Below are positions 1 through 64,000 of a DNA stretch of 64,000 nucleotides, in pieces. This DNA comes from Chitinophaga pinensis. Lineage in GTDB: Bacteria > Bacteroidota > Bacteroidia > Chitinophagales > Chitinophagaceae. Each line of letters opens with the position of its first letter. Within the stretch, counting starts at the first letter, position 1. The DNA is taken from the NCBI GenBank assembly GCA_945897185.1, contig CAMDFC010000005.1:1-64000 (forward strand), written 5' to 3'. Made by a program: the position numbers and the translations under genes. Below the pieces are notes generated by a model, which saw only the letters and a program-made list of their open reading frames with translations, was not told the origin of the DNA and did not search any database.

Positions 1-1314
1 TCCTTTCGTGTCGTTGGTATGCTATTTGCAGCCGCAACTATTTTCAGTTCATGTCAGAAAGATCTAGACATTCAGTCAGCCGACATTGATCAGCTCCGTG
101 TTCGTGGAGCAAACGGTGGCAACCTAAGCAGTCTTGCAGCAGTTGGTCGCTCAGTTTTCTTTGACAAATCAATGTCAAATCCAGTTGGTACACAGTCTTG
201 TGCTTCTTGTCACTTACCAAGTAACGGTTTCAACGGACTAGGTGATGGACCAGGTTTTACACAAGGTATTGGTCAAGGTGCTGTTGTTGGAGCCTTTGGT
301 GGTCGTAAAGTACCAAGTGCTGCTTATGCTACATTTGCACCAATCTTGAACATGGTAACACCTCCAGCTGATCCAGCGGATCCAGTTGCACCAGTTCCTG
401 AGTTTCATGGTGGTCTATTCTGGGATGGTCGTGCTACAGGTTTGAGATTGGGTAATGCTGCTGCAGAGCAAGCGCTTGGTCCATTCTTGAGTGCCGCTGA
501 ACATAACGTAGCAGACAAGCAAACTATCTTAAATAACATCAAGTCTTCAAGATACTATTCTTTGTGGTTGAGTGCCTTCAATAACGAAGTGATTGATCTA
601 TCAACGCCTGCTTCAATTGATGCTAACTACGATAAAGTTGGTCGCGCTATCGCCGCTTATGAAGCTACTGCCGAAGTGAATAAATTTACTTCTAAGTTTG
701 ATGCTTATATGAAGGGACAAACACGTCTATCTTCTGCAGAAGCAAGAGGTCTTGCTATCTTCAATAACGAAGGAGAGTGTTATGACTGTCACGAATCAGT
801 TACAGCTGATGGCATTACACCAGCACTTTTTACTGACTTCGGTTACCACAATATAGGACTCCCTAGGAATGAAGCGACTCCAAATAAGAGAATGCTTTTA
901 GCACAAGATTTAGGTTTGGGTGCTGAATTAGAAACTGTATTATCAAACGGTCAATTTAAGTATCCTGCAGCATGGAGAGCTCAAGCTGTTGCTCAGTATG
1001 GTAAGTTCAAAACAGCTACAATTCGTAACGTAGGAGCTGGTGGAAACAGAAGATACATGCACAATGGTGTTTTCAATTCTCTTGAACAAGTAGTACATTT
1101 TTACAATACACGTGATGTAGCTGGTGCTGGTTGGACAGTTGACGGAGTGTTCAAAACATGGTCTCAATTTGGAAGAGAAGTGAATCTCAATGTAGAAATC
1201 CATGGTGCTGGAAACCTTGGATTGACTCCTCAACAAGAAGCAGATCTAGTTGCTTTCATGAAAGCGCTTTCTGATGGATGGAATGCTGGAACTGCTGTTA
1301 CAACTGTACTTTAA
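1..1314 (+). CDS. Diheme cytochrome c peroxidase (MauG/CcpA family), 5' end outside window
   Basis: Periplasmic diheme peroxidase-type protein that would reduce hydrogen peroxide or oxidise a partner with electrons from a cytochrome. Two heme-attachment motifs are visible, CASCH about 60 residues in and CYDCH about 255 residues in, the spacing expected for the two cytochrome domains of this family. The first in-frame ATG is at 19, but the frame is open to the window edge and ATG19 sits inside a hydrophobic stretch ending in FSSC. That stretch looks like a lipoprotein signal peptide, so the true start is probably upstream of the window. A strong terminator follows. Family assignment is firm; the substrate is not known, and MauG-like maturases and classical peroxidases cannot be separated here. 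Confidence 0.85.
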   Translation, partial: SFRVVGMLFAAATIFSSCQKDLDIQSADIDQLRVRGANGGNLSSLAAVGRSVFFDKSMSNPVGTQSCASCHLPSNGFNGLGDGPGFTQGIGQGAVVGAFGGRKVPSAAYATFAPILNMVTPPADPADPVAPVPEFHGGLFWDGRATGLRLGNAAAEQALGPFLSAAEHNVADKQTILNNIKSSRYYSLWLSAFNNEVIDLSTPASIDANYDKVGRAIAAYEATAEVNKFTSKFDAYMKGQTRLSSAEARGLAIFNNEGECYDCHESVTADGITPALFTDFGYHNIGLPRNEATPNKRMLLAQDLGLGAELETVLSNGQFKYPAAWRAQAVAQYGKFKTATIRNVGAGGNRRYMHNGVFNSLEQVVHFYNTRDVAGAGWTVDGVFKTWSQFGREVNLNVEIHGAGNLGLTPQQEADLVAFMKALSDGWNAGTAVTTVL

Positions 1315-1360
1315 ATCTTAGATAACAAATACAATTCTGATTATATCTATAATCAAGTAT

Positions 1361-1388
1361 CCCCCAGGTTTTCCTGGGGGATTTTTTA
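1361..1388 (+). terminator. Rho-independent terminator after the peroxidase gene
   Basis: Perfect 8-bp stem CCCCCAGG/CCTGGGGG (1361-1368 with 1373-1380), TTTT loop, followed by ATTTTTTATT. The T-run lies only on the plus-strand side, so it ends the peroxidase transcript. Confidence 0.9.
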
Positions 1389-1500
1389 TTGATTAAAATA
1401 GATGTTGTTATTGGCTATTTGAAGGGTGGTCAGACACCATCAATACAACTAGCTGGCGCTATTGCTTACAAAAGATATGAACTTACTGTCTGGGCTAGTT

Positions 1501-2370
1501 TTAAAGCGTTTTTAGATACTTCACACTGCCTTCTAAAGTACCTGGGTCAGATTCCATTTCTACATAGACCCATTTTAAACCACCTACTTTACCTGCAACA
1601 AAAAAGTCTTTCCAATCAACCAATCCTTTTTCACCTAATATGATTTGTTTATTATGGTCATTGGTTGAATAGTCTTGTAAATGTGCAGATATAAAACGAC
1701 CAGGAAACTTACGGAAATAATCGGCAGCCTTGTAGCCTACTTGTATAGCTGCCACTTGGAATTGCATTTTAACATAGGCAGGGTCTAGTTGTTCTAAGAT
1801 AATATCATAATCGGGTCTGCCGCCTTTTTTCTGTTCAAACTCTCCATTGTGATTATGATACCCAGCTACTAAACCAGCGCTAGTGATTTTTTCTCCAATT
1901 TTATTTAAGGTATTACATTGCTTTTTCAAATCATCCATTGTTTTTCCATCCAATCCTCCAGAACATATCATATGCTTCAATCCCATTTCATTTGCAAATG
2001 CGATACGCGCATCTAAATTCTTTTCTAATTCATTCCAAGTAAAATGTGCACTATAACAAGCTAGGCCTGAATCATTTACAATATTTTTCAATTCCTTTCC
2101 AGTATACTTTGCCAGAGCGCCAAAACTGTCGGGCGCATAGCCAAAGGGTGAACACATTTCAACATGCTGATACCCCATTTCAAAAGTCTTTTTTAAAGTA
2201 CCTACGATATCTTTATTGATTTCGTCGCGAAGTACATATGACTGATAACCAATAGGGATCTTGATTCCCTTGTAATTAGTCATGGCCAATAAGGAGCTAG
2301 GTAGGTTAGAGAGGATACCTACTGCAGCTAAACTAGCCGTGCTATTTTCAATGAATTTTCTTCTGTTCAT
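1501..2370 (-). CDS. Tat-exported sugar isomerase/epimerase-like TIM-barrel protein
   Basis: 289-residue member of the xylose-isomerase-like TIM-barrel superfamily (AP endonuclease 2 fold). The N-terminus MNRRKFIENSTAS is a twin-arginine signal, followed by a hydrophobic segment, so the protein is exported folded, probably with a metal bound. Barrel features include HVEMCSPFG, YSAHFTWNE and YHNHNGEFE, which supply typical metal-binding His and Glu residues. It is divergent from a Tat-exported Gfo/Idh/MocA protein starting 116 bp away. In Bacteroidota this pairing is known from periplasmic 3-keto-glycoside breakdown, where TIM-barrel proteins act as lyases or hydratases; that role here is inference. 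The start matches the Tat motif. Confidence 0.85.
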   Translation of the reverse strand: MNRRKFIENSTASLAAVGILSNLPSSLLAMTNYKGIKIPIGYQSYVLRDEINKDIVGTLKKTFEMGYQHVEMCSPFGYAPDSFGALAKYTGKELKNIVNDSGLACYSAHFTWNELEKNLDARIAFANEMGLKHMICSGGLDGKTMDDLKKQCNTLNKIGEKITSAGLVAGYHNHNGEFEQKKGGRPDYDIILEQLDPAYVKMQFQVAAIQVGYKAADYFRKFPGRFISAHLQDYSTNDHNKQIILGEKGLVDWKDFFVAGKVGGLKWVYVEMESDPGTLEGSVKYLKTL

Positions 2371-2486
2371 AAAATTGTTTTTATAAATGATAATTATAAG
2401 GTAAAATATTTTTATCTAAATTTAAGGAGGGCCTCTCTTTTTTCTTTGCAGTCTTCTAAATTATTTACACTTTAATTGAAACTGTC

Positions 2487-3995
2487 ATGGCTAAGAAATT
2501 AAATCGCAGAAAGTTTATCGGCAACACTGTAGCAGCTTCCATTGCAGCCACCATTGTTCCAAGGCATGTTTTAGGAGGCAAGGGCTATATTGCGCCAAGT
2601 GACAAGCTTACAATGGCTTATATAGGTTGCGGCACGCAGGGTATTCGCGAATTAATCGACTTGCTTAAAAACCCCAAAGTGCAAATTGTTTCAGTTTGCG
2701 ATCCTAATAAGTTCAGTACCAACTATCGTGACTGGTCAACCGATCAAATTAGAAATTTAGTGAGAGAGGCCACTGGTAATTCCAATTGGGGTGCTACCTT
2801 AAATGGTATACCAGGAGGAAGAGATGTTGGTCAAGAAATGGTGAATGGGTATTATGCAAGAACCAATGCAACAAATACAAAGAAGGCCTGTAGTTCTTAT
2901 GAAGACTTTAGAGAATTATTAGATAAAGAAAAGGATTTTGATGCAGTTAAAATAATGACACCCGATCATTTGCATGGTACTATTTCTATTGCTGCAATGA
3001 ATAAAGGCAAACATGTAGTGATACATAAACCTATTGCCAACAGAATGTATGAAGCAAGGTTAACTATTGAAACAGCAAGGAAGACAGGCGTAAGCACTCA
3101 TTTAATAGCGTATTCAAATGTTCAAGGTAATCAGAACTTGAAAAGAATGTTAGAAGATGGAGTGATTGGTAATTTACAAGAAATACACAATTGGTCTAAC
3201 AGACCTGTCTGGCCTCAGTTCACTAGAAATCCAATAGAGCGTATGCCTATTCCTGAAGGAATGAATTGGGATTTATGGTTAGGGCCAGTACCAGATAGGG
3301 CTTATCATTTAGATTATACCCATATGACATTTAGAGGTTGGTATGATTTTGGAGGCGGCACCATTGCAGATATGGGTCACTATAGTTTATGGCCACTTTT
3401 TTTAACGCTTGGCATTGATACACCACCTATAAGTGCAGAGGCCTGCGGTACCGCGAATCGTGAAATTGTAAATCAAGTCAGTCAAGGTATTGAAAATGAT
3501 GTAGCCTTTCCATATAGCTCTATGGTAAAATTTAAATTCCCTGCACAAAAAACATTACCTGCATTTAATTTATTTTGGTATGATGGAGGTATGCGACCAG
3601 CCATTCCAGATGAAGTAGAAAATATAAATGCAGAACTACCCATAGAAGGAATGATGTTTGTGGGAGATAAAGGAAAAATAGTAGCGGGATTTAATTGTGA
3701 AAATCCAACCCTTATTCCTAATGCAAAAATGGTGGCCTATATGAAAGATAAAATAAGGCCTGCTGAAAAAAGAGAAGCACCTAATGATATTTGGATTGAC
3801 GCCTTTATGAATAAACAAGAATCGCCAGGTAGCTTTTTAAAAGCAAATGCAATTACAGAAACTATTTTATTAGGAGGTGTAGCTTTAAGAACGGGTAAGC
3901 GTATTTATTATGATAGTGAAAACATGAAAATTACCAATAACGCTGCTGCGAATAAATATTTTTATAGAGAGTATAGAAAGGGCTGGGAGTTATAG
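2487..3995 (+). CDS. Tat-exported Gfo/Idh/MocA family oxidoreductase
   Basis: 502-residue NAD(P)-dependent sugar oxidoreductase. The twin-arginine signal NRRKFIGNTVAAS lies at residues 5-17. A Rossmann nucleotide-binding turn GCGTQG follows near residue 47, and VVIHKPIANR replaces the usual EKP motif near residue 180. The C-terminal half carries the alpha/beta substrate domain with GGGTIADMGHYSLWP. Longer than cytosolic members (about 350 residues), as is usual for the secreted Bacteroidota/Planctomycetota type. Such enzymes keep a tightly bound cofactor and oxidise or epimerise sugars in the periplasm. The divergent neighbour is a sugar isomerase-like protein, which suggests a joint pathway. 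The substrate cannot be read from sequence. Confidence 0.88.
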   Translation: MAKKLNRRKFIGNTVAASIAATIVPRHVLGGKGYIAPSDKLTMAYIGCGTQGIRELIDLLKNPKVQIVSVCDPNKFSTNYRDWSTDQIRNLVREATGNSNWGATLNGIPGGRDVGQEMVNGYYARTNATNTKKACSSYEDFRELLDKEKDFDAVKIMTPDHLHGTISIAAMNKGKHVVIHKPIANRMYEARLTIETARKTGVSTHLIAYSNVQGNQNLKRMLEDGVIGNLQEIHNWSNRPVWPQFTRNPIERMPIPEGMNWDLWLGPVPDRAYHLDYTHMTFRGWYDFGGGTIADMGHYSLWPLFLTLGIDTPPISAEACGTANREIVNQVSQGIENDVAFPYSSMVKFKFPAQKTLPAFNLFWYDGGMRPAIPDEVENINAELPIEGMMFVGDKGKIVAGFNCENPTLIPNAKMVAYMKDKIRPAEKREAPNDIWIDAFMNKQESPGSFLKANAITETILLGGVALRTGKRIYYDSENMKITNNAAANKYFYREYRKGWEL

Positions 3996-4036
3996 CGCTG
4001 TGAATGCCTTTACACATTCTGCTACACCAAATAAAA

Positions 4037-4066
4037 AACCCCTTGAAAATCAAGGGGTTAATTTTT
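4037..4066. terminator. Bidirectional terminator, possibly the original tRNA-Asp terminator
   Basis: Stem AACCCCTTG/CAAGGGGTT (4037-4045 with 4051-4059) with T-rich flanks on both strands: ATTTTT on plus, TTTTTTAT on minus. It ends the oxidoreductase transcript. It also stands 12 bp from a relic of the tRNA-Asp 3' end (4071), much as 7353-7381 stands next to the intact tRNA. It may therefore be the terminator that served tRNA-Asp before the island inserted. Confidence 0.8.
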
Positions 4067-4070
4067 AGAA

Positions 4071-4100
4071 TGCGGACCGGATGGGGAATTTGAACCTTGT
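4071..4100. other. att-like relic of the tRNA-Asp 3' end (left edge of island)
   Basis: TGCGGACCGGA at 4071-4081 repeats exactly the end of the tRNA-Asp gene at 7397-7407. Beyond it the sequence stays recognisably similar (GGGGAATTTGAACC against GGGACTCGAACCC) with several changes. This is what remains when an element integrates into a tRNA 3' end and supplies a fresh copy: the displaced tail decays. From here to 4338 no gene is visible. Confidence 0.6.
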
Positions 4101-4338
4101 ACTAACTAATCCTATAATGATGAAACACTTGAATATAAAAGGTTTAGTTTTATACTGTTCTTATCTAAACAGGTCTAAATTGACTTAAATAGGGGGTAGT
4201 AGCTGCGGGTTTTTCTTAAACATTAATCTAACTTTAATAACAACAATAGATTATGATGTTTTTAATAAAATGGTTTTTGTGTCTTTTCTCAATTAAATTA
4301 GATAACGGTATTTTTTAAATTCTTTAAATATCAATAAA

Positions 4339-5853
4339 ATGATCTCTCAAAAAATGATAAAAGTTTGTGTAATGTTATTTGGTACAGTACTTTTTTCAAA
4401 TGTACAGGCACAAGTACCTGGAGCTAAAATTGGTTCCTTTGATCAGTTCACTAATGTTGGTGGACCTAAAATAGCCGGCGCAGCAAGTTACTACGAGCCA
4501 TCGCAAATCTATCTTCTTTCCGGTGCAGGTGCAAACATATGGTTTGGGCAAGACAGCTTTGCTTTATTAAGTAAAAAAATGAATGGCGATTTTATTTTGC
4601 AAACACAGGTAAAATTTATTGGAGATGGTCACGAGCCTCACCGTAAAGCCGGACTTATGATAAGAAGTTCTACTGCCAGTAATTCTCCTGTGGTGGTTTG
4701 TACAGTTCATGGCGATGGTTTAACTGCTTTTCAATACCGCAATGCCGTAGGTGGAATTATGAAAGAAATAAAGTTGACTATTAAAGCACCGGATGTATTG
4801 CAGCTGGAGAAAAAAGGAAACACTTACACAATGTCGGTAGCCCGTTTTGGAGAAACCTACCAGGTAGAAAAACTGGATAGTATTGACTTGGGTGTAAATT
4901 TAATTGCAGGTTTGTACGTGTGTGCTCATACCAATGAATTTTCAGAAAAAGCAGAATTTAGTAATACTAGAATTTTTAACCCTGCACCGGATAGTTTGAT
5001 ACAATACAAAACATATATTGGTAGTGCATTGGAAATTATAGATGTTGTCAGCGGCCACAGGGAAGTAATTGCCAGCAATCCCGGCTCTTTTCAGGCACCC
5101 AACTGGACACCTGATGGTAAAACACTCATTTATAATGAAACTGGTAAATTATACAATTTTGACTTGGCAACAAGAATGGCAACTGTTTTAAACACTGACT
5201 TTGCAAATAAAAATAATAACGATCATGTACTAACCTTTGATGGAAAACAAATGGGCATCAGTAGTGAACAGCCGGAAACTGAAGGTCAGTCTGCGGTTTA
5301 CACTTTGCCTGTAACTGGTGGGGTACCTAAAAAAATTACCGATAAAACGCCGTCTTATTTACATGGCTGGTCGCCTGATAATCAATACCTGATTTATACC
5401 GGTGAACGAAACGGCGAACTTGATATTTATAAAATTTCTAAAGATGGCGGTAATGAAATACAATTGACCAATACTAAAGGCTTGGATGATGGATCAGAAT
5501 TTTCACCCGATGGAAAATATATTTATTTCAATTCAACCCGTACCGGTAAAATGCAAATTTGGCGAATGGACCCTGATGGCAAAAATCAGATCCAGCTAAC
5601 ATTTGATGAAATGAATAATTGGTTTCCTCATATTTCACCCGATAATAAATGGATGGTATTTATTTCTTTTCCCAAAGAAGTGCCTGCCGATAAACATCCG
5701 TTTTACCAAAGAGTGTATTTACGTATGATGCCGGTTGCTGGCGGCGAAGTAAAAGTGATAGCCTATTTATATGGCGGGCAGGGAACCATTAATGTGCCCA
5801 GCTGGTCGCCTGATGGTAAAAAAATTGCTTTTGTGAGTAATGGTATTTTTTAA
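4339..5853 (+). CDS. Exported TolB-like beta-propeller protein with N-terminal DUF1349-like domain
   Basis: 504 residues. A signal peptide (hydrophobic to about residue 24, ending VQAQ) is followed by a concanavalin-like DUF1349-type domain (about 30-215, with GDFILQTQVKF and RKAGLMIRSS). The C-terminal half is a TolB-type propeller: repeated SPDGK/SPDNK motifs near residues 250, 345, 390, 430 and 490. A periplasmic or surface role, perhaps carbohydrate or envelope binding, is likely but no catalytic residues can be named. It is the only intact gene between the tRNA-Asp relic and tRNA-Asp, so it is probably cargo of the integrated element. Downstream genes are decayed. Confidence 0.75.
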   Translation: MISQKMIKVCVMLFGTVLFSNVQAQVPGAKIGSFDQFTNVGGPKIAGAASYYEPSQIYLLSGAGANIWFGQDSFALLSKKMNGDFILQTQVKFIGDGHEPHRKAGLMIRSSTASNSPVVVCTVHGDGLTAFQYRNAVGGIMKEIKLTIKAPDVLQLEKKGNTYTMSVARFGETYQVEKLDSIDLGVNLIAGLYVCAHTNEFSEKAEFSNTRIFNPAPDSLIQYKTYIGSALEIIDVVSGHREVIASNPGSFQAPNWTPDGKTLIYNETGKLYNFDLATRMATVLNTDFANKNNNDHVLTFDGKQMGISSEQPETEGQSAVYTLPVTGGVPKKITDKTPSYLHGWSPDNQYLIYTGERNGELDIYKISKDGGNEIQLTNTKGLDDGSEFSPDGKYIYFNSTRTGKMQIWRMDPDGKNQIQLTFDEMNNWFPHISPDNKWMVFISFPKEVPADKHPFYQRVYLRMMPVAGGEVKVIAYLYGGQGTINVPSWSPDGKKIAFVSNGIF

Positions 5854-5914
5854 TTAACAAAAATAAAAATGAAAAAGTCTTACTTCAGGCTGGTACTAAA
5901 TAAAAAAGTAGATC

Positions 5915-6362
5915 TTGAAATCTAAAAATATAATTATACTTATTTCTTTTATTCAATTGGTTTTTTGCTAAACAAATTTTGCACAAGACATAAGAAATTA
6001 TTAACCCTACAACGATATGTCAAAAGTGGTACCGTAGAACACTCCCTAATGATAAAACAAAATTAAATTCAGAGAGGCTAAAAATATCTTATAATTTTTT
6101 TCCTTATTAGTATTTTTAAAAGGCAGAATTATTGTCTAACGTCAGCATAAAGTGGACTGAAAAAGCCAAAGAAATACAATCGATTGTAAGTTGCAAAATC
6201 CGAGTTTCTTCAATTTTATAGAAAAACGCTACCGAGGAGCAAAGATCCAAAGGTTAAGATTTGGCAGATTTTGTTTTGGTTACGGATAAAACTTCCGGGT
6301 TTGCTTTAACTGATAAAGAGGGGTACCCAATTATTTGGGATACATCATTTATTATTCAATAG
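5915..6362 (+). pseudogene. Decayed gene for an exported protein
   Basis: The reading frame from TTG at 5915 gives a good signal-peptide-like start (KSKNIIILISFIQLVFC, then after a stop TNFAQ). It is then broken by TAA, TAG and TGA codons. In another frame, 6123-6362 reads as coherent protein (WTEKAKEIQSIVSC, later DLADFVLVTDKTSGFAL) with two internal stops and a natural end at 6360-6362. I read this as N- and C-terminal remnants of one gene inactivated by nonsense and frameshift changes. The family is not recognised. The stretch 5854-5914 holds nothing else apart from a short run-on of similar AT-rich DNA. Confidence 0.45.
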
Positions 6363-7176
6363 GAATTGAGGGTAATTCATTTGAAATTGTAGATTGAGCA
6401 CTTGTTGTATTTATACTTTTTTCGTTTTTTATCTTATCTTTTTTTCTTAATGATTTGGCTATTTTTTTCTTTGCTTCATCAGATTCTTCACCTTCATTAA
6501 TTTCTCTTTTTATTACGCCATTAAATAGCACCTTTTCAATATCTTCATTTGTTACTTTTAAATCAGGGTAAATACATTTCAATTCTTTCTTTATGGTACT
6601 CAAAACGGATTCAGTATAAAGAAGATTACCTATCATAAACTTATTTGTTGTCTGTTTTTGGACATAAAGGTTTTCCAGGCTATTTTTCAAGATACCTTCC
6701 TTGGAAATATTGAATAGTAATTCAATGTCATCCATTGATTTACTTTTAATTTGCAAAAATTCAAATTGGAAGACTGGTATATGCTGAATAGGTTTGGTGA
6801 ATAACAATTTGTAAACTCTCCAAGTAACACCATTTGTAAGAATTACCCAATCAATACCTCTATTTGCGCCATAGTCAACTGCTTGTTTTACGTGTTGGTC
6901 TTTTAAGTCTATGCCAACTGCTTTTGCTTCAATTATTATTGAAATATTGCCATTTACTTTTACTGCTAAATCGCAAAAAGTCCCACGAATTGAATGCTCT
7001 GTTGTGATGTCTGTATATTTATCAAATCCGAGGATGTCTGATAATATACCAGTTAAAAGGACGACAGTATCTGATTCATTCGCATCTCTGATTTTAGCAG
7101 ATTCAACAATAGGTTGGAATTTCTTTAATCCTTCAACGATGCGATTTTAAACTTTCGTGGGTATAGTAGCCGCCAT
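6352..7176 (-). pseudogene. Type I restriction HsdR-N-like nuclease gene with nonsense codon 10
   Basis: From ATG 7176-7174 the frame runs 274 codons to TAA at 6352-6354, interrupted only by TAA at 7147-7149 (codon 10; TCA to TAA is the simplest origin). Downstream of the stop the protein is coherent: RIVEGLKKFQP, ESDTVVLLTG, GTFCDLAV, then IIIEAKAVG, which gives the D...ExK pattern of the PD-(D/E)XK nuclease fold seen in HsdR N-terminal-domain proteins. No ATG, GTG or TTG start is available between the stop and the nuclease core, so a working product is unlikely. The C-terminus is lysine-rich and variable. It lies in the tRNA-Asp island beside another decayed gene. Function in defence is inferred from the family. 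Confidence 0.75.
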
Positions 7177-7352
7177 ATTTACATTTTAATTGAGAATATA
7201 CAATTAAATCCATTTTTTCTATAACGTAAAATCAGTTTTCAAAGTGTATTAATTGTTTTCAAATAATCCGATTTGCCGACAATGGAGGAGATGTAAAAAA
7301 AATGAGCAAATTTAAGTTAAACGTCCCCTGTATCGTCCCCTAAAACAAAAAT

Positions 7353-7381
7353 CACCTTGTAAATTATTAATTTACAAGGTG
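7353..7381 (-). terminator. Terminator of tRNA-Asp
   Basis: Perfect 13-bp stem (7353-7365 with 7369-7381) and 3-base loop, followed on the minus strand by TTTTTGTTTT. It lies 16 bp past the tRNA 3' end. Confidence 0.85.
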
Positions 7382-7397
7382 TTACGTACTTTGTTTG

Positions 7398-7471
7398 CGG
7401 ACCGGACGGGACTCGAACCCGCGACCTCCGCCGTGACAGGGCGGCATTCTAACCAACTGAACTACCGATCC
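7398..7471 (-). tRNA. tRNA-Asp (GTC)
   Basis: On the minus strand the sequence begins GGATCGG and ends CCGGTCC plus discriminator G, giving a 7-bp acceptor stem with one T-G pair. The D arm, the anticodon loop CTGTCAC with anticodon GTC, and the T arm GGTTCGAGTCC are all present. The gene does not encode CCA. Its 3' end faces a decayed island and is repeated at 4071. Confidence 0.95.
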
Positions 7472-7503
7472 TAGGTTGATGAAATAACATCAATTTCGGG
7501 TTG

Positions 7504-7511
7504 CAAATATA
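7504..7511 (-). promoter_or_regulatory. -7 box TATATTTG upstream of tRNA-Asp
   Basis: Minus-strand TATATTTG fits the Bacteroidota TAnnTTTG element and lies 32 bp upstream of the tRNA 5' end. No clear -33 TTG was seen. Confidence 0.5.
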
Positions 7512-7547
7512 AGGATTTGTATAGAATAAAAAATCCTTCTATAAAAA

Positions 7548-8381
7548 TTAGCGAATCCTGTATTCTGGGTTTGACCAAACCGTCCTTCCTGCTAAGGGTT
7601 GTAAAACCCGTACATTTTCTCCAAACAAATCCGAATACTTAGTAAGCTGATTTGTAGATATATGAATTGGTGAATCAAATACAATCCAGCTGAGGCCATC
7701 CGGGTTAGCCTCAAAATCTAAGTTAGGGGTGGTTAAAGAACCATTGTAGCTATAATATTTACCTGAGGTTTTAGGTAATAAGTCGAATAGATTGTAATTG
7801 AAGGGTATTGAATTTAGTCCATTGGACACCAATGGAGAGTTGTTAATCAAGATCCCTAACTTTTCATTTTCTCTTCGAGTTTCTTGAATGAACATACCTA
7901 AAACTGCTATTTTGCCATCTGTAGAAACATGGACCAAATGGACTTCCATGCCATACCTTTTACCACGAAGTGCATGCTCACTATCCCTATGAAAATGAAA
8001 TTGTGCCAAGTCATAACGTTTCCCTCTAATCGTTATGTAGTTTTCACCGGTAACAAAAACTTTTAGGTACTGCCCTTTGTGATTTTCAATATTATTGTTG
8101 TTCAACGAAAAACGTTCATAATGAATTACAGGATCTTTTGACTCAAAGTTTTTGGTTTCTTTTGGAATATCTATTGGTGTTTGTCCGCTTAAATCACCAA
8201 GGTTAGGAAACCCACTTTTTTTTGAACTATGAGAAAGATCAAAATTCAACAAAGCCAATTCAGCTTTTGTTGAAATTGTATTTATTGGAGCTTGTGGGTT
8301 AGACTTATTCGAAGAGCTGTTCTCTTTGGAACATCCGTAAAATAGAAAGATAACAAAGGCCAATCCGAAGATTTTTTTCAT
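7548..8381 (-). CDS. Alpha-type carbonic anhydrase, lipoprotein
   Basis: Zinc enzyme interconverting CO2 and bicarbonate outside the cytoplasm. All family signatures are visible: SGQTPIDI, the zinc ligands in QFHFH and EVHLVH, the conserved SEH in between, and YNGSLTTPNL near the C-terminus. The start is placed at ATG 8381-8379 because it begins a lipoprotein signal (MKKIFGLAF...FYGC). The open frame extends 47 codons further upstream, but that part has no signal peptide and overlaps the STAS gene. 277 residues, normal for the family. Likely membrane-anchored and periplasmic or surface exposed. Confidence 0.92.
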   Translation of the reverse strand: MKKIFGLAFVIFLFYGCSKENSSSNKSNPQAPINTISTKAELALLNFDLSHSSKKSGFPNLGDLSGQTPIDIPKETKNFESKDPVIHYERFSLNNNNIENHKGQYLKVFVTGENYITIRGKRYDLAQFHFHRDSEHALRGKRYGMEVHLVHVSTDGKIAVLGMFIQETRRENEKLGILINNSPLVSNGLNSIPFNYNLFDLLPKTSGKYYSYNGSLTTPNLDFEANPDGLSWIVFDSPIHISTNQLTKYSDLFGENVRVLQPLAGRTVWSNPEYRIR

Positions 8382-8502
8382 GTAATAATTTTTAATTGAG
8401 GTGAGTGGCAATTTCAGCTTGATCAAGCTTGGATTTTCAGGATTGGACAGAGCGTAAATCAAGTGATTAAACCTCATAAAAAGTAGCAAATACAACTGAA
8501 TA

Positions 8503-8883
8503 TTATTCAGGAAACTCCGCATCCAATTCTCGCTCTATTTCTTCCATTTGAACAATATCCCAGGCTTCAGATTCAGTGGGGGAAAAGTTAATATTATCTA
8601 GAATTCCCCATTCGATAAGGTTTTGTTTAATGTTTTCGCTAAGGTTACAAATTACAAAAGATTTGTTTTTTTTGTAAAGGGACTCTTTTACAGCTATTAA
8701 AGTTGAAGCGAAGCCTTCATTCATGGCAGTCACCTTCCCAAGCTGCAGAATTAGGCTTTTTACTTCCTCTTCTTGCTGTTTAGTAATTAAATCAAGTAGG
8801 GTTGCTGACATATTAGCAGTCATTTCTGAATCCAACAGGGAAATGACATAAAAAATTTCTTTGGTATCAATTTTGATATTCAT
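8503..8883 (-). CDS. STAS-domain protein (anti-sigma-factor-antagonist-like)
   Basis: 126 residues matching the single STAS fold: an N-terminal beta strand with DTKEIFYVISL, the core segment LILQLGKVTAMNEGFASTLIA, and a C-terminal amphipathic helix rich in acidic residues (EEIERELDAEF). Classical antagonists have D-S-S-G with a phosphorylatable serine. Here that loop reads AMNEGFAS, so phospho-switching by an anti-sigma kinase is doubtful. It could be a structural or partner-binding STAS protein. It ends 121 bp before the carbonic anhydrase start and could be co-transcribed with it. Confidence 0.65.
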   Translation of the reverse strand: MNIKIDTKEIFYVISLLDSEMTANMSATLLDLITKQQEEEVKSLILQLGKVTAMNEGFASTLIAVKESLYKKNKSFVICNLSENIKQNLIEWGILDNINFSPTESEAWDIVQMEEIERELDAEFPE

Positions 8884-9038
8884 CAGTAGCGTACTTTAAA
8901 TTCAAGTTTATTGCATCACAAAGATATCTTTTTTGTTGCTTTTGGCGAGCAAATCAAGCGACCAAAAATCTGATTTTGTATCAGAAGTAATCTGCGAATT
9001 ATTCGTTATTATTGTATCAATTGAAAAACTAAGCCAAT

Positions 9039-11573
9039 ATGGATAACAATTTTTCAGCACAGGTAAAAGAAATCATTTCCTACAGTAGGGAAGAAGCAAT
9101 GCGTTTGGGAAATGATTTCATTGGAACGGAGCACCTGCTTTTGGGCGTTCTTCGTGAGGGCGAGAATACCGCTTTGAAGGTGTTACAAAACCTGAATATC
9201 GATCTTTATGAACTCAGGAAAGAGGTAGAGATGGCAGTAAAAGATAAGTCAGGAAAGAATATTCAAAACATCAATAGCCTTCCATTAACAAGACAGGCAG
9301 AGAAAGTGATAAGGGTAACTGTTTTGGAAGCAAAAGCATTGAAAAGTCCCATGGTTGAAACAGAGCATCTGCTGCTTTCCATCCTAAAAAATAAAGAGAA
9401 CATTGCCACCCAAATTTTAAATCAGTTTGATGTTGACTATGACCTTTTCAGAAATGAATTGGGTGTTGTTAGAAGCAATGATGTAAAGAGTGAGTTTTCT
9501 GAAGAGCCTGAGGAAGAGTTTGATGATGAAAAAAAATCTGCCCAACAAAAAGCCCGGGCTGCACAGGTTGGCGGCAAGAGAAAAACTCCTGTATTGGATA
9601 ATTTCGGAAGAGACATTACAAAGTTGGCAGAATCTGGCTCTCTCGATCCAATTGTTGGAAGGGAAGCGGAAATTGAACGTGTTTCACAAATACTATCAAG
9701 AAGAAAAAAGAATAATCCAATTTTGATTGGTGAACCGGGAGTGGGTAAAACAGCAATTGTTGAAGGACTAGCCATGAGAATTGTTCAAAGAAAAGTATCC
9801 AGAGTTTTATTTGATAAACGTGTTGTTTCATTAGACCTTGCTGCTTTGGTGGCGGGTACAAAATACAGAGGTCAGTTTGAAGAGCGGATGAAAGCCATCA
9901 TGACCGAATTAGAAAAGAACCGCGATGTTATCCTCTTTATTGATGAAATCCACACCATCGTAGGCGCAGGTGGTGCCAGTGGTTCTTTAGATGCTTCCAA
10001 TATATTTAAACCGGCACTTTCTCGGGGAGAATTGCAATGTATAGGGGCCTCCACTTTAGATGAGTACAGAATGCATATTGAAAAAGATGGGGCCTTGGAT
10101 CGAAGATTTCAAAAGGTATTGGTTGAGCCACCTTCCGTTGAAGAGACCATTCTGATCTTAAATAATATTAAGTCGCGTTACGAAGATTTCCACAACGTAG
10201 ATTACGCGGCAGAGGCAATTGATGCATGTGTAAAGTTAAGCGACAGGTACATGACTGATCGGTTATTGCCAGATAAGGCAATTGATGTTTTGGATGAAGT
10301 AGGTGCAAGAGTTCACTTAAAAAATATCAATGTTCCTGATGATATTATTGAGCTGGAAAAGAAGATCGAAGATATCAAGTTAGAAAAAAACAAGGTAGTT
10401 AAGAGTCAACGTTTTGAAGAAGCGGCAAGTCTTCGTGATACTGAGAAAAAGTTGCAAGAGGAACTTGAAGCAGCAAAGAACAAGTGGGAAGAAGATTCAA
10501 AACACAAGCGATTTCCAATTTCAGAAGATGACATTGCGGAAGTGGTAAGTATGATGACTGGAATCCCTGTAAAGAGGATGGTTCAGGCAGAGACCGAGAA
10601 GTTGCGTAACATGACTACTGAAATGAAGTCGCTTGTAGTTGGTCAGGATGATGCGATATCAAAAGTTGTTAAAGCCATTCAGCGGAATAGGGTGGGGTTG
10701 AAAGATCCTAAAAAACCAATTGGGACATTTATTTTTCTTGGTCCGACTGGTGTAGGAAAGACAGAATTGGCACGTGCCTTGTCTCGTAAAATGTTTGACT
10801 CTGAAGATGCCTTGATTCGCATCGATATGAGTGAATACATGGAAAAGTTTACAGTTAGCCGTTTGATTGGGGCTCCTCCTGGTTATGTTGGTTATGAAGA
10901 AGGGGGTCAACTTACTGAAAGAGTAAGAAGAAAACCGTATTCTGTAATTCTTTTAGATGAAATTGAAAAGGCTCATCCAGATATTTACAATATTTTATTG
11001 CAAGTATTGGATGATGGTCAGCTTACTGATGGATTGGGTAGAAAAGTGGATTTTAAAAATACCCTGATTATCATGACTTCGAATATTGGTGCTCGCCAAT
11101 TAAAGGATTTCGGTGAGGGAGTAGGTTTTGCTACCAGTGCCCGTCAGGCCAATGCTGAAGAAGCAAGTAAGGCTGTAATTGAAAAAGCGTTAAAACGAAC
11201 TTTTTCACCTGAGTTTTTGAACAGGGTAGACGATGTGATTATTTTCAACTCTTTGGAGAAGCACCATATTTTTGAGATCATTGACATCTTAATGATGGGA
11301 GTAATGAAAAGACTCACAATTCTCGGCTTCTCATTGGAGTTGAGTGCAGATGCCAAAGAATTTATAGCAGAGAAAGGATATGATCAGCAGTTTGGTGCAA
11401 GACCTTTACACCGGGCCATTCAAAAGTATTTGGAAGATCCATTGGCAGAAGAGATTCTAAATATGAACATCAAAGCAGGCGACATGATGTTGGCTGATTT
11501 GGATAAGGAAACCCAAAAAATTATTTTTTCCTTTAAACCCTTATCGGGAAAGAAGGAAAAATCAAAAGCATAA
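9039..11573 (+). CDS. clpC: ClpC, ATP-dependent Clp protease ATP-binding subunit
   Basis: 844-residue Hsp100 unfoldase that feeds substrates to ClpP. Two Clp-N repeats (about 1-145) are followed by an acidic linker. AAA module 1 has Walker A GEPGVGKT (231-238) and Walker [11 protein letters not shown]. The UVR-containing middle region has [10 protein letters not shown] (about 465). AAA module 2 has GPTGVGKT (about 568) and [10 protein letters not shown], and the C-terminal D2-small domain has [10 protein letters not shown]. The UVR motif and length separate ClpC from ClpA and ClpB. The adaptor gene clpS is elsewhere in this window (48736-49026). The gene is followed by a terminator hairpin that abuts the next start codon. 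Confidence 0.97.
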
Positions 11574-11591
11574 TCATCCCTCAACTTGATT

Positions 11592-11599
11592 TAACTTTG
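11592..11599 (+). promoter_or_regulatory. -7 box TAACTTTG ahead of the Sua5 gene
   Basis: Matches TAnnTTTG. Its last base is the first base of the clpC terminator stem, so the start site expected from it falls inside the hairpin loop, about 20 bp before the next start codon. Confidence 0.45.
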
Positions 11600-11626
11600 T
11601 CCTGGTGAAAACCGGGACAATTTTTT
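11599..11626 (+). terminator. clpC terminator ending directly at the next ATG
   Basis: Stem GTCCTGG/CCGGGAC (11599-11605 with 11612-11618, one T-G pair), 6-base loop, then AATTTTTT. The T-run touches the ATG at 11627. Confidence 0.75.
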
Positions 11627-12595
11627 ATGTACACTACTGAAATCGGTACTGATCTAGCAAGAGCAAAGCAGCTCCTTGAAGAAGGTGAATTGGTCGCAAT
11701 TCCTACCGAAACCGTTTATGGTTTGGCTGGAAATGGGTTGAACAGTAAAGCAATTGCTAAAATTTATGCTGCAAAAAATCGCCCTCAATTCAACCCTTTG
11801 ATTTTGCATGTTGCCAATCTTTCTCAATTGCAGCAATGGGTGGAAAGTATTCCTGATGCATGTAGACTTCTCATGAATGCATTTTCACCCGGACCAATTA
11901 CGTATTTGTTGCCTAAATCTTCTACAGTCCCCGATTTAGTAACAGCTGGAAGTAATAGGGTTGCTATCAGAATTCCTTCACACCCGCTTACCCTTCAACT
12001 ACTCAATTCATTAAACTTTCCAATTGCTGCACCAAGTGCTAATCCTTCAGGCTATGTTAGTCCAGTTACCAGTAAACATGTACTAGACGGTTTGAATGGT
12101 CTAATTCCTTACATAATTGACGGAGGCTCTTGTAACATTGGTCTTGAATCTACAATTGTAGGATTTGAATTAAATAAAGTGATTGTACACCGCTTGGGAG
12201 GTCTTTCCATAGAGAATATCCAACGAATATCTGGTGTTGAAGTAGAACTTCGTTTGTCTCATGCATCCCTCACAGCTCCAGGGCAGCTAAAAAGTCATTA
12301 TGCTACTAAAAAGCCTTTGATTGTTGGTGACATCAATAAAAATCTGCTCCTTTATAAGGATAAAAAAATCGGGCTATTGACATTTTCTTCCTCTTATAAA
12401 ATCAATGGGTGCATTGAACATATTTTATCTCCCGGTGGTAATATAGAGGAGGCGGCTTCTCATCTTTTTAATGCAATGCGCCTATTAGATTATTCTGATG
12501 TAGAAGTTATTTTAGCTGAAGTATTCCCCGCCGAAGGCCTAGGGAAAGCCATTAATGATAGATTAGCAAGGGCTTCATATCCATTAAAGTATTAG
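11627..12595 (+). CDS. ywlC: L-threonylcarbamoyladenylate synthase, Sua5/YwlC type
   Basis: Makes threonylcarbamoyl-AMP from threonine, bicarbonate and ATP, the first step of t6A formation at position 37 of ANN-decoding tRNAs. The YrdC domain (1-190) shows IPTETVYGLAGN, KNRPQFNPLILHV and APSANPSG. The longer C-terminal Sua5 domain (about 210-322, from PGQLKSHYA) separates it from short TsaC. The N-terminus fits the family, so the ATG at 11627 is kept although it abuts a terminator T-run. The downstream gene is convergent. MtaB, which modifies t6A further, is encoded at 53825-55093. Confidence 0.95.
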   Translation: MYTTEIGTDLARAKQLLEEGELVAIPTETVYGLAGNGLNSKAIAKIYAAKNRPQFNPLILHVANLSQLQQWVESIPDACRLLMNAFSPGPITYLLPKSSTVPDLVTAGSNRVAIRIPSHPLTLQLLNSLNFPIAAPSANPSGYVSPVTSKHVLDGLNGLIPYIIDGGSCNIGLESTIVGFELNKVIVHRLGGLSIENIQRISGVEVELRLSHASLTAPGQLKSHYATKKPLIVGDINKNLLLYKDKKIGLLTFSSSYKINGCIEHILSPGGNIEEAASHLFNAMRLLDYSDVEVILAEVFPAEGLGKAINDRLARASYPLKY

Positions 12596-12616
12596 CGATT
12601 TACTTTTTCACGTCTA

Positions 12617-14500
12617 TTATTCAAAAAGGTCACTTAATTCAAGCCATCTTATTTCTTTAGTATCAATTTGGTCTGAAATTTCTTTAAAGCGCGCCGACAA
12701 TCTTTCTATTTCAGCATAGTCCAAATCAGCTGAATTCATGCGTTCTGTAATTGCCTCTTTTTCTTGTCCAAGTTTCTTTATTTCTTTCTCCAACTGGTCA
12801 AACTCTTTTTTTTCGTTAAAAGTAGGTTTCCTTTTTGGCAAGGTTGGTTCTGGGTCTTTCATCTTTACTTCCACAGACTTTGTACTTTGTTGTTGTACAG
12901 GTTGCTGTTTGGCGGTTTGTTCCTCTCTGTATTCTGCATAATTCCCTGGGAAATCTCTGATGATTCCATCTCCTTCAAATACAAAAAGATGATCAACTAT
13001 TCTGTCCATAAAATACCTATCGTGACTAATGATGATCAGGCATCCTTGGAAATCCATAAGAAAATTTTCAAGAACTGATAGTGTTGGAAGATCCAAGTCG
13101 TTCGTAGGTTCATCCAATACCAGGAAATTTGGATTTTTAAAAAGGATACTAAGTAAATGCAATCTTCTTTTTTCTCCCCCACTTAATTTGCTGATATAAC
13201 TGTATTGTTGGTCAGGTGTAAACAGAAAGAGTTCGAGAAATTGCGCAGCACTTAATGAGCCACCTTTTGCTAAGGGAAAGCTTTCCGCAATATTTTTTAC
13301 AAATTCAATCACCCTTAGGTCTTGTTTGATAACAAGTCCCTGTTGCGAATAGTTTCCAAAAACAATGGTATCACCAATGTTTACTTTTCCACTGTCTGGT
13401 TCATCAATACCTTGAAGGATATTTATAAAGGTTGACTTACCTGCACCATTTTTTCCGATGATACCAACACGCTCACCCTTTTTGAAGGTATAATCAAAGC
13501 CAGCAAGAATAACTTTTTCGCCATATTGCTTATATACTTTTTTTAATTCTGCAATTTTACCACCAAGGCGGCTCATCTTCATTTGCAGTTCTACTTTTTT
13601 ATCTTCAATTTTTAATTTTGCTACTTTCTCAATTTCATAAAAGTTGTCTTGTCTACTTTTGGATTTGGTAGTTCTTGCCTTTGGTTGTTTTCTGATCCAT
13701 TCCAATTCTTTTCGGTAGGTGTTTTTTGCTTTGTCGATACTGGCTTGATCACTTTCTATCCTGGCTGCTTTTCTTTCCACATAATTTTGATAGTCGCCTT
13801 TATAAACATAGATTTTGCTGTTTTCCAGCTCCCATATTTCATTACATACACTATCTAGAAAATACCTGTCATGCGATACAAGCAAAAGTGTGATTTTTTC
13901 TTTGTCGAGGTAATGTTCCAGCCATTCTACCATTTCAATATCAAGGTGGTTGGTAGGTTCATCCATGATAAGTAGACAGTGGATATTCTCGAAGCCAATA
14001 TCAATTAGGGTTTTTGCCAATGCTACTCTTTTTCTTTGGCCTCCACTTAAGCTCGACACGGGTTGATCTAGGTGATGGATGTTGAGTTTTTCTAGGATTT
14101 GTTTCACTTTTGAGTCAAAATCCCAGGCATTTCTTTCCTCCATTTCATTAATTGCATCTGCTATTTTATCGGCATCCTGTGCATCTTCTGCAGCCTCAAA
14201 CTTTTTGATCGCATTTAAGACGGGGTGATCATGCGCAAATATGTTATCTAAAATGCTAGCGCTCTCAAAAAAATGAGGTTCTTGTTCGAATAGAATACAT
14301 TTTACTTCTTTGTTGATCCAGCATTTGCCCTCATCCGCAGATTCTTGGCCAGCTAAAATTTTTAATAAAGTGGATTTTCCAGAGCCATTTTTTGCGATTA
14401 ATGCTATTTTATCACCCTCATTAATATGGAAAGTAAGATCACTGAAAAGAGGCTTGATACCATAAGATTTTCCCAGACGTTCAACAGATACGTAGTGCAT
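12617..14500 (-). CDS. uup: ABC-F family ATPase (Uup-like)
   Basis: Soluble protein with two ABC domains and no membrane segments. Walker A motifs are GSGKSTLLK (near residue 45) and GKNGAGKSTF (near 355). The signatures are SSLSGGQRKR and SKLSGGEKRR, each with a LLIMDEPTNHLD- or LVLDEPTNDLD-type Walker B. The charged linker between domains and the C-terminal coiled coil (about 565-627) are typical of Uup, which acts on ribosomes or branched DNA. The start is placed at ATG 14500 because the five preceding codons overlap a good TATATTTG promoter box and the family begins near MHYVSVERL. Other ABC-F subfamilies remain possible. Confidence 0.92.
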   Translation of the reverse strand: MHYVSVERLGKSYGIKPLFSDLTFHINEGDKIALIAKNGSGKSTLLKILAGQESADEGKCWINKEVKCILFEQEPHFFESASILDNIFAHDHPVLNAIKKFEAAEDAQDADKIADAINEMEERNAWDFDSKVKQILEKLNIHHLDQPVSSLSGGQRKRVALAKTLIDIGFENIHCLLIMDEPTNHLDIEMVEWLEHYLDKEKITLLLVSHDRYFLDSVCNEIWELENSKIYVYKGDYQNYVERKAARIESDQASIDKAKNTYRKELEWIRKQPKARTTKSKSRQDNFYEIEKVAKLKIEDKKVELQMKMSRLGGKIAELKKVYKQYGEKVILAGFDYTFKKGERVGIIGKNGAGKSTFINILQGIDEPDSGKVNIGDTIVFGNYSQQGLVIKQDLRVIEFVKNIAESFPLAKGGSLSAAQFLELFLFTPDQQYSYISKLSGGEKRRLHLLSILFKNPNFLVLDEPTNDLDLPTLSVLENFLMDFQGCLIIISHDRYFMDRIVDHLFVFEGDGIIRDFPGNYAEYREEQTAKQQPVQQQSTKSVEVKMKDPEPTLPKRKPTFNEKKEFDQLEKEIKKLGQEKEAITERMNSADLDYAEIERLSARFKEISDQIDTKEIRWLELSDLFE

Positions 14501-14504
14501 TTCG

Positions 14505-14512
14505 CAAATATA
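14505..14512 (-). promoter_or_regulatory. -7 box TATATTTG directly before the ABC-F gene
   Basis: Minus-strand TATATTTG ends 4 bp before the chosen ATG, so the transcript would be leaderless or nearly so. Confidence 0.5.
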
Positions 14513-14538
14513 CAACTAGATTTTGGGAAGGACTAAAC

Positions 14539-15186
14539 CTACTTGCTTAGAAATAATATAGTAAAGCACAGTAAAATGGTAATAATGATAATTAGAGGGA
14601 TTTTTAAATTGTTAAACCTCTCTTTTTTGGATATTGCTCTAATTTTCAAAAGCCATTCTGCTTCCAGACCCCGTTGTTTTGATGCCAGGGGTTGAAGCTG
14701 GTAGAGAAAATTCAATTGAACAGTGGAAGATAAATTTTTACTGGAAAGCATTGCCAATCTCAATGATTCTTTTTCAATGTTTGAATCATTTGCTTCGAGA
14801 ATAATGATTTGCCTCGCTTTGCTGTACAATTGGTTTAAATGTTCAGCCAATTGATATTTATCCATTTTAAAGCTATCACTTTCGTGTAGGTATTGTTCAG
14901 TCTTTAAAAACAGTTGTAGTATTTGAATGGGCGTTAGTGCAAGGTCTAATTGATGCCCCATAGATTTTTCCAGCCATCTTTGATAGTGATATTCTTCTCT
15001 TTTCTTTGCATCGGATAGTACCTCGTATGCTTCTTGAATTTCTCTAAAATAACTACTTGTACTTTCGTTATTACCTGTTTTATCAGGATGGTATTCCTTT
15101 GCCATTTTACGGTATGCTTTTTTTATTGCATACTGGTCTGCATTGGGTTCTAGTCTCAATAAGGTATAGTAGTCCTTTATAGGCAT
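14539..15186 (-). CDS. J-domain protein with C-terminal membrane anchor
   Basis: 215 residues. The N-terminal J domain (about 4-70) includes [13 protein letters not shown], the HPD catalytic tripeptide in YHPDKTG, and [13 protein letters not shown]. It would stimulate DnaK ATPase. No Gly/Phe linker or zinc centre follows; instead there is a helical middle part and a C-terminal hydrophobic segment ([16 protein letters not shown]), so the protein is probably tail-anchored in the inner membrane. The start is set at ATG 15186, immediately before the J domain; the 15 codons upstream lie in the divergent promoter region. Its client is unknown. Confidence 0.85.
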
Positions 15187-15216
15187 TGATGCAAAGATAT
15201 TAATTCGATACATTTG
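15186..15216 (+). promoter_or_regulatory. Promoter for the NIPSNAP gene (TTG-20 bp-TACATTTG)
   Basis: TTG at 15186-15188 and TACATTTG at 15209-15216 are 20 bp apart, close to the Bacteroidota -33/-7 arrangement. The ATG follows 13 bp after the -7 box. Confidence 0.5.
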
Positions 15217-15229
15217 CTTAAACATAAAC

Positions 15230-16012
15230 ATGAGTATGCGTTATTTATTTGTTTTTATTGGAATCTTTTTTTCTTTTTCATTGGTAGGTCAGTCAAAAAA
15301 AGCGCAAAAAGATTTTTTTGAGTTCAAGGTCTATGAGTATAAAAACCAAGAACAGGAAAAAATGATTGACCAATTTTTGGCTGAAGCATATATACCCTAT
15401 TTGAAAAGAAAGGGTGTTAGTAAGGTGGGTGTTTTTGTAAGTCTCGCAAACGATACTGCGGTGGTAAAAAAACTTTTTGTTTTGGTTCCCTATAAAAAAT
15501 TATCAGACATTCCACTGATCAATAAAGCCATGTTTAGTGATGAAGAGGTCTTGAAAACCGGGAAGGCTTATCTGGATGCAACGAGTGAAAATTCAGCGTA
15601 TGACAGAATTATCGGTTCTGTTTTGGAAGGATTTAGACTATATCCTTCTCTAACAATACCCAATCTAAAAGGTGCTTTTGCTGATCGTGTGTATGAATTA
15701 CGCAGTTATGAGAGTGCTTCTGAAAAAAAGTATTGGAAGAAAGTAGAAATGTTCAATGAAGGAGGAGAGATTGAACTATTTTCAAGGTTAAATTTCAATG
15801 CTGTTTTTTACGCTGAAGTAATAAGCGGACCTACCATGCCTAATTTGATGTACATGACCAGTTTTGAAAATATGGAAGATAGAAATGCACATTGGAAGGC
15901 ATTTAGCAACGATCCTAAATGGAAAGAATTAACGTCTATGAAAGAATATGAAAAGACCGTGTCTAAGAACGTGACTTTGTTTTTAAGACCAAAATCATAT
16001 TCCTCCTATTAG
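15230..16012 (+). CDS. Exported NIPSNAP family protein
   Basis: 260 residues with a signal peptide (hydrophobic to about residue 20, ending LVGQ). Two related ferredoxin-like dimeric alpha/beta barrel modules follow: [14 protein letters not shown] near residue 28 and [18 protein letters not shown] near 155, the latter a typical NIPSNAP opening, with [15 protein letters not shown] further on. NIPSNAP domains are small binding modules of unclear biochemical role; Bacteroidota often export them. Its stop codon overlaps the stop of the convergent downstream gene by 3 bases. ATG 15236 is an equally possible start. Confidence 0.85.
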
Positions 16013-17058
16013 TAGAAGGAAACACCTGGAACCTTCAATACAAGGTCGCTGCCATAACATCCTGCTGGAGTTTGATATCCAGGTTTCCAGTTGCCCTTTA
16101 GAATTTCACAAGCAATGATCAAAGAAGCATGAGCAGTGAAGGTATAGCCTTCTGGGCCTTTTAGTCTGATTGTTTTGCTCTCACCTTCAGCATTTGTTCC
16201 TTTTCCCCAAACCAAAGAAATTCCTTCTGCCCTCATTTTTTCATTAGGTCCAGCAGGTCTTTGGTCAATTCTTTTTTTGATGATATTTCTTACCACTTCC
16301 ATTTTTAGAATCCAGTTGAAGAACCGTTGTGCTTTCATCCATTTATATACGGCTGGTTTTACTCCAAAGAATGTTTCGATATTTGGGATACCTGTTGTAT
16401 GATGTGCAGTACTAACATCTCCCCAAGGTATACTCATCACAAATAAATTTTTCTTGCCAAAATCAATCCACATGGAATGTTCACCCAACGGGGCACTTAC
16501 AATTTTTCCATTGACTCTTTTTGCACCTCCTTCACCCAATTTTTCTGTCATGGTGATAGCAGTGCCATGAGATATCGTACTGCCTATAGAGGCAAACGCC
16601 AATTTAAGGTCGATGGTATTTGGAAAAATCTCACTAATTTTTTTTGCAATTGAATCGGTAGGTACAACATCAAAGCCAACCCCAGGCATCAACATACATC
16701 CTGTTGATTTTGCGATATCATTGAATGTTTTTACAAGCTCGAAACAAGAAATATCGCCATTGATATCGATATAATGTGTTTTGTTTCTCATACAGGCTTC
16801 AACCATTTGTTTGGCTGTTTTGCTAAATGGTCCGGCTGCATGCAGTACCAGCGGATGGCCATCTAAAAGTTGGTCTAATGTTGTTGGATTTTCTAAGTCC
16901 GCAATTGCATAATCTAGATTGAGTTCTTTTGCAAGAGCACCAATTGATAATTCGTTTCTTCCCGCAAGTAAAGGACGTAGTCCGTATGCACTAGATAGCC
17001 TGGCAATTAACTCTCCAGTATATCCATTGGCGCCATATAGTACAAAGTGGTTCTCCAT
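16009..17058 (-). CDS. Saccharopine dehydrogenase-like NAD(P)-binding protein
   Basis: 349 residues. The N-terminal Rossmann motif VLYGANGYTGELIA binds NAD(P), followed by LLAGRN and VLHAAGPFSKT, typical of the saccharopine dehydrogenase superfamily, in particular the trans-acting enoyl reductase-like branch. The C-terminal catalytic region has GVGFDVVPTD and SHGTAITM. It is not expected to make lysine; relatives reduce lipid-linked double bonds or have unknown roles. ATG 17058 is preferred to the upstream TTG at 17064. The gene is divergent from the purine nucleoside phosphorylase gene. Confidence 0.8.
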   Translation of the reverse strand: MENHFVLYGANGYTGELIARLSSAYGLRPLLAGRNELSIGALAKELNLDYAIADLENPTTLDQLLDGHPLVLHAAGPFSKTAKQMVEACMRNKTHYIDINGDISCFELVKTFNDIAKSTGCMLMPGVGFDVVPTDSIAKKISEIFPNTIDLKLAFASIGSTISHGTAITMTEKLGEGGAKRVNGKIVSAPLGEHSMWIDFGKKNLFVMSIPWGDVSTAHHTTGIPNIETFFGVKPAVYKWMKAQRFFNWILKMEVVRNIIKKRIDQRPAGPNEKMRAEGISLVWGKGTNAEGESKTIRLKGPEGYTFTAHASLIIACEILKGNWKPGYQTPAGCYGSDLVLKVPGVSFY

Positions 17059-17080
17059 ATTCAAACTTCACTAAAGATAG

Positions 17081-17088
17081 TATCTTTG
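17081..17088 (+). promoter_or_regulatory. -7 box TATCTTTG before the purine nucleoside phosphorylase gene
   Basis: Fits TAnnTTTG. It lies 5 bp before ATG 17094 and 17 bp before ATG 17106, which favours the second ATG unless the message is leaderless. Confidence 0.5.
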
Positions 17089-17105
17089 TACAAATGACTG
17101 TGGTT

Positions 17106-17924
17106 ATGACCGAATTAGATAAAATAAGAGTGGCGGTTGACTATTTACGGATAAAGGTTTCAACTCAATTTAAGGTTGGCGTAGTATTAGGAAGCGGTTT
17201 GGGTTCTTTTACTGACGGAATTGAAGTAACAGCGGAAATACCATACAAGGAAATACCCTATTTCCCAGTTTCAACTGTAGAAGGGCATAGTGGTAAGTTG
17301 ATTTTTGGTAAGTTAGGTAAGGTTGATTTGGTGGTTTTGTCAGGTCGCTTTCATTATTATGAAGGATATACCCCTGCTGAAGTGGTGTTTCCAATTAGGG
17401 TTTTGAAATTACTGGGGGTTTCTCAGCTATTTTTATCCAATGCTGCAGGTGGGGTTCATCCCAACTTTAAAGTTGGAGACCTCATGATAATAAGGGATCA
17501 TATTAGTTTTGCAATTCAGAATCCGTTGTTGGGTAAGAATATGGATGAGTTTGGACCAAGGTTTCCAGACATGAGTGAGCCCTATGCTAAGTGGTTGATT
17601 GATCGTGCCTGTTCCATAGGTAAGGAATTGGATATTGATCTCAAGCAGGGTGTTTATTTTGGTGTAACTGGTCCAACTTTTGAGACAAGATCAGAATACA
17701 AAATGATCAAGTTTGTAGGAGCTGATGCAGTTGGAATGAGTACGGTACAAGAAGTAATTGTTGCTGTTCATTGTGGTATGGAGGTTTTTGCCATGAGTGT
17801 GATTACTGATTTAGGAATCCGAGATGAAGAAAATGCGATTACACACCAGGAGGTATTAGATGCTGCAAATGAGGCTGCTCCAAAACTCACTGCAGTTTTT
17901 AAAAAAATGATTGAAAATTTATAA
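17106..17924 (+). CDS. punA: Purine nucleoside phosphorylase, PNP-I trimeric type
   Basis: Splits inosine and guanosine with phosphate to base and ribose-1-phosphate (purine salvage). Visible motifs are the phosphate-binding loop VVLGSGLGSF, VEGHSGKLIFG, LSGRFHYYEGY and FLSNAAGGVHP. The base-binding segment GPTFETRSEYKM and AVGMSTVQEVIVA complete the set for the mammalian-like trimeric family. Length about 272 residues is normal. An ATG four codons upstream (17094) is possible but would be almost leaderless. The gene is 30 bp upstream of the porin gene and may be transcribed with it. Confidence 0.95.
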   Translation: MTELDKIRVAVDYLRIKVSTQFKVGVVLGSGLGSFTDGIEVTAEIPYKEIPYFPVSTVEGHSGKLIFGKLGKVDLVVLSGRFHYYEGYTPAEVVFPIRVLKLLGVSQLFLSNAAGGVHPNFKVGDLMIIRDHISFAIQNPLLGKNMDEFGPRFPDMSEPYAKWLIDRACSIGKELDIDLKQGVYFGVTGPTFETRSEYKMIKFVGADAVGMSTVQEVIVAVHCGMEVFAMSVITDLGIRDEENAITHQEVLDAANEAAPKLTAVFKKMIENL

Positions 17925-17954
17925 GAAAGGTTTAGGTAGAAGTTTGTAGATAAT

Positions 17955-20027
17955 ATGAAGTGTACATTGATTAGTAAGTTTAATTTCTTTTTTAGTCGTC
18001 ACAGTCTATTCATCACTGGGTTACTTCTACTATTCATTTTTTCTTTTTCGGTAAATGTTCAATCGCAAGGAAGGGGAGGAGTGGGAAGAGGCGGTCAGGA
18101 CATGGGTTCCAGGGTTGGTGGTTCTGCTGGGGGTGGTGGTACCGATTCATTGTCATTTGAAAAACGAAAATTCGCTGATGACTCAGTGGATGTTCGGTTT
18201 AAATATTTAGATACAGCCAGGTATAGTTATTTTGATTCTTCTATCTCAGATTTTTATAGAAGAATTCCGATGAAACCAGAGTTTATACAGATTGGTCATA
18301 ACGGAAATGCAATTCGCCCCTTACTTTTTTCACCCTTAAGGGCACCTGGCTGGGATATGGGTTTTCATGCCCTAGACCCCTATGCATTTACAATAGCGGA
18401 TACGAGGTTCATGAATACCACTAAACCTTATACAGAGTTGGGCTATTTAGTAGGCAGTAAGTCAGAGCAGCAAATCAGTATTTTACATACCCAAAATATT
18501 TCACCCGATTGGAATTTTGTTTTACAATACCGACTGGTAAACGCCCCTGGCACATTTAATTCGCAAAATACGAACCACAATAATTTTAGGTTCAATTCTG
18601 ATTTCACTTCTAAAAATCAGCGTTACCATGCATACCTGATTTTAATGTCTAATGCACTTCAGAGTTCTGAAAATGGCGGTATTGTAGATGAATCTTTTTT
18701 AGTCAATCCCAATCCAGCATATGAAGACCGGTTCAACATACCTACCAATCTAGCTACCACAACGTTTTCTTCTAGAAATTTTTTCAATGTAAAATTGAGT
18801 ACGGGTAACCGTTATGTAGATAAACATTTTTTATTCAGACATCAATATGATTTTGGGAAGACAGATTCTATTGTAAACGACAGTTCGGTTGTAAAATATT
18901 TCTTACCCAAACTCAGATTTGAAAATACATGGCAGCTGAGTGGGTACAATTACAATTATCTTGATGTGCAGGCCTCTGGAGCACCAGATTTTTACAAAGA
19001 AAATTATCAGATAGATGCTGTACCAGATACGCTGAACTATCAAACAAATTTGAATTTGTTGAAAGGGAATTTTTCTTTTGTTCAATTTCCGGATTCAAAA
19101 AATCCTTTGCAGTTTATTAAAGCCGGTGCGTCTTTGTTGATCTATGCCCTGGGTTCATTTTCGGGCGCGGGTAGGTTTGGAAATGCCATTGCACATGGAG
19201 AATACAGAAATAGAACCCGAAATAAAAAATGGGATATGCTTTTGTATGGGGAATTCTTTTTTTTAGGTCGTGATCTGGGTAATTATTCGGTGCAGGCGAG
19301 TTTAAAACGTTCATTAGGTGAAAAAATTGGCTATTTAGAACTGGGCTTTGAGAATATCAATCGAACCCCTTCAGATATTTATACAAAAAATTTATCTTTC
19401 CCGGTAGATACTAAGCTTGATCTTGGAGATGAGAACGTAACATCCATTAATGGGAGTATCTATTTTTCAAAAATAAAGACCAAGTTAAGTTTAAATTACT
19501 TTCTGATTTCCAACTATACCTATTTTAGTGGTTATAGAACTGCCGATCAATATACGCCGCTGTTCAATTTTATTAGAGCAGGAATTAATAAGGAGACAAG
19601 CTTGGGAAGAAAGTGGAAATGGTATTTAGACTTTTATGTTCAAACTGTTGCTGGAAATGCACCCATACATCTTCCTTTGGTTTATACCAGAAGCAGAATA
19701 GCCTATGAAGCAAAGCCATTTAGGAACTTAATTGTTTCAACTGGTGCAGATATTCGTTACTACAGTGATTATTTTGCCGACGGCTATTCGCCTGTATTGG
19801 GACAATTTTTTTACCAATCGGAAAGAAAAATTTCAATCCGACCTGATGTGGCTGCTTATGTAAATTTTAGAATCAGAAGCTTCACTACTTATGTTAGGAT
19901 TGAAAATTTGAATACAGTCTCCCAGCGCTATGGTTTTGGCTTCAAAGACAACAACCTTGCTGCAGCACTTTATCCTAACCCAGGAATGGTATTCAGGCTG
20001 GGGATATTCTGGAATTTTGTGAATTAA
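17955..20027 (+). CDS. Putative outer-membrane porin (Bacteroidota putative porin family)
   Basis: 690 residues: a signal peptide with its hydrophobic core at about 18-35, ending VQSQ; a glycine-rich low-complexity stretch (about 37-62, GRGGVGRGG and GGSAGGGG); then alternating aromatic beta strands throughout and a C-terminus FRLGIFWNFVN typical of outer-membrane barrels. The segments FRAPGWDMGFHALDPYAF-like at about 130-145 and the overall length match the putative porin family common in Bacteroidota. Transport substrate unknown. It follows the purine phosphorylase gene by 30 bp. Confidence 0.75.
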   Translation: MKCTLISKFNFFFSRHSLFITGLLLLFIFSFSVNVQSQGRGGVGRGGQDMGSRVGGSAGGGGTDSLSFEKRKFADDSVDVRFKYLDTARYSYFDSSISDFYRRIPMKPEFIQIGHNGNAIRPLLFSPLRAPGWDMGFHALDPYAFTIADTRFMNTTKPYTELGYLVGSKSEQQISILHTQNISPDWNFVLQYRLVNAPGTFNSQNTNHNNFRFNSDFTSKNQRYHAYLILMSNALQSSENGGIVDESFLVNPNPAYEDRFNIPTNLATTTFSSRNFFNVKLSTGNRYVDKHFLFRHQYDFGKTDSIVNDSSVVKYFLPKLRFENTWQLSGYNYNYLDVQASGAPDFYKENYQIDAVPDTLNYQTNLNLLKGNFSFVQFPDSKNPLQFIKAGASLLIYALGSFSGAGRFGNAIAHGEYRNRTRNKKWDMLLYGEFFFLGRDLGNYSVQASLKRSLGEKIGYLELGFENINRTPSDIYTKNLSFPVDTKLDLGDENVTSINGSIYFSKIKTKLSLNYFLISNYTYFSGYRTADQYTPLFNFIRAGINKETSLGRKWKWYLDFYVQTVAGNAPIHLPLVYTRSRIAYEAKPFRNLIVSTGADIRYYSDYFADGYSPVLGQFFYQSERKISIRPDVAAYVNFRIRSFTTYVRIENLNTVSQRYGFGFKDNNLAAALYPNPGMVFRLGIFWNFVN

Positions 20028-20091
20028 TAGCTTTTGTTAATTTTTATAGTTTAATTATTTCATTTTTCATTTATTGTCTTAATTTTACATT

Positions 20092-20469
20092 GTGAAGAAA
20101 CTCCTCTCCATCTTGCTTTTGCTTGTTTATACTGCTGCCAGTAGTGGTACGGTGATGAGCGCCCATTTTTGTATGGGGGAGCTTGCTGCAATAACCATTG
20201 GTGAAAAGCAGGAAAAGGCATGTGGATATTGTGGCATGGAAGATGCAGGATGTTGCCACGATTTTTCTAAGATTGTGAAGTTGGACAATTCCCAGTTGCA
20301 GAAGACGCCTACACTAACTTTTGTTCAGTTTATATTATTTCCCGTACAGGTTCATTATCAGTCACCTTCAAACCTGTCTTTTTTAACGTTTCCCAAACAA
20401 TCCCTTATATCGGGAAAGTATATTGGTGGGCCACCGCTCTATTTGCGTAATTCTGTCTTTAGGATTTGA
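20092..20469 (+). CDS. HYC_CC_PP family small exported Cys-rich protein
   Basis: 125 residues from a GTG start: signal peptide (MKKLLSILLLLVYTAAS), then SAHFCMGE, CGYCGM, GCCHDF and the C-terminal GGPPLYLRNSVFRI. These His-x-Cys, Cys-Cys and Pro-Pro signatures define a Bacteroidota family usually found beside metal-handling genes. The cysteine and histidine residues could bind copper or a similar ion in the periplasm; that is inference. It is the first gene of a plus-strand run of heavy-metal genes that extends to 28172. Confidence 0.8.
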   Translation: MKKLLSILLLLVYTAASSGTVMSAHFCMGELAAITIGEKQEKACGYCGMEDAGCCHDFSKIVKLDNSQLQKTPTLTFVQFILFPVQVHYQSPSNLSFLTFPKQSLISGKYIGGPPLYLRNSVFRI

Positions 20470-20587
20470 TTTACTTCTTTTTTCCAAAGAACTTTTTTTT
20501 AGTTGACTATACAATGGTCAATTTCAACGATACTATCTATTTGTAAAAATAGCATAGAAAGAATCAATTAACTACAAATCAACAATC

Positions 20588-21100
20588 ATGAAAACAATAT
20601 TATCGACGCTCGTTTTATTTATTATTTTATCGTCAAGTGCAATAGCCCAGAAGAATGAAGAGATTAAGGTATGGGGCAACTGTGGTATGTGCAAAAAGGT
20701 AATCGAAACTGCAGCTACGGGTGCTGGTGCTTCAAAGGCAAATTGGAGCGAGGATACAAAAATGCTTACTGTATCTTATAATGCAAAGAAAATCGATGCA
20801 AAGAAAATTCAAGAAGCAGTAGCATCTGCAGGATATGACACACAGGATTTTACAGCTCCAACTGAGGTCTACAACAAATTACATGGGTGCTGCCAATACG
20901 AAAGAAAGCAGTCGGCCAGCGTTACAACACAAGAAGCAAAAATGGACTGTTGCAAGGATGGTAAATGTGAAAATGGAAAAGATTGCAAGGATTGCAAAGA
21001 GGGCAAGTGCAAGAAAGAAATGGCCTGTGGAAATTGCAAGGATGGAAAGTGTGAGGATGGAAAAGCGTGCAAGGATTGTAAGAATTGCAGCAAAGACTAG
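20588..21100 (+). CDS. Periplasmic HMA-domain protein with metallothionein-like Cys-rich tail
   Basis: 170 residues. Signal peptide (1-21, ending AIAQ); heavy-metal-associated ferredoxin-like domain (about 24-92) with the metal site GNCGMCKK (C32, C35); GCC near residue 101. From about 120 to the end comes a tail with 12 cysteines spaced in CKDGKC, CKDCK and CGNC units among lysines and acidic residues. The HMA domain would bind one soft metal ion such as Cu(I); the tail looks able to hold a metal cluster, like a metallothionein. Position upstream of a Cus-type pump supports a periplasmic copper-buffering role. No enzyme activity is expected. Confidence 0.85.
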   Translation: MKTILSTLVLFIILSSSAIAQKNEEIKVWGNCGMCKKVIETAATGAGASKANWSEDTKMLTVSYNAKKIDAKKIQEAVASAGYDTQDFTAPTEVYNKLHGCCQYERKQSASVTTQEAKMDCCKDGKCENGKDCKDCKEGKCKKEMACGNCKDGKCEDGKACKDCKNCSKD

Positions 21101-21129
21101 TTTCTGATTTTCAACAAATTTTGATCAAT

Positions 21130-21156
21130 TTGCGCGGCCGCGGAGCGGCCGCGCAA
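21130..21156. other. Very GC-rich perfect hairpin between two HMA genes
   Basis: A 12-bp perfect stem (21130-21141 with 21145-21156, loop GGA), almost entirely G and C with two GCGGCCGC octamers, in AT-rich surroundings. No T-run follows on either strand, so a standard terminator is unlikely. It may stabilise mRNA or separate expression of the two flanking genes. Confidence 0.7.
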
Positions 21157-21170
21157 TAAAATAGTTTAAT

Positions 21171-21722
21171 ATGAAAACTAAAATGTTTTTCATAATCGTC
21201 TTACTCAGTCTATGTTTTGGATCCTTCGCACAAATTAAAAAAGCGAGTTTACAGGCAAGTGGACTTACTTGTGCTATGTGTGCAAAATCTGTCTATACTA
21301 ATCTTACTTCATTGAGTTTTGTGGAAAGTGTGGATACGGATTTAAACGCATCTGCATTTGAGATAAAATTTAAAGAGGGTCACCACATTGATCCTGAAGC
21401 CATGCGAAAAAAAGTAGAAGATGCTGGATTCTCGGTTTCTCAACTTCATTTGGAGTTTGATGCAAGTAGCCACAAGATAGAACACGATACACACCTCAAA
21501 GTGGGTAATAGTTTTTATCATTTTGTCAATGTAAAATCCAAAGAATACAATGGTCCAATTACGCTCCATGTAATAGACAAGGAATACCTTACTACGAAAG
21601 ACCACAAACAAATTGTGGGTGGATCCAATTTAGATTGTTACAAGCCAGGTAATCTCACAAAATGTGTTATGCCAAATCACGAGGTGCATGCATTGAATAT
21701 TTATCATGTAACAATCAAATGA
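21171..21722 (+). CDS. Periplasmic HMA-domain protein
   Basis: 183 residues: signal peptide (1-20, ending SFAQ), one HMA domain (about 24-95) with SGLTCAMCAKSV (C34, C37), and a C-terminal region of about 85 residues rich in histidine (SSHKIEHDTHLKVGN) and ending with two cysteines (LDCYKPGNLTKC). The HMA part binds a soft metal ion, probably Cu(I); the C-terminal part is not recognised but could also bind metal. The stop codon overlaps the next gene's start (ATGA), so the two are translationally coupled. Confidence 0.8.
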   Translation: MKTKMFFIIVLLSLCFGSFAQIKKASLQASGLTCAMCAKSVYTNLTSLSFVESVDTDLNASAFEIKFKEGHHIDPEAMRKKVEDAGFSVSQLHLEFDASSHKIEHDTHLKVGNSFYHFVNVKSKEYNGPITLHVIDKEYLTTKDHKQIVGGSNLDCYKPGNLTKCVMPNHEVHALNIYHVTIK

Positions 21723-22567
21723 GGAATCAAACAGTTTTGGTGATTTTTACCATGGTAATGGTAATGCACACCCGTGCATATGGTCAGGAACTATATGTAT
21801 ATGCTGATCAAGCTTCCAATGTACCTGCCAAGTCTCTTTCTTTAAAGTATGGGTCCAAATGGATGTTGGATGAAAATGATGGCAATAAGATACTGCAGTC
21901 AAGACAGATGGCAGAAGCTTCCATTGGTTTAAATAAAAATTGGATGCTTCGACCCTCTTTTACTTTCAGTGATATGTTCACCAACCGGGTGATGAAATGG
22001 GAGTCTGCCAGCATTTACGCCAAATATCGATTTTACAGCAGTGAGGATGTTCATCGTCATTTTAGAGCGTCTGCTTATGTAAAAGGGGTACTGAGCTCGA
22101 ATAATTTACAGTTTGAGGAATTGAATGCGGATGGTGACCAATCTGTTGTTCAAGGCGGGGTAATACTTACCCAATTGGTTAACAAGTTGGCTATTTCTTC
22201 AACATTCTCTTTAACAGAAGTACTCGATGGCGAAAGGTGGTTGAAATATGCTGGTCCTCGAAATTTTGGATTCAGCAGTTTCAATTATTCCATTTCTGCT
22301 GGTTATCTGCTCTTTCCAAAGAAATACACCAGCTATAAGCAGACCAATTTCAACCTTTATTTAGAACTGTTGGGTAGTAGGGGTACCGACCGCAATTTTT
22401 ACTTTGTAGATTTGGCGCCTGCCGCACAATTGATTGTGAACAGCAACACCAAAATCAACTTGGGCTACCGATTCCAGTTAAAAGGCAATGCCTTTAGAAT
22501 GGCCAGTGCAGCGCCTAGTCTTTCCTTAAGTTTTGAAAGGACTTTTTTCAATACATTTAGGAAATGA
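21719..22567 (+). CDS. Outer-membrane beta-barrel-like protein of the copper operon
   Basis: 282 residues from ATG 21719, which overlaps the stop of the HMA gene (ATGA). An upstream frame extension lacks a signal peptide and was dropped. Hydrophobic signal (VLVIFTMVMVMHTRAYGQ), then many amphipathic strands with aromatic ends (SIYAKYRFYS, FNYSISAGYLLF, KINLGYRFQLKG) and a last strand LSLSFERTFFNTF, as in small outer-membrane barrels. Specific function is unknown. Its place between metal-binding proteins and the efflux pump suggests a role in metal export or sensing at the outer membrane. Confidence 0.65.
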   Translation: MRNQTVLVIFTMVMVMHTRAYGQELYVYADQASNVPAKSLSLKYGSKWMLDENDGNKILQSRQMAEASIGLNKNWMLRPSFTFSDMFTNRVMKWESASIYAKYRFYSSEDVHRHFRASAYVKGVLSSNNLQFEELNADGDQSVVQGGVILTQLVNKLAISSTFSLTEVLDGERWLKYAGPRNFGFSSFNYSISAGYLLFPKKYTSYKQTNFNLYLELLGSRGTDRNFYFVDLAPAAQLIVNSNTKINLGYRFQLKGNAFRMASAAPSLSLSFERTFFNTFRK

Positions 22568-22644
22568 AAATGCTCGGAAGGATAGCCCTGAGGGTGCTTA
22601 AATTTTTTGTTGCTATTTTCCCCAAAAAGAATTGTTGTAAATAA
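22564..22644 (+). CDS. Possible 26-residue microprotein
   Basis: ATG 22564 overlaps the preceding stop codon (ATGA), and the frame runs 26 codons to TAA. The peptide starts MKMLGRIALRVLKFFVAIF and ends PKKNCCK: a cationic amphipathic or short membrane helix with a terminal Cys-Cys pair. Coupled start and Cys-Cys end in a metal operon argue for a real gene; the very short length argues against. No family is recognised. Confidence 0.35.
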   Translation: MKMLGRIALRVLKFFVAIFPKKNCCK

Positions 22645-22680
22645 GCATCCAACTGTTAATCAATGTCATAAATTGGTCTC

Positions 22681-25600
22681 ATGCTGAATCGGATTATTCG
22701 TTTTTCTGTTAGAAATAAATTAATTGTTTGCCTTTTTACACTGGCATGGATTGTTTGGGGGATTGTCCAGTTGTTCAAGCTGCCTGTAGATGCCCTGCCA
22801 GATATTACTTCTAACCAAGTACAGGTAATTACAGTATCGCCAACGTTGGGCTCTCTAGAAGTGGAGCGTTTGATCACATTCCCCATAGAGCAGGCCTCTT
22901 CTAATATACCAGGAATCAAAGAAATCAGGTCCATATCAAGGTTTGGACTGTCGGTAGTTACTATTGTATTTGAAGATGACAGAGATATTTACTGGTGTAG
23001 ACAACAAGTGAGTGAGCGGATGGGTTTGGTTAAGGAAGAAATTCCAAAGGAGGCGGGTAATCCTGAACTGGCACCCGTGACTACCGGTTTGGGTGAAATC
23101 TACCAATATGTGGTAAAACCGAAAAAAGGGTATGAGTCGCAATACGATCTTACCGATTTAAGGACCATACAAGATTGGATAATCAGGCGTCAGTTAATGG
23201 GAACACCTGGAGTTGCTGATGTAAGTAGCTTTGGAGGTAAATTAAAACAATACGAGGTTGCCATTGATCCAGCAAAAATGAGAAGTGTTGGTGTCACACT
23301 GAACGATGTTTTTTCTGCACTTGAAAAAAATAACGAAAATTCTGGTGCTGCATATATTGAAAAAGGTCCGAGTTTACTCTTCATTAGAACGGAAGGTCTA
23401 GCATTGAATATGGAGGAGATTGGGGCCATTTTTATTACTAAATCGTCATCAGGTACACCGATTTACATTCGAGATGTTGCTGATGTGCGCATCGGAAGCC
23501 CTATCCGTTATGGAGCACTTACTTACCAAGACCAAGGCGAAGTTTCAGGAGCTGTTGTGCTCATGTTGAAGGGTGAAAATGCCTCTCAAGTTATTCATCA
23601 AATTGAAAAAAGGATGAAGCAAATTGAGAAAACTTTACCTGAAGGGGTTGAGATAAAAACCTTTCTGAACAGGACGAAAATGGTGGGCCGGACTTTAAAG
23701 ACCGTACAAACCAATTTAGTTGAAGGGGCACTTATTGTGTTACTCATACTTATTTTCTTTTTGGGCAATATCCGTGCTGGTTTGATCGTAGCTTCTGTTA
23801 TACCGCTTGCCATGTTGTTTGCCGTTGCAATGATGAATCTATTTGGTGTTTCTGGTAATTTGATGAGTTTGGGCGCTTTGGATTTTGGATTAATTGTCGA
23901 TGGTGCTGTAATCATAGTTGAAGCGGTATTGTATCAGTTGCATGCAAGAAGTAAAGGGTTGGTCCGCTTGTCGAGTAACCAAATGGACGACACCGTTGAA
24001 CATGCAGCGGGAAGAATGATGAGTGCTGCTGTGTTTGGTCAGATTATCATTTTGATTGTTTATATACCTATCCTGTCTTTGACGGGTATTGAAGGAAAGA
24101 TGTTTAAGCCAATGGCACAAACAGTTGCTTTTGCATTGGTAGGGGCATTTATTTTGTCGCTTACCTATGTGCCTATGCTCACCAGTTTGACTCTAAGTAA
24201 AAAAGTACCTGTGAAAGAGAATTTTTCTGATAGACTCATGCACAAGTTGCAACAATACCTTAAAATTGTTCTTTCTAAATTTCTACTCCATCCTGCTAAA
24301 GTGCTTACTGGGTCTCTTCTTTTGTTTATATTGTCTCTTTTTGTAGCATCAACACTGGGTGGTGAATTTATTCCAGAGCTGGAAGAGGGAGATTTTGCAA
24401 TAGAAGCACGATTGATGACGGGGAGTACCTTACAAGAAACAGTAGATGCTACAACCAGGGCAGTAACGGAGTTGAAAAAATTTCCTGAAGTGAAAAGTGT
24501 AGTTACCCGAATTGGCGCTAGTGAAATTCCAACTGATCCCATGCCTATTGAAATGACAGACATTATTGTCAATTTAAAAGAGAAAAGTGAATGGACCAGT
24601 GCAGAGAGTTATGATGAGCTGGCCAATAAAATGAGTGTAGCAATTGGTAAGGTACCCGGACTAACAGGCGGATTTCAATATCCTGTGCAAATGAGGTTCA
24701 ATGAATTGATTTCTGGTGCCAAGCAAGATGTGGTCTGTAAAATATTTGGCGAAAATCTTGATACCCTTGCAATTTACGCAGCAGCTTTTGAAAAAGAAAT
24801 TCGTGGGGTTTCAGGAGCAAAAGATGTTTTTGCAGAGCGGGTTACGGGTTTACCGCAAGTTGTAATCAAGTATAAAAAACAGGCCATTGCTGCATATGGG
24901 TTAAATATTTCAGATGTGAATAGAATGCTTCGGGTTTCTTTTGCCGGTGAATCTGCAGGAAAAGTGTATGAGAACGAACGAAGATTTGATTTAGTATTAA
25001 GATTAAAGAAGGACAGTAGAGATGACCTTGGTGACATCAAACAACTCATGCTAACTAATGCGCAAGGAGAAATGATACCATTAGAGCAGGTAGCCGAAGT
25101 GGCTATTGAAGAGGGGCCTAATCAGATACAGCGCGAAGATGCCAAACGGAGAATCACAATTGCCTTTAATGTGCGTGATCGTGATGTACAATCTGTAGTA
25201 GAGGAAGTACAGAAAAAGATAGAAAAAAACATACAACTTCCTCCTGGGTATTATGTAAAATTTGGCGGACAATTTGAAAACCTGACTGAAGCAAAAAACC
25301 GTTTGATGATTGCGGTACCTATTGCACTTTTGTTGATTTTTTTAATACTCTATTTCTCTTTTGGTTCTGTTAGATATGGATTTTTAATTTATTCAGCAAT
25401 TCCTTTATCCGCAATAGGTGGAATTCTTTTACTTTGGGCTCGAGATATGCCATTTAGTATATCTGCCGGCATTGGATTTATCGCCTTATTTGGTGTTGCC
25501 GTATTAAATGGGATTGTTTTACTTAGTGAGTTCAACCGAAATAAAGCTGAAATAGAAAAGGATGTTTCTATTAGCGTAATTGAGGGGACTACCGCTCGAC

Positions 25601-27033
25601 TAAGGCCAGTACTATTGACTGCGGCAGTTGCGTCACTTGGTTTTTTACCCATGGCCTTAAGTACCAGTTCTGGGTCAGAAGTACAGCGACCATTGGCTAC
25701 GGTTGTAATAGGGGGCTTGTTTTCTGCAACTCTTTTGACCCTGTTCGTTTTACCTGTATTATATGTCTGGGTTGAAAAAAGAAAATTAAGAAAAGTAAAG
25801 GCAGTTCCATTGTCTATCCTCCTTTTTCTTGTTCCATTCTTTGGTATATCCCAGTCCAAACAACAGTTACTGCCATTGGATTCTATTCTTCAATTTGCAG
25901 ATAGAAATGCTGCTGTATTGAAAATTGGGAGTAAAAGAATACAGCAATCAGAAATTTTACAAAGCAGGTCTTCTCAAATTCCAAATACAAGTGTTGGCAT
26001 TGAATATGGAAACATTAATAGTGCGTTTAACGATACGAGATTTTATTTAAACCAGGGGTTTGCATTTCCAAAGGTCTACAAAAGGCAAAAAGAGGTATTG
26101 CAAAAAAATGTCGGTTTAGAAAAAGCCAAAACGAACTTAGACAAAGCAGATCTTCATTTACTTGTCCGTCAACTATCCTACCAAATAATGGACTTAGAGC
26201 GAAGGGCGCAAATTCTAGATGAAATAGAAGTAAATTTCGGGGAATGGAGGCGTATAGCTGTATTGCAGCAACAGGAGGGTGAAATCAACAAGAGCATATT
26301 AAATGCCATCGAATTGCAATTCAATCAAAATAAATTGCAAAAATTACAGTTGTTGGCGGACAGGCAATTGTTGTTGCAAGACTTGAAACAAAATATCAAT
26401 TCAGACGATTTATTGGTACCCATATTGGAAAAAAATGCAAGGCTAGATATTCCCTTGTTTGTTCCAAATCTTTTGCAACATCCAACGCTCAAAGTGTCTG
26501 ATGCCATTGTAGCTGAACGTAAAGCACAGCAATTATTCAATCAATCCAAATTAATGCCTGAATTGACTGCCGGGTATAGTAATTTGTCTATTGTTGGATG
26601 GCAAACTCGAGATGGGGTCACCCAGAAATACTATGGAGCTGGCAGTCGATTTGGTGTTATCCAATTTGGAATGGGTATTCCACTATTTAATGGTTCGGCA
26701 AAAGCTAAAATTAAAGCATCCACCTTAGACACAGACATTGCCGAGATTGAAAAGGGGCAACTGTTAGAATATTTAAATATTCAATATGCTAAACTTGTGT
26801 CCAGGTTTATTCAGTATAGTCAAACAACGCAATATTATGAAAGGGAAGGGCTAAAATTGGCAGATGAAATGCGTGACCAAGCTACGATGCGTTTAAAGGC
26901 TGGTGAAATATCATTTGCAGAATGGACCTTGTTGGTAAGCCAATCACTGCAAATAAAAATCTCCTATGCAACTGCAATTCATGAATTGCAAATGGTGGCA
27001 TCAGATTATTATTATTTAACAGAAAAAAATTGA
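22681..27033 (+). CDS. cusA: CusA/CzcA-type heavy-metal RND pump fused to TolC-like outer-membrane channel
   Basis: 1450 residues. Residues 1 to about 1035 form a complete heavy-metal RND transporter: N-terminal membrane helix, large periplasmic loops, DFGLIVDGAVIIVEA in helix 4 (about 401-415), and the second helix bundle (about 880-1035). After WVEKRKLRK, a hydrophobic stretch LSILLFLVPFFGISQ (about 1043-1057) resembles a signal peptide. The remaining about 390 residues are an outer-membrane efflux protein with the coiled-coil repeats of TolC/CusC. Such fusions occur in Bacteroidota. Expected to export Cu(I), Ag(I) or divalent metals with the adaptor encoded next; neighbours favour copper. 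The downstream start follows 2 bp after the stop. Confidence 0.93.
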   Translation: MLNRIIRFSVRNKLIVCLFTLAWIVWGIVQLFKLPVDALPDITSNQVQVITVSPTLGSLEVERLITFPIEQASSNIPGIKEIRSISRFGLSVVTIVFEDDRDIYWCRQQVSERMGLVKEEIPKEAGNPELAPVTTGLGEIYQYVVKPKKGYESQYDLTDLRTIQDWIIRRQLMGTPGVADVSSFGGKLKQYEVAIDPAKMRSVGVTLNDVFSALEKNNENSGAAYIEKGPSLLFIRTEGLALNMEEIGAIFITKSSSGTPIYIRDVADVRIGSPIRYGALTYQDQGEVSGAVVLMLKGENASQVIHQIEKRMKQIEKTLPEGVEIKTFLNRTKMVGRTLKTVQTNLVEGALIVLLILIFFLGNIRAGLIVASVIPLAMLFAVAMMNLFGVSGNLMSLGALDFGLIVDGAVIIVEAVLYQLHARSKGLVRLSSNQMDDTVEHAAGRMMSAAVFGQIIILIVYIPILSLTGIEGKMFKPMAQTVAFALVGAFILSLTYVPMLTSLTLSKKVPVKENFSDRLMHKLQQYLKIVLSKFLLHPAKVLTGSLLLFILSLFVASTLGGEFIPELEEGDFAIEARLMTGSTLQETVDATTRAVTELKKFPEVKSVVTRIGASEIPTDPMPIEMTDIIVNLKEKSEWTSAESYDELANKMSVAIGKVPGLTGGFQYPVQMRFNELISGAKQDVVCKIFGENLDTLAIYAAAFEKEIRGVSGAKDVFAERVTGLPQVVIKYKKQAIAAYGLNISDVNRMLRVSFAGESAGKVYENERRFDLVLRLKKDSRDDLGDIKQLMLTNAQGEMIPLEQVAEVAIEEGPNQIQREDAKRRITIAFNVRDRDVQSVVEEVQKKIEKNIQLPPGYYVKFGGQFENLTEAKNRLMIAVPIALLLIFLILYFSFGSVRYGFLIYSAIPLSAIGGILLLWARDMPFSISAGIGFIALFGVAVLNGIVLLSEFNRNKAEIEKDVSISVIEGTTARLRPVLLTAAVASLGFLPMALSTSSGSEVQRPLATVVIGGLFSATLLTLFVLPVLYVWVEKRKLRKVKAVPLSILLFLVPFFGISQSKQQLLPLDSILQFADRNAAVLKIGSKRIQQSEILQSRSSQIPNTSVGIEYGNINSAFNDTRFYLNQGFAFPKVYKRQKEVLQKNVGLEKAKTNLDKADLHLLVRQLSYQIMDLERRAQILDEIEVNFGEWRRIAVLQQQEGEINKSILNAIELQFNQNKLQKLQLLADRQLLLQDLKQNINSDDLLVPILEKNARLDIPLFVPNLLQHPTLKVSDAIVAERKAQQLFNQSKLMPELTAGYSNLSIVGWQTRDGVTQKYYGAGSRFGVIQFGMGIPLFNGSAKAKIKASTLDTDIAEIEKGQLLEYLNIQYAKLVSRFIQYSQTTQYYEREGLKLADEMRDQATMRLKAGEISFAEWTLLVSQSLQIKISYATAIHELQMVASDYYYLTEKN

Positions 27034-27035
27034 CC

Positions 27036-28172
27036 ATGAAGTTTTATTCAATACTATTGGTTATCGGTTTATTGGGATTCAATTCCTGCGGATCTAAAGA
27101 AATAGATGTGGTATCTGAAGATGCATCTCTAGCAATGGATGAAATCACATTGACGAAAGACCAGGAAAAGATTTTGGCTTTACAATATGGAAGTGCCACC
27201 ACTCAGAAAATGAGTGTTACAATACAATTGCAAGGCAAGATTGATCTACCACCCCAAAATCTTATTTCAGTCAATTTTCCACTTGGAGGATATTTAAAGA
27301 ATACCAAGCTCATACCTGGTATGCGGGTGCAAAAAGGGGAAGTAATTGCTATCATGGAAGATCAAGCTATAGTTCAATTGCAGCAAGACTTTTTATCCGC
27401 AAAAGCAAAAGCTGCTATGGCGAAGCAAGAGTATGATAGGCAACAAACGCTGTTCAGTGCAAACGCTGGCACGTCTAAATCTTTTCAATTGGCAGAAGGA
27501 GAATTGAAGATTCAGTCTGTGACAGTAAAATCGTTGTTCGAAAAATTAAAACTGATTGGAATAGACCCCACTGTTTTAAATGAGACCAATATAAGCGGAC
27601 AAGCTATGGTACGCTCCACCATCAATGGTTATGTTTCTAAGGTGAATGTAAATACAGGAAAGTATGTACAAGCAACAGAGACCATGTTTGAATTAATTGA
27701 CCCGGATGATATTCATGCCGCGATGACTATTTTTGAAAAAGACCTACCCTATATTAAGCCTGGAAATAGTGTGCAGATACATTTTATAGATGACAAATCA
27801 AAGTCATATGCTGCAGAAATTATTTTAGTAAATAAGGGTGTAGACGACGATAGGACTGCCACTGCACATTGTCATTTTAAATCCCATCCCAGTCAATTGT
27901 TCCCAGGTATGTTTATCCAAGGAGAGGTGTCTGTTACGGAAAGGGAGGTCAAGGCTTTGCCAGAAGAAGCAATAGTAAGGCTTGGTAACCAGGAATATAT
28001 TTTTGTAAAGAATAAGAATAATAAAATTGCCATGGTACCTATTGGAACAGGTCTATCCAAAGAGGGCAATATAGAAGTGAAAACTGGATTAGAAAAAGTT
28101 TCCGATGGTTCAATCGTGCTTAATAATGCATATAAGCTTCTTGGTATTCTTAAAAACAGTGAGGAGGAATAG
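27036..28172 (+). CDS. cusB: RND efflux periplasmic adaptor (membrane fusion protein, CusB-like)
   Basis: 378 residues from ATG 27036; the TTG at 27030 lies inside the upstream gene and is not needed. Lipoprotein signal (MKFYSILLVIGLLGFNSC). Barrel-sandwich and lipoyl-like halves flank a short alpha hairpin: QKGEVIAIMEDQAIVQLQQDF and, after the hairpin, ATINGYVSKVNVNTGKYV-type segment RSTINGYVSKVNVN. The C-terminal membrane-proximal domain includes GLSKEGNIEVKTGL. It bridges the pump and the channel domain of the fused upstream protein. The CusB three-methionine metal site was not recognised. The downstream cupin gene is convergent, 2 bp away. Confidence 0.92.
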   Translation: MKFYSILLVIGLLGFNSCGSKEIDVVSEDASLAMDEITLTKDQEKILALQYGSATTQKMSVTIQLQGKIDLPPQNLISVNFPLGGYLKNTKLIPGMRVQKGEVIAIMEDQAIVQLQQDFLSAKAKAAMAKQEYDRQQTLFSANAGTSKSFQLAEGELKIQSVTVKSLFEKLKLIGIDPTVLNETNISGQAMVRSTINGYVSKVNVNTGKYVQATETMFELIDPDDIHAAMTIFEKDLPYIKPGNSVQIHFIDDKSKSYAAEIILVNKGVDDDRTATAHCHFKSHPSQLFPGMFIQGEVSVTEREVKALPEEAIVRLGNQEYIFVKNKNNKIAMVPIGTGLSKEGNIEVKTGLEKVSDGSIVLNNAYKLLGILKNSEEE

Positions 28173-28174
28173 GG

Positions 28175-28492
28175 TTATTCTCTATAATCTTCTCTAACAG
28201 GACTAAAAACATCTATAAGTTTGCACTCAGTCATTGCTATGGCTGAGTGTGGCGTGTTTGATGGAATGACTTTTACAATGCCTGGTTCAAGTACAAATTC
28301 CTCATTCCCTATTTGCATTTTTAGTTTTCCCTCTATCATGTAAGTGATTTGTTCATGTGGGTGATGGTGCAAAGGCAGATTACTTCCTTTATTGATTGTA
28401 ACAAATCCGAAAGTAGTTGAATTACCATGAACGTATTGTCCAATTATTCCTTCAATGAGCAGTTTCTTTTTTACTTGATCGATGTGTATCAT
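28175..28492 (-). CDS. Small cupin-domain protein
   Basis: 105 residues forming one cupin barrel: motif 1 LPLHHHPHEQITYMIEGKLKMQIG provides several His metal ligands, written here as LPLHHHPHEQ and ITYMIEG, and motif 2 is PSNTPHSAIA. The fold can be a metal-dependent enzyme or a small-molecule sensor. It is the last gene of the minus-strand amidoligase operon, 9 bp after the ATP-grasp-like gene, so it may tailor or bind the pathway product. Its specific activity cannot be inferred from sequence. Confidence 0.85.
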   Translation of the reverse strand: MIHIDQVKKKLLIEGIIGQYVHGNSTTFGFVTINKGSNLPLHHHPHEQITYMIEGKLKMQIGNEEFVLEPGIVKVIPSNTPHSAIAMTECKLIDVFSPVREDYRE

Positions 28493-28501
28493 AATAAATA
28501 T

Positions 28502-29695
28502 TTATTTTTCAAAATAAGCAATACTACCACCTACCCAATCCTTGTCTGCATTGTATCTTACACCAATCATCTTCCCTTTACTAAGTCGTGCTAAGTTGGT
28601 TACTAGCATAGGTCGTGTAGCATGCTCTTCCCATACATACATCATCCTTATTTCAACTTTAGCTGGTGTATTTGGGGTTTGAATGCAGGCTGCATAATTT
28701 ACTTTGTGTTGTAATATCCAATTTTCTGGATCCTGGATATTTGAAATATCTTCATTTTTTACATCAATGATTACACCCTGCCCGGCAAAAGAAAACAGTG
28801 GTTTCAATACAAAGTTTTCAAGATCAGGAGGGATTTTTTCAAGTTGGTTTACGAATTGTGTTTTTGGGATACAAGGATGGGTTAAAAAGGGAAGGGTAAA
28901 TTTAGATATTCTATAAAACCAATGTGGGTGTGTTACCCATTCAACATCATAGTTTTTTGTGAGGTCTATGATTTCTCCAAGTTCATTCTTGATATTGTTT
29001 AATTCATCAGCAATTACCCTATTGTAAATACGTTTTATTTGTAATTTTTTTCCATTGGTAATGTAAAAAAGTTTTTCTCCTTCACAGATTAATTCAGTTA
29101 AACAAACTGGTTTTATACCAAGGTGTTTTTCTGTACAATAGAAATCTATTCTGGTTTTCTGTTTATGCGGATTTATTTCCAGTAAAATTACTTGCTCGCT
29201 TTTACAATCTCCCAAGATTACCTTGCCTAACAATTCCAAATAACCAGCTTTATCTAGGTCGTTAAAATAAGAGGAGTAGTTATCTGGGATGGGGTAGTAT
29301 TTTTCTAGGATTTCAGGATAAAAGGCCTGAAATCCAAATAAGGTAGGAAAGCCTTGCATTTCAATTAGGGCAGGATATAAGCCCCCCATTTCATTTTCAC
29401 AAATTCCAAAATCAAAAGCAATGAAATGCGTATGTTTTCCTTCATTGCTTAGCCTTTCATTTGCAGGAATTGCCCTTTCTGTTTTTTTTAAAAATTCCGG
29501 GTCTATGATGTTGTCTATAATGTACTCACATGTTTCAATCATTTTAGCACCCAATTCTTTACCAATAAAAACAGGTGTTTCTGCTATTCTAAAATCAATA
29601 GCCCCAGGAAATTCACTGTTGAGTGCTATTAAAAATTCTTGATAGGTTTTTTCTGAAAAATTTGAATTGATGAGCTTTCTAATTGAAGAAATCAT
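28502..29695 (-). CDS. Glutathionylspermidine-synthase-like ATP-grasp protein
   Basis: 397 residues, no signal peptide. FDFGICENEMGG and PALIEMQGFP resemble the substrate region of glutathionylspermidine synthase-type ligases (acidic residue, then E-x-Q). LQIKRIYNRVIADEL and FVLKPLFSFAGQGVII correspond to their nucleotide-binding part (KPL...G-G-V). The C-terminus KVEIRMMYVWEE and GGSIAYFEK closes the ATP-grasp fold. I infer an ATP-dependent amide-forming ligase; it could also be a divergent or inactive homologue. It sits between a class I amidotransferase (16 bp upstream) and a cupin (9 bp downstream) in one operon with two other ligases. Confidence 0.6.
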   Translation of the reverse strand: MISSIRKLINSNFSEKTYQEFLIALNSEFPGAIDFRIAETPVFIGKELGAKMIETCEYIIDNIIDPEFLKKTERAIPANERLSNEGKHTHFIAFDFGICENEMGGLYPALIEMQGFPTLFGFQAFYPEILEKYYPIPDNYSSYFNDLDKAGYLELLGKVILGDCKSEQVILLEINPHKQKTRIDFYCTEKHLGIKPVCLTELICEGEKLFYITNGKKLQIKRIYNRVIADELNNIKNELGEIIDLTKNYDVEWVTHPHWFYRISKFTLPFLTHPCIPKTQFVNQLEKIPPDLENFVLKPLFSFAGQGVIIDVKNEDISNIQDPENWILQHKVNYAACIQTPNTPAKVEIRMMYVWEEHATRPMLVTNLARLSKGKMIGVRYNADKDWVGGSIAYFEK

Positions 29696-29711
29696 GGTGT
29701 TACTCTTCTGG

Positions 29712-30551
29712 TTATGAAAGGCTGAAAGGGTTTGTGATACTTTTAATGGATTGCATTAAAAAATTAGGTAGAACATATTTATTGGTGAGACTGATTTTAT
29801 CCGGATCATTTAATTGATCAAGCATCGATGTCCATTTAACCAGACCATGATTTTCTATTACGGTTTGTTTTTTATCCTCTCTTTTTAAGTACATGCTCAT
29901 TCCCTGTGCATCTGCTTCAGGATGAAATTGTGTTCCAACCATGTAGGGGTTGAAACGGATTGCCATTACAGCCCTTTCAAGGTCTATATGCGGACGTTCC
30001 TTCTCAATACACAGTACTTCACCTCCCATTTCATGAACTCGCTGCTTATTGGTTTGTATTACTTGATAATCTCTACTATCAACACCATAGAAGGGGTCTG
30101 CTAGACCATTGAATATTGGATCTGTCTTTCCTTGGTGATTGAGCATGTGAATTGGGAATACGCCAAATGCAGTTGATTTCCTCTTAATCACTTCTCCAAT
30201 TTCAAAATACCTGCATGCAAGTTGAAAGGAATGGCAGATTAGGAAAACAAACTTTTTATTAGGATTATTGGGGTTTTTGTTCCATTGGTCAACCATACCC
30301 AGCCATTTGAAATAAGCAATTTCCCATGCTGAACCTAGGCTTGACAAGGGACTTCCTGGTCCACCTGAAGAAATATAAATATCGTAATCTAGTGAAGGAA
30401 TTTGTAATTCTTTTCTCACTTCAAATTCTTCCCACTCTAAATTAATGACATTGTTATTCTTTAAGTTGTCGAGTAAGTTCCTAATACACCTCATGCCTTG
30501 GTTAGGCATTCCTTCGTTCATATCTAGTATGGCAACATTTATTTTTTTCAT
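29712..30551 (-). CDS. Class I glutamine amidotransferase-like protein
   Basis: 279 residues. The GATase class I triad is visible: nucleophile C106 in FLICHSFQLA, and H210 and E212 in GTQFHPEAD, with SSGGPGSP forming the early glycine loop. It would release ammonia from glutamine or hydrolyse a gamma-glutamyl bond. No synthase domain is fused, so a partner must use the product; the adjoining ATP-grasp proteins are candidates. About 60 C-terminal residues after the triad are extra. It is in the middle of the minus-strand ligase operon with 16-17 bp spacings. Confidence 0.85.
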   Translation of the reverse strand: MKKINVAILDMNEGMPNQGMRCIRNLLDNLKNNNVINLEWEEFEVRKELQIPSLDYDIYISSGGPGSPLSSLGSAWEIAYFKWLGMVDQWNKNPNNPNKKFVFLICHSFQLACRYFEIGEVIKRKSTAFGVFPIHMLNHQGKTDPIFNGLADPFYGVDSRDYQVIQTNKQRVHEMGGEVLCIEKERPHIDLERAVMAIRFNPYMVGTQFHPEADAQGMSMYLKREDKKQTVIENHGLVKWTSMLDQLNDPDKISLTNKYVLPNFLMQSIKSITNPFSLS

Positions 30552-30568
30552 TGTGGTGCAAAATTACA

Positions 30569-31675
30569 TTAAAGTGGGGCTAGAAAATTAGATTCGATAA
30601 ATGTCGCCACATCTTCAAGGCTATTATTTCTTTTGAATACGGCAAGTTGTCTATCAGCGCCAGTCCCTTTTTCTAAAATTCTTGTTATGCTCTTCAATGC
30701 GTCTCTGCAACCTAAATCATCTACTACATCATCAATGAAATCAAGAAGTTCTAGAATAAGTGAACGGGTGTCCACTTCTTGTTCTTTGCCAAAATCAATC
30801 AGTTTATGGTCTATGCCGTATCTAGACGCTCGCCATCTGTTTTCATTAAGGAGTGCTCTAGAATAAAGAATAAAATTCAAGTTGTCTGCACGCAACTTAT
30901 ACAGTTTAACACAGATGCATTGAAAGAGTGCCGCAAACCCAATTGTTTCGTCTACGGTTAATGGTACATCACATATTCTAAATTCTACAGTTCCATAGAT
31001 TGGATGAACCCGTAAGTCCCACCATATTTTTTTTGCATTATCAATACATTTTGTCTTGATAAGTAGATTCACATAGTTCTCATAAGCGCTGTAGCTATCA
31101 AAATAGTCTGGTATTCCAGTTCTTGGAAATTTATCAAACACTTTGGTTCTGTAAGATTTAAAGCCAGTTTCTCTTTTTTCCCAAAAAGGCGAATTGGTGC
31201 TTAATGCAAATACGTGTGGTAGGAAATACCTAGCAGAGTTGGCAATATGTATAGCCATTTCTTTTGATGGCATTCCAACGTGCACATGTAAGCCAAAAAT
31301 CAGGTTTGATCTTGCAGCATCCTGCATTTCATTTACAATTTCTTTGTACCTGATGTGGTCTGTTATTAATTGATGACGCCAGGTGCTAAATGGATGGGTG
31401 CCTGCGGCGGCAGTGCTGTAGCCTAATCCATTGGCAATATTTCTTATGGTTTCTCTTAAATTGAAAATATCAGCCCTTGCTTCTTCAATATTTGTACATA
31501 CGTCGGTTCCTACTTCCACTACAGCTTGATGCATTTCTGCTTTTACTTTTTCACCAAAAACTTTTTGTCCTTCAATCACTATTTTTTGTTCATGACTAAT
31601 TAACTCCTTCGACTTTGGGTCAATTACCATGTATTCCTCCTCAATCCCAACTGTAAATAATTTGTAGTTGATCAT
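30569..31675 (-). CDS. ybdK: YbdK-type carboxylate-amine ligase (GCS2 family)
   Basis: 368 residues of the glutamate-cysteine ligase 2 family: GIEEEYMVID (10-19) carries the metal-binding acidic cluster, with HQAVVEVGTDVC, GLHVHVGMP, and the late VEFRICDVPLT. These proteins share the glutamine-synthetase-like fold and join a carboxylate to an amine using ATP. E. coli YbdK has weak gamma-glutamylcysteine ligase activity; the true substrate is generally unknown. Here the operon context (two ATP-grasp proteins, a glutamine amidotransferase) points to a dedicated small-molecule pathway. Length and motifs are complete. Confidence 0.9.
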   Translation of the reverse strand: MINYKLFTVGIEEEYMVIDPKSKELISHEQKIVIEGQKVFGEKVKAEMHQAVVEVGTDVCTNIEEARADIFNLRETIRNIANGLGYSTAAAGTHPFSTWRHQLITDHIRYKEIVNEMQDAARSNLIFGLHVHVGMPSKEMAIHIANSARYFLPHVFALSTNSPFWEKRETGFKSYRTKVFDKFPRTGIPDYFDSYSAYENYVNLLIKTKCIDNAKKIWWDLRVHPIYGTVEFRICDVPLTVDETIGFAALFQCICVKLYKLRADNLNFILYSRALLNENRWRASRYGIDHKLIDFGKEQEVDTRSLILELLDFIDDVVDDLGCRDALKSITRILEKGTGADRQLAVFKRNNSLEDVATFIESNFLAPL

Positions 31676-31691
31676 GTTTGGTATTTAAAAT

Positions 31692-32645
31692 CTATAATGC
31701 TTTTTGAACAATACTTCGTTTGATGTATTCACCCCAAGAAAGATTATCTGTTCCATCTTTTATATTTTGAGCAGTTTCAATTGCAAAATTTGCAGCGTTT
31801 TCAACTACCCATTCAAAGTTTTCTTCTCCTACACTTTTTAAATCAGCGTCAGGTGCAGGGTTGCAGAAGTCAATGGCATAGGGAATACCATCTCTGATTG
31901 CAAGTTCCACTGTATTAAAATCGTAGCCCAAGTAGTTGTTTATTTTCAAAACAATATCTTCCATTGTTTTAAGCAATTTAGCTGAAGGCTGGTGATTGGC
32001 AACGTATCTCAAATGATGGGGGTTTCTTGGCTCATAAGGCATGATGCGGACGTGTTTTCTCCCAATGCAATAACACCTATAATACTCTTCAAAAATGATT
32101 TCTTCTTGTAACAACATTACAAGCTGACCAGTTTCGGCGTGCGTTTGAAAAAACTCTTCCATATTGTTCAGTCGGTAAACATTTTTCCAACCACCACCAG
32201 CAAAGGGTTTCATATATGCCGGAAAGCCAACGTATTCAAAAATGCTGTTCCAGTCTAGGGGGTAGGCCAGATTAGAAAACGAAGCTTCAGCGGTATCGTC
32301 AGGTAAATCTCGTGAAGGAAGAATTACTGTTTTTGGCACTGGGACATCAATCTTTGTTGCAAGGGCATTGTTAAAAAATTTTTCATCAGCACTCCACCAA
32401 AAAGGATTGTTAATTACTGCAGTACCAGATATCGCGGCATTCTTTAAATAAGCTCTGTAAAAAGGGACGTCTTGTGAAATTCGATCTATAATTACGGCAT
32501 ATCCTGAAGATTCTCCTTGTGCAACTTTATTGATTTTTACAGATTCTGCAGTAATCCCTTTGTGGTTTTTGTCATTGATTCTTTTTACAAATGCCTCAGG
32601 AAAACTACGCTCCTTACCATGCAAGATGCCAATCTTTTTATTCAT
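31692..32645 (-). CDS. RimK-like ATP-grasp ligase
   Basis: 317 residues. The central ATP-grasp domain shows FPAYMKPFAGGGWKNVYRL (lysine and glycine-rich loop), MLLQEEIIFEEYYRCYCIG, and the Mg-binding pair in NTVELAIRDG and IDFCNPAPD (E...N). This is the usual arrangement of ligases that activate a carboxylate as acyl phosphate and join it to an amine. It is the first gene of the five-gene operon running to 28175, and is divergent from an esterase gene. Likely partner substrates are amino acids or small peptides; which ones cannot be said. Confidence 0.85.
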   Translation of the reverse strand: MNKKIGILHGKERSFPEAFVKRINDKNHKGITAESVKINKVAQGESSGYAVIIDRISQDVPFYRAYLKNAAISGTAVINNPFWWSADEKFFNNALATKIDVPVPKTVILPSRDLPDDTAEASFSNLAYPLDWNSIFEYVGFPAYMKPFAGGGWKNVYRLNNMEEFFQTHAETGQLVMLLQEEIIFEEYYRCYCIGRKHVRIMPYEPRNPHHLRYVANHQPSAKLLKTMEDIVLKINNYLGYDFNTVELAIRDGIPYAIDFCNPAPDADLKSVGEENFEWVVENAANFAIETAQNIKDGTDNLSWGEYIKRSIVQKAL

Positions 32646-32720
32646 TTGTTTTTGTTGTTGGCCTAAGTTAATGATTTTATCTGTTTATCGTATTTACTTT
32701 TTAAGAACATATCCTTTGCT

Positions 32721-32728
32721 TACTTTTG
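32721..32728 (+). promoter_or_regulatory. -7 box TACTTTTG before the esterase gene
   Basis: Fits TAnnTTTG, 15 bp upstream of the esterase ATG, in the divergent region with the ligase operon. No equally good box was seen for the minus-strand operon. Confidence 0.45.
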
Positions 32729-32743
32729 CCAGGATAACAAAGT

Positions 32744-33535
32744 ATGGTGAAGCAAGAATTTCAATCGTTTATTATTTCTTCTGGGCTTTTAAAGCGCCTA
32801 GTTAAAGTAGACATATACCGTCCGACGTTGTTTGATGAATCATCTTCTATGAATGTGTTGTTCATTAATGATGGACAAGATCTTGTAAAGATGGGCTTCT
32901 CTAAAATGATAAAAAATCAATTGGGTGCTGAAAGAACGCTTATTGCTATTGGTATTCATGCTGGGATAGAAAGGCGACAAGAATATGGCGTTGCTGGTAT
33001 TCCTGATTATTTGGATAGGGGAAATAAAGCCTTCGTTTATTCTAGATTTATTTTGGATGAACTAATTCCGTATATAAAATCTGTCTTTCCTACAGCAAAA
33101 ATTGATAAAAAGTATTTGGCTGGATTTTCACTAGGTGGATTAATGGCATTTGACATGGCGTTGGAATACCCGCATGAGTTTTCCGCAGTAGGGGTATTTA
33201 GCGGTTCGTTTTGGTGGCGTTCAAAGTCCCTGGAAAACGGATATGTAGAAGAAGTAGACCGAATCATGCATGCAAAAATTCGTAACAAAAAAAGAGAGGC
33301 ACACCTCAGGTTTTTCTTACAAACAGGCCAATTAGATGAAACCGCTGATAGAAATAACAATGGCATTATTGATTCTATTGATGATACCATGGGCATCATC
33401 GGGGAGTTAAAGAGAATTGGGTACGAGCCCAATGAGCAAATAACTTATTTAGAACTACCTGATGGTAAACATGAAGTTAAAACATGGGGTAGGGTAATGC
33501 CAATGTATTTACAATGGCTTGACCAGCTAAAATAA
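32744..33535 (+). CDS. Cytosolic esterase-D-like hydrolase with EF-hand loop
   Basis: 263 residues, alpha/beta hydrolase of the putative esterase family. Nucleophile S129 lies in LAGFSLGGLM. TGQLDET (D198) is a plausible acid, and GKHEVKTW near residue 249 gives the histidine. Residues 202-213 (DRNNNGIIDSID plus D213 at the end of the loop) follow the 12-residue calcium EF-hand pattern, next to the likely catalytic aspartate. No signal peptide. It is divergent from the ligase operon, from which it may remove acyl or peptide groups; that link is inferred from position. Confidence 0.82.
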   Translation: MVKQEFQSFIISSGLLKRLVKVDIYRPTLFDESSSMNVLFINDGQDLVKMGFSKMIKNQLGAERTLIAIGIHAGIERRQEYGVAGIPDYLDRGNKAFVYSRFILDELIPYIKSVFPTAKIDKKYLAGFSLGGLMAFDMALEYPHEFSAVGVFSGSFWWRSKSLENGYVEEVDRIMHAKIRNKKREAHLRFFLQTGQLDETADRNNNGIIDSIDDTMGIIGELKRIGYEPNEQITYLELPDGKHEVKTWGRVMPMYLQWLDQLK

Positions 33536-33562
33536 AAAAGCATCCTTCAAGGATGCTTTTTT
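33534..33562. terminator. Bidirectional terminator between esterase and DUF2911 genes
   Basis: Stem AAAAAAGCATCC/GGATGCTTTTTT (33534-33545 with 33551-33562), 5-base loop, T-rich on both strands, between convergent genes. Confidence 0.92.
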
Positions 33563-33581
33563 AAGTATTCAATAAAACTAT

Positions 33582-34088
33582 TTATTTAACAGTAAACATT
33601 ACCATTAGGTTCTCCCATGAAATGTGCACCATGTCGTTGGCTACTTCAAATTTTAAAGCTTCATTGAAAGTGGCTGATTTTTGAGACTTCACCTTTACTC
33701 TGAGTACATCTTCGTCTTGCTTATAGCTATAAGCTCCCCATTGTTTTGAATTTTTGTTAAAGATGATTGTCCATCCGGTTTCTTCAGGAATGGTAAATAG
33801 GGCATATTTTCCCTTTGCAAGAGCTTGACCTTCAATTTTTACATCTGAACTGAACTCAATGGTAGTTGCATCGTTTGCTCCTGTTCTCCAAACTTTTCCA
33901 TAAGGAACCAAATCTCCCCATACTTTTCTTCCTTTCACAGAGGGTGAGCCATAGGTGATTGTAACTGTTGCATTACCTGCTTTGCCTGAAACGGATTCAG
34001 CTGGACTAGGTTTTGCATTTTGTGCGCATGCATTAATTCCGAAAGTTAGAAGAAAAAGGAAGGTAGTAACGTAAGATAAATGTTTCAT
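33582..34088 (-). CDS. DUF2911 family exported protein
   Basis: 168 residues with an export signal ending GINACAQ (lipoprotein or ordinary cleavage both possible). The family core is clear: VTITYGSPSVKGRKVWGDLVPYG, VWRTGANDATTIEFS, LAKGKYALFTIP and WTIIFNK. DUF2911 proteins are common in Bacteroidota and have no known biochemical role; the fold resembles a small beta sandwich. The upstream neighbour on the same strand is pdxJ, 39 bp away, so they may share a transcript. Confidence 0.9.
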   Translation of the reverse strand: MKHLSYVTTFLFLLTFGINACAQNAKPSPAESVSGKAGNATVTITYGSPSVKGRKVWGDLVPYGKVWRTGANDATTIEFSSDVKIEGQALAKGKYALFTIPEETGWTIIFNKNSKQWGAYSYKQDEDVLRVKVKSQKSATFNEALKFEVANDMVHISWENLMVMFTVK

Positions 34089-34127
34089 ATGTTTTTTTGA
34101 TTTAACGATTGAGGTTTAAAAAAGTTT

Positions 34128-34844
34128 TTATTTTAATTGTCGTTTATATAATTGTATTGTGTTTTCTAGTCCGAAATATATCGAATCGCAAATTAAGGCA
34201 TGTCCGATACTTACCTCGTCTAATTCGGGTATTTGTTTAGAAAAGAAGGCAAGATTATTTAAATCAAGGTCGTGGCCAGCATTAATACCAAGGTCCAATT
34301 GTTTGGCAATTTTTGCTGCTTCAACGTAATGGGCGACTGCCTTCCATTTATCCATTGGGAATTGGTTTGCATATTGTTCGGTATACAATTCAATTCTGTC
34401 GGTCCCTGTACTTGCTGCACCTTCAATCATTTCTTTCACTGGATCACAGAAAATGCTTGTCCGAATTCCTGCATTTTTAAACACTGCAATAATTTCTTTC
34501 AAATAATCCTGGTGTAAGAGCGTGTTCCATCCATGGTCAGAAGTGAGTTGGTTTTCTGCATCAGGGACAAGCGTTACTTGATGCGGCTTGACTTCTAAAA
34601 CCAAGTCGATAAATTTTTGTTCCCTACAATTTCCCTCAATATTAAATTCTGTGGTGATTATTTTTTTTAACTCTCTCACATCTGCATAGCGAATATGTCT
34701 TTCATCAGGTCTTGGGTGGACCGTAATGCCATCTGCTCCAAATCGTTCAGCGTCTAATGCAATTTTAAGTAGATCTGGATTATTACCACCTCTGCTGTTT
34801 CTGATGGTTCCTATTTTATTGATATTAAGGGACAGTTTTGTCAT
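34128..34844 (-). CDS. pdxJ: Pyridoxine 5'-phosphate synthase PdxJ
   Basis: Condenses 1-deoxyxylulose 5-phosphate with 3-amino-2-oxopropyl phosphate to pyridoxine 5'-phosphate, last ring-forming step of vitamin B6 synthesis. TIM barrel with KLSLNINKIGTIRNSRG, GADGITVHPRPDERHI, VTLVPD, DRIELYTE and GINAGHDL, all family signatures. The start at ATG 34844 is chosen over an ATG six codons upstream because PdxJ proteins begin near TKLSLNINK. 238 residues, normal length. Cytosolic. A terminator lies between it and the upstream ahcY gene. Confidence 0.97.
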   Translation of the reverse strand: MTKLSLNINKIGTIRNSRGGNNPDLLKIALDAERFGADGITVHPRPDERHIRYADVRELKKIITTEFNIEGNCREQKFIDLVLEVKPHQVTLVPDAENQLTSDHGWNTLLHQDYLKEIIAVFKNAGIRTSIFCDPVKEMIEGAASTGTDRIELYTEQYANQFPMDKWKAVAHYVEAAKIAKQLDLGINAGHDLDLNNLAFFSKQIPELDEVSIGHALICDSIYFGLENTIQLYKRQLK

Positions 34845-34909
34845 TTTCTCAATTGCTTGCAACGTAAAATTAATCCATAATTACTTGCGGAATTCATTTT
34901 ACAGGCAAT

Positions 34910-34945
34910 AAAAAAACCGACTAATTTCAATTAGTCGGTTTTTTT
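34910..34945 (-). terminator. Terminator after ahcY
   Basis: Stem of 15 bp (34910-34924 with 34931-34945), beginning AAAAAAA and ending TTTTTTT; the A/T tails serve both directions but the gene it closes is ahcY on the minus strand. Confidence 0.9.
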
Positions 34946-34962
34946 ATTTTATCTCATTAAAA

Positions 34963-36285
34963 TTAGTACCTGTAAAGATCAGATTTAAATGGACCGCTCA
35001 AAGGAATTCCAAGGTAGTCTGCTTGTGCTGTAGTAAGCTCATCCAACACAACACCAATTTTTTCAAGGTGAAGTCGGGCTACTTTTTCATCCAAATGCTT
35101 TGGAAGTACATATACATTTTTGTCATATTTGGCATGGTTGATCCACAACTCAATTTGAGCCAAAACTTGGTTGGTGAATGAGTTACTCATTACAAAACTT
35201 GGGTGACCAGTTGCGCAACCAAGGTTAACCAAACGGCCTTCAGCAAGTAAGATGATATCGTTGCCATCAACATTGTATATATCAACTTGAGGCTTGATGG
35301 TATCTTTGGTATGACCGTAGTTGGTGTTCAACCAGGCAACATCAATTTCAATATCAAAGTGGCCAATGTTACAAACAATGGCTTTGTCTTTCATTGCCTT
35401 GAAATGGGTTCCAGTGATAAGATCACGACAACCTGAAGCTGTAACAATGATATCGGCTTCTTTCACAGCATCAATCATTTTCTTTACTTCAAATCCGTCC
35501 ATTGCAGCTTGTAGTGCGCATATTGGATCAATCTCTGTTACAATAACACGGCAGCCTGCACCTGCAAGAGAAGCAGCAGAACCTTTTCCAACATCACCAT
35601 AACCACCTACAACAGCAACTTTACCAGCAAGCATGATGTCTGTTGCTCTTCTGATGGCATCAACCAATGATTCTTTACAACCGTATTTGTTATCGAACTT
35701 AGATTTTGTTACAGAGTCGTTGATGTTGATGGCTGGCATAGGCAAGGTTCCTTTTGCAACACGCTCATACAACCTGTGAACACCAGTTGTTGTTTCTTCT
35801 GAAATGCCTTTCACATGTGGAATCAATTCAGGAAACTTGTCCAATACCATGTTCGTAAGATCACCGCCATCATCCAAAATCATGTTTAGGGGACGGTCGT
35901 TTCCACCAAAAAACAAAGTTTGTTCAATACACCAATCCGCCTCTTCAATGCTTTGGCCTTTCCAAGCAAAAACACCGATACCTACTGCTGCAATAGCTGC
36001 TGCTGCCTGGTCTTGGGTTGAAAATATATTGCATGAACTCCATTTAACTTCTGCACCCAATGCAATCAAAGTTTCAATAAGTACGGCAGTCTGGATGGTC
36101 ATGTGTAAACATCCCGCTACTCTTGCACCCTTGAGGGGCTGAGAAGCGCCATACTCTTTGCGTAGGGCCATTAAGCCGGGCATTTCAGCTTCCGCAAGTC
36201 TGATTTCTTTTCTTCCCCATTCTGCGAGGGTAATATCCTTGACCTTATACGGTAAAGCGAAGTCGAGTTGTGCAGTAGTTGACAT
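34963..36285 (-). CDS. ahcY: Adenosylhomocysteinase
   Basis: NAD-dependent hydrolase splitting S-adenosylhomocysteine to adenosine and homocysteine, recycling the by-product of methyltransferases. 440 residues. Motifs include [29 protein letters not shown], the NAD-binding [11 protein letters not shown] (about 225), [10 protein letters not shown] and the C-terminal KSDLYRY that reaches into the neighbouring subunit's NAD site. An upstream GNAT gene ends 49 bp before the ahcY start, but a separate promoter box lies in between. Confidence 0.98.
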
Positions 36286-36302
36286 GCGTTTAAAATTTTG
36301 CG

Positions 36303-36310
36303 CAAAGCTA
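36303..36310 (-). promoter_or_regulatory. -7 box TAGCTTTG before ahcY
   Basis: Minus-strand TAGCTTTG fits TAnnTTTG and lies 17 bp upstream of the ahcY ATG. Confidence 0.5.
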
Positions 36311-36334
36311 ACATATATTGGATAAATAGCGCAA

Positions 36335-36850
36335 TTAGAGTAGATTTTTCGTAAGGTCTATTTCCATGATAAAATCATCCAATAAGTAGCCGTGGGCAAT
36401 TTCTGTGACTTCCTCCTTTGCAATTACAAATCCAATGTGTTTGTAAAAAGCGACTGCTGGATTCCTTTTGTGGACATTGAGTTCCAAGACTGTTGCACCA
36501 AGAGGCTTTATTTCATTAGTAATGAAATGGACAATTGATTTACCAATGCCTTTGCCATGTACTTCGGGCTGGACATACAACTTGTTTAATCTAAATCGGT
36601 AAGGGTCTTCTTTATGTTTAACAGCGTAGGAGGCATACCCAATGGTTTCCTTATCCCATTCAATCAAAATAAACTGGTGGCCCTCTACCATCATTTGTTC
36701 TGTAAGCGCCTCTTCGCTATGCCATTCGTTCAACAAATATTCAATTTGTCCCATTGAAACAATTGCAGGGTAGACCTTTTTCCAAATTTCGTTGCTCAGT
36801 ACTTGTATGATTGGAATGGACTCCAATCCGACTTTATTGATCGTTAACAT
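36335..36850 (-). CDS. GNAT family N-acetyltransferase
   Basis: 171 residues. The acetyl-CoA binding motif A reads [20 protein letters not shown] with the Q-x-x-G-x-G/A signature as VHGKGIGKS; earlier [16 protein letters not shown] and later [20 protein letters not shown] complete a standard GNAT fold. Substrate unknown. Its start overlaps the end of the prsW-like gene by 17 bp, so translation is probably coupled. Cytosolic. Confidence 0.88.
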
Positions 36851-37562
36851 TCAAGTTATTTGTAGTGAAAGTAGAAGCGGATTTATGCAAATGTACAGCT
36901 ATAGCTTTTTTCGAAAGTACAATTCCTGTGATTAATGAAATCAAAGCACCCAGAAGCATGAGTAAGCTAAATTCATTGTCCTTATGTTGAGTGTCTTTAA
37001 GAAACAAAAAGAAGTTGTAGCTGCCATGAAATAGAATCGCCCAAAACAATCCAGCACCAAGTAGGTAGGGCTCTCTTTTTGTTTCGAACTTGGCTTTGCC
37101 CATAAAATATCCCATTAAAATGGCAAAAGTAGCATGAGCTGGAACTGCTAGAAACATTCGCAAAATGCCGGTTCCCATTCCATATTGATAAACGTAAAGG
37201 ATGTTTTCTACTGTTGCAAAGCCCATTCCAACCATCACTGCATAAACAATACCATCAAATGGTTCATCATATGCTGGTTGTTGGTATGCATATCTTTTTA
37301 ACATGAAATATTTACAAATTTCCTCCGGTAAAGCGACCATTAAATAGGCCTTCAGTGCATTTCCAAGCGTAGATTTAAAAAACAAGTGCTGTTCAGTGAA
37401 AGCAATGGGCAGTTCAAGTAGCATGGCTGGAATGATGGATAGCGCACCCAATAGAAAACTAATTATCAGGTGCTTTCTGGGCTCTCGGTTGTGCTCGTCT
37501 TTTAAAATAATATAGGCAGAAATGGCTACCCCCGGTGCGATAGCCAACATGAGCCAGTTCAT
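36834..37562 (-). CDS. prsW: PrsW family glutamic-type intramembrane protease
   Basis: 242 residues with about seven hydrophobic segments. The conserved membrane-embedded acidic motif ALPEEICKYF (E80, E81), the second GFATVENILYV (E119, N120), the histidine in VPAHATFAILMGYFMG, and HGSYNF form the active-site set of the PrsW/CAAX-like superfamily. B. subtilis PrsW cleaves the anti-sigma factor RsiW; no obvious anti-sigma gene is adjacent here. It overlaps the downstream GNAT gene and is divergent from the PQQ dehydrogenase gene. Confidence 0.9.
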   Translation of the reverse strand: MNWLMLAIAPGVAISAYIILKDEHNREPRKHLIISFLLGALSIIPAMLLELPIAFTEQHLFFKSTLGNALKAYLMVALPEEICKYFMLKRYAYQQPAYDEPFDGIVYAVMVGMGFATVENILYVYQYGMGTGILRMFLAVPAHATFAILMGYFMGKAKFETKREPYLLGAGLFWAILFHGSYNFFLFLKDTQHKDNEFSLLMLLGALISLITGIVLSKKAIAVHLHKSASTFTTNNLNVNDQ

Positions 37563-37628
37563 AGAATTTCTTTGGATGAAGATAAAACAAAATCATGCTC
37601 ATGCCGAAGGAGTTCTTTAAATTTAAGT

Positions 37629-39749
37629 ATGATTAATCGTCCTAAAAAATTCAACATCTACTTGTTTTTATTTTCGCTTCTTTCTTTTTCTATGGGCTCC
37701 TGCATTTTAGAAGAGGAAAATGTGGATTGGAAAGAGTACCTGGGCGGACCAGACAGGAACCATTATTCCGATTTAACCGAGATCAATACATCTAATGTAA
37801 GCCAACTTCAAAAAGTATGGGAATTTCATACGGGGGATACATCCGGACAAATGCAATGCAATCCCATAATTGTGGATGGTTTGCTTTTTGGTTCGACTGC
37901 CTCCATTGAAATTTTTGCCTTAGATGCGGCTACTGGGAAAGAGGTTTGGCGATTCAAAGATGTTAGAGATGAACAATGGTTCAGTACCAACCGTGGGGTT
38001 GCTTATTGGGAATTGGGTGGAGACAGTAGAATATTGTTTAGTGCGGGAAGCTGGTTGTATGCTCTGCATGCTAAAACAGGTAAATTGGTCAGTTCTTTTG
38101 GGGATAGTGGCCGTGTAAGTCTAAAAGCAGGCTTGGGGGATCTTTCAAAGGATAAGTTTGTGATTGCCAGCACACCTGGAGCTGTTTATCGTAATTCTAT
38201 AATTATGCCTTTGCGGATTTCTGAGAGTACCGGGGCAGCACCTGGGTATATACAATCGTTTAATGTCATCACGGGAAAATTGAATTGGGTGTTTAAAACC
38301 ATTCCTGGTCCCGGTGAGACCGGCTACGCTACCTGGGAAAAGGACAACTACTTGAATGGGGAGGTAGGTGGTGCAAACTCCTGGGCTGGAATGAGTATTG
38401 ATCGTAAAAGAGGTTTGGTTTTTGTCCCCACAGGCTCAGCAGCTTTTGATTTTTACGGTGGGAATAGAAAAGGGGATAATCTTTTTGCAAATTGTCTCTT
38501 GGCTCTGGATGCTAAAACTGGAAAACTTAGGTGGTTTTATCAACTGACCCACCACGATGTATGGGATCGAGATTTGCCAGCACCACCAAATTTGGTTACG
38601 CTGAATATGAACGGCAAAAAAGTGGAGGCAGTCGCACAAATTACCAAGCAAGGTTTTGTATTCGTCTTCGAACGTGAGACAGGGAAGCCATTATTTGATA
38701 TAGAAGAAGTACCGGTGGCAATCAATGGCGTTCCTGGGGAGGTTTTATCACCAACTCAACCCCGGCCCACAAAACCGGCGCCTTTTGCCAGGCAGTCATT
38801 TAAAGAGGAGGAGATTAGCCTATTTGCTGAAAATAGAAATGAATTGGTGGAACAGTATAGGAAAATTCGAAAAGGCTGGTACGATCCACCATCATTGGAA
38901 GGAACCCTCATTTTCCCCGGATTTGATGGAGGGGGAGAATGGGGTGGCGCTGCGTTTGATAAAGAAACTGGACTTCTCTATGTCAATGCAACAGAAATGC
39001 CTTGGGTTCTACAATTAACAAAAGAAAAAAATGAAATAAATAAATCATTATCAATTGGTAATGAAGTATATCTTAATAATTGCTCAAGCTGTCATGGAGC
39101 GAATAAAAAAGGAAATTCTGCAAGTGGATACCCCTCTTTAACTGCGTTGGTTGGGCGAAAGAAAAGAGATGAAATTGAGCGGATTGTGACTGGCGGTAAA
39201 GGGATGATGCCTGGCTTTCCGTCTCTGAAAGCTGAAGATAAAAAGGCGCTTGTTGATCATTTATTGGGTATTGAAAAACAAGAGGCAGTCGAAAAGTCGG
39301 GTAATTCTCCGGCTACTAAAGTGCCTTATGGCTTCACTGGCTACAACAAGTTTTTGGATTCAAAGGGATATCCAGGTATACAGCCGCCATGGGGAACGCT
39401 TACAGCAATAAATTTAGCCAGTGGTGAGCATGTTTGGCAGGTGCCTTTAGGGGAGTATGCGGAGCTATCTGCAAAAGGGGTGCCTGTTACCGGGACTGAA
39501 AATTATGGGGGCGGTATAGTTACCAAGGGTGGTTTATTTTTTATTGGGGCTACAAAAGATGAGCGGTTCAGGGCTTTTGAAAAGTCGACTGGCAAAATGC
39601 TTTGGCAGGCAACAATTCCAGCATCATCTTTTGCTTCACCAAGTACCTATAAAATAAATGATAATCAATATGTTGTGGTTGTTTGTGGCGGAACAAAATT
39701 GGGCACAAAAAAAGGCGACAGTTATGTCGCCTTTGCTATAAGAAAATAA
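37629..39749 (+). CDS. PQQ-dependent dehydrogenase with inserted cytochrome c domain, lipoprotein
   Basis: 706 residues from ATG 37629, where a lipoprotein signal begins (MINRPKKFNIYLFLF...MGSC); the open frame upstream has no signal. An eight-bladed quinoprotein propeller contains W-motifs such as LDAATGKEVWRF and LDAKTGKLRWFYQ, and HHDVWDRDLPAPPNLV, as in membrane glucose-type PQQ dehydrogenases. Between late blades (about residue 480-560) a class I cytochrome c domain carries NNCSSCHGANKKG and a distal methionine in GKGMMPGFPSL. It would oxidise a sugar or alcohol in the periplasm and pass electrons to the heme. No PQQ synthesis genes are in the window. Confidence 0.92.
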   Translation: MINRPKKFNIYLFLFSLLSFSMGSCILEEENVDWKEYLGGPDRNHYSDLTEINTSNVSQLQKVWEFHTGDTSGQMQCNPIIVDGLLFGSTASIEIFALDAATGKEVWRFKDVRDEQWFSTNRGVAYWELGGDSRILFSAGSWLYALHAKTGKLVSSFGDSGRVSLKAGLGDLSKDKFVIASTPGAVYRNSIIMPLRISESTGAAPGYIQSFNVITGKLNWVFKTIPGPGETGYATWEKDNYLNGEVGGANSWAGMSIDRKRGLVFVPTGSAAFDFYGGNRKGDNLFANCLLALDAKTGKLRWFYQLTHHDVWDRDLPAPPNLVTLNMNGKKVEAVAQITKQGFVFVFERETGKPLFDIEEVPVAINGVPGEVLSPTQPRPTKPAPFARQSFKEEEISLFAENRNELVEQYRKIRKGWYDPPSLEGTLIFPGFDGGGEWGGAAFDKETGLLYVNATEMPWVLQLTKEKNEINKSLSIGNEVYLNNCSSCHGANKKGNSASGYPSLTALVGRKKRDEIERIVTGGKGMMPGFPSLKAEDKKALVDHLLGIEKQEAVEKSGNSPATKVPYGFTGYNKFLDSKGYPGIQPPWGTLTAINLASGEHVWQVPLGEYAELSAKGVPVTGTENYGGGIVTKGGLFFIGATKDERFRAFEKSTGKMLWQATIPASSFASPSTYKINDNQYVVVVCGGTKLGTKKGDSYVAFAIRK

Positions 39750-39758
39750 GCGTATTCT

Positions 39759-41045
39759 TTATTTTAACCGGCTTTGTACATATGCTGCAGCTTGCTCTGG
39801 GGTTAGGATGCCAAGTATCATTTGCCTTAAACCCTCAGACATAATTGCATCTCCTGTTGGGGAGCTGGCGCTTAGTTTTTCGTCCATTAGTCTGACCGTC
39901 AAGGTTGCATTTTTTGAAGCATCAAACATTTCTTGTGCCAATAGGTTTGTTACACGAAAAGCACCTGGCGTGTAGGAGAAGAATCCAGGAAGTTCATTCA
40001 TGATGCCATGTCCGTATTCAATTCCTGAAAGCCATTTGAGATAGGTGATGGCTGCATCGTAGTTCTTAGATTGTTTGTTAACGCCAATACCGGCATCTAC
40101 TTGAAAACAATATTGTAGTTTATCGCCTGCATTTTTTGGGGGTGGAGCAAACCATCCCAGATTTGTGCTATTTAATCCACGCTCATTAAAAAGGCTAATT
40201 TCCCAAGATCCCCCTATAAAAATTGCAGCTTTTCCAGCAGCAAATAAATCTCTTGCTCCACCATAATCTAGTGTTTCGTATCCGGTTGGGAAGTATTTTT
40301 TTAACGAGTTCACCAGATTAAATGCATCAATAAAATTAGCATCAGTTAGTTTTTGTGTGCCATTTATTAGTGCTTGTCTTGCTGTCTCTCCTCCATAAAA
40401 ATTAGCCCCCAGTCCACAATAGATAACCCTGTTCAATGTCCATCCTGTGCCACCGGCTCCTTGTGCAATTACGGTTTCACCGTTTGTCTTTAATATCTCA
40501 CAAGCAGCAAGAAACTCTGTCCAGTTGGTTGGCTCTTGTATTTGGTATTTACTAAATAGGGACTTGTTGTAATACACTCCGTGGGTTACACCTACTGAAG
40601 GGCTTCCGTAGGTAATACCTGTTTCTGTGGTCCATGCCGCTAATGGTGTTTTGGGATATGCATTGAGATTTGGAACAACAGTGGTTAGGTCGGCTAAATA
40701 TCCTGCGTTGTATAAAGCCCTACCCCTGTCGTATGACCAAAGGAAGATGAGATCTGCGCCAACACCTTTTGCGAGATTGGAACTGACTACAGAATCATAT
40801 ATGATATCACCGGGAGAAGAAAAATTAATTTTAATATTTGGGTATAGCGCAGTGAATTGTGCATTGATACGGTTCATTTCATCTACATCATCCACCCTCC
40901 AACTTGTAAAATTAAGTTCTATTGCTTTGTTTTCATTTTTTTCACAACTTTCAAATGAAATAATTAACACTGTTGCTAAAGCTAAATACAGAAAATTTCT
41001 TCTATAGAAATTAGTAATGACTTTATGATTGCTTAATCCTTTCAT
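39759..41045 (-). CDS. Orphan ABC-type extracellular sugar-binding lipoprotein
   Basis: 428 residues with a lipoprotein signal (LATVLIISFESC, lipid Cys at about residue 34). The periplasmic binding protein class II fold typical of sugar-binding proteins follows: ELNFTSWRVDD, NINFSSPGD-type start, VGADLIFLWSYDRG, GITYGSPSVGVTHGVYYNKSLF, FAAGKAAIFIGGSWE. It would bind a sugar or oligosaccharide. No ABC permease or ATPase gene is nearby, and Bacteroidota usually take up sugars through SusCD, so it may serve a distant transporter or act as a sensor. It is convergent with the PQQ dehydrogenase gene. Confidence 0.85.
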   Translation of the reverse strand: MKGLSNHKVITNFYRRNFLYLALATVLIISFESCEKNENKAIELNFTSWRVDDVDEMNRINAQFTALYPNIKINFSSPGDIIYDSVVSSNLAKGVGADLIFLWSYDRGRALYNAGYLADLTTVVPNLNAYPKTPLAAWTTETGITYGSPSVGVTHGVYYNKSLFSKYQIQEPTNWTEFLAACEILKTNGETVIAQGAGGTGWTLNRVIYCGLGANFYGGETARQALINGTQKLTDANFIDAFNLVNSLKKYFPTGYETLDYGGARDLFAAGKAAIFIGGSWEISLFNERGLNSTNLGWFAPPPKNAGDKLQYCFQVDAGIGVNKQSKNYDAAITYLKWLSGIEYGHGIMNELPGFFSYTPGAFRVTNLLAQEMFDASKNATLTVRLMDEKLSASSPTGDAIMSEGLRQMILGILTPEQAAAYVQSRLK

Positions 41046-41149
41046 TTTTTAAAAAATTATTTGATAAATTGTAACTGAGTGTTTTGGTGAATTGTTGTGG
41101 GTGAAGGTATGGATTAGAGATTGGTTTGGTTAATTTCAATTATTTGAAG

Positions 41150-43966
41150 ATGCGAAGTCTGGGTATTAAATATTTCTTGCTGCATTTTTTTGTTTTTTTG
41201 TTTTTTCATGGGATCCTCCAAGCCCAGCGTTTTGGAGGAAACCCAACTATGATAAAATGGAAGCAAATTGATGTGCAATCTGCCGACATTATTTTTCCCA
41301 AGGGGATGGATACTGCAGCGTTTGCAATTTCAAAATGGATAAATAGGATAGACAAAGAGAAGACCGGCAAATTGGGAGGGCAGTCATCCAATATTCCAAT
41401 AGTCATCCAAAACCTCCCCGTCACATCCAATGCTTATGTGGGCTTGGGTCCCTGGAGAAGTGAATTATACACTTTTCCACCACAAAATGCTTTGGAATTG
41501 GGTTCAACCAATTGGATTGCGAATTTGGTGGTTCACGAATACCGCCATGCCCACCAATTCAGCAATTTCAAAAAAGGGTTGTCGAAATTCGCCTATATAG
41601 TTGCGGGGCAACAAGGGCAGGCGCTAGCCAATTCGGCATCTGTTCCGGATTGGTTTTTTGAAGGGGATGCTGTTTACGAAGAGACAAAATACTTGAGTCA
41701 GGGCCGTGGCCGTCTTCCTTATTTTTTCGACCCATTTCATTCCATTTGGTTGGGAAAGAAGAATTATTCCTTTCAGAAACTCCGCAGTGGATCTTTGAAG
41801 GATTTGGTGCCCAGCCATTATCAACTTGGATATATGCTGGTTGCTTACGGTTATACCAAATATGGAGATGATTTTTGGGGGAAGGTCACTGCCGATGCAG
41901 CTGGCTATAAAGGGTTGTTATATCCTTTTCAAAAAGCCATAAAAAAATACAGTGGACAAACCTATAAACAATTTACTGCTGAGGCTATTGGCTCATTCAG
42001 GGTAAAGCTGCCAGCTTCCACAACAATTGGAAAAGAGCAAGCTGTCACTTTACCCAATGAAAAACGGTTGATCAATTATCATTTTCCTGTTGTATTGGAT
42101 GGTGATTCTTTGCTGGTTCTTAAAAAACCTGCCAATGAAGTTCCATATTGGGTAATCATCAATAAGCAAAAGGAGAAGCGACTAGGAATAAAAGAAATTG
42201 GCATCGAAGATTATTATACCTATAAAAGGGGGTTTGTGGTGTATACAGCCAATGGGTTTGATCCAAGATGGTCGTGGAGAGAGTACAGTGATATCAGTTT
42301 GTACAATATCTATGATGGTTCAAGAACAAGGCTGACAAAAGGAGGAAGGTATTTATCACCTGATCTGTCCAATGATGGTGAAAAAGTAGTTGCGGTTCAA
42401 TATACGATTGAAGGGAAATCTAGTCTTGATTTTATTGATTTTGGTTCTAAGCAACTTGAGCATCGTTATGAACATCCAGAAGGGATGTATATGAGTTATC
42501 CTGTATTTTCTGCTGATGACCAGAAAGTGTATTTCATAGCTAGAAGGGATAATGGTGAATCGGCTGTGCAAGCATACGATCGTTCAAAAAATGAAACAAG
42601 TACTTTGATACCCTTTGTGAATACACCCATTTCATTGTTAAGGTCGAAAGGAGATTGGTTACTTTTTACCGTATCACAAGAGAGTAAAAATGAATTGTGG
42701 AGGTACAATGTAAAAACAAAGGTGATGAACCTAGTTGTTTCGTCTTCAACGGGTGCTTATGCTGGTGATTTGAATGCAACGGGTGAGGATATTGTTTATA
42801 GCAAGCCGACTGCTGAAGGGGAGCAGGTCTTTAAATTGGCCAACGCTGATACTTTACCAAGAGTGGCTCTAACTGATGCTGCACTGGTTTATCCTGTCCG
42901 TTATAGTTTTCCTGAATCTGAACCATTAGCAAAGGATACAAGTTTTTCTGTAGAAAAATTTAAGAAGGGAAATAAGTTGTTTAATATTCACAGTTGGCGT
43001 CCTTTCTATGAACAACCAGATTGGAGTTTTACGTTATATGGGGAGAATGTATTGAACACATTTCAATCTTCTTATGATTATACCTACAATGAAAATGAAG
43101 GTTCGCATAAAGTCGGGGCTAACCTTGCGTATGGAGGATGGTATCCATGGGTGACTGGCGCAACCAGTTATACAGTCAACAGAACATTTAACGATCAAAC
43201 TAGAACATATCAATGGAATGAATGGAATGGAAATATCGGATTACGCTTACCGTTTAATTTTACTTATGGTAAGCTTTATAAAAGATTGGATTTGTCTGCA
43301 ACTTTAAATGGACAAATGGTGGATTACCAAGCGAAATCAATTCCACAGCCACAAGATAGATTCCTTGGTTTTGTGCAACAACAAATGACTTGGTCGATGC
43401 AGACTCAGCAAGCTGTTCAACAGATCTTTCCAAGGTTTGCATTTGTTGTTAGAGCTCAAAATAAAATGGCCATTGGCAATACAAAGGCCAATCAATTGTT
43501 TCTAACCGGACAATTATACTTACCCGGTGCAATGAAAACACATGCATTGGTATTAGGTGCTTCTTACCAAAGGAGAGATACCTTAAGACAATACATTTTT
43601 AATAATGGATTTGCTTTATCGAGAGGATATTCAGCATTTGATTTTCCGCGTATGTGGAAATGGAATGTCAATTATCATTTCCCTATTGTATATCCTGATT
43701 TTGGATTGGCGAATATTGTCTATTTCCAAAGGGTTCGCGCCAATGTATTTTATGATGATACTTATTTGAAGAGTTTAAGGACTGGTAGAATAACAAACCT
43801 AAGAAGTGCTGGCACAGAAATCTATTTTGATACGAAATGGTGGAATCAGCAGTCGGTCAGCTTTGGAGTTCGTTACAGTCGACTTCTAGATAGTAGACTG
43901 GTAAACCCGAATTTGAATCCAAATGTATGGGAGTTTATACTACCGCTCAATTTGGTAACAAATTGA
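41150..43966 (+). CDS. Exported metallopeptidase-like/beta-propeller/beta-barrel protein
   Basis: 938 residues from ATG 41150; a TTG eight codons earlier is less likely. Signal peptide ending ILQAQ. Residues about 30-290 form a gluzincin-like metallopeptidase domain with H129-E-Y-R-H133 (HExxH) and the third ligand E171 in WFFEGDAVYEE. The middle (about 300-600) has propeller repeats (LSPDLSNDGEK, YPVFSADDQKV). The C-terminal third is an outer-membrane beta-barrel with aromatic alternating strands. It is probably a surface or outer-membrane protease or an assembly factor with a protease-like head. Named family not recalled. Confidence 0.72.
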   Translation: MRSLGIKYFLLHFFVFLFFHGILQAQRFGGNPTMIKWKQIDVQSADIIFPKGMDTAAFAISKWINRIDKEKTGKLGGQSSNIPIVIQNLPVTSNAYVGLGPWRSELYTFPPQNALELGSTNWIANLVVHEYRHAHQFSNFKKGLSKFAYIVAGQQGQALANSASVPDWFFEGDAVYEETKYLSQGRGRLPYFFDPFHSIWLGKKNYSFQKLRSGSLKDLVPSHYQLGYMLVAYGYTKYGDDFWGKVTADAAGYKGLLYPFQKAIKKYSGQTYKQFTAEAIGSFRVKLPASTTIGKEQAVTLPNEKRLINYHFPVVLDGDSLLVLKKPANEVPYWVIINKQKEKRLGIKEIGIEDYYTYKRGFVVYTANGFDPRWSWREYSDISLYNIYDGSRTRLTKGGRYLSPDLSNDGEKVVAVQYTIEGKSSLDFIDFGSKQLEHRYEHPEGMYMSYPVFSADDQKVYFIARRDNGESAVQAYDRSKNETSTLIPFVNTPISLLRSKGDWLLFTVSQESKNELWRYNVKTKVMNLVVSSSTGAYAGDLNATGEDIVYSKPTAEGEQVFKLANADTLPRVALTDAALVYPVRYSFPESEPLAKDTSFSVEKFKKGNKLFNIHSWRPFYEQPDWSFTLYGENVLNTFQSSYDYTYNENEGSHKVGANLAYGGWYPWVTGATSYTVNRTFNDQTRTYQWNEWNGNIGLRLPFNFTYGKLYKRLDLSATLNGQMVDYQAKSIPQPQDRFLGFVQQQMTWSMQTQQAVQQIFPRFAFVVRAQNKMAIGNTKANQLFLTGQLYLPGAMKTHALVLGASYQRRDTLRQYIFNNGFALSRGYSAFDFPRMWKWNVNYHFPIVYPDFGLANIVYFQRVRANVFYDDTYLKSLRTGRITNLRSAGTEIYFDTKWWNQQSVSFGVRYSRLLDSRLVNPNLNPNVWEFILPLNLVTN

Positions 43967-43970
43967 GCGG
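43943..43970. terminator. Hairpin over the end of the 938-residue gene
   Basis: Perfect 11-bp stem CCGCTCAATTT/AAATTGAGCGG (43943-43953 with 43960-43970) containing the stop codon. No T-run follows on either strand, so its terminator role between the convergent genes is uncertain. Confidence 0.45.
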
Positions 43971-43986
43971 GGTATAGATTAGTTGA

Positions 43987-44625
43987 TTAGATGTGAATGA
44001 AAAGTTCTTCGTTAGCTCTTCTCACTTTAGGGGCTTTTGATAAAAAATCTTTTTCTTCATCACGATAACCCAATGCAAGTAGACAAACAGAGGTCAATCC
44101 CTTTTCCTTTAAACCCAAAACTTCATCAACTCCAGCTGGAACAAATCCTTCCATAGGGGTAGAATCAACGCCTTCAATTGCTGCAGCAGTCAGTCCAAAG
44201 CCCAATGCAATATAAACTTGCTTCTCCGCCCAAATTAAAAGATTTTCTATAGAGCTGTTGTTTATTTTTCCTTTTACATTTGATGCAAATCCACTTAAGG
44301 AATCAACGGTTACATTTCTTTTCGCTGCTATGTCTGCCATGTATTTATCTACTTGACCTTCATTGAAGTTGGTCCATGCAGCAAAAACAACCACAGCAGA
44401 TCCTTCAACAATTTGAGGTTGTTTGTAGCAATGTGGTAATAATTTTTCTCTAGTTGCTTTATCCTTAATTACAAGAATAGAGTAGGGTGTGAATCCCAAT
44501 GAACTTGGTGCCAACTTAATTGCTTCCAAGATGGAATTTAATTTTTCTTCAGGTATACCATTCCCATTCATTCTCTTGGTCGCATACCGCCATTCTAACG
44601 CTTTCAAAAAACTTGTAGTCTCCAT
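43987..44625 (-). CDS. Nitroreductase family NAD(P)H-dependent oxidoreductase
   Basis: 212-residue flavoenzyme. The N-terminus ALEWRYATKRMNGNGIPEE and AIKLAPSSLGFTPYSILVI are the FMN-binding signatures of the NfsB-like group; AEKQVYIALGFGLTAAAIEG and a conserved MEGFVPAGVDE follow. It reduces quinones, nitro compounds or similar acceptors as an FMN homodimer in the cytosol. Physiological substrate unknown. It is convergent with the metallopeptidase/barrel gene and divergent from tRNA-Val. Confidence 0.9.
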   Translation of the reverse strand: METTSFLKALEWRYATKRMNGNGIPEEKLNSILEAIKLAPSSLGFTPYSILVIKDKATREKLLPHCYKQPQIVEGSAVVVFAAWTNFNEGQVDKYMADIAAKRNVTVDSLSGFASNVKGKINNSSIENLLIWAEKQVYIALGFGLTAAAIEGVDSTPMEGFVPAGVDEVLGLKEKGLTSVCLLALGYRDEEKDFLSKAPKVRRANEELFIHI

Positions 44626-44693
44626 ATTCAGTGTTTAAACATTAAAATTAAATAAATAAAGTTAAATGACTAAATTTCTTTTCATTTTTTTCT

Positions 44694-44701
44694 TATATTT
44701 G
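44694..44701 (+). promoter_or_regulatory. -7 box TATATTTG before tRNA-Val(TAC)
   Basis: TAnnTTTG match 10 bp upstream of the tRNA 5' end, at the position expected for a start just ahead of the tRNA. Confidence 0.6.
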
Positions 44702-44711
44702 CACCCCGTTT

Positions 44712-44786
44712 GGGAGTTTAGCTCAGCTGGTTTAGAGCATCTGCCTTACAAGCAGAGGGTCGGCGGTTCGATCCCGTCAACTCCCA
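44712..44786 (+). tRNA. tRNA-Val (TAC)
   Basis: Acceptor GGGAGTT pairs with AACTCCC, discriminator A. The D arm is GCTC...GAGC, the anticodon loop CTTACAA gives anticodon TAC, and the T arm is GGCGGTTCGATCCCGTC. CCA is partly present in the DNA (A then CAAA) and not clearly encoded. Confidence 0.95.
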
Positions 44787-44787
44787 C

Positions 44788-44816
44788 AAAGCCACCACAT
44801 TCTGGTGGCTTTTTCT
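44788..44816 (+). terminator. Terminator of tRNA-Val(TAC)
   Basis: Stem AAAGCCACCA/TGGTGGCTTT (44788-44797 with 44803-44812), 5-base loop, then TTCTTTTG; begins 2 bp after the tRNA. Confidence 0.85.
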
Positions 44817-44908
44817 TTTGTGTCAACGTTGTACAATCCCTTTTGTTCAAAGCGGTGAAGATTTTCCCTTTGTTTGTTAATTCTTTATCTTCAAACAAAC
44901 AATTGAAG

Positions 44909-47329
44909 ATGAAAAAAGCTATAGGATTGATTTACTTCTTGCTCGTATCTTTTTCTTTATTTGCCCAAGAGTCTGGAATATATCAATTACCTCCAAAAGA
45001 AATCCTGGATTTGGTATTGGCTGATCCTGCACCAACAATTAGTGTGGATGGCAAGGCCAAAATGATGCTGTTGATGGGAAGAAGTTCTTATCCAGAAGTA
45101 GAGGAACTAGGACAGGCTGAAATGAAGTTGGCGGGATTGAGGTTGAACCCAAATAATTTTTCACCAACGCGTCAGAACTACATCAAGTCATTGAAACTAA
45201 AAGAAGTGAAATCTGGAAAGGAAATCAAAATCAATGGTCTCCCTACAAATTTGAATGCGCTTAATCCGACTTGGAATCCTGCTGAATCAAAAATTGCTTT
45301 TTTTAATGTTACTCCTACTGGCGTTGATGTTCACGTAATTGAGGTAGCAACAGCACAAGCTAAGAAAATCAATACTTCAAAAGCGAATCTTGTTTTGGGT
45401 AACAGTTTGATATGGATGGATGATGCAACGGTGATGTATAAGTCGAATGCGAACAATGCTGCTAATCTTAAAGCCAGACCAATCACGCCAAAAGGTCCAA
45501 CTATTCAAGAGAACCTTGGAAAAGTAGCACCAAGCGTTACCTATCAAGATTTAATTAAATCACCTTACGATGAATATGTATTTGAATTTTTGGCAACCAC
45601 ACAATTGGTAAAAAATACCAATGGGGTAGAGTCAAAAATATCATCACCTGCTATCTATAGTTCTCTTTCATTATCGCCAGACAAGAAATGTATGCTTGCG
45701 AGAACAATTCGTAAGCCATTTTCATATTTGGTGACAGCTGGCGGATTTGCTGCTGATGTTAATGTGGTATCGACGGATGGAAAAATAAGAAAGTTAGTTA
45801 TGCAATTGCCCTCCTCTGAGGGAACACCAAGTGGTTATGATAATGTTCAAAATGCTGCAAGATCATTCCAGTGGAAAGATGATGAACCATCAACTTTAGT
45901 TTATGCTATGCCATTGGATAGTGGCATAATGAAGAAGCAAGTCCCTTTTCATGATGCTGTATATGCTTTGAGTGCTCCTTTTGCTGGTGAGGGCAAAGAG
46001 TTGTTTAAAACAAAAGGAAGATTTTCAAATGTTGCTTGGGGTAATGAACAGGTAGCATTGGTGACTGAAGTGCTTCGGTCAAAACAATTGTATACCATCA
46101 GTAAATACAGTCAGGTACAAAACAGTTTGGAAACGCTTATTGAGAGAAGTCTTACTGATCAATACAGTAACCTTGGTAATCCTGTTACCAAAAAGAATAA
46201 ATTCGGAAGAGAGGTAATTGCTTTGGTTGACAATGGACAAGCAGTGTTGATGAACAATACTTCGGGTTCATCGCCTAAAGGTGATTTACCATTTTTGTCG
46301 ACTTTCAATCTTCAAACAAAAGTCAATACCATCATTTGGAGAAGCAACGAAGATTGTTTCGAATTTGTTGCAGATGTATTGGATGCAGATAAATTATTAG
46401 TAGTTACAAGAAAGGAGACTGAAGTTGAATTCCCGAATTATCATTTGAAGTCGTTGAAAGAAAATTCTTCTGTCGCAATCACCTCATTTGCTAATCCTTA
46501 TGCTTCAATGGTTGGGGTTACAAAAGAGAAAATCAAGTACAAGAGAAAAGATGGGGTTGATTTGACGGGTGATCTTTATTTACCCAAAGGATACAACAAA
46601 GAAAAAGATGGTCCCTTACCCACACTGTTATGGGCTTATCCAAGAGAATTTACCAATGCGGCTGATGCCAGTCAAATTAGAGGAAACCAACACAGGTTTA
46701 CGATGTTGAGTTGGGGTTCTCCTATATTTTATGTTACACAGGGATATGCCATTCTTGATAATGCTGAAATGCCTATTGTTGCTACATCACAAGACAAAAA
46801 GCCCAATGATGATTTTGTCAATCAGTTGAAATTAAATGCTGCTGCTGCAATTGATAAGTTGGTTGAAATGGGAGTAAGTGATCGAAATAGGTTTGCTGTT
46901 GGTGGGCACAGTTATGGGGCCTTCATGACTGCCAACTTATTGGCACATACTACTGGATTGTTTAAAGCTGGTATAGCGAGGAGTGGAGCGTATAATAGAA
47001 CGCTTACGCCATTTGGTTTTCAAAATGAAGAGCGTACGCTATGGCAAGCTCCAGATCTTTATTTAGGGATGAGTCCATTTATGTATGCCGACAAAATCAA
47101 AACACCGATTTTATTGACACATGGTGAAATGGATGACAATACAGGAACCTATCCCATCAACAGTGAACGTTTGTATGCTGCGATAAAAGGCCATGGTGGG
47201 ACTGTCCGCTTTGTTTATCTTCCCTACGAAGCACATGGATACCGTGGTAAAGAAAATGTTCTTCATCTACTTTATGAGCAGGGAAGGTGGTTGGATAAAT
47301 ATGTAGGGAGTAATAATAATATTAAATAA
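44909..47329 (+). CDS. S9 family (prolyl oligopeptidase-like) exported peptidase
   Basis: 806 residues from ATG 44909, which begins a signal peptide (KKAIGLIYFLLVSFSLFAQ); the open frame upstream crosses the tRNA gene and was rejected. An N-terminal propeller (about 30-540) is followed by the alpha/beta hydrolase domain: GDLYLPKGYN, the nucleophile serine in GGHSYGAFMTANL (about residue 665), the acid in HGEMDDNTG and the histidine in YEAHGYRGKEN. It cleaves peptides, probably dipeptidyl- or glutamyl-peptidase-like, in the periplasm. The following Gfo/Idh/MocA gene is 39 bp downstream. Confidence 0.92.
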   Translation: MKKAIGLIYFLLVSFSLFAQESGIYQLPPKEILDLVLADPAPTISVDGKAKMMLLMGRSSYPEVEELGQAEMKLAGLRLNPNNFSPTRQNYIKSLKLKEVKSGKEIKINGLPTNLNALNPTWNPAESKIAFFNVTPTGVDVHVIEVATAQAKKINTSKANLVLGNSLIWMDDATVMYKSNANNAANLKARPITPKGPTIQENLGKVAPSVTYQDLIKSPYDEYVFEFLATTQLVKNTNGVESKISSPAIYSSLSLSPDKKCMLARTIRKPFSYLVTAGGFAADVNVVSTDGKIRKLVMQLPSSEGTPSGYDNVQNAARSFQWKDDEPSTLVYAMPLDSGIMKKQVPFHDAVYALSAPFAGEGKELFKTKGRFSNVAWGNEQVALVTEVLRSKQLYTISKYSQVQNSLETLIERSLTDQYSNLGNPVTKKNKFGREVIALVDNGQAVLMNNTSGSSPKGDLPFLSTFNLQTKVNTIIWRSNEDCFEFVADVLDADKLLVVTRKETEVEFPNYHLKSLKENSSVAITSFANPYASMVGVTKEKIKYKRKDGVDLTGDLYLPKGYNKEKDGPLPTLLWAYPREFTNAADASQIRGNQHRFTMLSWGSPIFYVTQGYAILDNAEMPIVATSQDKKPNDDFVNQLKLNAAAAIDKLVEMGVSDRNRFAVGGHSYGAFMTANLLAHTTGLFKAGIARSGAYNRTLTPFGFQNEERTLWQAPDLYLGMSPFMYADKIKTPILLTHGEMDDNTGTYPINSERLYAAIKGHGGTVRFVYLPYEAHGYRGKENVLHLLYEQGRWLDKYVGSNNNIK

Positions 47330-47368
47330 ATGATTAATTTGTTTACTATAATTTTTAAATGATTTGCC

Positions 47369-48535
47369 ATGAGTGAAATATCCCGTCAGGAATTTTTAAA
47401 AATGACTGCTTCGGCTGGAGCTGCTCTTTTGCTGTCTTCATTGGAAACATTTGCAAAAGAGAACAACGCTACCAAGCTTCGCGTTGCAGTTATTGGATGT
47501 GGAAGTGTGAGTAACAGGTATATCCCGCATTTGCAGAGTTCAGCTATGATAGATGTAGTGAGTTTATGTGATATTAAATACGAGAGAGCCGTTGCGCAAA
47601 AAAAACAGTACAATGTAAATGCTGAAACCTATCCAAATATTGATGCCTTGTTAAAAGGTGTTCCTTTTGACATGATGGTTACACTCACTGATATGCAGTT
47701 GCATGGTGAGTTAAATAAGAAGGCATTGATGGCAGGTAAGCATGTGTGGAGTGAGAAGCCAATGGCAAATACCTATGCTGAGGGTAAGGCTTTATTGGAT
47801 TTGGCAAAGAGTAAAAATCTTCGTCTATGGGGAGCACCTGCCGTTGTGAACAGTCCACAATTTTCTTTCATGGCCAAATGTATTCAGGAAGGTAAACTTG
47901 GACGACTTGCCAGTGCACATGGTCAGTACGGACATACTGGTCCGGGTTGGTCTTCTTTCTTCTACGAAAAAGGTGGTGGTAGTATGCCAGATTTAGGTGT
48001 ATACAACATAGCAACATTAACTGGATTACTCGGCCCTGCATTGTCTATTATGGCTATGACCAGTATTGTCAATCCAGAAAGAATGATTGATGGAAAAGGG
48101 CTGGTTAAAGTAGAGGCAGAGGACAATGCACATATTTTAATTGATCATGGAAAAGGAATAATCAGTCACGTTATGTGTGGCTTTAATTATTTTGATCCGC
48201 ATGGGCATGAGGCAAAGGCGCAACAACTTCATTCTATACAAATTTTTGGGGATAAAGGAAATTTGAGGTTGATTGGATATGACTGGGAAACCAATGGTGT
48301 TTATTTGGATGATTCATGGGACAATCCAGCAACCCTATATGAGAAGGAACCTGGGGGTTATCTTTGGCAGGAAGGTGCTACAAAGGTTGGTGAATCAATA
48401 CTCAGTAAAACAGAGTCCAAAATCAATGTAGAGCATGCATTACACGTATTAGAGGTAATGGAAGCCGCCAGAAAATCATCTGCAACCGGTACTAAAATCA
48501 AAATGCAATCCACTTTCAAGTTTCCAATACTTTAG
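47369..48535 (+). CDS. Gfo/Idh/MocA family oxidoreductase with Tat-like signal
   Basis: 388 residues. The N-terminus SRQEFLKMTASAGAALLLSS resembles a Tat signal with one arginine of the pair replaced (SRQ), so export is likely but not certain. Rossmann motif AVIGCGSVSNRY (about 36-47), the catalytic-lysine motif WSEKPMANTY (about 130), and the substrate-domain GGGSMPDLGVYNI follow. An NAD(P)-dependent sugar oxidoreductase; second such gene in the window (the other is at 2487-3995). It lies 39 bp after the S9 peptidase gene and is closed by a terminator. Confidence 0.88.
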   Translation: MSEISRQEFLKMTASAGAALLLSSLETFAKENNATKLRVAVIGCGSVSNRYIPHLQSSAMIDVVSLCDIKYERAVAQKKQYNVNAETYPNIDALLKGVPFDMMVTLTDMQLHGELNKKALMAGKHVWSEKPMANTYAEGKALLDLAKSKNLRLWGAPAVVNSPQFSFMAKCIQEGKLGRLASAHGQYGHTGPGWSSFFYEKGGGSMPDLGVYNIATLTGLLGPALSIMAMTSIVNPERMIDGKGLVKVEAEDNAHILIDHGKGIISHVMCGFNYFDPHGHEAKAQQLHSIQIFGDKGNLRLIGYDWETNGVYLDDSWDNPATLYEKEPGGYLWQEGATKVGESILSKTESKINVEHALHVLEVMEAARKSSATGTKIKMQSTFKFPIL

Positions 48536-48569
48536 TTGCTTTTGTTCTGATTAAGCAGAAAGTTTGTTG

Positions 48570-48606
48570 TGAGGAAGTTAGATTTAGCTTCCTCACTTCT
48601 TTTTCT
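48570..48606 (+). terminator. Terminator after the oxidoreductase gene
   Basis: Stem TGAGGAAG/CTTCCTCA (48570-48577 with 48588-48595), 10-base loop, followed by CTTCTTTTTCT. Confidence 0.75.
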
Positions 48607-48619
48607 ACTTGCTTATGCT

Positions 48620-48627
48620 TAATTTTG
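48620..48627 (+). promoter_or_regulatory. -7 box TAATTTTG before tRNA-Val(GAC)
   Basis: TAnnTTTG match 10 bp upstream of the tRNA, the same spacing as at the other tRNA-Val gene. Confidence 0.6.
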
Positions 48628-48637
48628 TCGATCGTTT

Positions 48638-48712
48638 GGAACATTAGCTCAGTTGGTTTAGAGCATTACTTTGACAGAGTAGGGGTCACTGGTTCGAGCC
48701 CAGTATGTTCCA
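48638..48712 (+). tRNA. tRNA-Val (GAC)
   Basis: Acceptor GGAACAT pairs with ATGTTCC, discriminator A. Anticodon stem TTACT/AGTAG with one T-G pair encloses loop TTGACAG, anticodon GAC. T arm CTGGTTCGAGCCCAG. No terminator follows before clpS. Confidence 0.93.
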
Positions 48713-48735
48713 CTGAAATAATTTTAATTTAATTA

Positions 48736-49026
48736 ATGCCACTTAATAATCCACTTTTTCAAGAAGAGTTTGATGTTGATGTTCTTGATAGCTCAAGATA
48801 CATGTTGGTGGTATGGAACGACGATGTCAATACCTTTGATTGGGTAATCAAAACCCTGATTGAGGTATGTAAGCATGAACCTGAGCAGGCGGAACAATGT
48901 GCGATGTTGATTCACTACAAAGGTAAGACAGATGTGAAGCGGGGAAGTTTTGAGGAGTTGAAGACCATGTGCGAAGCAATTATTGACAGGGGTATTGGAG
49001 CGACTGTTGAAGAGATTAAAAGCTAA
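48736..49026 (+). CDS. clpS: ClpS, Clp protease adaptor
   Basis: 96-residue adaptor that hands N-end-rule and other substrates to a ClpA/ClpC-type unfoldase. The conserved core starts YMLVVWNDDVNTFDWVI (the N-degron pocket region), then AMLIHYKGKTDVKRGSFEEL. Length and order are standard. The gene begins 23 bp after tRNA-Val(GAC) with no hairpin between, so it is probably read through from the tRNA promoter. Likely partner ClpC is encoded at 9039-11573. The downstream gene is convergent, 2 bp away. Confidence 0.95.
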   Translation: MPLNNPLFQEEFDVDVLDSSRYMLVVWNDDVNTFDWVIKTLIEVCKHEPEQAEQCAMLIHYKGKTDVKRGSFEELKTMCEAIIDRGIGATVEEIKS

Positions 49027-49028
49027 AA

Positions 49029-50402
49029 TCAATCAAAGTTTTTTGATAGCGTTGGATTTAGTTCTGCATAGGTTAACACCATTGAACGAATGAATTCATT
49101 TGATGCAGCAGGTTCTAGTTGTTTGGCTAGTTTTTCAAGCTTTATTTTTTTTATCAACTGTTCATCGATATAGCCAACAGCCAAAAAATCATTTTTACTA
49201 ATCAGAATACAAGATCGTTCCTTGGGTTCTCTTCCCTCTCCAAAAACAGCCATGGTTGGATCCATCTCATGTAGACTTACTATAACAGCGTCCACTTTCT
49301 TATTGTAATTATCGATGTTTTCTTTGTTGGCACAAATGCCTTCACAAAATGCTTCTTCTATTCCAACACATTCAATGGTTTCGTGTTGTAAAAAACACAT
49401 CTTTGGACAAAGTTTATGTGTTCTGGCTAGTCTATTCAAAATTCTAGTCCCTTCCACTTGGAAAGGAAAGCTGGTATGGGTGATTAAGTTTTTTTTCTTT
49501 TTTACTACTCCTAGTCTTTTGATGCCACGTTGATCAGTATAGCTACAAATCCCAAATCTATTTTCAAATTTCTTTTGAGATCGGTTAAACATTGGCCAGA
49601 TTCTTTTGATCTCAATACTCTCCATAACACTCATCATCAATTCATTTCCACATTCCTTGAAGCTAATTTTGTGTACCATTCTCATCAGCTCTTGTTTTCT
49701 TTTGCTGATGTCGTTATTTGAAAAATGACTAACTACTCTTTTTCTTAATCTTTTTGCTTTACCAACATAAATGATTTTCCCTTTGGTATCATGAAAGTAA
49801 TATATACCGGGTGTTTCAGGTAATTCTTCAAGGTTGTCGCTTGACAGGTGAATGGGTAAATAGGCATCGCCACTGCCTTTTTTCAGCATTGCATTGATTT
49901 GCTTGCCATTATCTGCAACTATAATTCGGTGAAAGAGTTCTGTAGTTGCTTCTGCATCGCCCATGGCACGGTGCCTGTTGTTTAAATTAATTTGCAAAGA
50001 TCTGCATAGGTTGCCAAGGCTATAACTGGGAAGATCCTCAAAAACTTTTCTACTTAACCTGACAGTGCAAAGTTTTCTTGAATTGATTTTAAATCCTTGT
50101 TGATTGAGTTGGTGTGCAATGAAAGAGTAATCAAAATTCACATTGTGTGCAACAAAGATTTTGTCTTGCAAAAGTGTGTACACTTCGTTTGCAATTTGCC
50201 CAAAAGTCGGCGCTTGGCTAACCATGGCATCTGTTATTCCGGTAAGGTTTTCTATAAACACTGGAATGGGTAGCATTGGATTTACCAGTGTAGTATAGCG
50301 GTCTAAAACCTGTTTTCCATCAGTAATTACAATGGCTATTTCCGTTATCCTACCTGATCCGGCACTACCACCTGTTGTTTCGATATCTACAATTGCATAC
50401 AT
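49029..50402 (-). CDS. DnaQ-like exonuclease fused to GIY-YIG endonuclease domain
   Basis: 457 residues. The N-terminal DEDD exonuclease domain (about 1-165) has YAIVDIETTGG, FVAHNVNFDYSFI and HRAMGDAEATTE. A GIY-YIG domain follows (about 195-275) with PGIYYFHDTKGKIIYVGKAKRLRKR, similar to the UvrC N-terminus; the rest (about 280-457) has cysteines and no named domain. This fusion is known in several bacterial phyla and probably acts in DNA repair, like Cho, trimming and nicking damaged DNA. Cytosolic. Start at ATG 50402, 17 bp after a TAGCTTTG box. Confidence 0.9.
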   Translation of the reverse strand: MYAIVDIETTGGSAGSGRITEIAIVITDGKQVLDRYTTLVNPMLPIPVFIENLTGITDAMVSQAPTFGQIANEVYTLLQDKIFVAHNVNFDYSFIAHQLNQQGFKINSRKLCTVRLSRKVFEDLPSYSLGNLCRSLQINLNNRHRAMGDAEATTELFHRIIVADNGKQINAMLKKGSGDAYLPIHLSSDNLEELPETPGIYYFHDTKGKIIYVGKAKRLRKRVVSHFSNNDISKRKQELMRMVHKISFKECGNELMMSVMESIEIKRIWPMFNRSQKKFENRFGICSYTDQRGIKRLGVVKKKKNLITHTSFPFQVEGTRILNRLARTHKLCPKMCFLQHETIECVGIEEAFCEGICANKENIDNYNKKVDAVIVSLHEMDPTMAVFGEGREPKERSCILISKNDFLAVGYIDEQLIKKIKLEKLAKQLEPAASNEFIRSMVLTYAELNPTLSKNFD

Positions 50403-50419
50403 GCTTTGGAAAAACTGTC

Positions 50420-50427
50420 CAAAGCTA
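50420..50427 (-). promoter_or_regulatory. -7 box TAGCTTTG before the exonuclease/GIY-YIG gene
   Basis: Minus-strand TAGCTTTG, TAnnTTTG type, 17 bp upstream of the ATG. Confidence 0.5.
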
Positions 50428-50457
50428 AGAACAAAATGACAAGCAGATTCTAAAAAT

Positions 50458-50673
50458 TTACCCTAAGTGAAGATTAAAATGCTTTTCTATTTTGATGGCT
50501 AAATGTCTTTTGCTTAATGATGTTGAAGCCCTGTTCTCAATCCAGACATCGTGGTGGTTTTTACTTTTATTCAAAAGATTGAGAAGCTCATACCTGGTTT
50601 CACCATTAGTCAGTGATTTCTTAATCATGACTTTTCTTTTGTCTATCCAAACTGCATCCCTTTGGTTGTTCAT
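50458..50673 (-). CDS. Small hypothetical protein
   Basis: 71 residues from ATG 50673 (ten codons further upstream are open but less plausible). The N-terminal DAVWIDKRKVMIKK is reminiscent of small Bacteroidota proteins starting with a V-W-I-D-x-K/R-K-A segment; the rest is rich in Lys, His and Asn with no signal peptide or membrane helix. Function unknown. Situated 55 bp upstream of the exonuclease gene on the same strand but separated by that gene's promoter. Confidence 0.5.
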   Translation of the reverse strand: MNNQRDAVWIDKRKVMIKKSLTNGETRYELLNLLNKSKNHHDVWIENRASTSLSKRHLAIKIEKHFNLHLG

Positions 50674-50910
50674 GGATAAATAGATTAAATATTTGGTAAT
50701 CAATTAATTATATAGATTGTAAGATCAATTATTCTTATATATCTAAAAATGACTGCTCTCATGGATTGACGTTATCTTGGTCAGTTTTTTGATTTTTTCA
50801 GTAGGAATTTTAACATTAATTTTGCATTTGAAGCGTAACTGAGAGATATCCCAGTTCGTAATCCTTATGAGAATAGTATTTTAAAAAAATACCCATACAA
50901 TTTCTCTACG

Positions 50911-51021
50911 ATGAAGAAAAACAGCAATAACCCATTTAACCTTCCTACCAATGTAATAGTTGTATTGATCGTGCTTGCCCTTTATGGTGCAATTATATTG
51001 GTGACTTATTTGGTTTGGTAG
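50911..51021 (+). CDS. Possible 36-residue single-helix membrane protein
   Basis: ATG at 50911, 36 codons to TAG. A polar start (MKKNSNNPFNLPTN) leads into one hydrophobic helix (VIVVLIVLALYGAIILVTYL) ending VW. Positive-inside charge suggests the N-terminus is cytoplasmic. A TAATTTTG box lies at 50817-50824. No family recognised. The clean helix and stop support a real gene, but length is short. The flanking stretch 50704-50910 holds nothing else recognisable. Confidence 0.4.
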   Translation: MKKNSNNPFNLPTNVIVVLIVLALYGAIILVTYLVW

Positions 51022-51111
51022 TCTTTCTTGACTTTTTTGCTGTTTAATTTTCTCAACTTTAGCTGTATTTATTTCAAACAAGGCTAGATAAACTTCCTTC
51101 TATTTTCTTGC

Positions 51112-51119
51112 TACCTTTG
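51112..51119 (+). promoter_or_regulatory. -7 box TACCTTTG before valS
   Basis: TAnnTTTG match 25 bp upstream of the valS ATG; no T-box or other leader structure is seen. Confidence 0.5.
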
Positions 51120-51144
51120 TGGACTAAAAAACGGGTAGTAGCTC

Positions 51145-53808
51145 ATGGAAATTTCCAAAAATTTTGATTTTAAATCTGCTGAAGCCAAGTGGTATGCACA
51201 TTGGTTAGCAAACAAATGTTTTGAAAGCACTCCAGATGAAAGGGAGCCATACACGGTTGTAATTCCTCCACCCAATGTGACAGGTATTTTGCACATGGGT
51301 CATTGTCTTAATAATACCATTCAAGACATTTTAGTAAGACGTGCAAGAATGATGGGGAAAAATGCATGTTGGGTTCCTGGTACTGACCATGCTTCAATTG
51401 CAACAGAGGCAAAAGTTGTGCAGATGTTACGTGAACGTGGAATTCAAAAAGCAAGTTTAAGTAGAGAGGAATTTCTTTCCTATGCTTGGGAGTGGAAAGA
51501 AAAATACGGTGGAATTATTTTGCAGCAGTTAAAAAAACTAGGTTGTTCTCTTGATTGGAACCGGACCAGTTTTACCATGGATCCTGATTACTACCAATCT
51601 GTTATTCAGGTATTCAATGACCTTTATTCCAAAGGTTATATTTACCGAGGCAAGCGAATGATCAACTGGGATCCAAAAGCAAAAACTGCCCTGAGTGACG
51701 AGGAAGTTATTTTTAAAGAGGTTCAAGGAAAATTATATTTTTTAAAATATCAATTACTAGATGCGGATGGCAATAAATTACCACTAGCAGATGCTGGAAT
51801 TACCATAGCTACTGTAAGACCAGAAACAATATTAGGTGATGCTGCGATAGCAGTCAACCCCAATGATGAACGTTTCAAACATTTGATAGGCAGTTTTGCT
51901 GTTGTTCCATTGATTGATAGAAGAATTCCAATTATAGGAGATGATTATGTTGCTATTGATTTTGGATCAGGCGCATTAAAAATTACACCTGCACACGACA
52001 TGAACGATAACCAGATTGGTATCAAACATGGGTTGCAAGTTGTTGACATTTTAAATGAGGATGGCACATTAAGTAGTGATGCACAATTGCTTGTTGGAAA
52101 AGACCGGTTTGAAGCAAGAAATGAAATCATTAGACTTTTACAAGAGGCAGGCCATGTTGTGAAGATTGATGAGTACGTACACCAAGTTGGTTTTTCTGAA
52201 AGAACTGATGTGGTTGTTGAACCACGACTATCCTTGCAATGGTGGGTAGATATGAAGAAAATTTCTGGTCCCGCTTTGTCTGCAGTCCAGGATGGTGAAA
52301 TCAATTTTCATCCTGCAAAATTCAAGAACCTCTATCGCCATTGGATGGAGAACATCAAGGATTGGTGTATTTCACGCCAATTGTGGTGGGGGCATCAAAT
52401 TCCTGCTTGGTACGACGCTGAGGGAAGATTTATAGTTGCAATGAATGAAGAAGAGGCGAAGGAAAAGTTTTCAAAAGAATTCAATATTGTCAATCCCCAA
52501 TTAAAACAAGACGAAGATTGTCTTGATACTTGGTTCTCATCCTGGCTATGGCCATTTGAAGTTTTCAAAGGAATATCCAAGCCGGGAAATAAAGAGGTAT
52601 CCTATTATTATCCCACACAATCATTGGTGACTGCCCCAGAAATCATCTTTTTCTGGGTAGCCAGAATGATAATGGCAGGTTACGAATACATGGGGAAAAA
52701 GCCATTTTCGGATGTCTATTTTACTGGTATTGTTAGAGATACCCAAGGAAGGAAAATGAGCAAACAGTTGGGTAATTCACCAGACTTGTTGGAGATGATT
52801 GATGAGATCGGTGCTGATGCAGTGCGTTTTGGTATTTTGATTGCATCGCCTGCTGGTAACGATTTGCTGTGGGATAAAGCATCGAATGAACAGGGAAGAA
52901 ATTTCATCAATAAATTATGGAATGCACTGAAGCTAATTCAAATTTGGAAAGAAAGGGCAAAGCAAAACTTAACGACTGAAGAAGTGAGTCTTGCTTCTGA
53001 CTGGCCACACCAGTGGTTTGAGGCAAGGTTGCGTGCAGCTTCTAGTGAAATTGATTCGTTGATGGCGCAGTATAAACTGAGTGAGGCGCTAAAGACTTTG
53101 TATTCTTTAATTTGGGATGATTTTTGTAGTTGGTATTTGGAGTTGGTAAAGCCTGGGTTTGAAAAGCCAATGGACCAAGCCCATTTGGATAGGGTATTGA
53201 ACAACTTTGAAATGTTACTGGAGAGATTGCATCCTTTTATGCCTTTCTTAACAGAAGAAATTTATCAATTGCTGCGTTCAACCCAATCGGTTGATCTTTG
53301 CGTAAGACAATTGGATACAAGTATGCATCCACATACTGAAGACGCAAATTATTTGAAAGATGGAGAGCTCTTAAAAGCTGCAATCACTGCTATCCGCGAC
53401 GCAAGGGTGAAGTCGCAAATAAAAAACAAAGATTCGGTTTCCCTTTATTGTACAACCCAAGAGAAATCTTCATGGGAAGCAATCCAACAGCTTTTGTCTA
53501 AGCAAGTGAATTCCGCTGCATTTTCCTTCACAGAGGAGCCCATTACGAATACTATTCAATTGGTAGTAGGCAGTTCAAAAATATATGTCCAATCGGAACA
53601 GGTGTTAGACACCAGTGCACAAAGAAAAACACTTGAGGAAGAGCTGGCCTATTATACTGGATTTTTGATTTCGGTAGAGAAGAAATTAACCAATGAAAAG
53701 TTTGTGCAAAATGCCAAGCCTGAAGTAGTGGAGATGGAAAAGAAAAAACAAAATGATGCTTTGCAAAAAATAGTGTTATTAAAAGAGAGTATAGCAAATT
53801 TGGGTTAG
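51145..53808 (+). CDS. valS: Valine--tRNA ligase
   Basis: 887-residue class I aminoacyl-tRNA synthetase charging tRNA-Val, with an editing domain against threonine. The HIGH motif reads HMGH in PPPNVTGILHMGHC (about 40-54). Editing domain TIATVRPETILGDAAIAV. The KMSKS motif is KMSKQ in GRKMSKQLGNSPDLL (about 538). Anticodon-binding domain (about 620-770) and the C-terminal valyl coiled coil (about 815-885, LEEELAYYTGFLISVEKKL) are present. Length standard. Both tRNA-Val genes of the window lie within 7 kb upstream. The downstream gene is convergent, 16 bp away. Confidence 0.98.
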   Translation: MEISKNFDFKSAEAKWYAHWLANKCFESTPDEREPYTVVIPPPNVTGILHMGHCLNNTIQDILVRRARMMGKNACWVPGTDHASIATEAKVVQMLRERGIQKASLSREEFLSYAWEWKEKYGGIILQQLKKLGCSLDWNRTSFTMDPDYYQSVIQVFNDLYSKGYIYRGKRMINWDPKAKTALSDEEVIFKEVQGKLYFLKYQLLDADGNKLPLADAGITIATVRPETILGDAAIAVNPNDERFKHLIGSFAVVPLIDRRIPIIGDDYVAIDFGSGALKITPAHDMNDNQIGIKHGLQVVDILNEDGTLSSDAQLLVGKDRFEARNEIIRLLQEAGHVVKIDEYVHQVGFSERTDVVVEPRLSLQWWVDMKKISGPALSAVQDGEINFHPAKFKNLYRHWMENIKDWCISRQLWWGHQIPAWYDAEGRFIVAMNEEEAKEKFSKEFNIVNPQLKQDEDCLDTWFSSWLWPFEVFKGISKPGNKEVSYYYPTQSLVTAPEIIFFWVARMIMAGYEYMGKKPFSDVYFTGIVRDTQGRKMSKQLGNSPDLLEMIDEIGADAVRFGILIASPAGNDLLWDKASNEQGRNFINKLWNALKLIQIWKERAKQNLTTEEVSLASDWPHQWFEARLRAASSEIDSLMAQYKLSEALKTLYSLIWDDFCSWYLELVKPGFEKPMDQAHLDRVLNNFEMLLERLHPFMPFLTEEIYQLLRSTQSVDLCVRQLDTSMHPHTEDANYLKDGELLKAAITAIRDARVKSQIKNKDSVSLYCTTQEKSSWEAIQQLLSKQVNSAAFSFTEEPITNTIQLVVGSSKIYVQSEQVLDTSAQRKTLEEELAYYTGFLISVEKKLTNEKFVQNAKPEVVEMEKKKQNDALQKIVLLKESIANLG

Positions 53809-53824
53809 GAACAGCTACTTGAAT

Positions 53825-55093
53825 TTATCTAATTTCCCAGTCCACTATTTTATTTTCTAATTTCATTTGGTGTGGCGTAGAGATGCGAATGTAATTGTCT
53901 GTATATCCCTCAATCATGCTATTTTTTTCTTCTTTTTCAAAAAGGACTGACCGGGTTTTTCCAAGCTGACTACTTCTGAAATACTGCATTTTCTGATAGG
54001 AGAGGTTACGAAGAATCTTGTTTCTTTCGTTTCGAATATGAATCGGTACTATTTCTTTAAGTTCTAGTGCTTTTGTATTGGTTCTTTCGGAGTAGGTAAA
54101 TACATGTAAGTAGGAAACCTCCAAGGCATGGAGAAAATCAAAGGTGTCTTGAAAATCTTGATCACTTTCTGATGGAAATCCAACTATAACATCTACGCCA
54201 ATGCCACAATCAGGCATGAGCGATTTAACCAAGGCAATTCTTTCCTGGTATAATTCTCGTTTATAGCGTCTACGCATGAGGCCCAATATCGTGTTGCTAC
54301 CACTTTGTAATGGAATGTGGAAATGTGGCATGAATTTTTTGCTCTTTGCAACCAGTTCGATAATTTCTTCAGTGAGTAAATTGGGCTCAATTGAAGAAAT
54401 CCGAAACCTTTCAATGCCTTCGGTCTGGTCAAGCGCTTGACAAAGTGAATAGAAATTGGTTGTTCTTTCGCCATCAATTATGCCAAAATCTCCCAAGTTT
54501 ACGCCGGTAAGTACAATTTCTTTTACCCCTTTTTCAGCTATTTCATTTACTTGGTTTACAATATTTTCAATGGTATTGCTTCTGCTTTTCCCTCTGGCCA
54601 TAGGAATGGTGCAGAAAGAGCAAGTATAATCACAGCCATCTTGCACCTTGAGGAAGGTCCTGGTTCTATCCGTAACAGAAAAGGAGGTATTAAAGTCGTT
54701 TACTTCATTGATGTCGCAACTACATATTTTGGTTGAGTCGCCTTTTATAAATTGTGTAAGATGATCAACCAGATTGAATTTTTCTGCAGCGCCCAAAACC
54801 AGGTCAACTCCAGGGATAGCTGCGATTTCAGTGGGTTTTAGCTGAGCATAACAACCAGTAATTACAACAACAGCATCTTCATTCTGCTTTTGAATTCTTC
54901 TCACCAATTGTCGGCATTCTTTATCGGCGTTTTCTGTAACAGAACAGGTATTAATAACATATACGTCGGCTACCTCCTCAAATTCCTTTTTGAGGAACCC
55001 TTCCTTTTCTAGCATCCTACCTAGGGTAGAAGTCTCTGAAAAATTGAGTTTGCACCCAAGGGTATGTAATGCTATGGTTTTTTTAGCTTGCAT
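53825..55093 (-). CDS. mtaB: tRNA t6A37 methylthiotransferase MtaB
   Basis: 422-residue radical SAM enzyme converting t6A to ms2t6A at tRNA position 37. The N-terminal MTTase domain holds the auxiliary cluster cysteines C14 (TLGCKLN), C50 (INTCSVTE) and C81 (TGCYAQ). The radical SAM CxxxCxxC is C154, C158, C161 in GCDYTCSFCTIP. A C-terminal TRAM-like part follows (about 360-422). GCKLN and the length indicate MtaB rather than MiaB or RimO. It acts on the t6A made with the Sua5 protein at 11627. Promoter box at 55102-55109. Confidence 0.96.
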   Translation of the reverse strand: MQAKKTIALHTLGCKLNFSETSTLGRMLEKEGFLKKEFEEVADVYVINTCSVTENADKECRQLVRRIQKQNEDAVVVITGCYAQLKPTEIAAIPGVDLVLGAAEKFNLVDHLTQFIKGDSTKICSCDINEVNDFNTSFSVTDRTRTFLKVQDGCDYTCSFCTIPMARGKSRSNTIENIVNQVNEIAEKGVKEIVLTGVNLGDFGIIDGERTTNFYSLCQALDQTEGIERFRISSIEPNLLTEEIIELVAKSKKFMPHFHIPLQSGSNTILGLMRRRYKRELYQERIALVKSLMPDCGIGVDVIVGFPSESDQDFQDTFDFLHALEVSYLHVFTYSERTNTKALELKEIVPIHIRNERNKILRNLSYQKMQYFRSSQLGKTRSVLFEKEEKNSMIEGYTDNYIRISTPHQMKLENKIVDWEIR

Positions 55094-55101
55094 TTGGGCG
55101 A

Positions 55102-55109
55102 CAAAGATA
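55102..55109 (-). promoter_or_regulatory. -7 box TATCTTTG before mtaB
   Basis: Minus-strand TAnnTTTG match ending 8 bp before the mtaB ATG, predicting a leaderless or nearly leaderless message. Confidence 0.5.
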
Positions 55110-55123
55110 CAAATGGGAAGGTG

Positions 55124-55131
55124 TATATTTG
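55124..55131 (+). promoter_or_regulatory. -7 box TATATTTG before the acyltransferase gene
   Basis: TAnnTTTG match ending 9 bp before ATG 55141; supports that ATG over the in-frame TTG at 55129, which lies inside the box. Confidence 0.5.
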
Positions 55132-55140
55132 AATTATTCT

Positions 55141-55929
55141 ATGAGCAGGTTTAGGTACTTTTTGTTTCCTCTACAGATTCTTTATAACCTCTATTCCATG
55201 GCCCTTTTTGTGGCCATCATCCTTTTATTGTTTCCCCTGCTGCCTTTATGTGCCTTGCTTGGCAGAATCAAAGGGGCTAACATCATGTATAAGCTTTTTA
55301 GGTTTTTGGGAAACCTATGGCTTTTCATGATTGGCATACCCCACAAGACTATTTATGAATGCAAGCCGGACCCGACCGAGCAATATATTTTTGTGGCCAA
55401 CCATATCGCATATCTGGACGCTGTAACGATTGTCAGTTCCATTAAACACAATTTCAGACCTATTGGGAAGCATGAACTGATTAAGGTGCCTGTATTTGGA
55501 CTACTCTATAAATTTTGTGTAGTTACGGTAAATCGTTCCAATGCTCAAGACAGGTTAAGAAGTTTAAATGACCTTAGGAAGGTATTGGCTCAGGGAATTT
55601 CTGTTGCTGTATTTCCCGAAGGCACATTTAATATGGCAGATGCTCCATTGAAGGAAATGTACGATGGGGCATTCAAATTAGCAGTTGAGACAGGTAAGAA
55701 AATTCAACCTATTGTTTTTCTCGATACGTATGATAGAATGCACTACAAACATTTTTTTACTTTGAATCCAGGTAAGTCGAGAGCCATTTATTTGGCGCCC
55801 ATCGATCCAGCAGATTATCCCGGAACTGACTCCAAGTTTTTAAAATGTTTATTGGAAAAGCAGATGTCAGCTAAGTTGATTGCCTATAAAGCATCCTGGA
55901 TCAATCTCAAATATTTTAATCATTCTTAA
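55141..55929 (+). CDS. PlsC-like 1-acylglycerol-3-phosphate acyltransferase
   Basis: 262 residues. One or two N-terminal hydrophobic segments (about 5-40) anchor the protein in the inner membrane. The LPLAT domain shows motif 1 NHIAYLDAV (H-x4-D), RPIGKHELIKVP, and motif 3 VFPEGTFN with a later PIVFLDTYD. It transfers an acyl chain to lysophosphatidic acid or a related lysolipid. The start is set after the TATATTTG box. priA follows 10 bp after the stop, so the two probably share a transcript. Confidence 0.9.
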   Translation: MSRFRYFLFPLQILYNLYSMALFVAIILLLFPLLPLCALLGRIKGANIMYKLFRFLGNLWLFMIGIPHKTIYECKPDPTEQYIFVANHIAYLDAVTIVSSIKHNFRPIGKHELIKVPVFGLLYKFCVVTVNRSNAQDRLRSLNDLRKVLAQGISVAVFPEGTFNMADAPLKEMYDGAFKLAVETGKKIQPIVFLDTYDRMHYKHFFTLNPGKSRAIYLAPIDPADYPGTDSKFLKCLLEKQMSAKLIAYKASWINLKYFNHS

Positions 55930-55939
55930 ACTTATTTAG

Positions 55940-58384
55940 TTGTTTGCAGAAGTCATTATACCACTTGCTATTCCCAAAACATATACCTATTCAATTCCAT
56001 CAGATTTGATTGAAGTTGCATTGCCGGGCGTGAGGGTAGAAGTTATTTTTGGAAGACAGAAACGGTATTCAGGCATCATCAAATCTGTTGGTTCAAAAGC
56101 ACCTGATGGCTTTATTCCAAAGCCGCTTGTTCAAGTGTTGGATGCCGAGCCCATTCTTTATGAGCGTCAGCTTCAACTATGGAATTGGATGGCTAACTAT
56201 TACATGTGTAGTGAAGGTGAAGTAATGGCGGCAGCTCTTCCTACCCAGTTTAAATTGAGCAGTGAAACCATCTTGATTCTGAACGATGAATATGGTGATG
56301 ATTTCAGCAATTTGGACGACCAAGAGTATTTGGTTGCAGAAGGACTTTTGTTAAAGAAAGAACTTCGAATGGATGAAGTTCAAGGTATCTTGGATGTGGT
56401 ACATGTTTATCCTGTGGTGAAGCGGCTTCTTGAGAAAAAAGTTTGTCTTGCATGGGAATCGCTAAAAGAGAAATACACACCTAAGAAAGAAAAATTTGTA
56501 CTACTGCATCCCGATTATCTCAGTGAAAATGCATTGTCGGGTTTGTTAAACGCATGGAACAACAAAGCACCCAAACAACTTGAACTTTTGTTGGCATTTC
56601 TTCATTTACAAAAAATTGAGGGGGAAGTAAAGCAAACTGCGCTGTTGAAGAAATCTGGAGCCTCTGCGGCGCAATTAAATTCCTTGGTTCAGAAAAATAT
56701 TTTAGTAGTAGCTAGTCAGTCTGTTGATCGAATTAGCTTGGGCGCTAAAGATGTAGAAATTGATTTTCAACTTTCTGATCAACAACAACAGGCCTTAACG
56801 GCGATAAAAGAAAATTTAAAAACAAAAGATGCTTGCTTGCTTCATGGAGTTACTTCCAGTGGTAAAACACAGGTGTATATTAAATTAATGGAAGAGCAAG
56901 TGAATGCAGGAAAACAAGTATTGTTTCTTTTGCCTGAAATTGCACTTACTGCACAAATCATTAGGCGGTTACAAAAACATTTTGGTGGATATATTGCAAT
57001 CTATCATTCGAAATTTAATCCAAATGAAAGAGTTGAATTGTGGAACAAGGTTAAGCGTGGGGAAATTAGAATTGTATTGGGTGCAAGATCAGCTTTATTT
57101 CTGCCGTTCGTTGACCTATCCCTGGTTATTGTAGATGAAGAGCAAGATTCCTCATTTAAACAGCAAGATCCTGCCCCAAGATACAATGCAAGAGATGCGG
57201 CACTTTATTATGCTAAATTGTTTTCAGCGAAAGTCGTTCTTGGTAGTGCAACACCAAGTCTAGAAACTTACGCACAAGCTGTTGCGGGTAAATATGGATT
57301 GGTCGAACTTTTTGAAAGGTATGGTGGTGTTGCACTTCCAAACATAGAAGTGGCTGACATAAGAAAATTGGATGGTAATAAGGTGGTGAGACAAATGATA
57401 ACCGACCATTTACGAGAAGAAATTGAACGTGTGGTTAACAACAAAAAACAAGTCATTTTATTTCAAAATAGAAGGGGATATGCTCCCTATAAAATATGTG
57501 GCACCTGCGGTTTTATCCCTCATTGTAATCAATGTGATGTAACACTCACCTATCATAAATTGCACCACAAATTACAATGTCATTACTGTGGTACGAGTTA
57601 TCCAGTTCTTCAAACTTGCACTGCCTGTGGAAGTGTGAATTGGATGGAAAAGAATTTTGGGACAGAAAAAGTGGAAGAAGAATTGATTAACCTTTTCCCC
57701 AGTTTTAACATTGCACGAATGGATGTGGATACAGTAAAAGGGAAACATTCTCATGATGAGATGATCCGAAATTTTGAGCAAAGGCACATGGATATTTTGG
57801 TGGGTACGCAAATGGTGGTTAAGGGCTTGGATTTTGAGCATGTTGCCTTGGTAGGCATCTTGGATGCAGATGGGTTATTGGCCTTCACGGATTTTAGGGT
57901 GAACGAACGTGCTTTTCAATTGATGGAACAGGTAAGTGGACGTGCTGGAAGAAGAGGTGAAAAGGGTAGTGTGGTTATTCAGACATCAAAACCCGGACAT
58001 CCAATCATCATGGATGTAATTAATCATGATTATAAATCTTTTTATACCAAAGAAATTGACTCTAGAAAATTATTTCATTATCCTCCATACACACGTTTAA
58101 TTCAATTGTTTTTTCGTCATACAGACAAGAACAAGGCTTTTGAGGCTGCCAATTTCTTTGCAAGCAGAACACTGCCTCTCTTTGGCGATTATTTAATTGG
58201 ACCTGCAGAGCCTGTTGTCAATCGCATCCGCAATAAATACATTTATGAAGTCATGTTGAAATTACCAAGAGAAGGTGCAAAAAACACATTAGCCAGGCAA
58301 CACATTCAGCAGGTGATGGCAATGATGCAATCGGATACTGTTTTAAGGGCTACACACATTTTAATTAACGTAGATCCCCAATAG
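55940..58384 (+). CDS. priA: Primosomal protein N' (replication restart helicase PriA)
   Basis: 814 residues. Loads the replisome at stalled forks in a 3'-to-5' helicase reaction. Start codon TTG 55940, directly after an in-frame TAG; FAEVIIPLAIPKTYTYSIP is the normal PriA N-terminus, so the TTG is used. The 3'-DNA binding domain (1-100), Walker A GVTSSGKTQVYIK (about 305) and Walker B LVIVDEEQDSSFKQ follow (DEEQ instead of the usual DEEH). The zinc-binding insert comes next: CGTCGFIPHCNQC and CHYCGTSYPVLQTCTACG. Helicase motifs near VKGLDFEHVALV and QVSGRAGRRGEKG complete it. dnaG is convergent, 3 bp downstream. Confidence 0.96.
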   Translation: MFAEVIIPLAIPKTYTYSIPSDLIEVALPGVRVEVIFGRQKRYSGIIKSVGSKAPDGFIPKPLVQVLDAEPILYERQLQLWNWMANYYMCSEGEVMAAALPTQFKLSSETILILNDEYGDDFSNLDDQEYLVAEGLLLKKELRMDEVQGILDVVHVYPVVKRLLEKKVCLAWESLKEKYTPKKEKFVLLHPDYLSENALSGLLNAWNNKAPKQLELLLAFLHLQKIEGEVKQTALLKKSGASAAQLNSLVQKNILVVASQSVDRISLGAKDVEIDFQLSDQQQQALTAIKENLKTKDACLLHGVTSSGKTQVYIKLMEEQVNAGKQVLFLLPEIALTAQIIRRLQKHFGGYIAIYHSKFNPNERVELWNKVKRGEIRIVLGARSALFLPFVDLSLVIVDEEQDSSFKQQDPAPRYNARDAALYYAKLFSAKVVLGSATPSLETYAQAVAGKYGLVELFERYGGVALPNIEVADIRKLDGNKVVRQMITDHLREEIERVVNNKKQVILFQNRRGYAPYKICGTCGFIPHCNQCDVTLTYHKLHHKLQCHYCGTSYPVLQTCTACGSVNWMEKNFGTEKVEEELINLFPSFNIARMDVDTVKGKHSHDEMIRNFEQRHMDILVGTQMVVKGLDFEHVALVGILDADGLLAFTDFRVNERAFQLMEQVSGRAGRRGEKGSVVIQTSKPGHPIIMDVINHDYKSFYTKEIDSRKLFHYPPYTRLIQLFFRHTDKNKAFEAANFFASRTLPLFGDYLIGPAEPVVNRIRNKYIYEVMLKLPREGAKNTLARQHIQQVMAMMQSDTVLRATHILINVDPQ

Positions 58385-58387
58385 ACG

Positions 58388-60325
58388 CTATTTAAAAATA
58401 ACAGTGCCTATATCTTTCATCAATTGCATTTCGAGTTCCTTAAGGTGTTTATGGGTATGAAGGAGTATAAGTATGTCGTCTTGTGACTGCTCTTTTTCTA
58501 AATCATATTGATTTTCAACGATCAACCGCTTTACTTTTTTTAATTTTAAATAGGTCATACTTGAGCGAACTTCTTCTCGGTAGAGATCACTTCTATCTAA
58601 AATTTTTCCCTGGTAGAATTTAGCCCAATTTGGACTGATTTGGTGCTTCTCTGTTAGCAGAGAGACTGCCATTTGTCCAATTTTTTGATCAGGGTGGTAT
58701 AAAAAGAATTTTTCATCTGGTCTTGTACCTCTTTCTAAAATTGACTTGTATTCATTGATGATTTCTACCAATAATTTATTATCGAATAGATCTTCTAATC
58801 CATCTTTTTCTATTTCTAGAAATATATAATCAGCAACCGAATTGGTTTCTTCCCAAGGTTGATTTCCAAATTCAATTAGCGACCTCACAACTCCCTGTTC
58901 ATTCATTTCATCTTTAAAAAGCAAATCAAGTGACTGATCCTCTTTTTCACTGGTTTGTTGTTCAGGTTCTTTTTCCTCTGTATTTCTTTGAAACTTTTTC
59001 TCGTCTTTACCCAATTTTTCAATTGTGAATTTCTTTACCAAAGCTGTTAGGCCTTGTTCATCCACTTTTAAAATTGAAGAGCATCTTTTTATATAATCCT
59101 GTTGTCTGGTAAAATCTTCGGCTCTACTGAGCTTTGAAATAGATTCTGCAATTTGATTTACCACTGCTGCTTTACGTGTACTGTCGTTTCCTGCATCTGT
59201 TAAGGAAACCTCCAATTGAAAGAGAATGAAATCTTTTTTATTCAGGTTGATGAAATTCCTAAATTCTTCAGCACCTACTTTCATAACATAACTATCCGGA
59301 TCCTCCTTGTCTGGTATCAAAACCATTTGTACATTCAATCCTTCTTCTATTGCAAGATCTAAGCCCCTTAATGCTGCTTTTACACCCGCAGCATCTCCGT
59401 CATAAATGATGGTGAGGTTATTGGTGTATTTTTTGATCAATCTTAATTGATCTATGGTAAGTGAAGTGCCTCCTGATGCAACAACATTTTCAATTCCTGC
59501 CTGATGCATGGCAGTAACATCCGTATAGCCTTCAACCAGATAGCACTCATCGAACTTATCGATGGGATGTCTGGCAAAAAACGAACCATACAGAATGCGG
59601 CTCTTTACATAGAGCTCGTTCTCTGGTGTGTTGATGTATTTTGGTCCTCTATCGCTACTGCCAATAACCCTTGCACCAAAACCAATGATTTTACCACTTT
59701 GGTTTTGAATAGGGAAAATAATTCTACCTCTGTAATTGTCGAGCAGCTGCCCATCTCTTTCAATGGTTAATCCGCTCTTCTTTAAGATGTCCTCACTATA
59801 CTGGTGTTTGAGGGCTTCTTTTGTAAAAGCATCTCTTTGGTTGAGGCAATATCCCAATTGAAATTTTTCAATGGTAAGTTCATTGAATCCTCTTTCTTTC
59901 AAATAACTTAATGCATTGTTTTGACCTTCTTCGCTTTCCAGCAACTGCGCTGAAAAATATTTAGCTGCAAATTGGTTGAGGATGTGAAGGCTATCGGCAG
60001 TTTGTTGCTGTTCTTTGTATTCGGGACTGGTTTCCGTTTCAACGATATCAATATTGTATCGTGTTGCTAGCCACCTGAGTGCTTCAACATAAGAATATTT
60101 TTCGTGTTCCATGACAAAGCCAATGGCATTGCCACTCTTTCCGCAACCAAAGCATTTGTATATTTCTTTGGAAGGGGAAACAGTAAAAGAAGGTGTCTTC
60201 TCATTGTGAAATGGACAGTTTCCTATGAAATTGGTGCCTCTTCTTTTTAATTTAACGAAAGAGCCAACAATGTCATAGATGTCTATCCTGCTCTGAATCT
60301 CCTGTATGGTTTGCTGTGATATCAA
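58388..60325 (-). CDS. dnaG: DNA primase DnaG
   Basis: 645-residue primase making RNA primers for replication. Start is TTG 60325; ISQQTIQEIQSRIDIYDIVG is the conserved N-terminus, so no ATG is required. CHC2-type zinc finger: C37, H40 (GNCPFHNEKTPSF) and C58, C61 (YKCFGCGKSGN). The TOPRIM domain (about 255-345) has CYLVEGYTDV and IYDGDAAGVKA; the C-terminal helicase-binding part has low similarity as usual. A long acidic insertion lies near residues 445-470. It is 24 bp downstream of a membrane cytochrome gene, an uncommon neighbour. Confidence 0.97.
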   Translation of the reverse strand: MISQQTIQEIQSRIDIYDIVGSFVKLKRRGTNFIGNCPFHNEKTPSFTVSPSKEIYKCFGCGKSGNAIGFVMEHEKYSYVEALRWLATRYNIDIVETETSPEYKEQQQTADSLHILNQFAAKYFSAQLLESEEGQNNALSYLKERGFNELTIEKFQLGYCLNQRDAFTKEALKHQYSEDILKKSGLTIERDGQLLDNYRGRIIFPIQNQSGKIIGFGARVIGSSDRGPKYINTPENELYVKSRILYGSFFARHPIDKFDECYLVEGYTDVTAMHQAGIENVVASGGTSLTIDQLRLIKKYTNNLTIIYDGDAAGVKAALRGLDLAIEEGLNVQMVLIPDKEDPDSYVMKVGAEEFRNFINLNKKDFILFQLEVSLTDAGNDSTRKAAVVNQIAESISKLSRAEDFTRQQDYIKRCSSILKVDEQGLTALVKKFTIEKLGKDEKKFQRNTEEKEPEQQTSEKEDQSLDLLFKDEMNEQGVVRSLIEFGNQPWEETNSVADYIFLEIEKDGLEDLFDNKLLVEIINEYKSILERGTRPDEKFFLYHPDQKIGQMAVSLLTEKHQISPNWAKFYQGKILDRSDLYREEVRSSMTYLKLKKVKRLIVENQYDLEKEQSQDDILILLHTHKHLKELEMQLMKDIGTVIFK

Positions 60326-60349
60326 CCGATTGAACTTGAACGGGTGAAA

Positions 60350-62506
60350 TTAGTAGAAAAACACCTCATCCACAAAAACCCATCCTTTCAATCCTTTGCC
60401 AAAATGCCAGGAAGGCAATGATTGTATGTTGAAAGCTTCTATTTCTATGTATTTATAGATGCCTCTCTGTATAGGTACAATATATGGGAGAACGCCATTC
60501 GAACGGTATCCTTTTGGCATTTCAGGGACCAGACTTCCTATGGTTTTGAGGTTATTGGGGCTATCTCCGCCTTTTACAATGATTTTGGAGGGTGGAAATA
60601 TATCGAAATCCGTATTGTCTGCTGCACTCACCACTATCTTTGATTTTTCTATGTTGTTGCTGAAATAAAAACCAGTTTTAAACGTGTTTTCTTTGTATCC
60701 CAGCCAGTTTAAATTCAGGATTTCAGGAAATCCTTTTTTCAAATCAATTAATGAGCGTCTGCCATTCTTGCGGTATTTCTCTGAGGGGAGGTTAAGCAGT
60801 TGGACAGAATCCACTTTTTGCCCTTCCTGAAAAAAAGTATAATCAGAAACATCACTGCTTATCCATCCATTGTTGCTGGCTAGTGCAATCACTCTGGTGA
60901 TTTGTGATGTCGGTATAGGGGATTGGTAGGTCTTGCCTGTTAATGAGTCGGGTTTGCTGCCATCTAAACTGTATTTGATTTGTACACCTGGTAAGGGATG
61001 TTTAAGAATTATTTTTTCTTCTTTTCGTAAAATTATCCTATCGGTATTTATGGGTTTGGGTGGCGTAAGTTTTAGTAGTTCATTTTTATCCGGTATATAA
61101 CCAAGATCCCAAGTAATGGACGGCATTTTTTTCTTCAAGTTTGCCAGGTCTTGCTCTGTTATTTTGGTATTCCATAAATACACAGTTCTAACAACAGATT
61201 TAGCAAGACCATCCAATACCTTTACATCTACAGCTGTAGTTGCTAGAGAGAGTTGTTGGAGATTTTTATTTTTCACCAATTCATTCAGGTTCTTTCCAGT
61301 GATTGAACTGCCGTTGAGGTTTAATTTTTCAAGGTGTTCAAATTTGGAAAGGAGGGCGAATACTTTATCATCGACTGGCATGTTTGATAAATTGATTTCC
61401 ACAACCTGGGTGCTGATGCTCTTGCACTCTTCCAACATAGCGATGCTGAATTTTTCTTTCAAGTAAAATTTTACCGAGAGTGCAGGAGATTGATAGGCGA
61501 GGGGAAGAATTCTCCGAAATGGCGTATTCAGCTCATCAATTTTCGATTGAGATGCTGCTTGAAATGCATACGTCTTTTCAGTCTTTGCAATAGTTTGCGA
61601 CTTTCTGATTTCATCAATCATTAGTTTCAGTGAATCTGACTTGTCTAATGAGTGATAGGTTTTAGTAGCATTTGCACCCGTTTCTATCCATTTGGTAAAT
61701 AGAAGAATCTCATTTTCCGTGAGTTGAAATTTTCCTTTTGGCGGCATGTGCTTTTTATCATCCATGTCCAGCAACATTCTTTCTATCATGATGCTTGAAT
61801 CAGGATTACCAGCAGTGAAAATTGCTCCATTTTTCCCACCCTTTTGTAGCAATTGAAAATCACTCATGTTTAATCCACCTTTCATCTTATTATTGTTGTG
61901 GCAGGATAGACATTTTGTAGCGATTACAGGAGCTACTGCTGCATCAAATACAGTTGTAGTTGTATTTAAATCTGGGAATTTGCCTGCAACTTCTTTGGGT
62001 TCAATTGAAAGATAACCATCACCATGTGTGAGTGTACCGCCATAGTGACTGCCAGTAACGAGTATGAGGACGGCTGAAATTGCTATTGCATATCCAACTC
62101 TTTTTCTTTTTTCAACCCAGCTGAAAAGATAGATTTGTACATGTGTTAAAACTGCTGTTCCTACGCCAAACCACTTGTGTAGAAAAATTGTCTCTGGGTC
62201 ATAATCGCCTCCACCAGACAAGAGCAGACCTGCTATTGCTGTTAGTGTTGTCAATAAAGCTGTGTATACCAAGGAGGATTTATATAGTTGCTCAAGTTTT
62301 AAATTGTTACTATTCAGTTTGAGAAAATAGTAAAGTGGTAAATTAAAAATGACCAAAGCAATTGGAAGATGCAAAAAAAGTGGATGCAACTTGCCACTGG
62401 TTATTAGCCATTCTGGAAAAGTTGTTGTGTCTACAAAGCACATGAACAACAAAAAAACTTGAAGTACAATTAATATATTTGAAAGAATAGTAAGATGTCT
62501 AGACAT
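60350..62506 (-). CDS. Membrane protein with DUF2231-like, c-type cytochrome, LRR and chitobiase-like domains
   Basis: 718 residues. About five membrane helices at the N-terminus (1-165), including GKLHPLFLHLPIALVIFNL as in DUF2231-type proteins. A planctomycete-type cytochrome c follows with KCLSCHNNNKMKGGLN (CxxCH near 198) and HMPPKGKFQLTENE. Then come leucine-rich repeats (about 350-455: LEKLNLNGSSITGKNL) and a beta-sandwich domain with IKYSLDGSKPDSLTG (about 490-545) like the chitobiase C-terminal type. The last part (about 590-718) looks like a sugar-binding beta domain. Electron transfer at the envelope is likely; substrate unknown. Operon with the upstream DUF1501 gene. Confidence 0.82.
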   Translation of the reverse strand: MSRHLTILSNILIVLQVFLLFMCFVDTTTFPEWLITSGKLHPLFLHLPIALVIFNLPLYYFLKLNSNNLKLEQLYKSSLVYTALLTTLTAIAGLLLSGGGDYDPETIFLHKWFGVGTAVLTHVQIYLFSWVEKRKRVGYAIAISAVLILVTGSHYGGTLTHGDGYLSIEPKEVAGKFPDLNTTTTVFDAAVAPVIATKCLSCHNNNKMKGGLNMSDFQLLQKGGKNGAIFTAGNPDSSIMIERMLLDMDDKKHMPPKGKFQLTENEILLFTKWIETGANATKTYHSLDKSDSLKLMIDEIRKSQTIAKTEKTYAFQAASQSKIDELNTPFRRILPLAYQSPALSVKFYLKEKFSIAMLEECKSISTQVVEINLSNMPVDDKVFALLSKFEHLEKLNLNGSSITGKNLNELVKNKNLQQLSLATTAVDVKVLDGLAKSVVRTVYLWNTKITEQDLANLKKKMPSITWDLGYIPDKNELLKLTPPKPINTDRIILRKEEKIILKHPLPGVQIKYSLDGSKPDSLTGKTYQSPIPTSQITRVIALASNNGWISSDVSDYTFFQEGQKVDSVQLLNLPSEKYRKNGRRSLIDLKKGFPEILNLNWLGYKENTFKTGFYFSNNIEKSKIVVSAADNTDFDIFPPSKIIVKGGDSPNNLKTIGSLVPEMPKGYRSNGVLPYIVPIQRGIYKYIEIEAFNIQSLPSWHFGKGLKGWVFVDEVFFY

Positions 62507-62526
62507 AATTGTTTCGCTTCAAAATC

Positions 62527-63978
62527 TTATGCAATAATTCCATTTACAATTTGGCCAGCAACATCCGTCAGCCTGTATCTTCTGCCAAGGTGTTTATAGG
62601 TGAGCTGCTCATGGTTAATCCCCATCAGGTGCAAGACCGTAGCGTGAAAGTCATTTACACTAACAGGATCTTTGGTAATGTTATATCCAAATTCATCAGT
62701 CTCACCATAAACTGTTCCAGGTTTTACACCACCTCCAGCCATCCAAAGTGAGAAGCATTTGGGATGGTGATCACGTCCAAAGTTTTCAGAATCAATTTTA
62801 CCCTGACAATAATTAGTCCTTCCAAATTCACCGCCCCAGATGACCAGTGTTTCATCCAATAGACCTCTTTGTTTCAAGTCTTTTATCAAACCAGCGGATG
62901 CGCGGTCTACATCTTCTGCTTGCATGCGCATATCGCTGGCAAGGTTACCATGGGTATCCCAACCTTGGTGGTAGAGCTGGACAAACCGTACACCGGATTC
63001 TGAAAGTTTTCTGGCCAGTAAACAGTTTGCTGCATAAGTGCCAGGTACCAAGCATTCTGGTCCGTATAACTTAATTGTGTTATCAGATTCTTTACTTAAA
63101 TCGGTCAACTCAGGAACCGCACTTTGCATACGGTAAGACATTTCGTATTGCTGAATCCTGGTATTGATTTCTGGGTCACCAAAATTTTCAAAAGATTGTG
63201 CGTTGAATTGTGCAAGTTGATCAAGCATATCTCTTCTGCTTGATTTGTCGTGCCCTTCTGGATTTTTCAAATACAAAACAGGGTCTTCTCCACTACTAAA
63301 AACAACACCCTGGTGCACACTATCCAAAAATCCGTTTGTCCAAAGTTTGGAATAAACACCTTGTCCATTTCCACGGCCTCTCGACAAAAGAACGGTGTAT
63401 GAAGGCAAATTTGAATTTTCACTTCCCAACCCATAACTCATCCATGCGCCCATGCTTGGTCTGTTGCCCTGCTGAGCACCCGTTTGGAAAAAGGTGAGTG
63501 CAGGATCGTGGTTGATGGCTTCTGTGTGCATACTTTTGATGATACACATCTCATCTACAATGGATGCCATGTTTGGGAACAATTCTGAAACCCAGGCACC
63601 AGACTGACCATATTGTGAAAAGTTAAAAGCAGAACCTACCAAAGGAAAACTTTCCTGGTTGGAAGTCATTCCAGTTAATCGTTGTCCCTTTCTGATCGAT
63701 TCAGGTAATTCCTCTCCATGCATTTTGGTCAAGAGTGGTTTGTAGTCGAATGTCTCCAGCTGAGAAGGGGCACCATTTTGAAAGAGGTAAATGATTCGTT
63801 TTGCTTTTGGTGCAAATTGTGCTACTCCTAAGGGGATTGCTGAAGTTTCAGTAGAACCCAAAAGTTGGTCTTTGAACAACATAGAACCAAGTGCTGCACT
63901 TCCAATACCCAATCCTGCTTTTGTAAGGAAATGCCTTCTGGTAACATTGAGTCTAAATCTTTTCTCTTGGGTATCCAT
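62527..63978 (-). CDS. DUF1501 family Tat-exported protein
   Basis: 483 residues. Twin-arginine signal NVTRRHFLTKAGLGIGS (about 9-25). The family fold is alkaline-phosphatase-like: IIYLFQNGAPSQLETFDYKP near the start, MHTEAINHDPALTFFQTG, YHQGWDTHGN, VIWGGEFGRTNYCQG and DHHPKCFSLWMAGGGVKPG, with several metal-ligand-type His and Asp. DUF1501 proteins in planctomycetes and Bacteroidota accompany cytochrome-containing PSD1 proteins; the next gene to the right, outside the window, may be that partner. No reaction is established. It is 20 bp upstream of the cytochrome gene. Confidence 0.92.
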   Translation of the reverse strand: MDTQEKRFRLNVTRRHFLTKAGLGIGSAALGSMLFKDQLLGSTETSAIPLGVAQFAPKAKRIIYLFQNGAPSQLETFDYKPLLTKMHGEELPESIRKGQRLTGMTSNQESFPLVGSAFNFSQYGQSGAWVSELFPNMASIVDEMCIIKSMHTEAINHDPALTFFQTGAQQGNRPSMGAWMSYGLGSENSNLPSYTVLLSRGRGNGQGVYSKLWTNGFLDSVHQGVVFSSGEDPVLYLKNPEGHDKSSRRDMLDQLAQFNAQSFENFGDPEINTRIQQYEMSYRMQSAVPELTDLSKESDNTIKLYGPECLVPGTYAANCLLARKLSESGVRFVQLYHQGWDTHGNLASDMRMQAEDVDRASAGLIKDLKQRGLLDETLVIWGGEFGRTNYCQGKIDSENFGRDHHPKCFSLWMAGGGVKPGTVYGETDEFGYNITKDPVSVNDFHATVLHLMGINHEQLTYKHLGRRYRLTDVAGQIVNGIIA

Positions 63979-64000
63979 GTTTTTATTTTATGGTTGTTTC

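Follow-up and report, generated by a model that had tools for sequence, protein, structure and literature searches.

A co-inherited set of amide-forming ligases in Bacteroidota: a candidate pathway to a small amide-linked metabolite

Introduction

What might a bacterium be making with three amide-forming ligases of different families encoded side by side? The question is raised by a locus in a 64,000-nucleotide stretch of Chitinophaga pinensis DNA (contig CAMDFC010000005.1; 'the window' is this whole stretch), Chitinophagaceae-like in character. A first-pass annotation described there an operon for a RimK-like ATP-grasp ligase, a YbdK-type carboxylate-amine ligase, a glutathionylspermidine-synthase-like (GSPS-like) ligase, a class I glutamine amidotransferase (GAT) and a cupin, with an esterase gene divergent from it. 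No characterised product was known to the annotation for this arrangement, and none was found in the literature; nor was any paper on the gene set found in the open literature, the 2009 amidoligase survey lying outside this coverage.

Results

Layout of the locus

A check of the window found all six open reading frames in place (Table 1). The five minus-strand genes, taken from the cupin to the RimK-like gene, are separated by gaps of 9, 16, 17 and 16 bp, so that the tight operon with its divergent esterase stands as first described. The esterase ATG is preceded at 15 bp by TACTTTTG, which is similar to a Bacteroidota -7 box; this is a candidate only, because matches to the -7 motif are not enriched in the window (65 seen against 85 expected). 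The proposed families were likewise recovered, by Pfam or PRK13515 matches for the cupin, the GAT, the YbdK-type enzyme and the esterase, and by fold for the two ATP-grasp ligases.

Table 1. Features of the ligase locus in the window
Feature	Position	Strand	Basis
Cupin, small, operon end	28175..28492	-	PF07883 1e-14
GSS/GSPS-fold ATP-grasp ligase (GSPS-like)	28502..29695	-	AF2 fold match; no Pfam match
Class I glutamine amidotransferase (GAT)	29712..30551	-	PF00117 6.7e-8; C106/H210/E212; SGGPGSP
YbdK/GCS2-type carboxylate-amine ligase	30569..31675	-	PF04107 5e-59; PRK13515 513 bits
RimK-like ATP-grasp ligase, the system's constant member	31692..32645	-	AF2 fold match to RimK
Divergent intergenic region, 98 bp	32646..32743		Candidate -7 box TACTTTTG
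PF00756 esterase, divergent	32744..33535	+	PF00756 5e-24

Two ATP-grasp ligases recognised by fold

The RimK-like protein gave no Pfam match at E<=0.01 and no match in a PDB sequence search, and it scores 26.5 bits against the curated family TIGR00768, far below the cut-off of 143.4. Its AF2 model (pLDDT 90.8) superposes on RimK with a Z of 22.6 (2.8 Å over 264 residues) and on LysX and ArgX with a Z of about 22. On its predicted fold the protein is RimK-like; by its TIGR00768 score it is not filed as a RimK-family member. It shares with RimK, LysX and ArgX the fold (Z 22, 2.6-2.9 Å, about 260 residues), the ATP-grasp lysine and the glycine-rich loop, but is only 14-17% identical to them and has a conserved loop of its own, YEPRNPHHLRY, together with an IDFCNPAPDAD motif.

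The GSPS-like protein also lacked a match in the PDB sequence search, and the lack of any Pfam match at E<=0.01 places it outside the Pfam family by sequence. Its model (pLDDT 89.6) gives Z values of 25 to YgiC and YjfC and 24 to Escherichia coli Gss and human GSS; the superposition on YgiC (Z 25.1, 3.6 Å, 344 residues) indicates a GSS/GSPS fold over the full length. This whole-length fold (Z 24-25, 340 or more residues) is common to YgiC/YjfC, Gss and the eukaryotic glutathione synthetases, and the ATP-site lysines and the KP-x-x-S-x-x-G motif are likewise shared with them; K265 and K298 are invariant in 21 homologues. Unlike these enzymes, to which it is 11-14% identical, the protein has no fused amidase domain and is often accompanied by a separate GAT. 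By sequence alignment, the Gss magnesium site E330/N332 appears partly retained (E112 is kept and a Gln replaces N332), and no counterpart of the Gss R316-x-D318 motif is seen in the GSPS-like family. The chemistry may therefore differ from that of Gss.

The YbdK-type ligase and the amidotransferase

The YbdK-type protein lies well above the thresholds for both PF04107 (200 bits, cut-off 21) and PRK13515 (cut-off 371), and its EEE and HxH active-site motifs are invariant among homologues. In these respects it is like the E. coli GCS2 enzyme YbdK; it differs in being encoded within a multi-ligase set. It is the only PF04107 protein of this genome, and its family membership suggests a putative gamma-glutamyl chemistry.

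The GAT, which gave no match in the PDB sequence search, scores 32.8 bits against PF00117 (cut-off 22.8) and does not match the PuuD-type Pfam family. The intact Cys-His-Glu triad noted in the first annotation proved to be invariant in 20 homologues (Cys106-His210-Glu212). The protein carries SGGPGSP, a motif of glutaminase-type GATases, and this favours a part in supplying ammonia over one in trimming.

Joint inheritance across the phylum

The four enzyme genes were surveyed in 296 genomes, each at least 90% complete, of Bacteroidota only. The RimK-like gene was found in 107 of the 296, the YbdK-like gene in 102, the GSPS-like gene in 91 and the GAT gene in 70. All pairs co-occur far more often than chance would give, with Fisher p values of about 1e-21 to 1e-51 when kinship between genomes is ignored. 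RimK-like and GSPS-like genes are found together in 88 genomes, with 19 and 3 discordant (Fisher 6e-52). When divergent RimK-like genes are left out, 103 RimK-like genomes remain, and in each of them one of two further ligases is found, never both: the GSPS-like enzyme (88) or a circularly permuted (CP) ATP-grasp protein of family PF14403 (15). The latter reaches full score in precisely those 15 genomes with RimK-like and GAT genes but without the GSPS-like gene. The CP ATP-grasp gene belongs to the system and replaces the GSPS-like gene in other lineages, and the exactness of the replacement leads to the prediction that both enzymes form the same bond.

The other two enzymes are less constant. 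The YbdK-type gene is absent from one family that keeps the other three, and only 7 of the 15 genomes with the CP ATP-grasp have a YbdK homologue, which is more distant and lies at another locus. Each of the 70 GAT genomes also has a GSPS-like or CP ATP-grasp gene, circumstantial support for a putative glutaminase coupled to one or other synthase, and the GAT gene mostly adjoins the GSPS-like gene (within 6 kb in 41 of 55 genomes) or the CP ATP-grasp gene. RimK-like, GSPS-like and YbdK-like genes are present without a GAT in 33 genomes, which means that ammonia supply is not a universal requirement.

The RimK-like and GSPS-like genes lie within 6 kb of each other in 48 of the 88 genomes and apart in the remaining 40; where they are unlinked in single-contig genomes, 0.55 to 3.2 Mb separates them. 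Joint presence at such distances shows that shared inheritance exceeds what operon inertia would give. Homologues scattered without a common neighbourhood, or stripped of catalytic residues, had been expected if the genes were not a set. Scattering was indeed frequent, but co-occurrence is almost perfect all the same, and the active-site residues are conserved throughout the system enzymes. The ligases therefore hold up as a single phylum-wide set with intact active sites.

Two cassettes

The unit that emerges is not quite the operon. The cupin, first taken to complete it, is present at the locus in only 8 of the 80 nearest relatives and is a lineage-specific local accessory. The divergent PF00756 esterase, with a conserved GFSLGG serine, is more than a neighbour: it adjoins and diverges from the RimK-like gene in 80 of the 80 and is a core partner of that gene in Chitinophagaceae. 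The YbdK-type gene adjoins the RimK-like gene in 77 of the 80. The real unit is a pair of cassettes, one of esterase, RimK and YbdK genes and the other of amidotransferase and GSPS genes; some genomes have the two side by side, whereas in others they are widely separated. Where 30 Chitinophagaceae genomes have a RimK-YbdK locus without the GSPS/GAT pair, GSPS is found elsewhere in 29 and GAT elsewhere in 29.

Two PF00756 esterases occur near system genes, and the second is also part of the system. A PF07969 amidohydrolase lies beside the GAT and GSPS genes in several families, and an M17 aminopeptidase in others. Plasmid and viral collections yielded no relatives, and within the reach of these searches the system is therefore chromosomal.

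Discussion

These genes probably constitute one pathway for a small amide-linked metabolite, and we infer its order of steps and the partner of the GAT as follows. Consecutive ATP-dependent ligations in the cytoplasm would yield a molecule of pseudopeptide type, with two ligation steps as the invariant core. The RimK-like enzyme would convert a carboxylate to its acyl phosphate for condensation with an amine or amino acid, and the next amide bond would be formed by a ligase belonging to the GSS/GSPS superfamily (GSPS-like, or the CP ATP-grasp in other lineages). In lineages of the GSPS type, the YbdK-type enzyme would add a third bond, probably of gamma-glutamyl type. The GAT may hydrolyse glutamine and so supply the GSPS-type ligase, or the enzyme that replaces it, with ammonia for a primary amide; this specific role, taken alone, is put forward tentatively. 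The esterases could remove or transfer an ester-linked group.

The genes could instead serve catabolism or salvage, with amines gamma-glutamylated by the YbdK-type enzyme and freed by the GAT in the role of a gamma-glutamyl hydrolase, as in PuuA/PuuD, while the esterases and the amidohydrolase open the substrate. The many hydrolases nearby (the two PF00756 esterases, the PF07969 amidohydrolase and the M17 aminopeptidase) would suit such a scheme. However, the invariant core of two ATP-grasp ligases would be superfluous for degradation, the GAT is a PF00117 protein with a glutaminase motif rather than one of PuuD type, and neither a transporter nor an oxidase is found repeatedly from family to family, which together make a degradative role unlikely.

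A thiol pathway resembling that for glutathione or glutathionylspermidine matches the enzyme types one to one: the YbdK-type enzyme would make gamma-glutamyl-X, the RimK-like enzyme would add a second residue and the GSPS-like enzyme a polyamine, and the GAT would be the reversing amidase, the part played by the amidase domain in E. coli Gss and in trypanothione synthetase. The nearest solved folds to the GSPS-like protein, those of YgiC, YjfC, Gss and the glutathione synthetases, fit as well. Work cited in PMC12568646 reports YgiC and YjfC to be peptide-spermidine ligases. Yet in alignment key Gss residues do not appear conserved in the GSPS-like family, and the YbdK gene is missing from the one family noted above. 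Of the 296 genomes, 290 carry the bacillithiol enzyme BshC irrespective of the module; this speaks against a need for the module as the low-molecular-weight thiol system of the cell, though not against an additional thiol. On balance this route, too, is improbable.

Modification of a ribosomal peptide or protein by the ligases, as in RiPP/graspetide synthesis or protein tagging, draws on the ATP-grasp fold that the RimK-like enzyme has in common with RimK and graspetide ligases. It is very unlikely, since the gaps of the window operon leave no room for a precursor gene and no conserved small open reading frame recurs at other loci in a search limited to those of at least 80 amino acids. Related genomes are non-independent samples and contig history alone can group genes, but joint presence or absence inside 14 families (those with both RimK + GSPS genomes and genomes with neither, by hand count), joint presence at megabase distances and the clean substitution of GSPS by the CP ATP-grasp make it very unlikely that phylogeny or chance has assembled genes that do not act together.

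The pathway preferred here, that of consecutive ligations to a small amide, has parallels. The E-64 pathway uses the ATP-grasp enzyme Cp1B together with Cp1D (PMC12568646), and the structures that match the GSPS-like protein in fold include Cp1B (9cjn). As in the E-64, dapdiamide and cystargolide systems, consecutive stand-alone ligases would link an acid, an amino acid and an amine; in contrast to those systems, the partner families are different, there is no warhead enzyme, and conservation is phylum-wide and co-inherited. The grouping of a GCS2-like with a GAT-like gene also recalls the amidoligase networks predicted by Iyer, Aravind and colleagues (2008-2009), and for another GCS2-like family it has been predicted that its genes are grouped with GAT-like and further genes in the synthesis of small peptides (PMC2588565).

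A bolder reading is possible, though we hold it with less than even confidence: that the product is a previously undescribed and widespread Bacteroidota metabolite, built by the RimK-like enzyme and either of two interchangeable ligases from the GSS superfamily, with ammonia from the GAT and a gamma-glutamyl cap. If so, its wide, co-inherited and single-copy distribution would set it apart as a separate class of cofactor or protectant, and not as a secondary metabolite. The system is present in about a third of the sampled Bacteroidota, nearly always in single copy, and is lost as a set; genes kept and lost in this way probably yield a single product that is generally useful to the cell. The named carriers include cultured strains of Sediminibacterium, Flavihumibacter and Niabella, which make metabolomics direct, and identity of the product would assign a function to two ATP-grasp families without any matching Pfam model.

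Organization of the locus

The six ORFs, whose positions in the first-pass annotation proved correct when re-read on the window sequence, form a tight minus-strand operon (gaps of 9, 16, 17 and 16 bp) and an esterase gene that diverges from the RimK-like gene across 98 bp. Membership was counted over the 80 nearest relatives' loci found with the RimK-like protein. All 80 have the divergent esterase and 77 the YbdK-like carboxylate-amine ligase, some of the remainder being contig ends; the class I glutamine amidotransferase (GAT) and the glutathionylspermidine-synthase-like ligase (GSPS-like) are found at only 14, and the cupin at eight. In 30 genomes with such short loci, GSPS-like lies elsewhere in 29 and GAT elsewhere in 29, and when away from the RimK-like locus the two are usually side by side. 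Because the missing pair sits elsewhere in the same genomes, usually adjacent, the operon is made up of two cassettes, esterase/RimK/YbdK and GAT/GSPS, united in the window's lineage. Outside the Chitinophagaceae a frequent order is esterase, second esterase (PF00756), RimK, YbdK, GAT, GSPS.

Positions of features in the window
Feature	Positions	Strand
Fused efflux ORF (1450 aa)	22681-27033	
Cupin to RimK-like genes	28175-32645	minus
Possible -7 box, TAATTTTG	30559-30566	minus
YbdK-like	30569-31675	minus
RimK-like	31692-32645	minus
Esterase	32744-33535	plus
EF-hand-like loop, DRNNNGIIDSIDD	33347-33385	

The 17 bp gap directly before GAT holds a possible Bacteroidota -7 box, which might give the GAT/GSPS cassette its own promoter; a motif scan finds this motif without enrichment in the window.

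In the species collection, every one of the window's closest relatives belongs to the Chitinophagaceae or to Bacteroidota. Within the genus the arrangement recurs, flanked on one side by PdxJ, a DUF2911 protein and SAH hydrolase and on the other by an efflux system. In the window, an RND transporter (PF00873) and an outer membrane efflux domain (PF02321) are encoded as a fusion in one ORF. About nine Chitinophagaceae loci (L070, L083, L086, L090, L095, L102 and others) carry a Uma2-family putative endonuclease (PF05685) between RimK-like and YbdK-like. A PF07969 amidohydrolase repeatedly adjoins GAT/GSPS in this family (L088, L081, L082, L089, L103) and adjoins GSPS in two distant families (L154 and L160). 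An M17 aminopeptidase and an additional ATP-grasp protein (PF13535) adjoin the cluster in one lineage group (L014, L197, L198).

Gene identities and active sites

Pfam searches support the cupin, class I GAT, YbdK/GCS2 and esterase identities, and the YbdK-like protein scores far above the NCBIfam PRK13515 cut-off. The esterase's EF-hand-like loop, present in most relatives and conserved across families, suggests a calcium site. For the GSPS-like and RimK-like proteins, Pfam and PDB sequence searches return no match. Predicted structures bear out the earlier by-eye assignment of both as ATP-grasp proteins: the GSPS-like model (pLDDT 89.6) resembles, along its full length, YgiC, YjfC, E. coli Gss and eukaryotic glutathione synthetases (Z mostly 22-25), and the RimK-like model (pLDDT 90.8) matches RimK, LysX and ArgX (Z about 22).

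The annotation had named loss of catalytic residues in the majority of homologues as evidence against its pathway; this is not seen, and active-site motifs are conserved. In homologue alignments the residues of the GAT triad never vary, and its SGGPGSP motif, typical of glutaminase-type GATases, is invariant or almost so; the YbdK-like EEE and HxH motifs are invariant, as are the GSPS-like lysines aligned to Gss K498 and K533 and E112, aligned to Gss E330. In the alignment to Gss, which is weak on the N-terminal side, the GSPS-like family has Gln in place of N332 and no R316-x-D318 motif, and its chemistry may be altered.

Co-inheritance and ligase replacement

Among 296 Bacteroidota genomes of at least 90% completeness, profile hits, excluding short or weak ones, place RimK-like in 107 (four being divergent homologues, E 1e-61 to 1e-105), YbdK-like in 102, GSPS-like in 91, GAT in 70 and all four together in 50, within 8 kb in 30 of these. 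RimK and GSPS agree in presence or absence in 274 of 296, a co-occurrence in which related genomes are not independent. By hand count, 14 families hold both pair-bearing genomes and genomes with neither gene, the sole discordant cases there being genomes G213 (GSPS without RimK) and G067 (a divergent RimK-like match only). Of the 88 genomes with both genes, 48 have them within 6 kb and 40 have them apart, some of the latter reflecting assembly breaks; in single-contig genomes they are separated by 552 kb, 745 kb, 1.7 Mb and 3.2 Mb.

RimK and GAT occur without GSPS-like in fifteen genomes, and a circularly permuted (CP) ATP-grasp (PF14403) reaches full score in exactly these (one further match, in genome G196, is clearly weaker). 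It lies between RimK and GAT at all ten such loci with both neighbours read. The GSPS-like and CP ATP-grasp profiles are collinear but align weakly (E 0.012, probability 3.7%). Since the CP ATP-grasp occurs in exactly the RimK- and GAT-bearing genomes that lack GSPS-like, one or the other ligase is present in 103/103 non-divergent RimK genomes and 70/70 GAT genomes. The last gene of the CP-type operons L166 and L168 is the same PF13535 ATP-grasp that adjoins the cluster elsewhere.

A possible pathway

Stand-alone amide-ligase pathways are of a known kind, as for E-64, dapdiamide and cystargolide (PMC12568646), and earlier work had predicted that GCS2-like ligases neighbour GAT-like genes (PMC2588565). 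A search of an open literature library found no description of this gene set, its two-cassette organization, its phylum-wide co-inheritance or the ligase replacement.

A thiol pathway modelled on glutathionylspermidine would fit the enzyme types; however, BshC is found in 290 of 296 genomes, module present or not, so the cell would not depend on the module for its thiol system. A degradative or a RiPP route fits less well. In the proposed pathway, two ATP-grasp steps would form the core, and the YbdK-like enzyme, found in 86 of the 91 GSPS-type genomes, would be the third ligase in GSPS-type lineages. GAT most likely feeds ammonia to its companion ligase, although 33 genomes with ligases and no GAT count against this role. 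Of all the evidence that the RimK-like and GSPS-type enzymes share one route, the exchange between GSPS-type and CP ATP-grasp enzymes carries the most weight.
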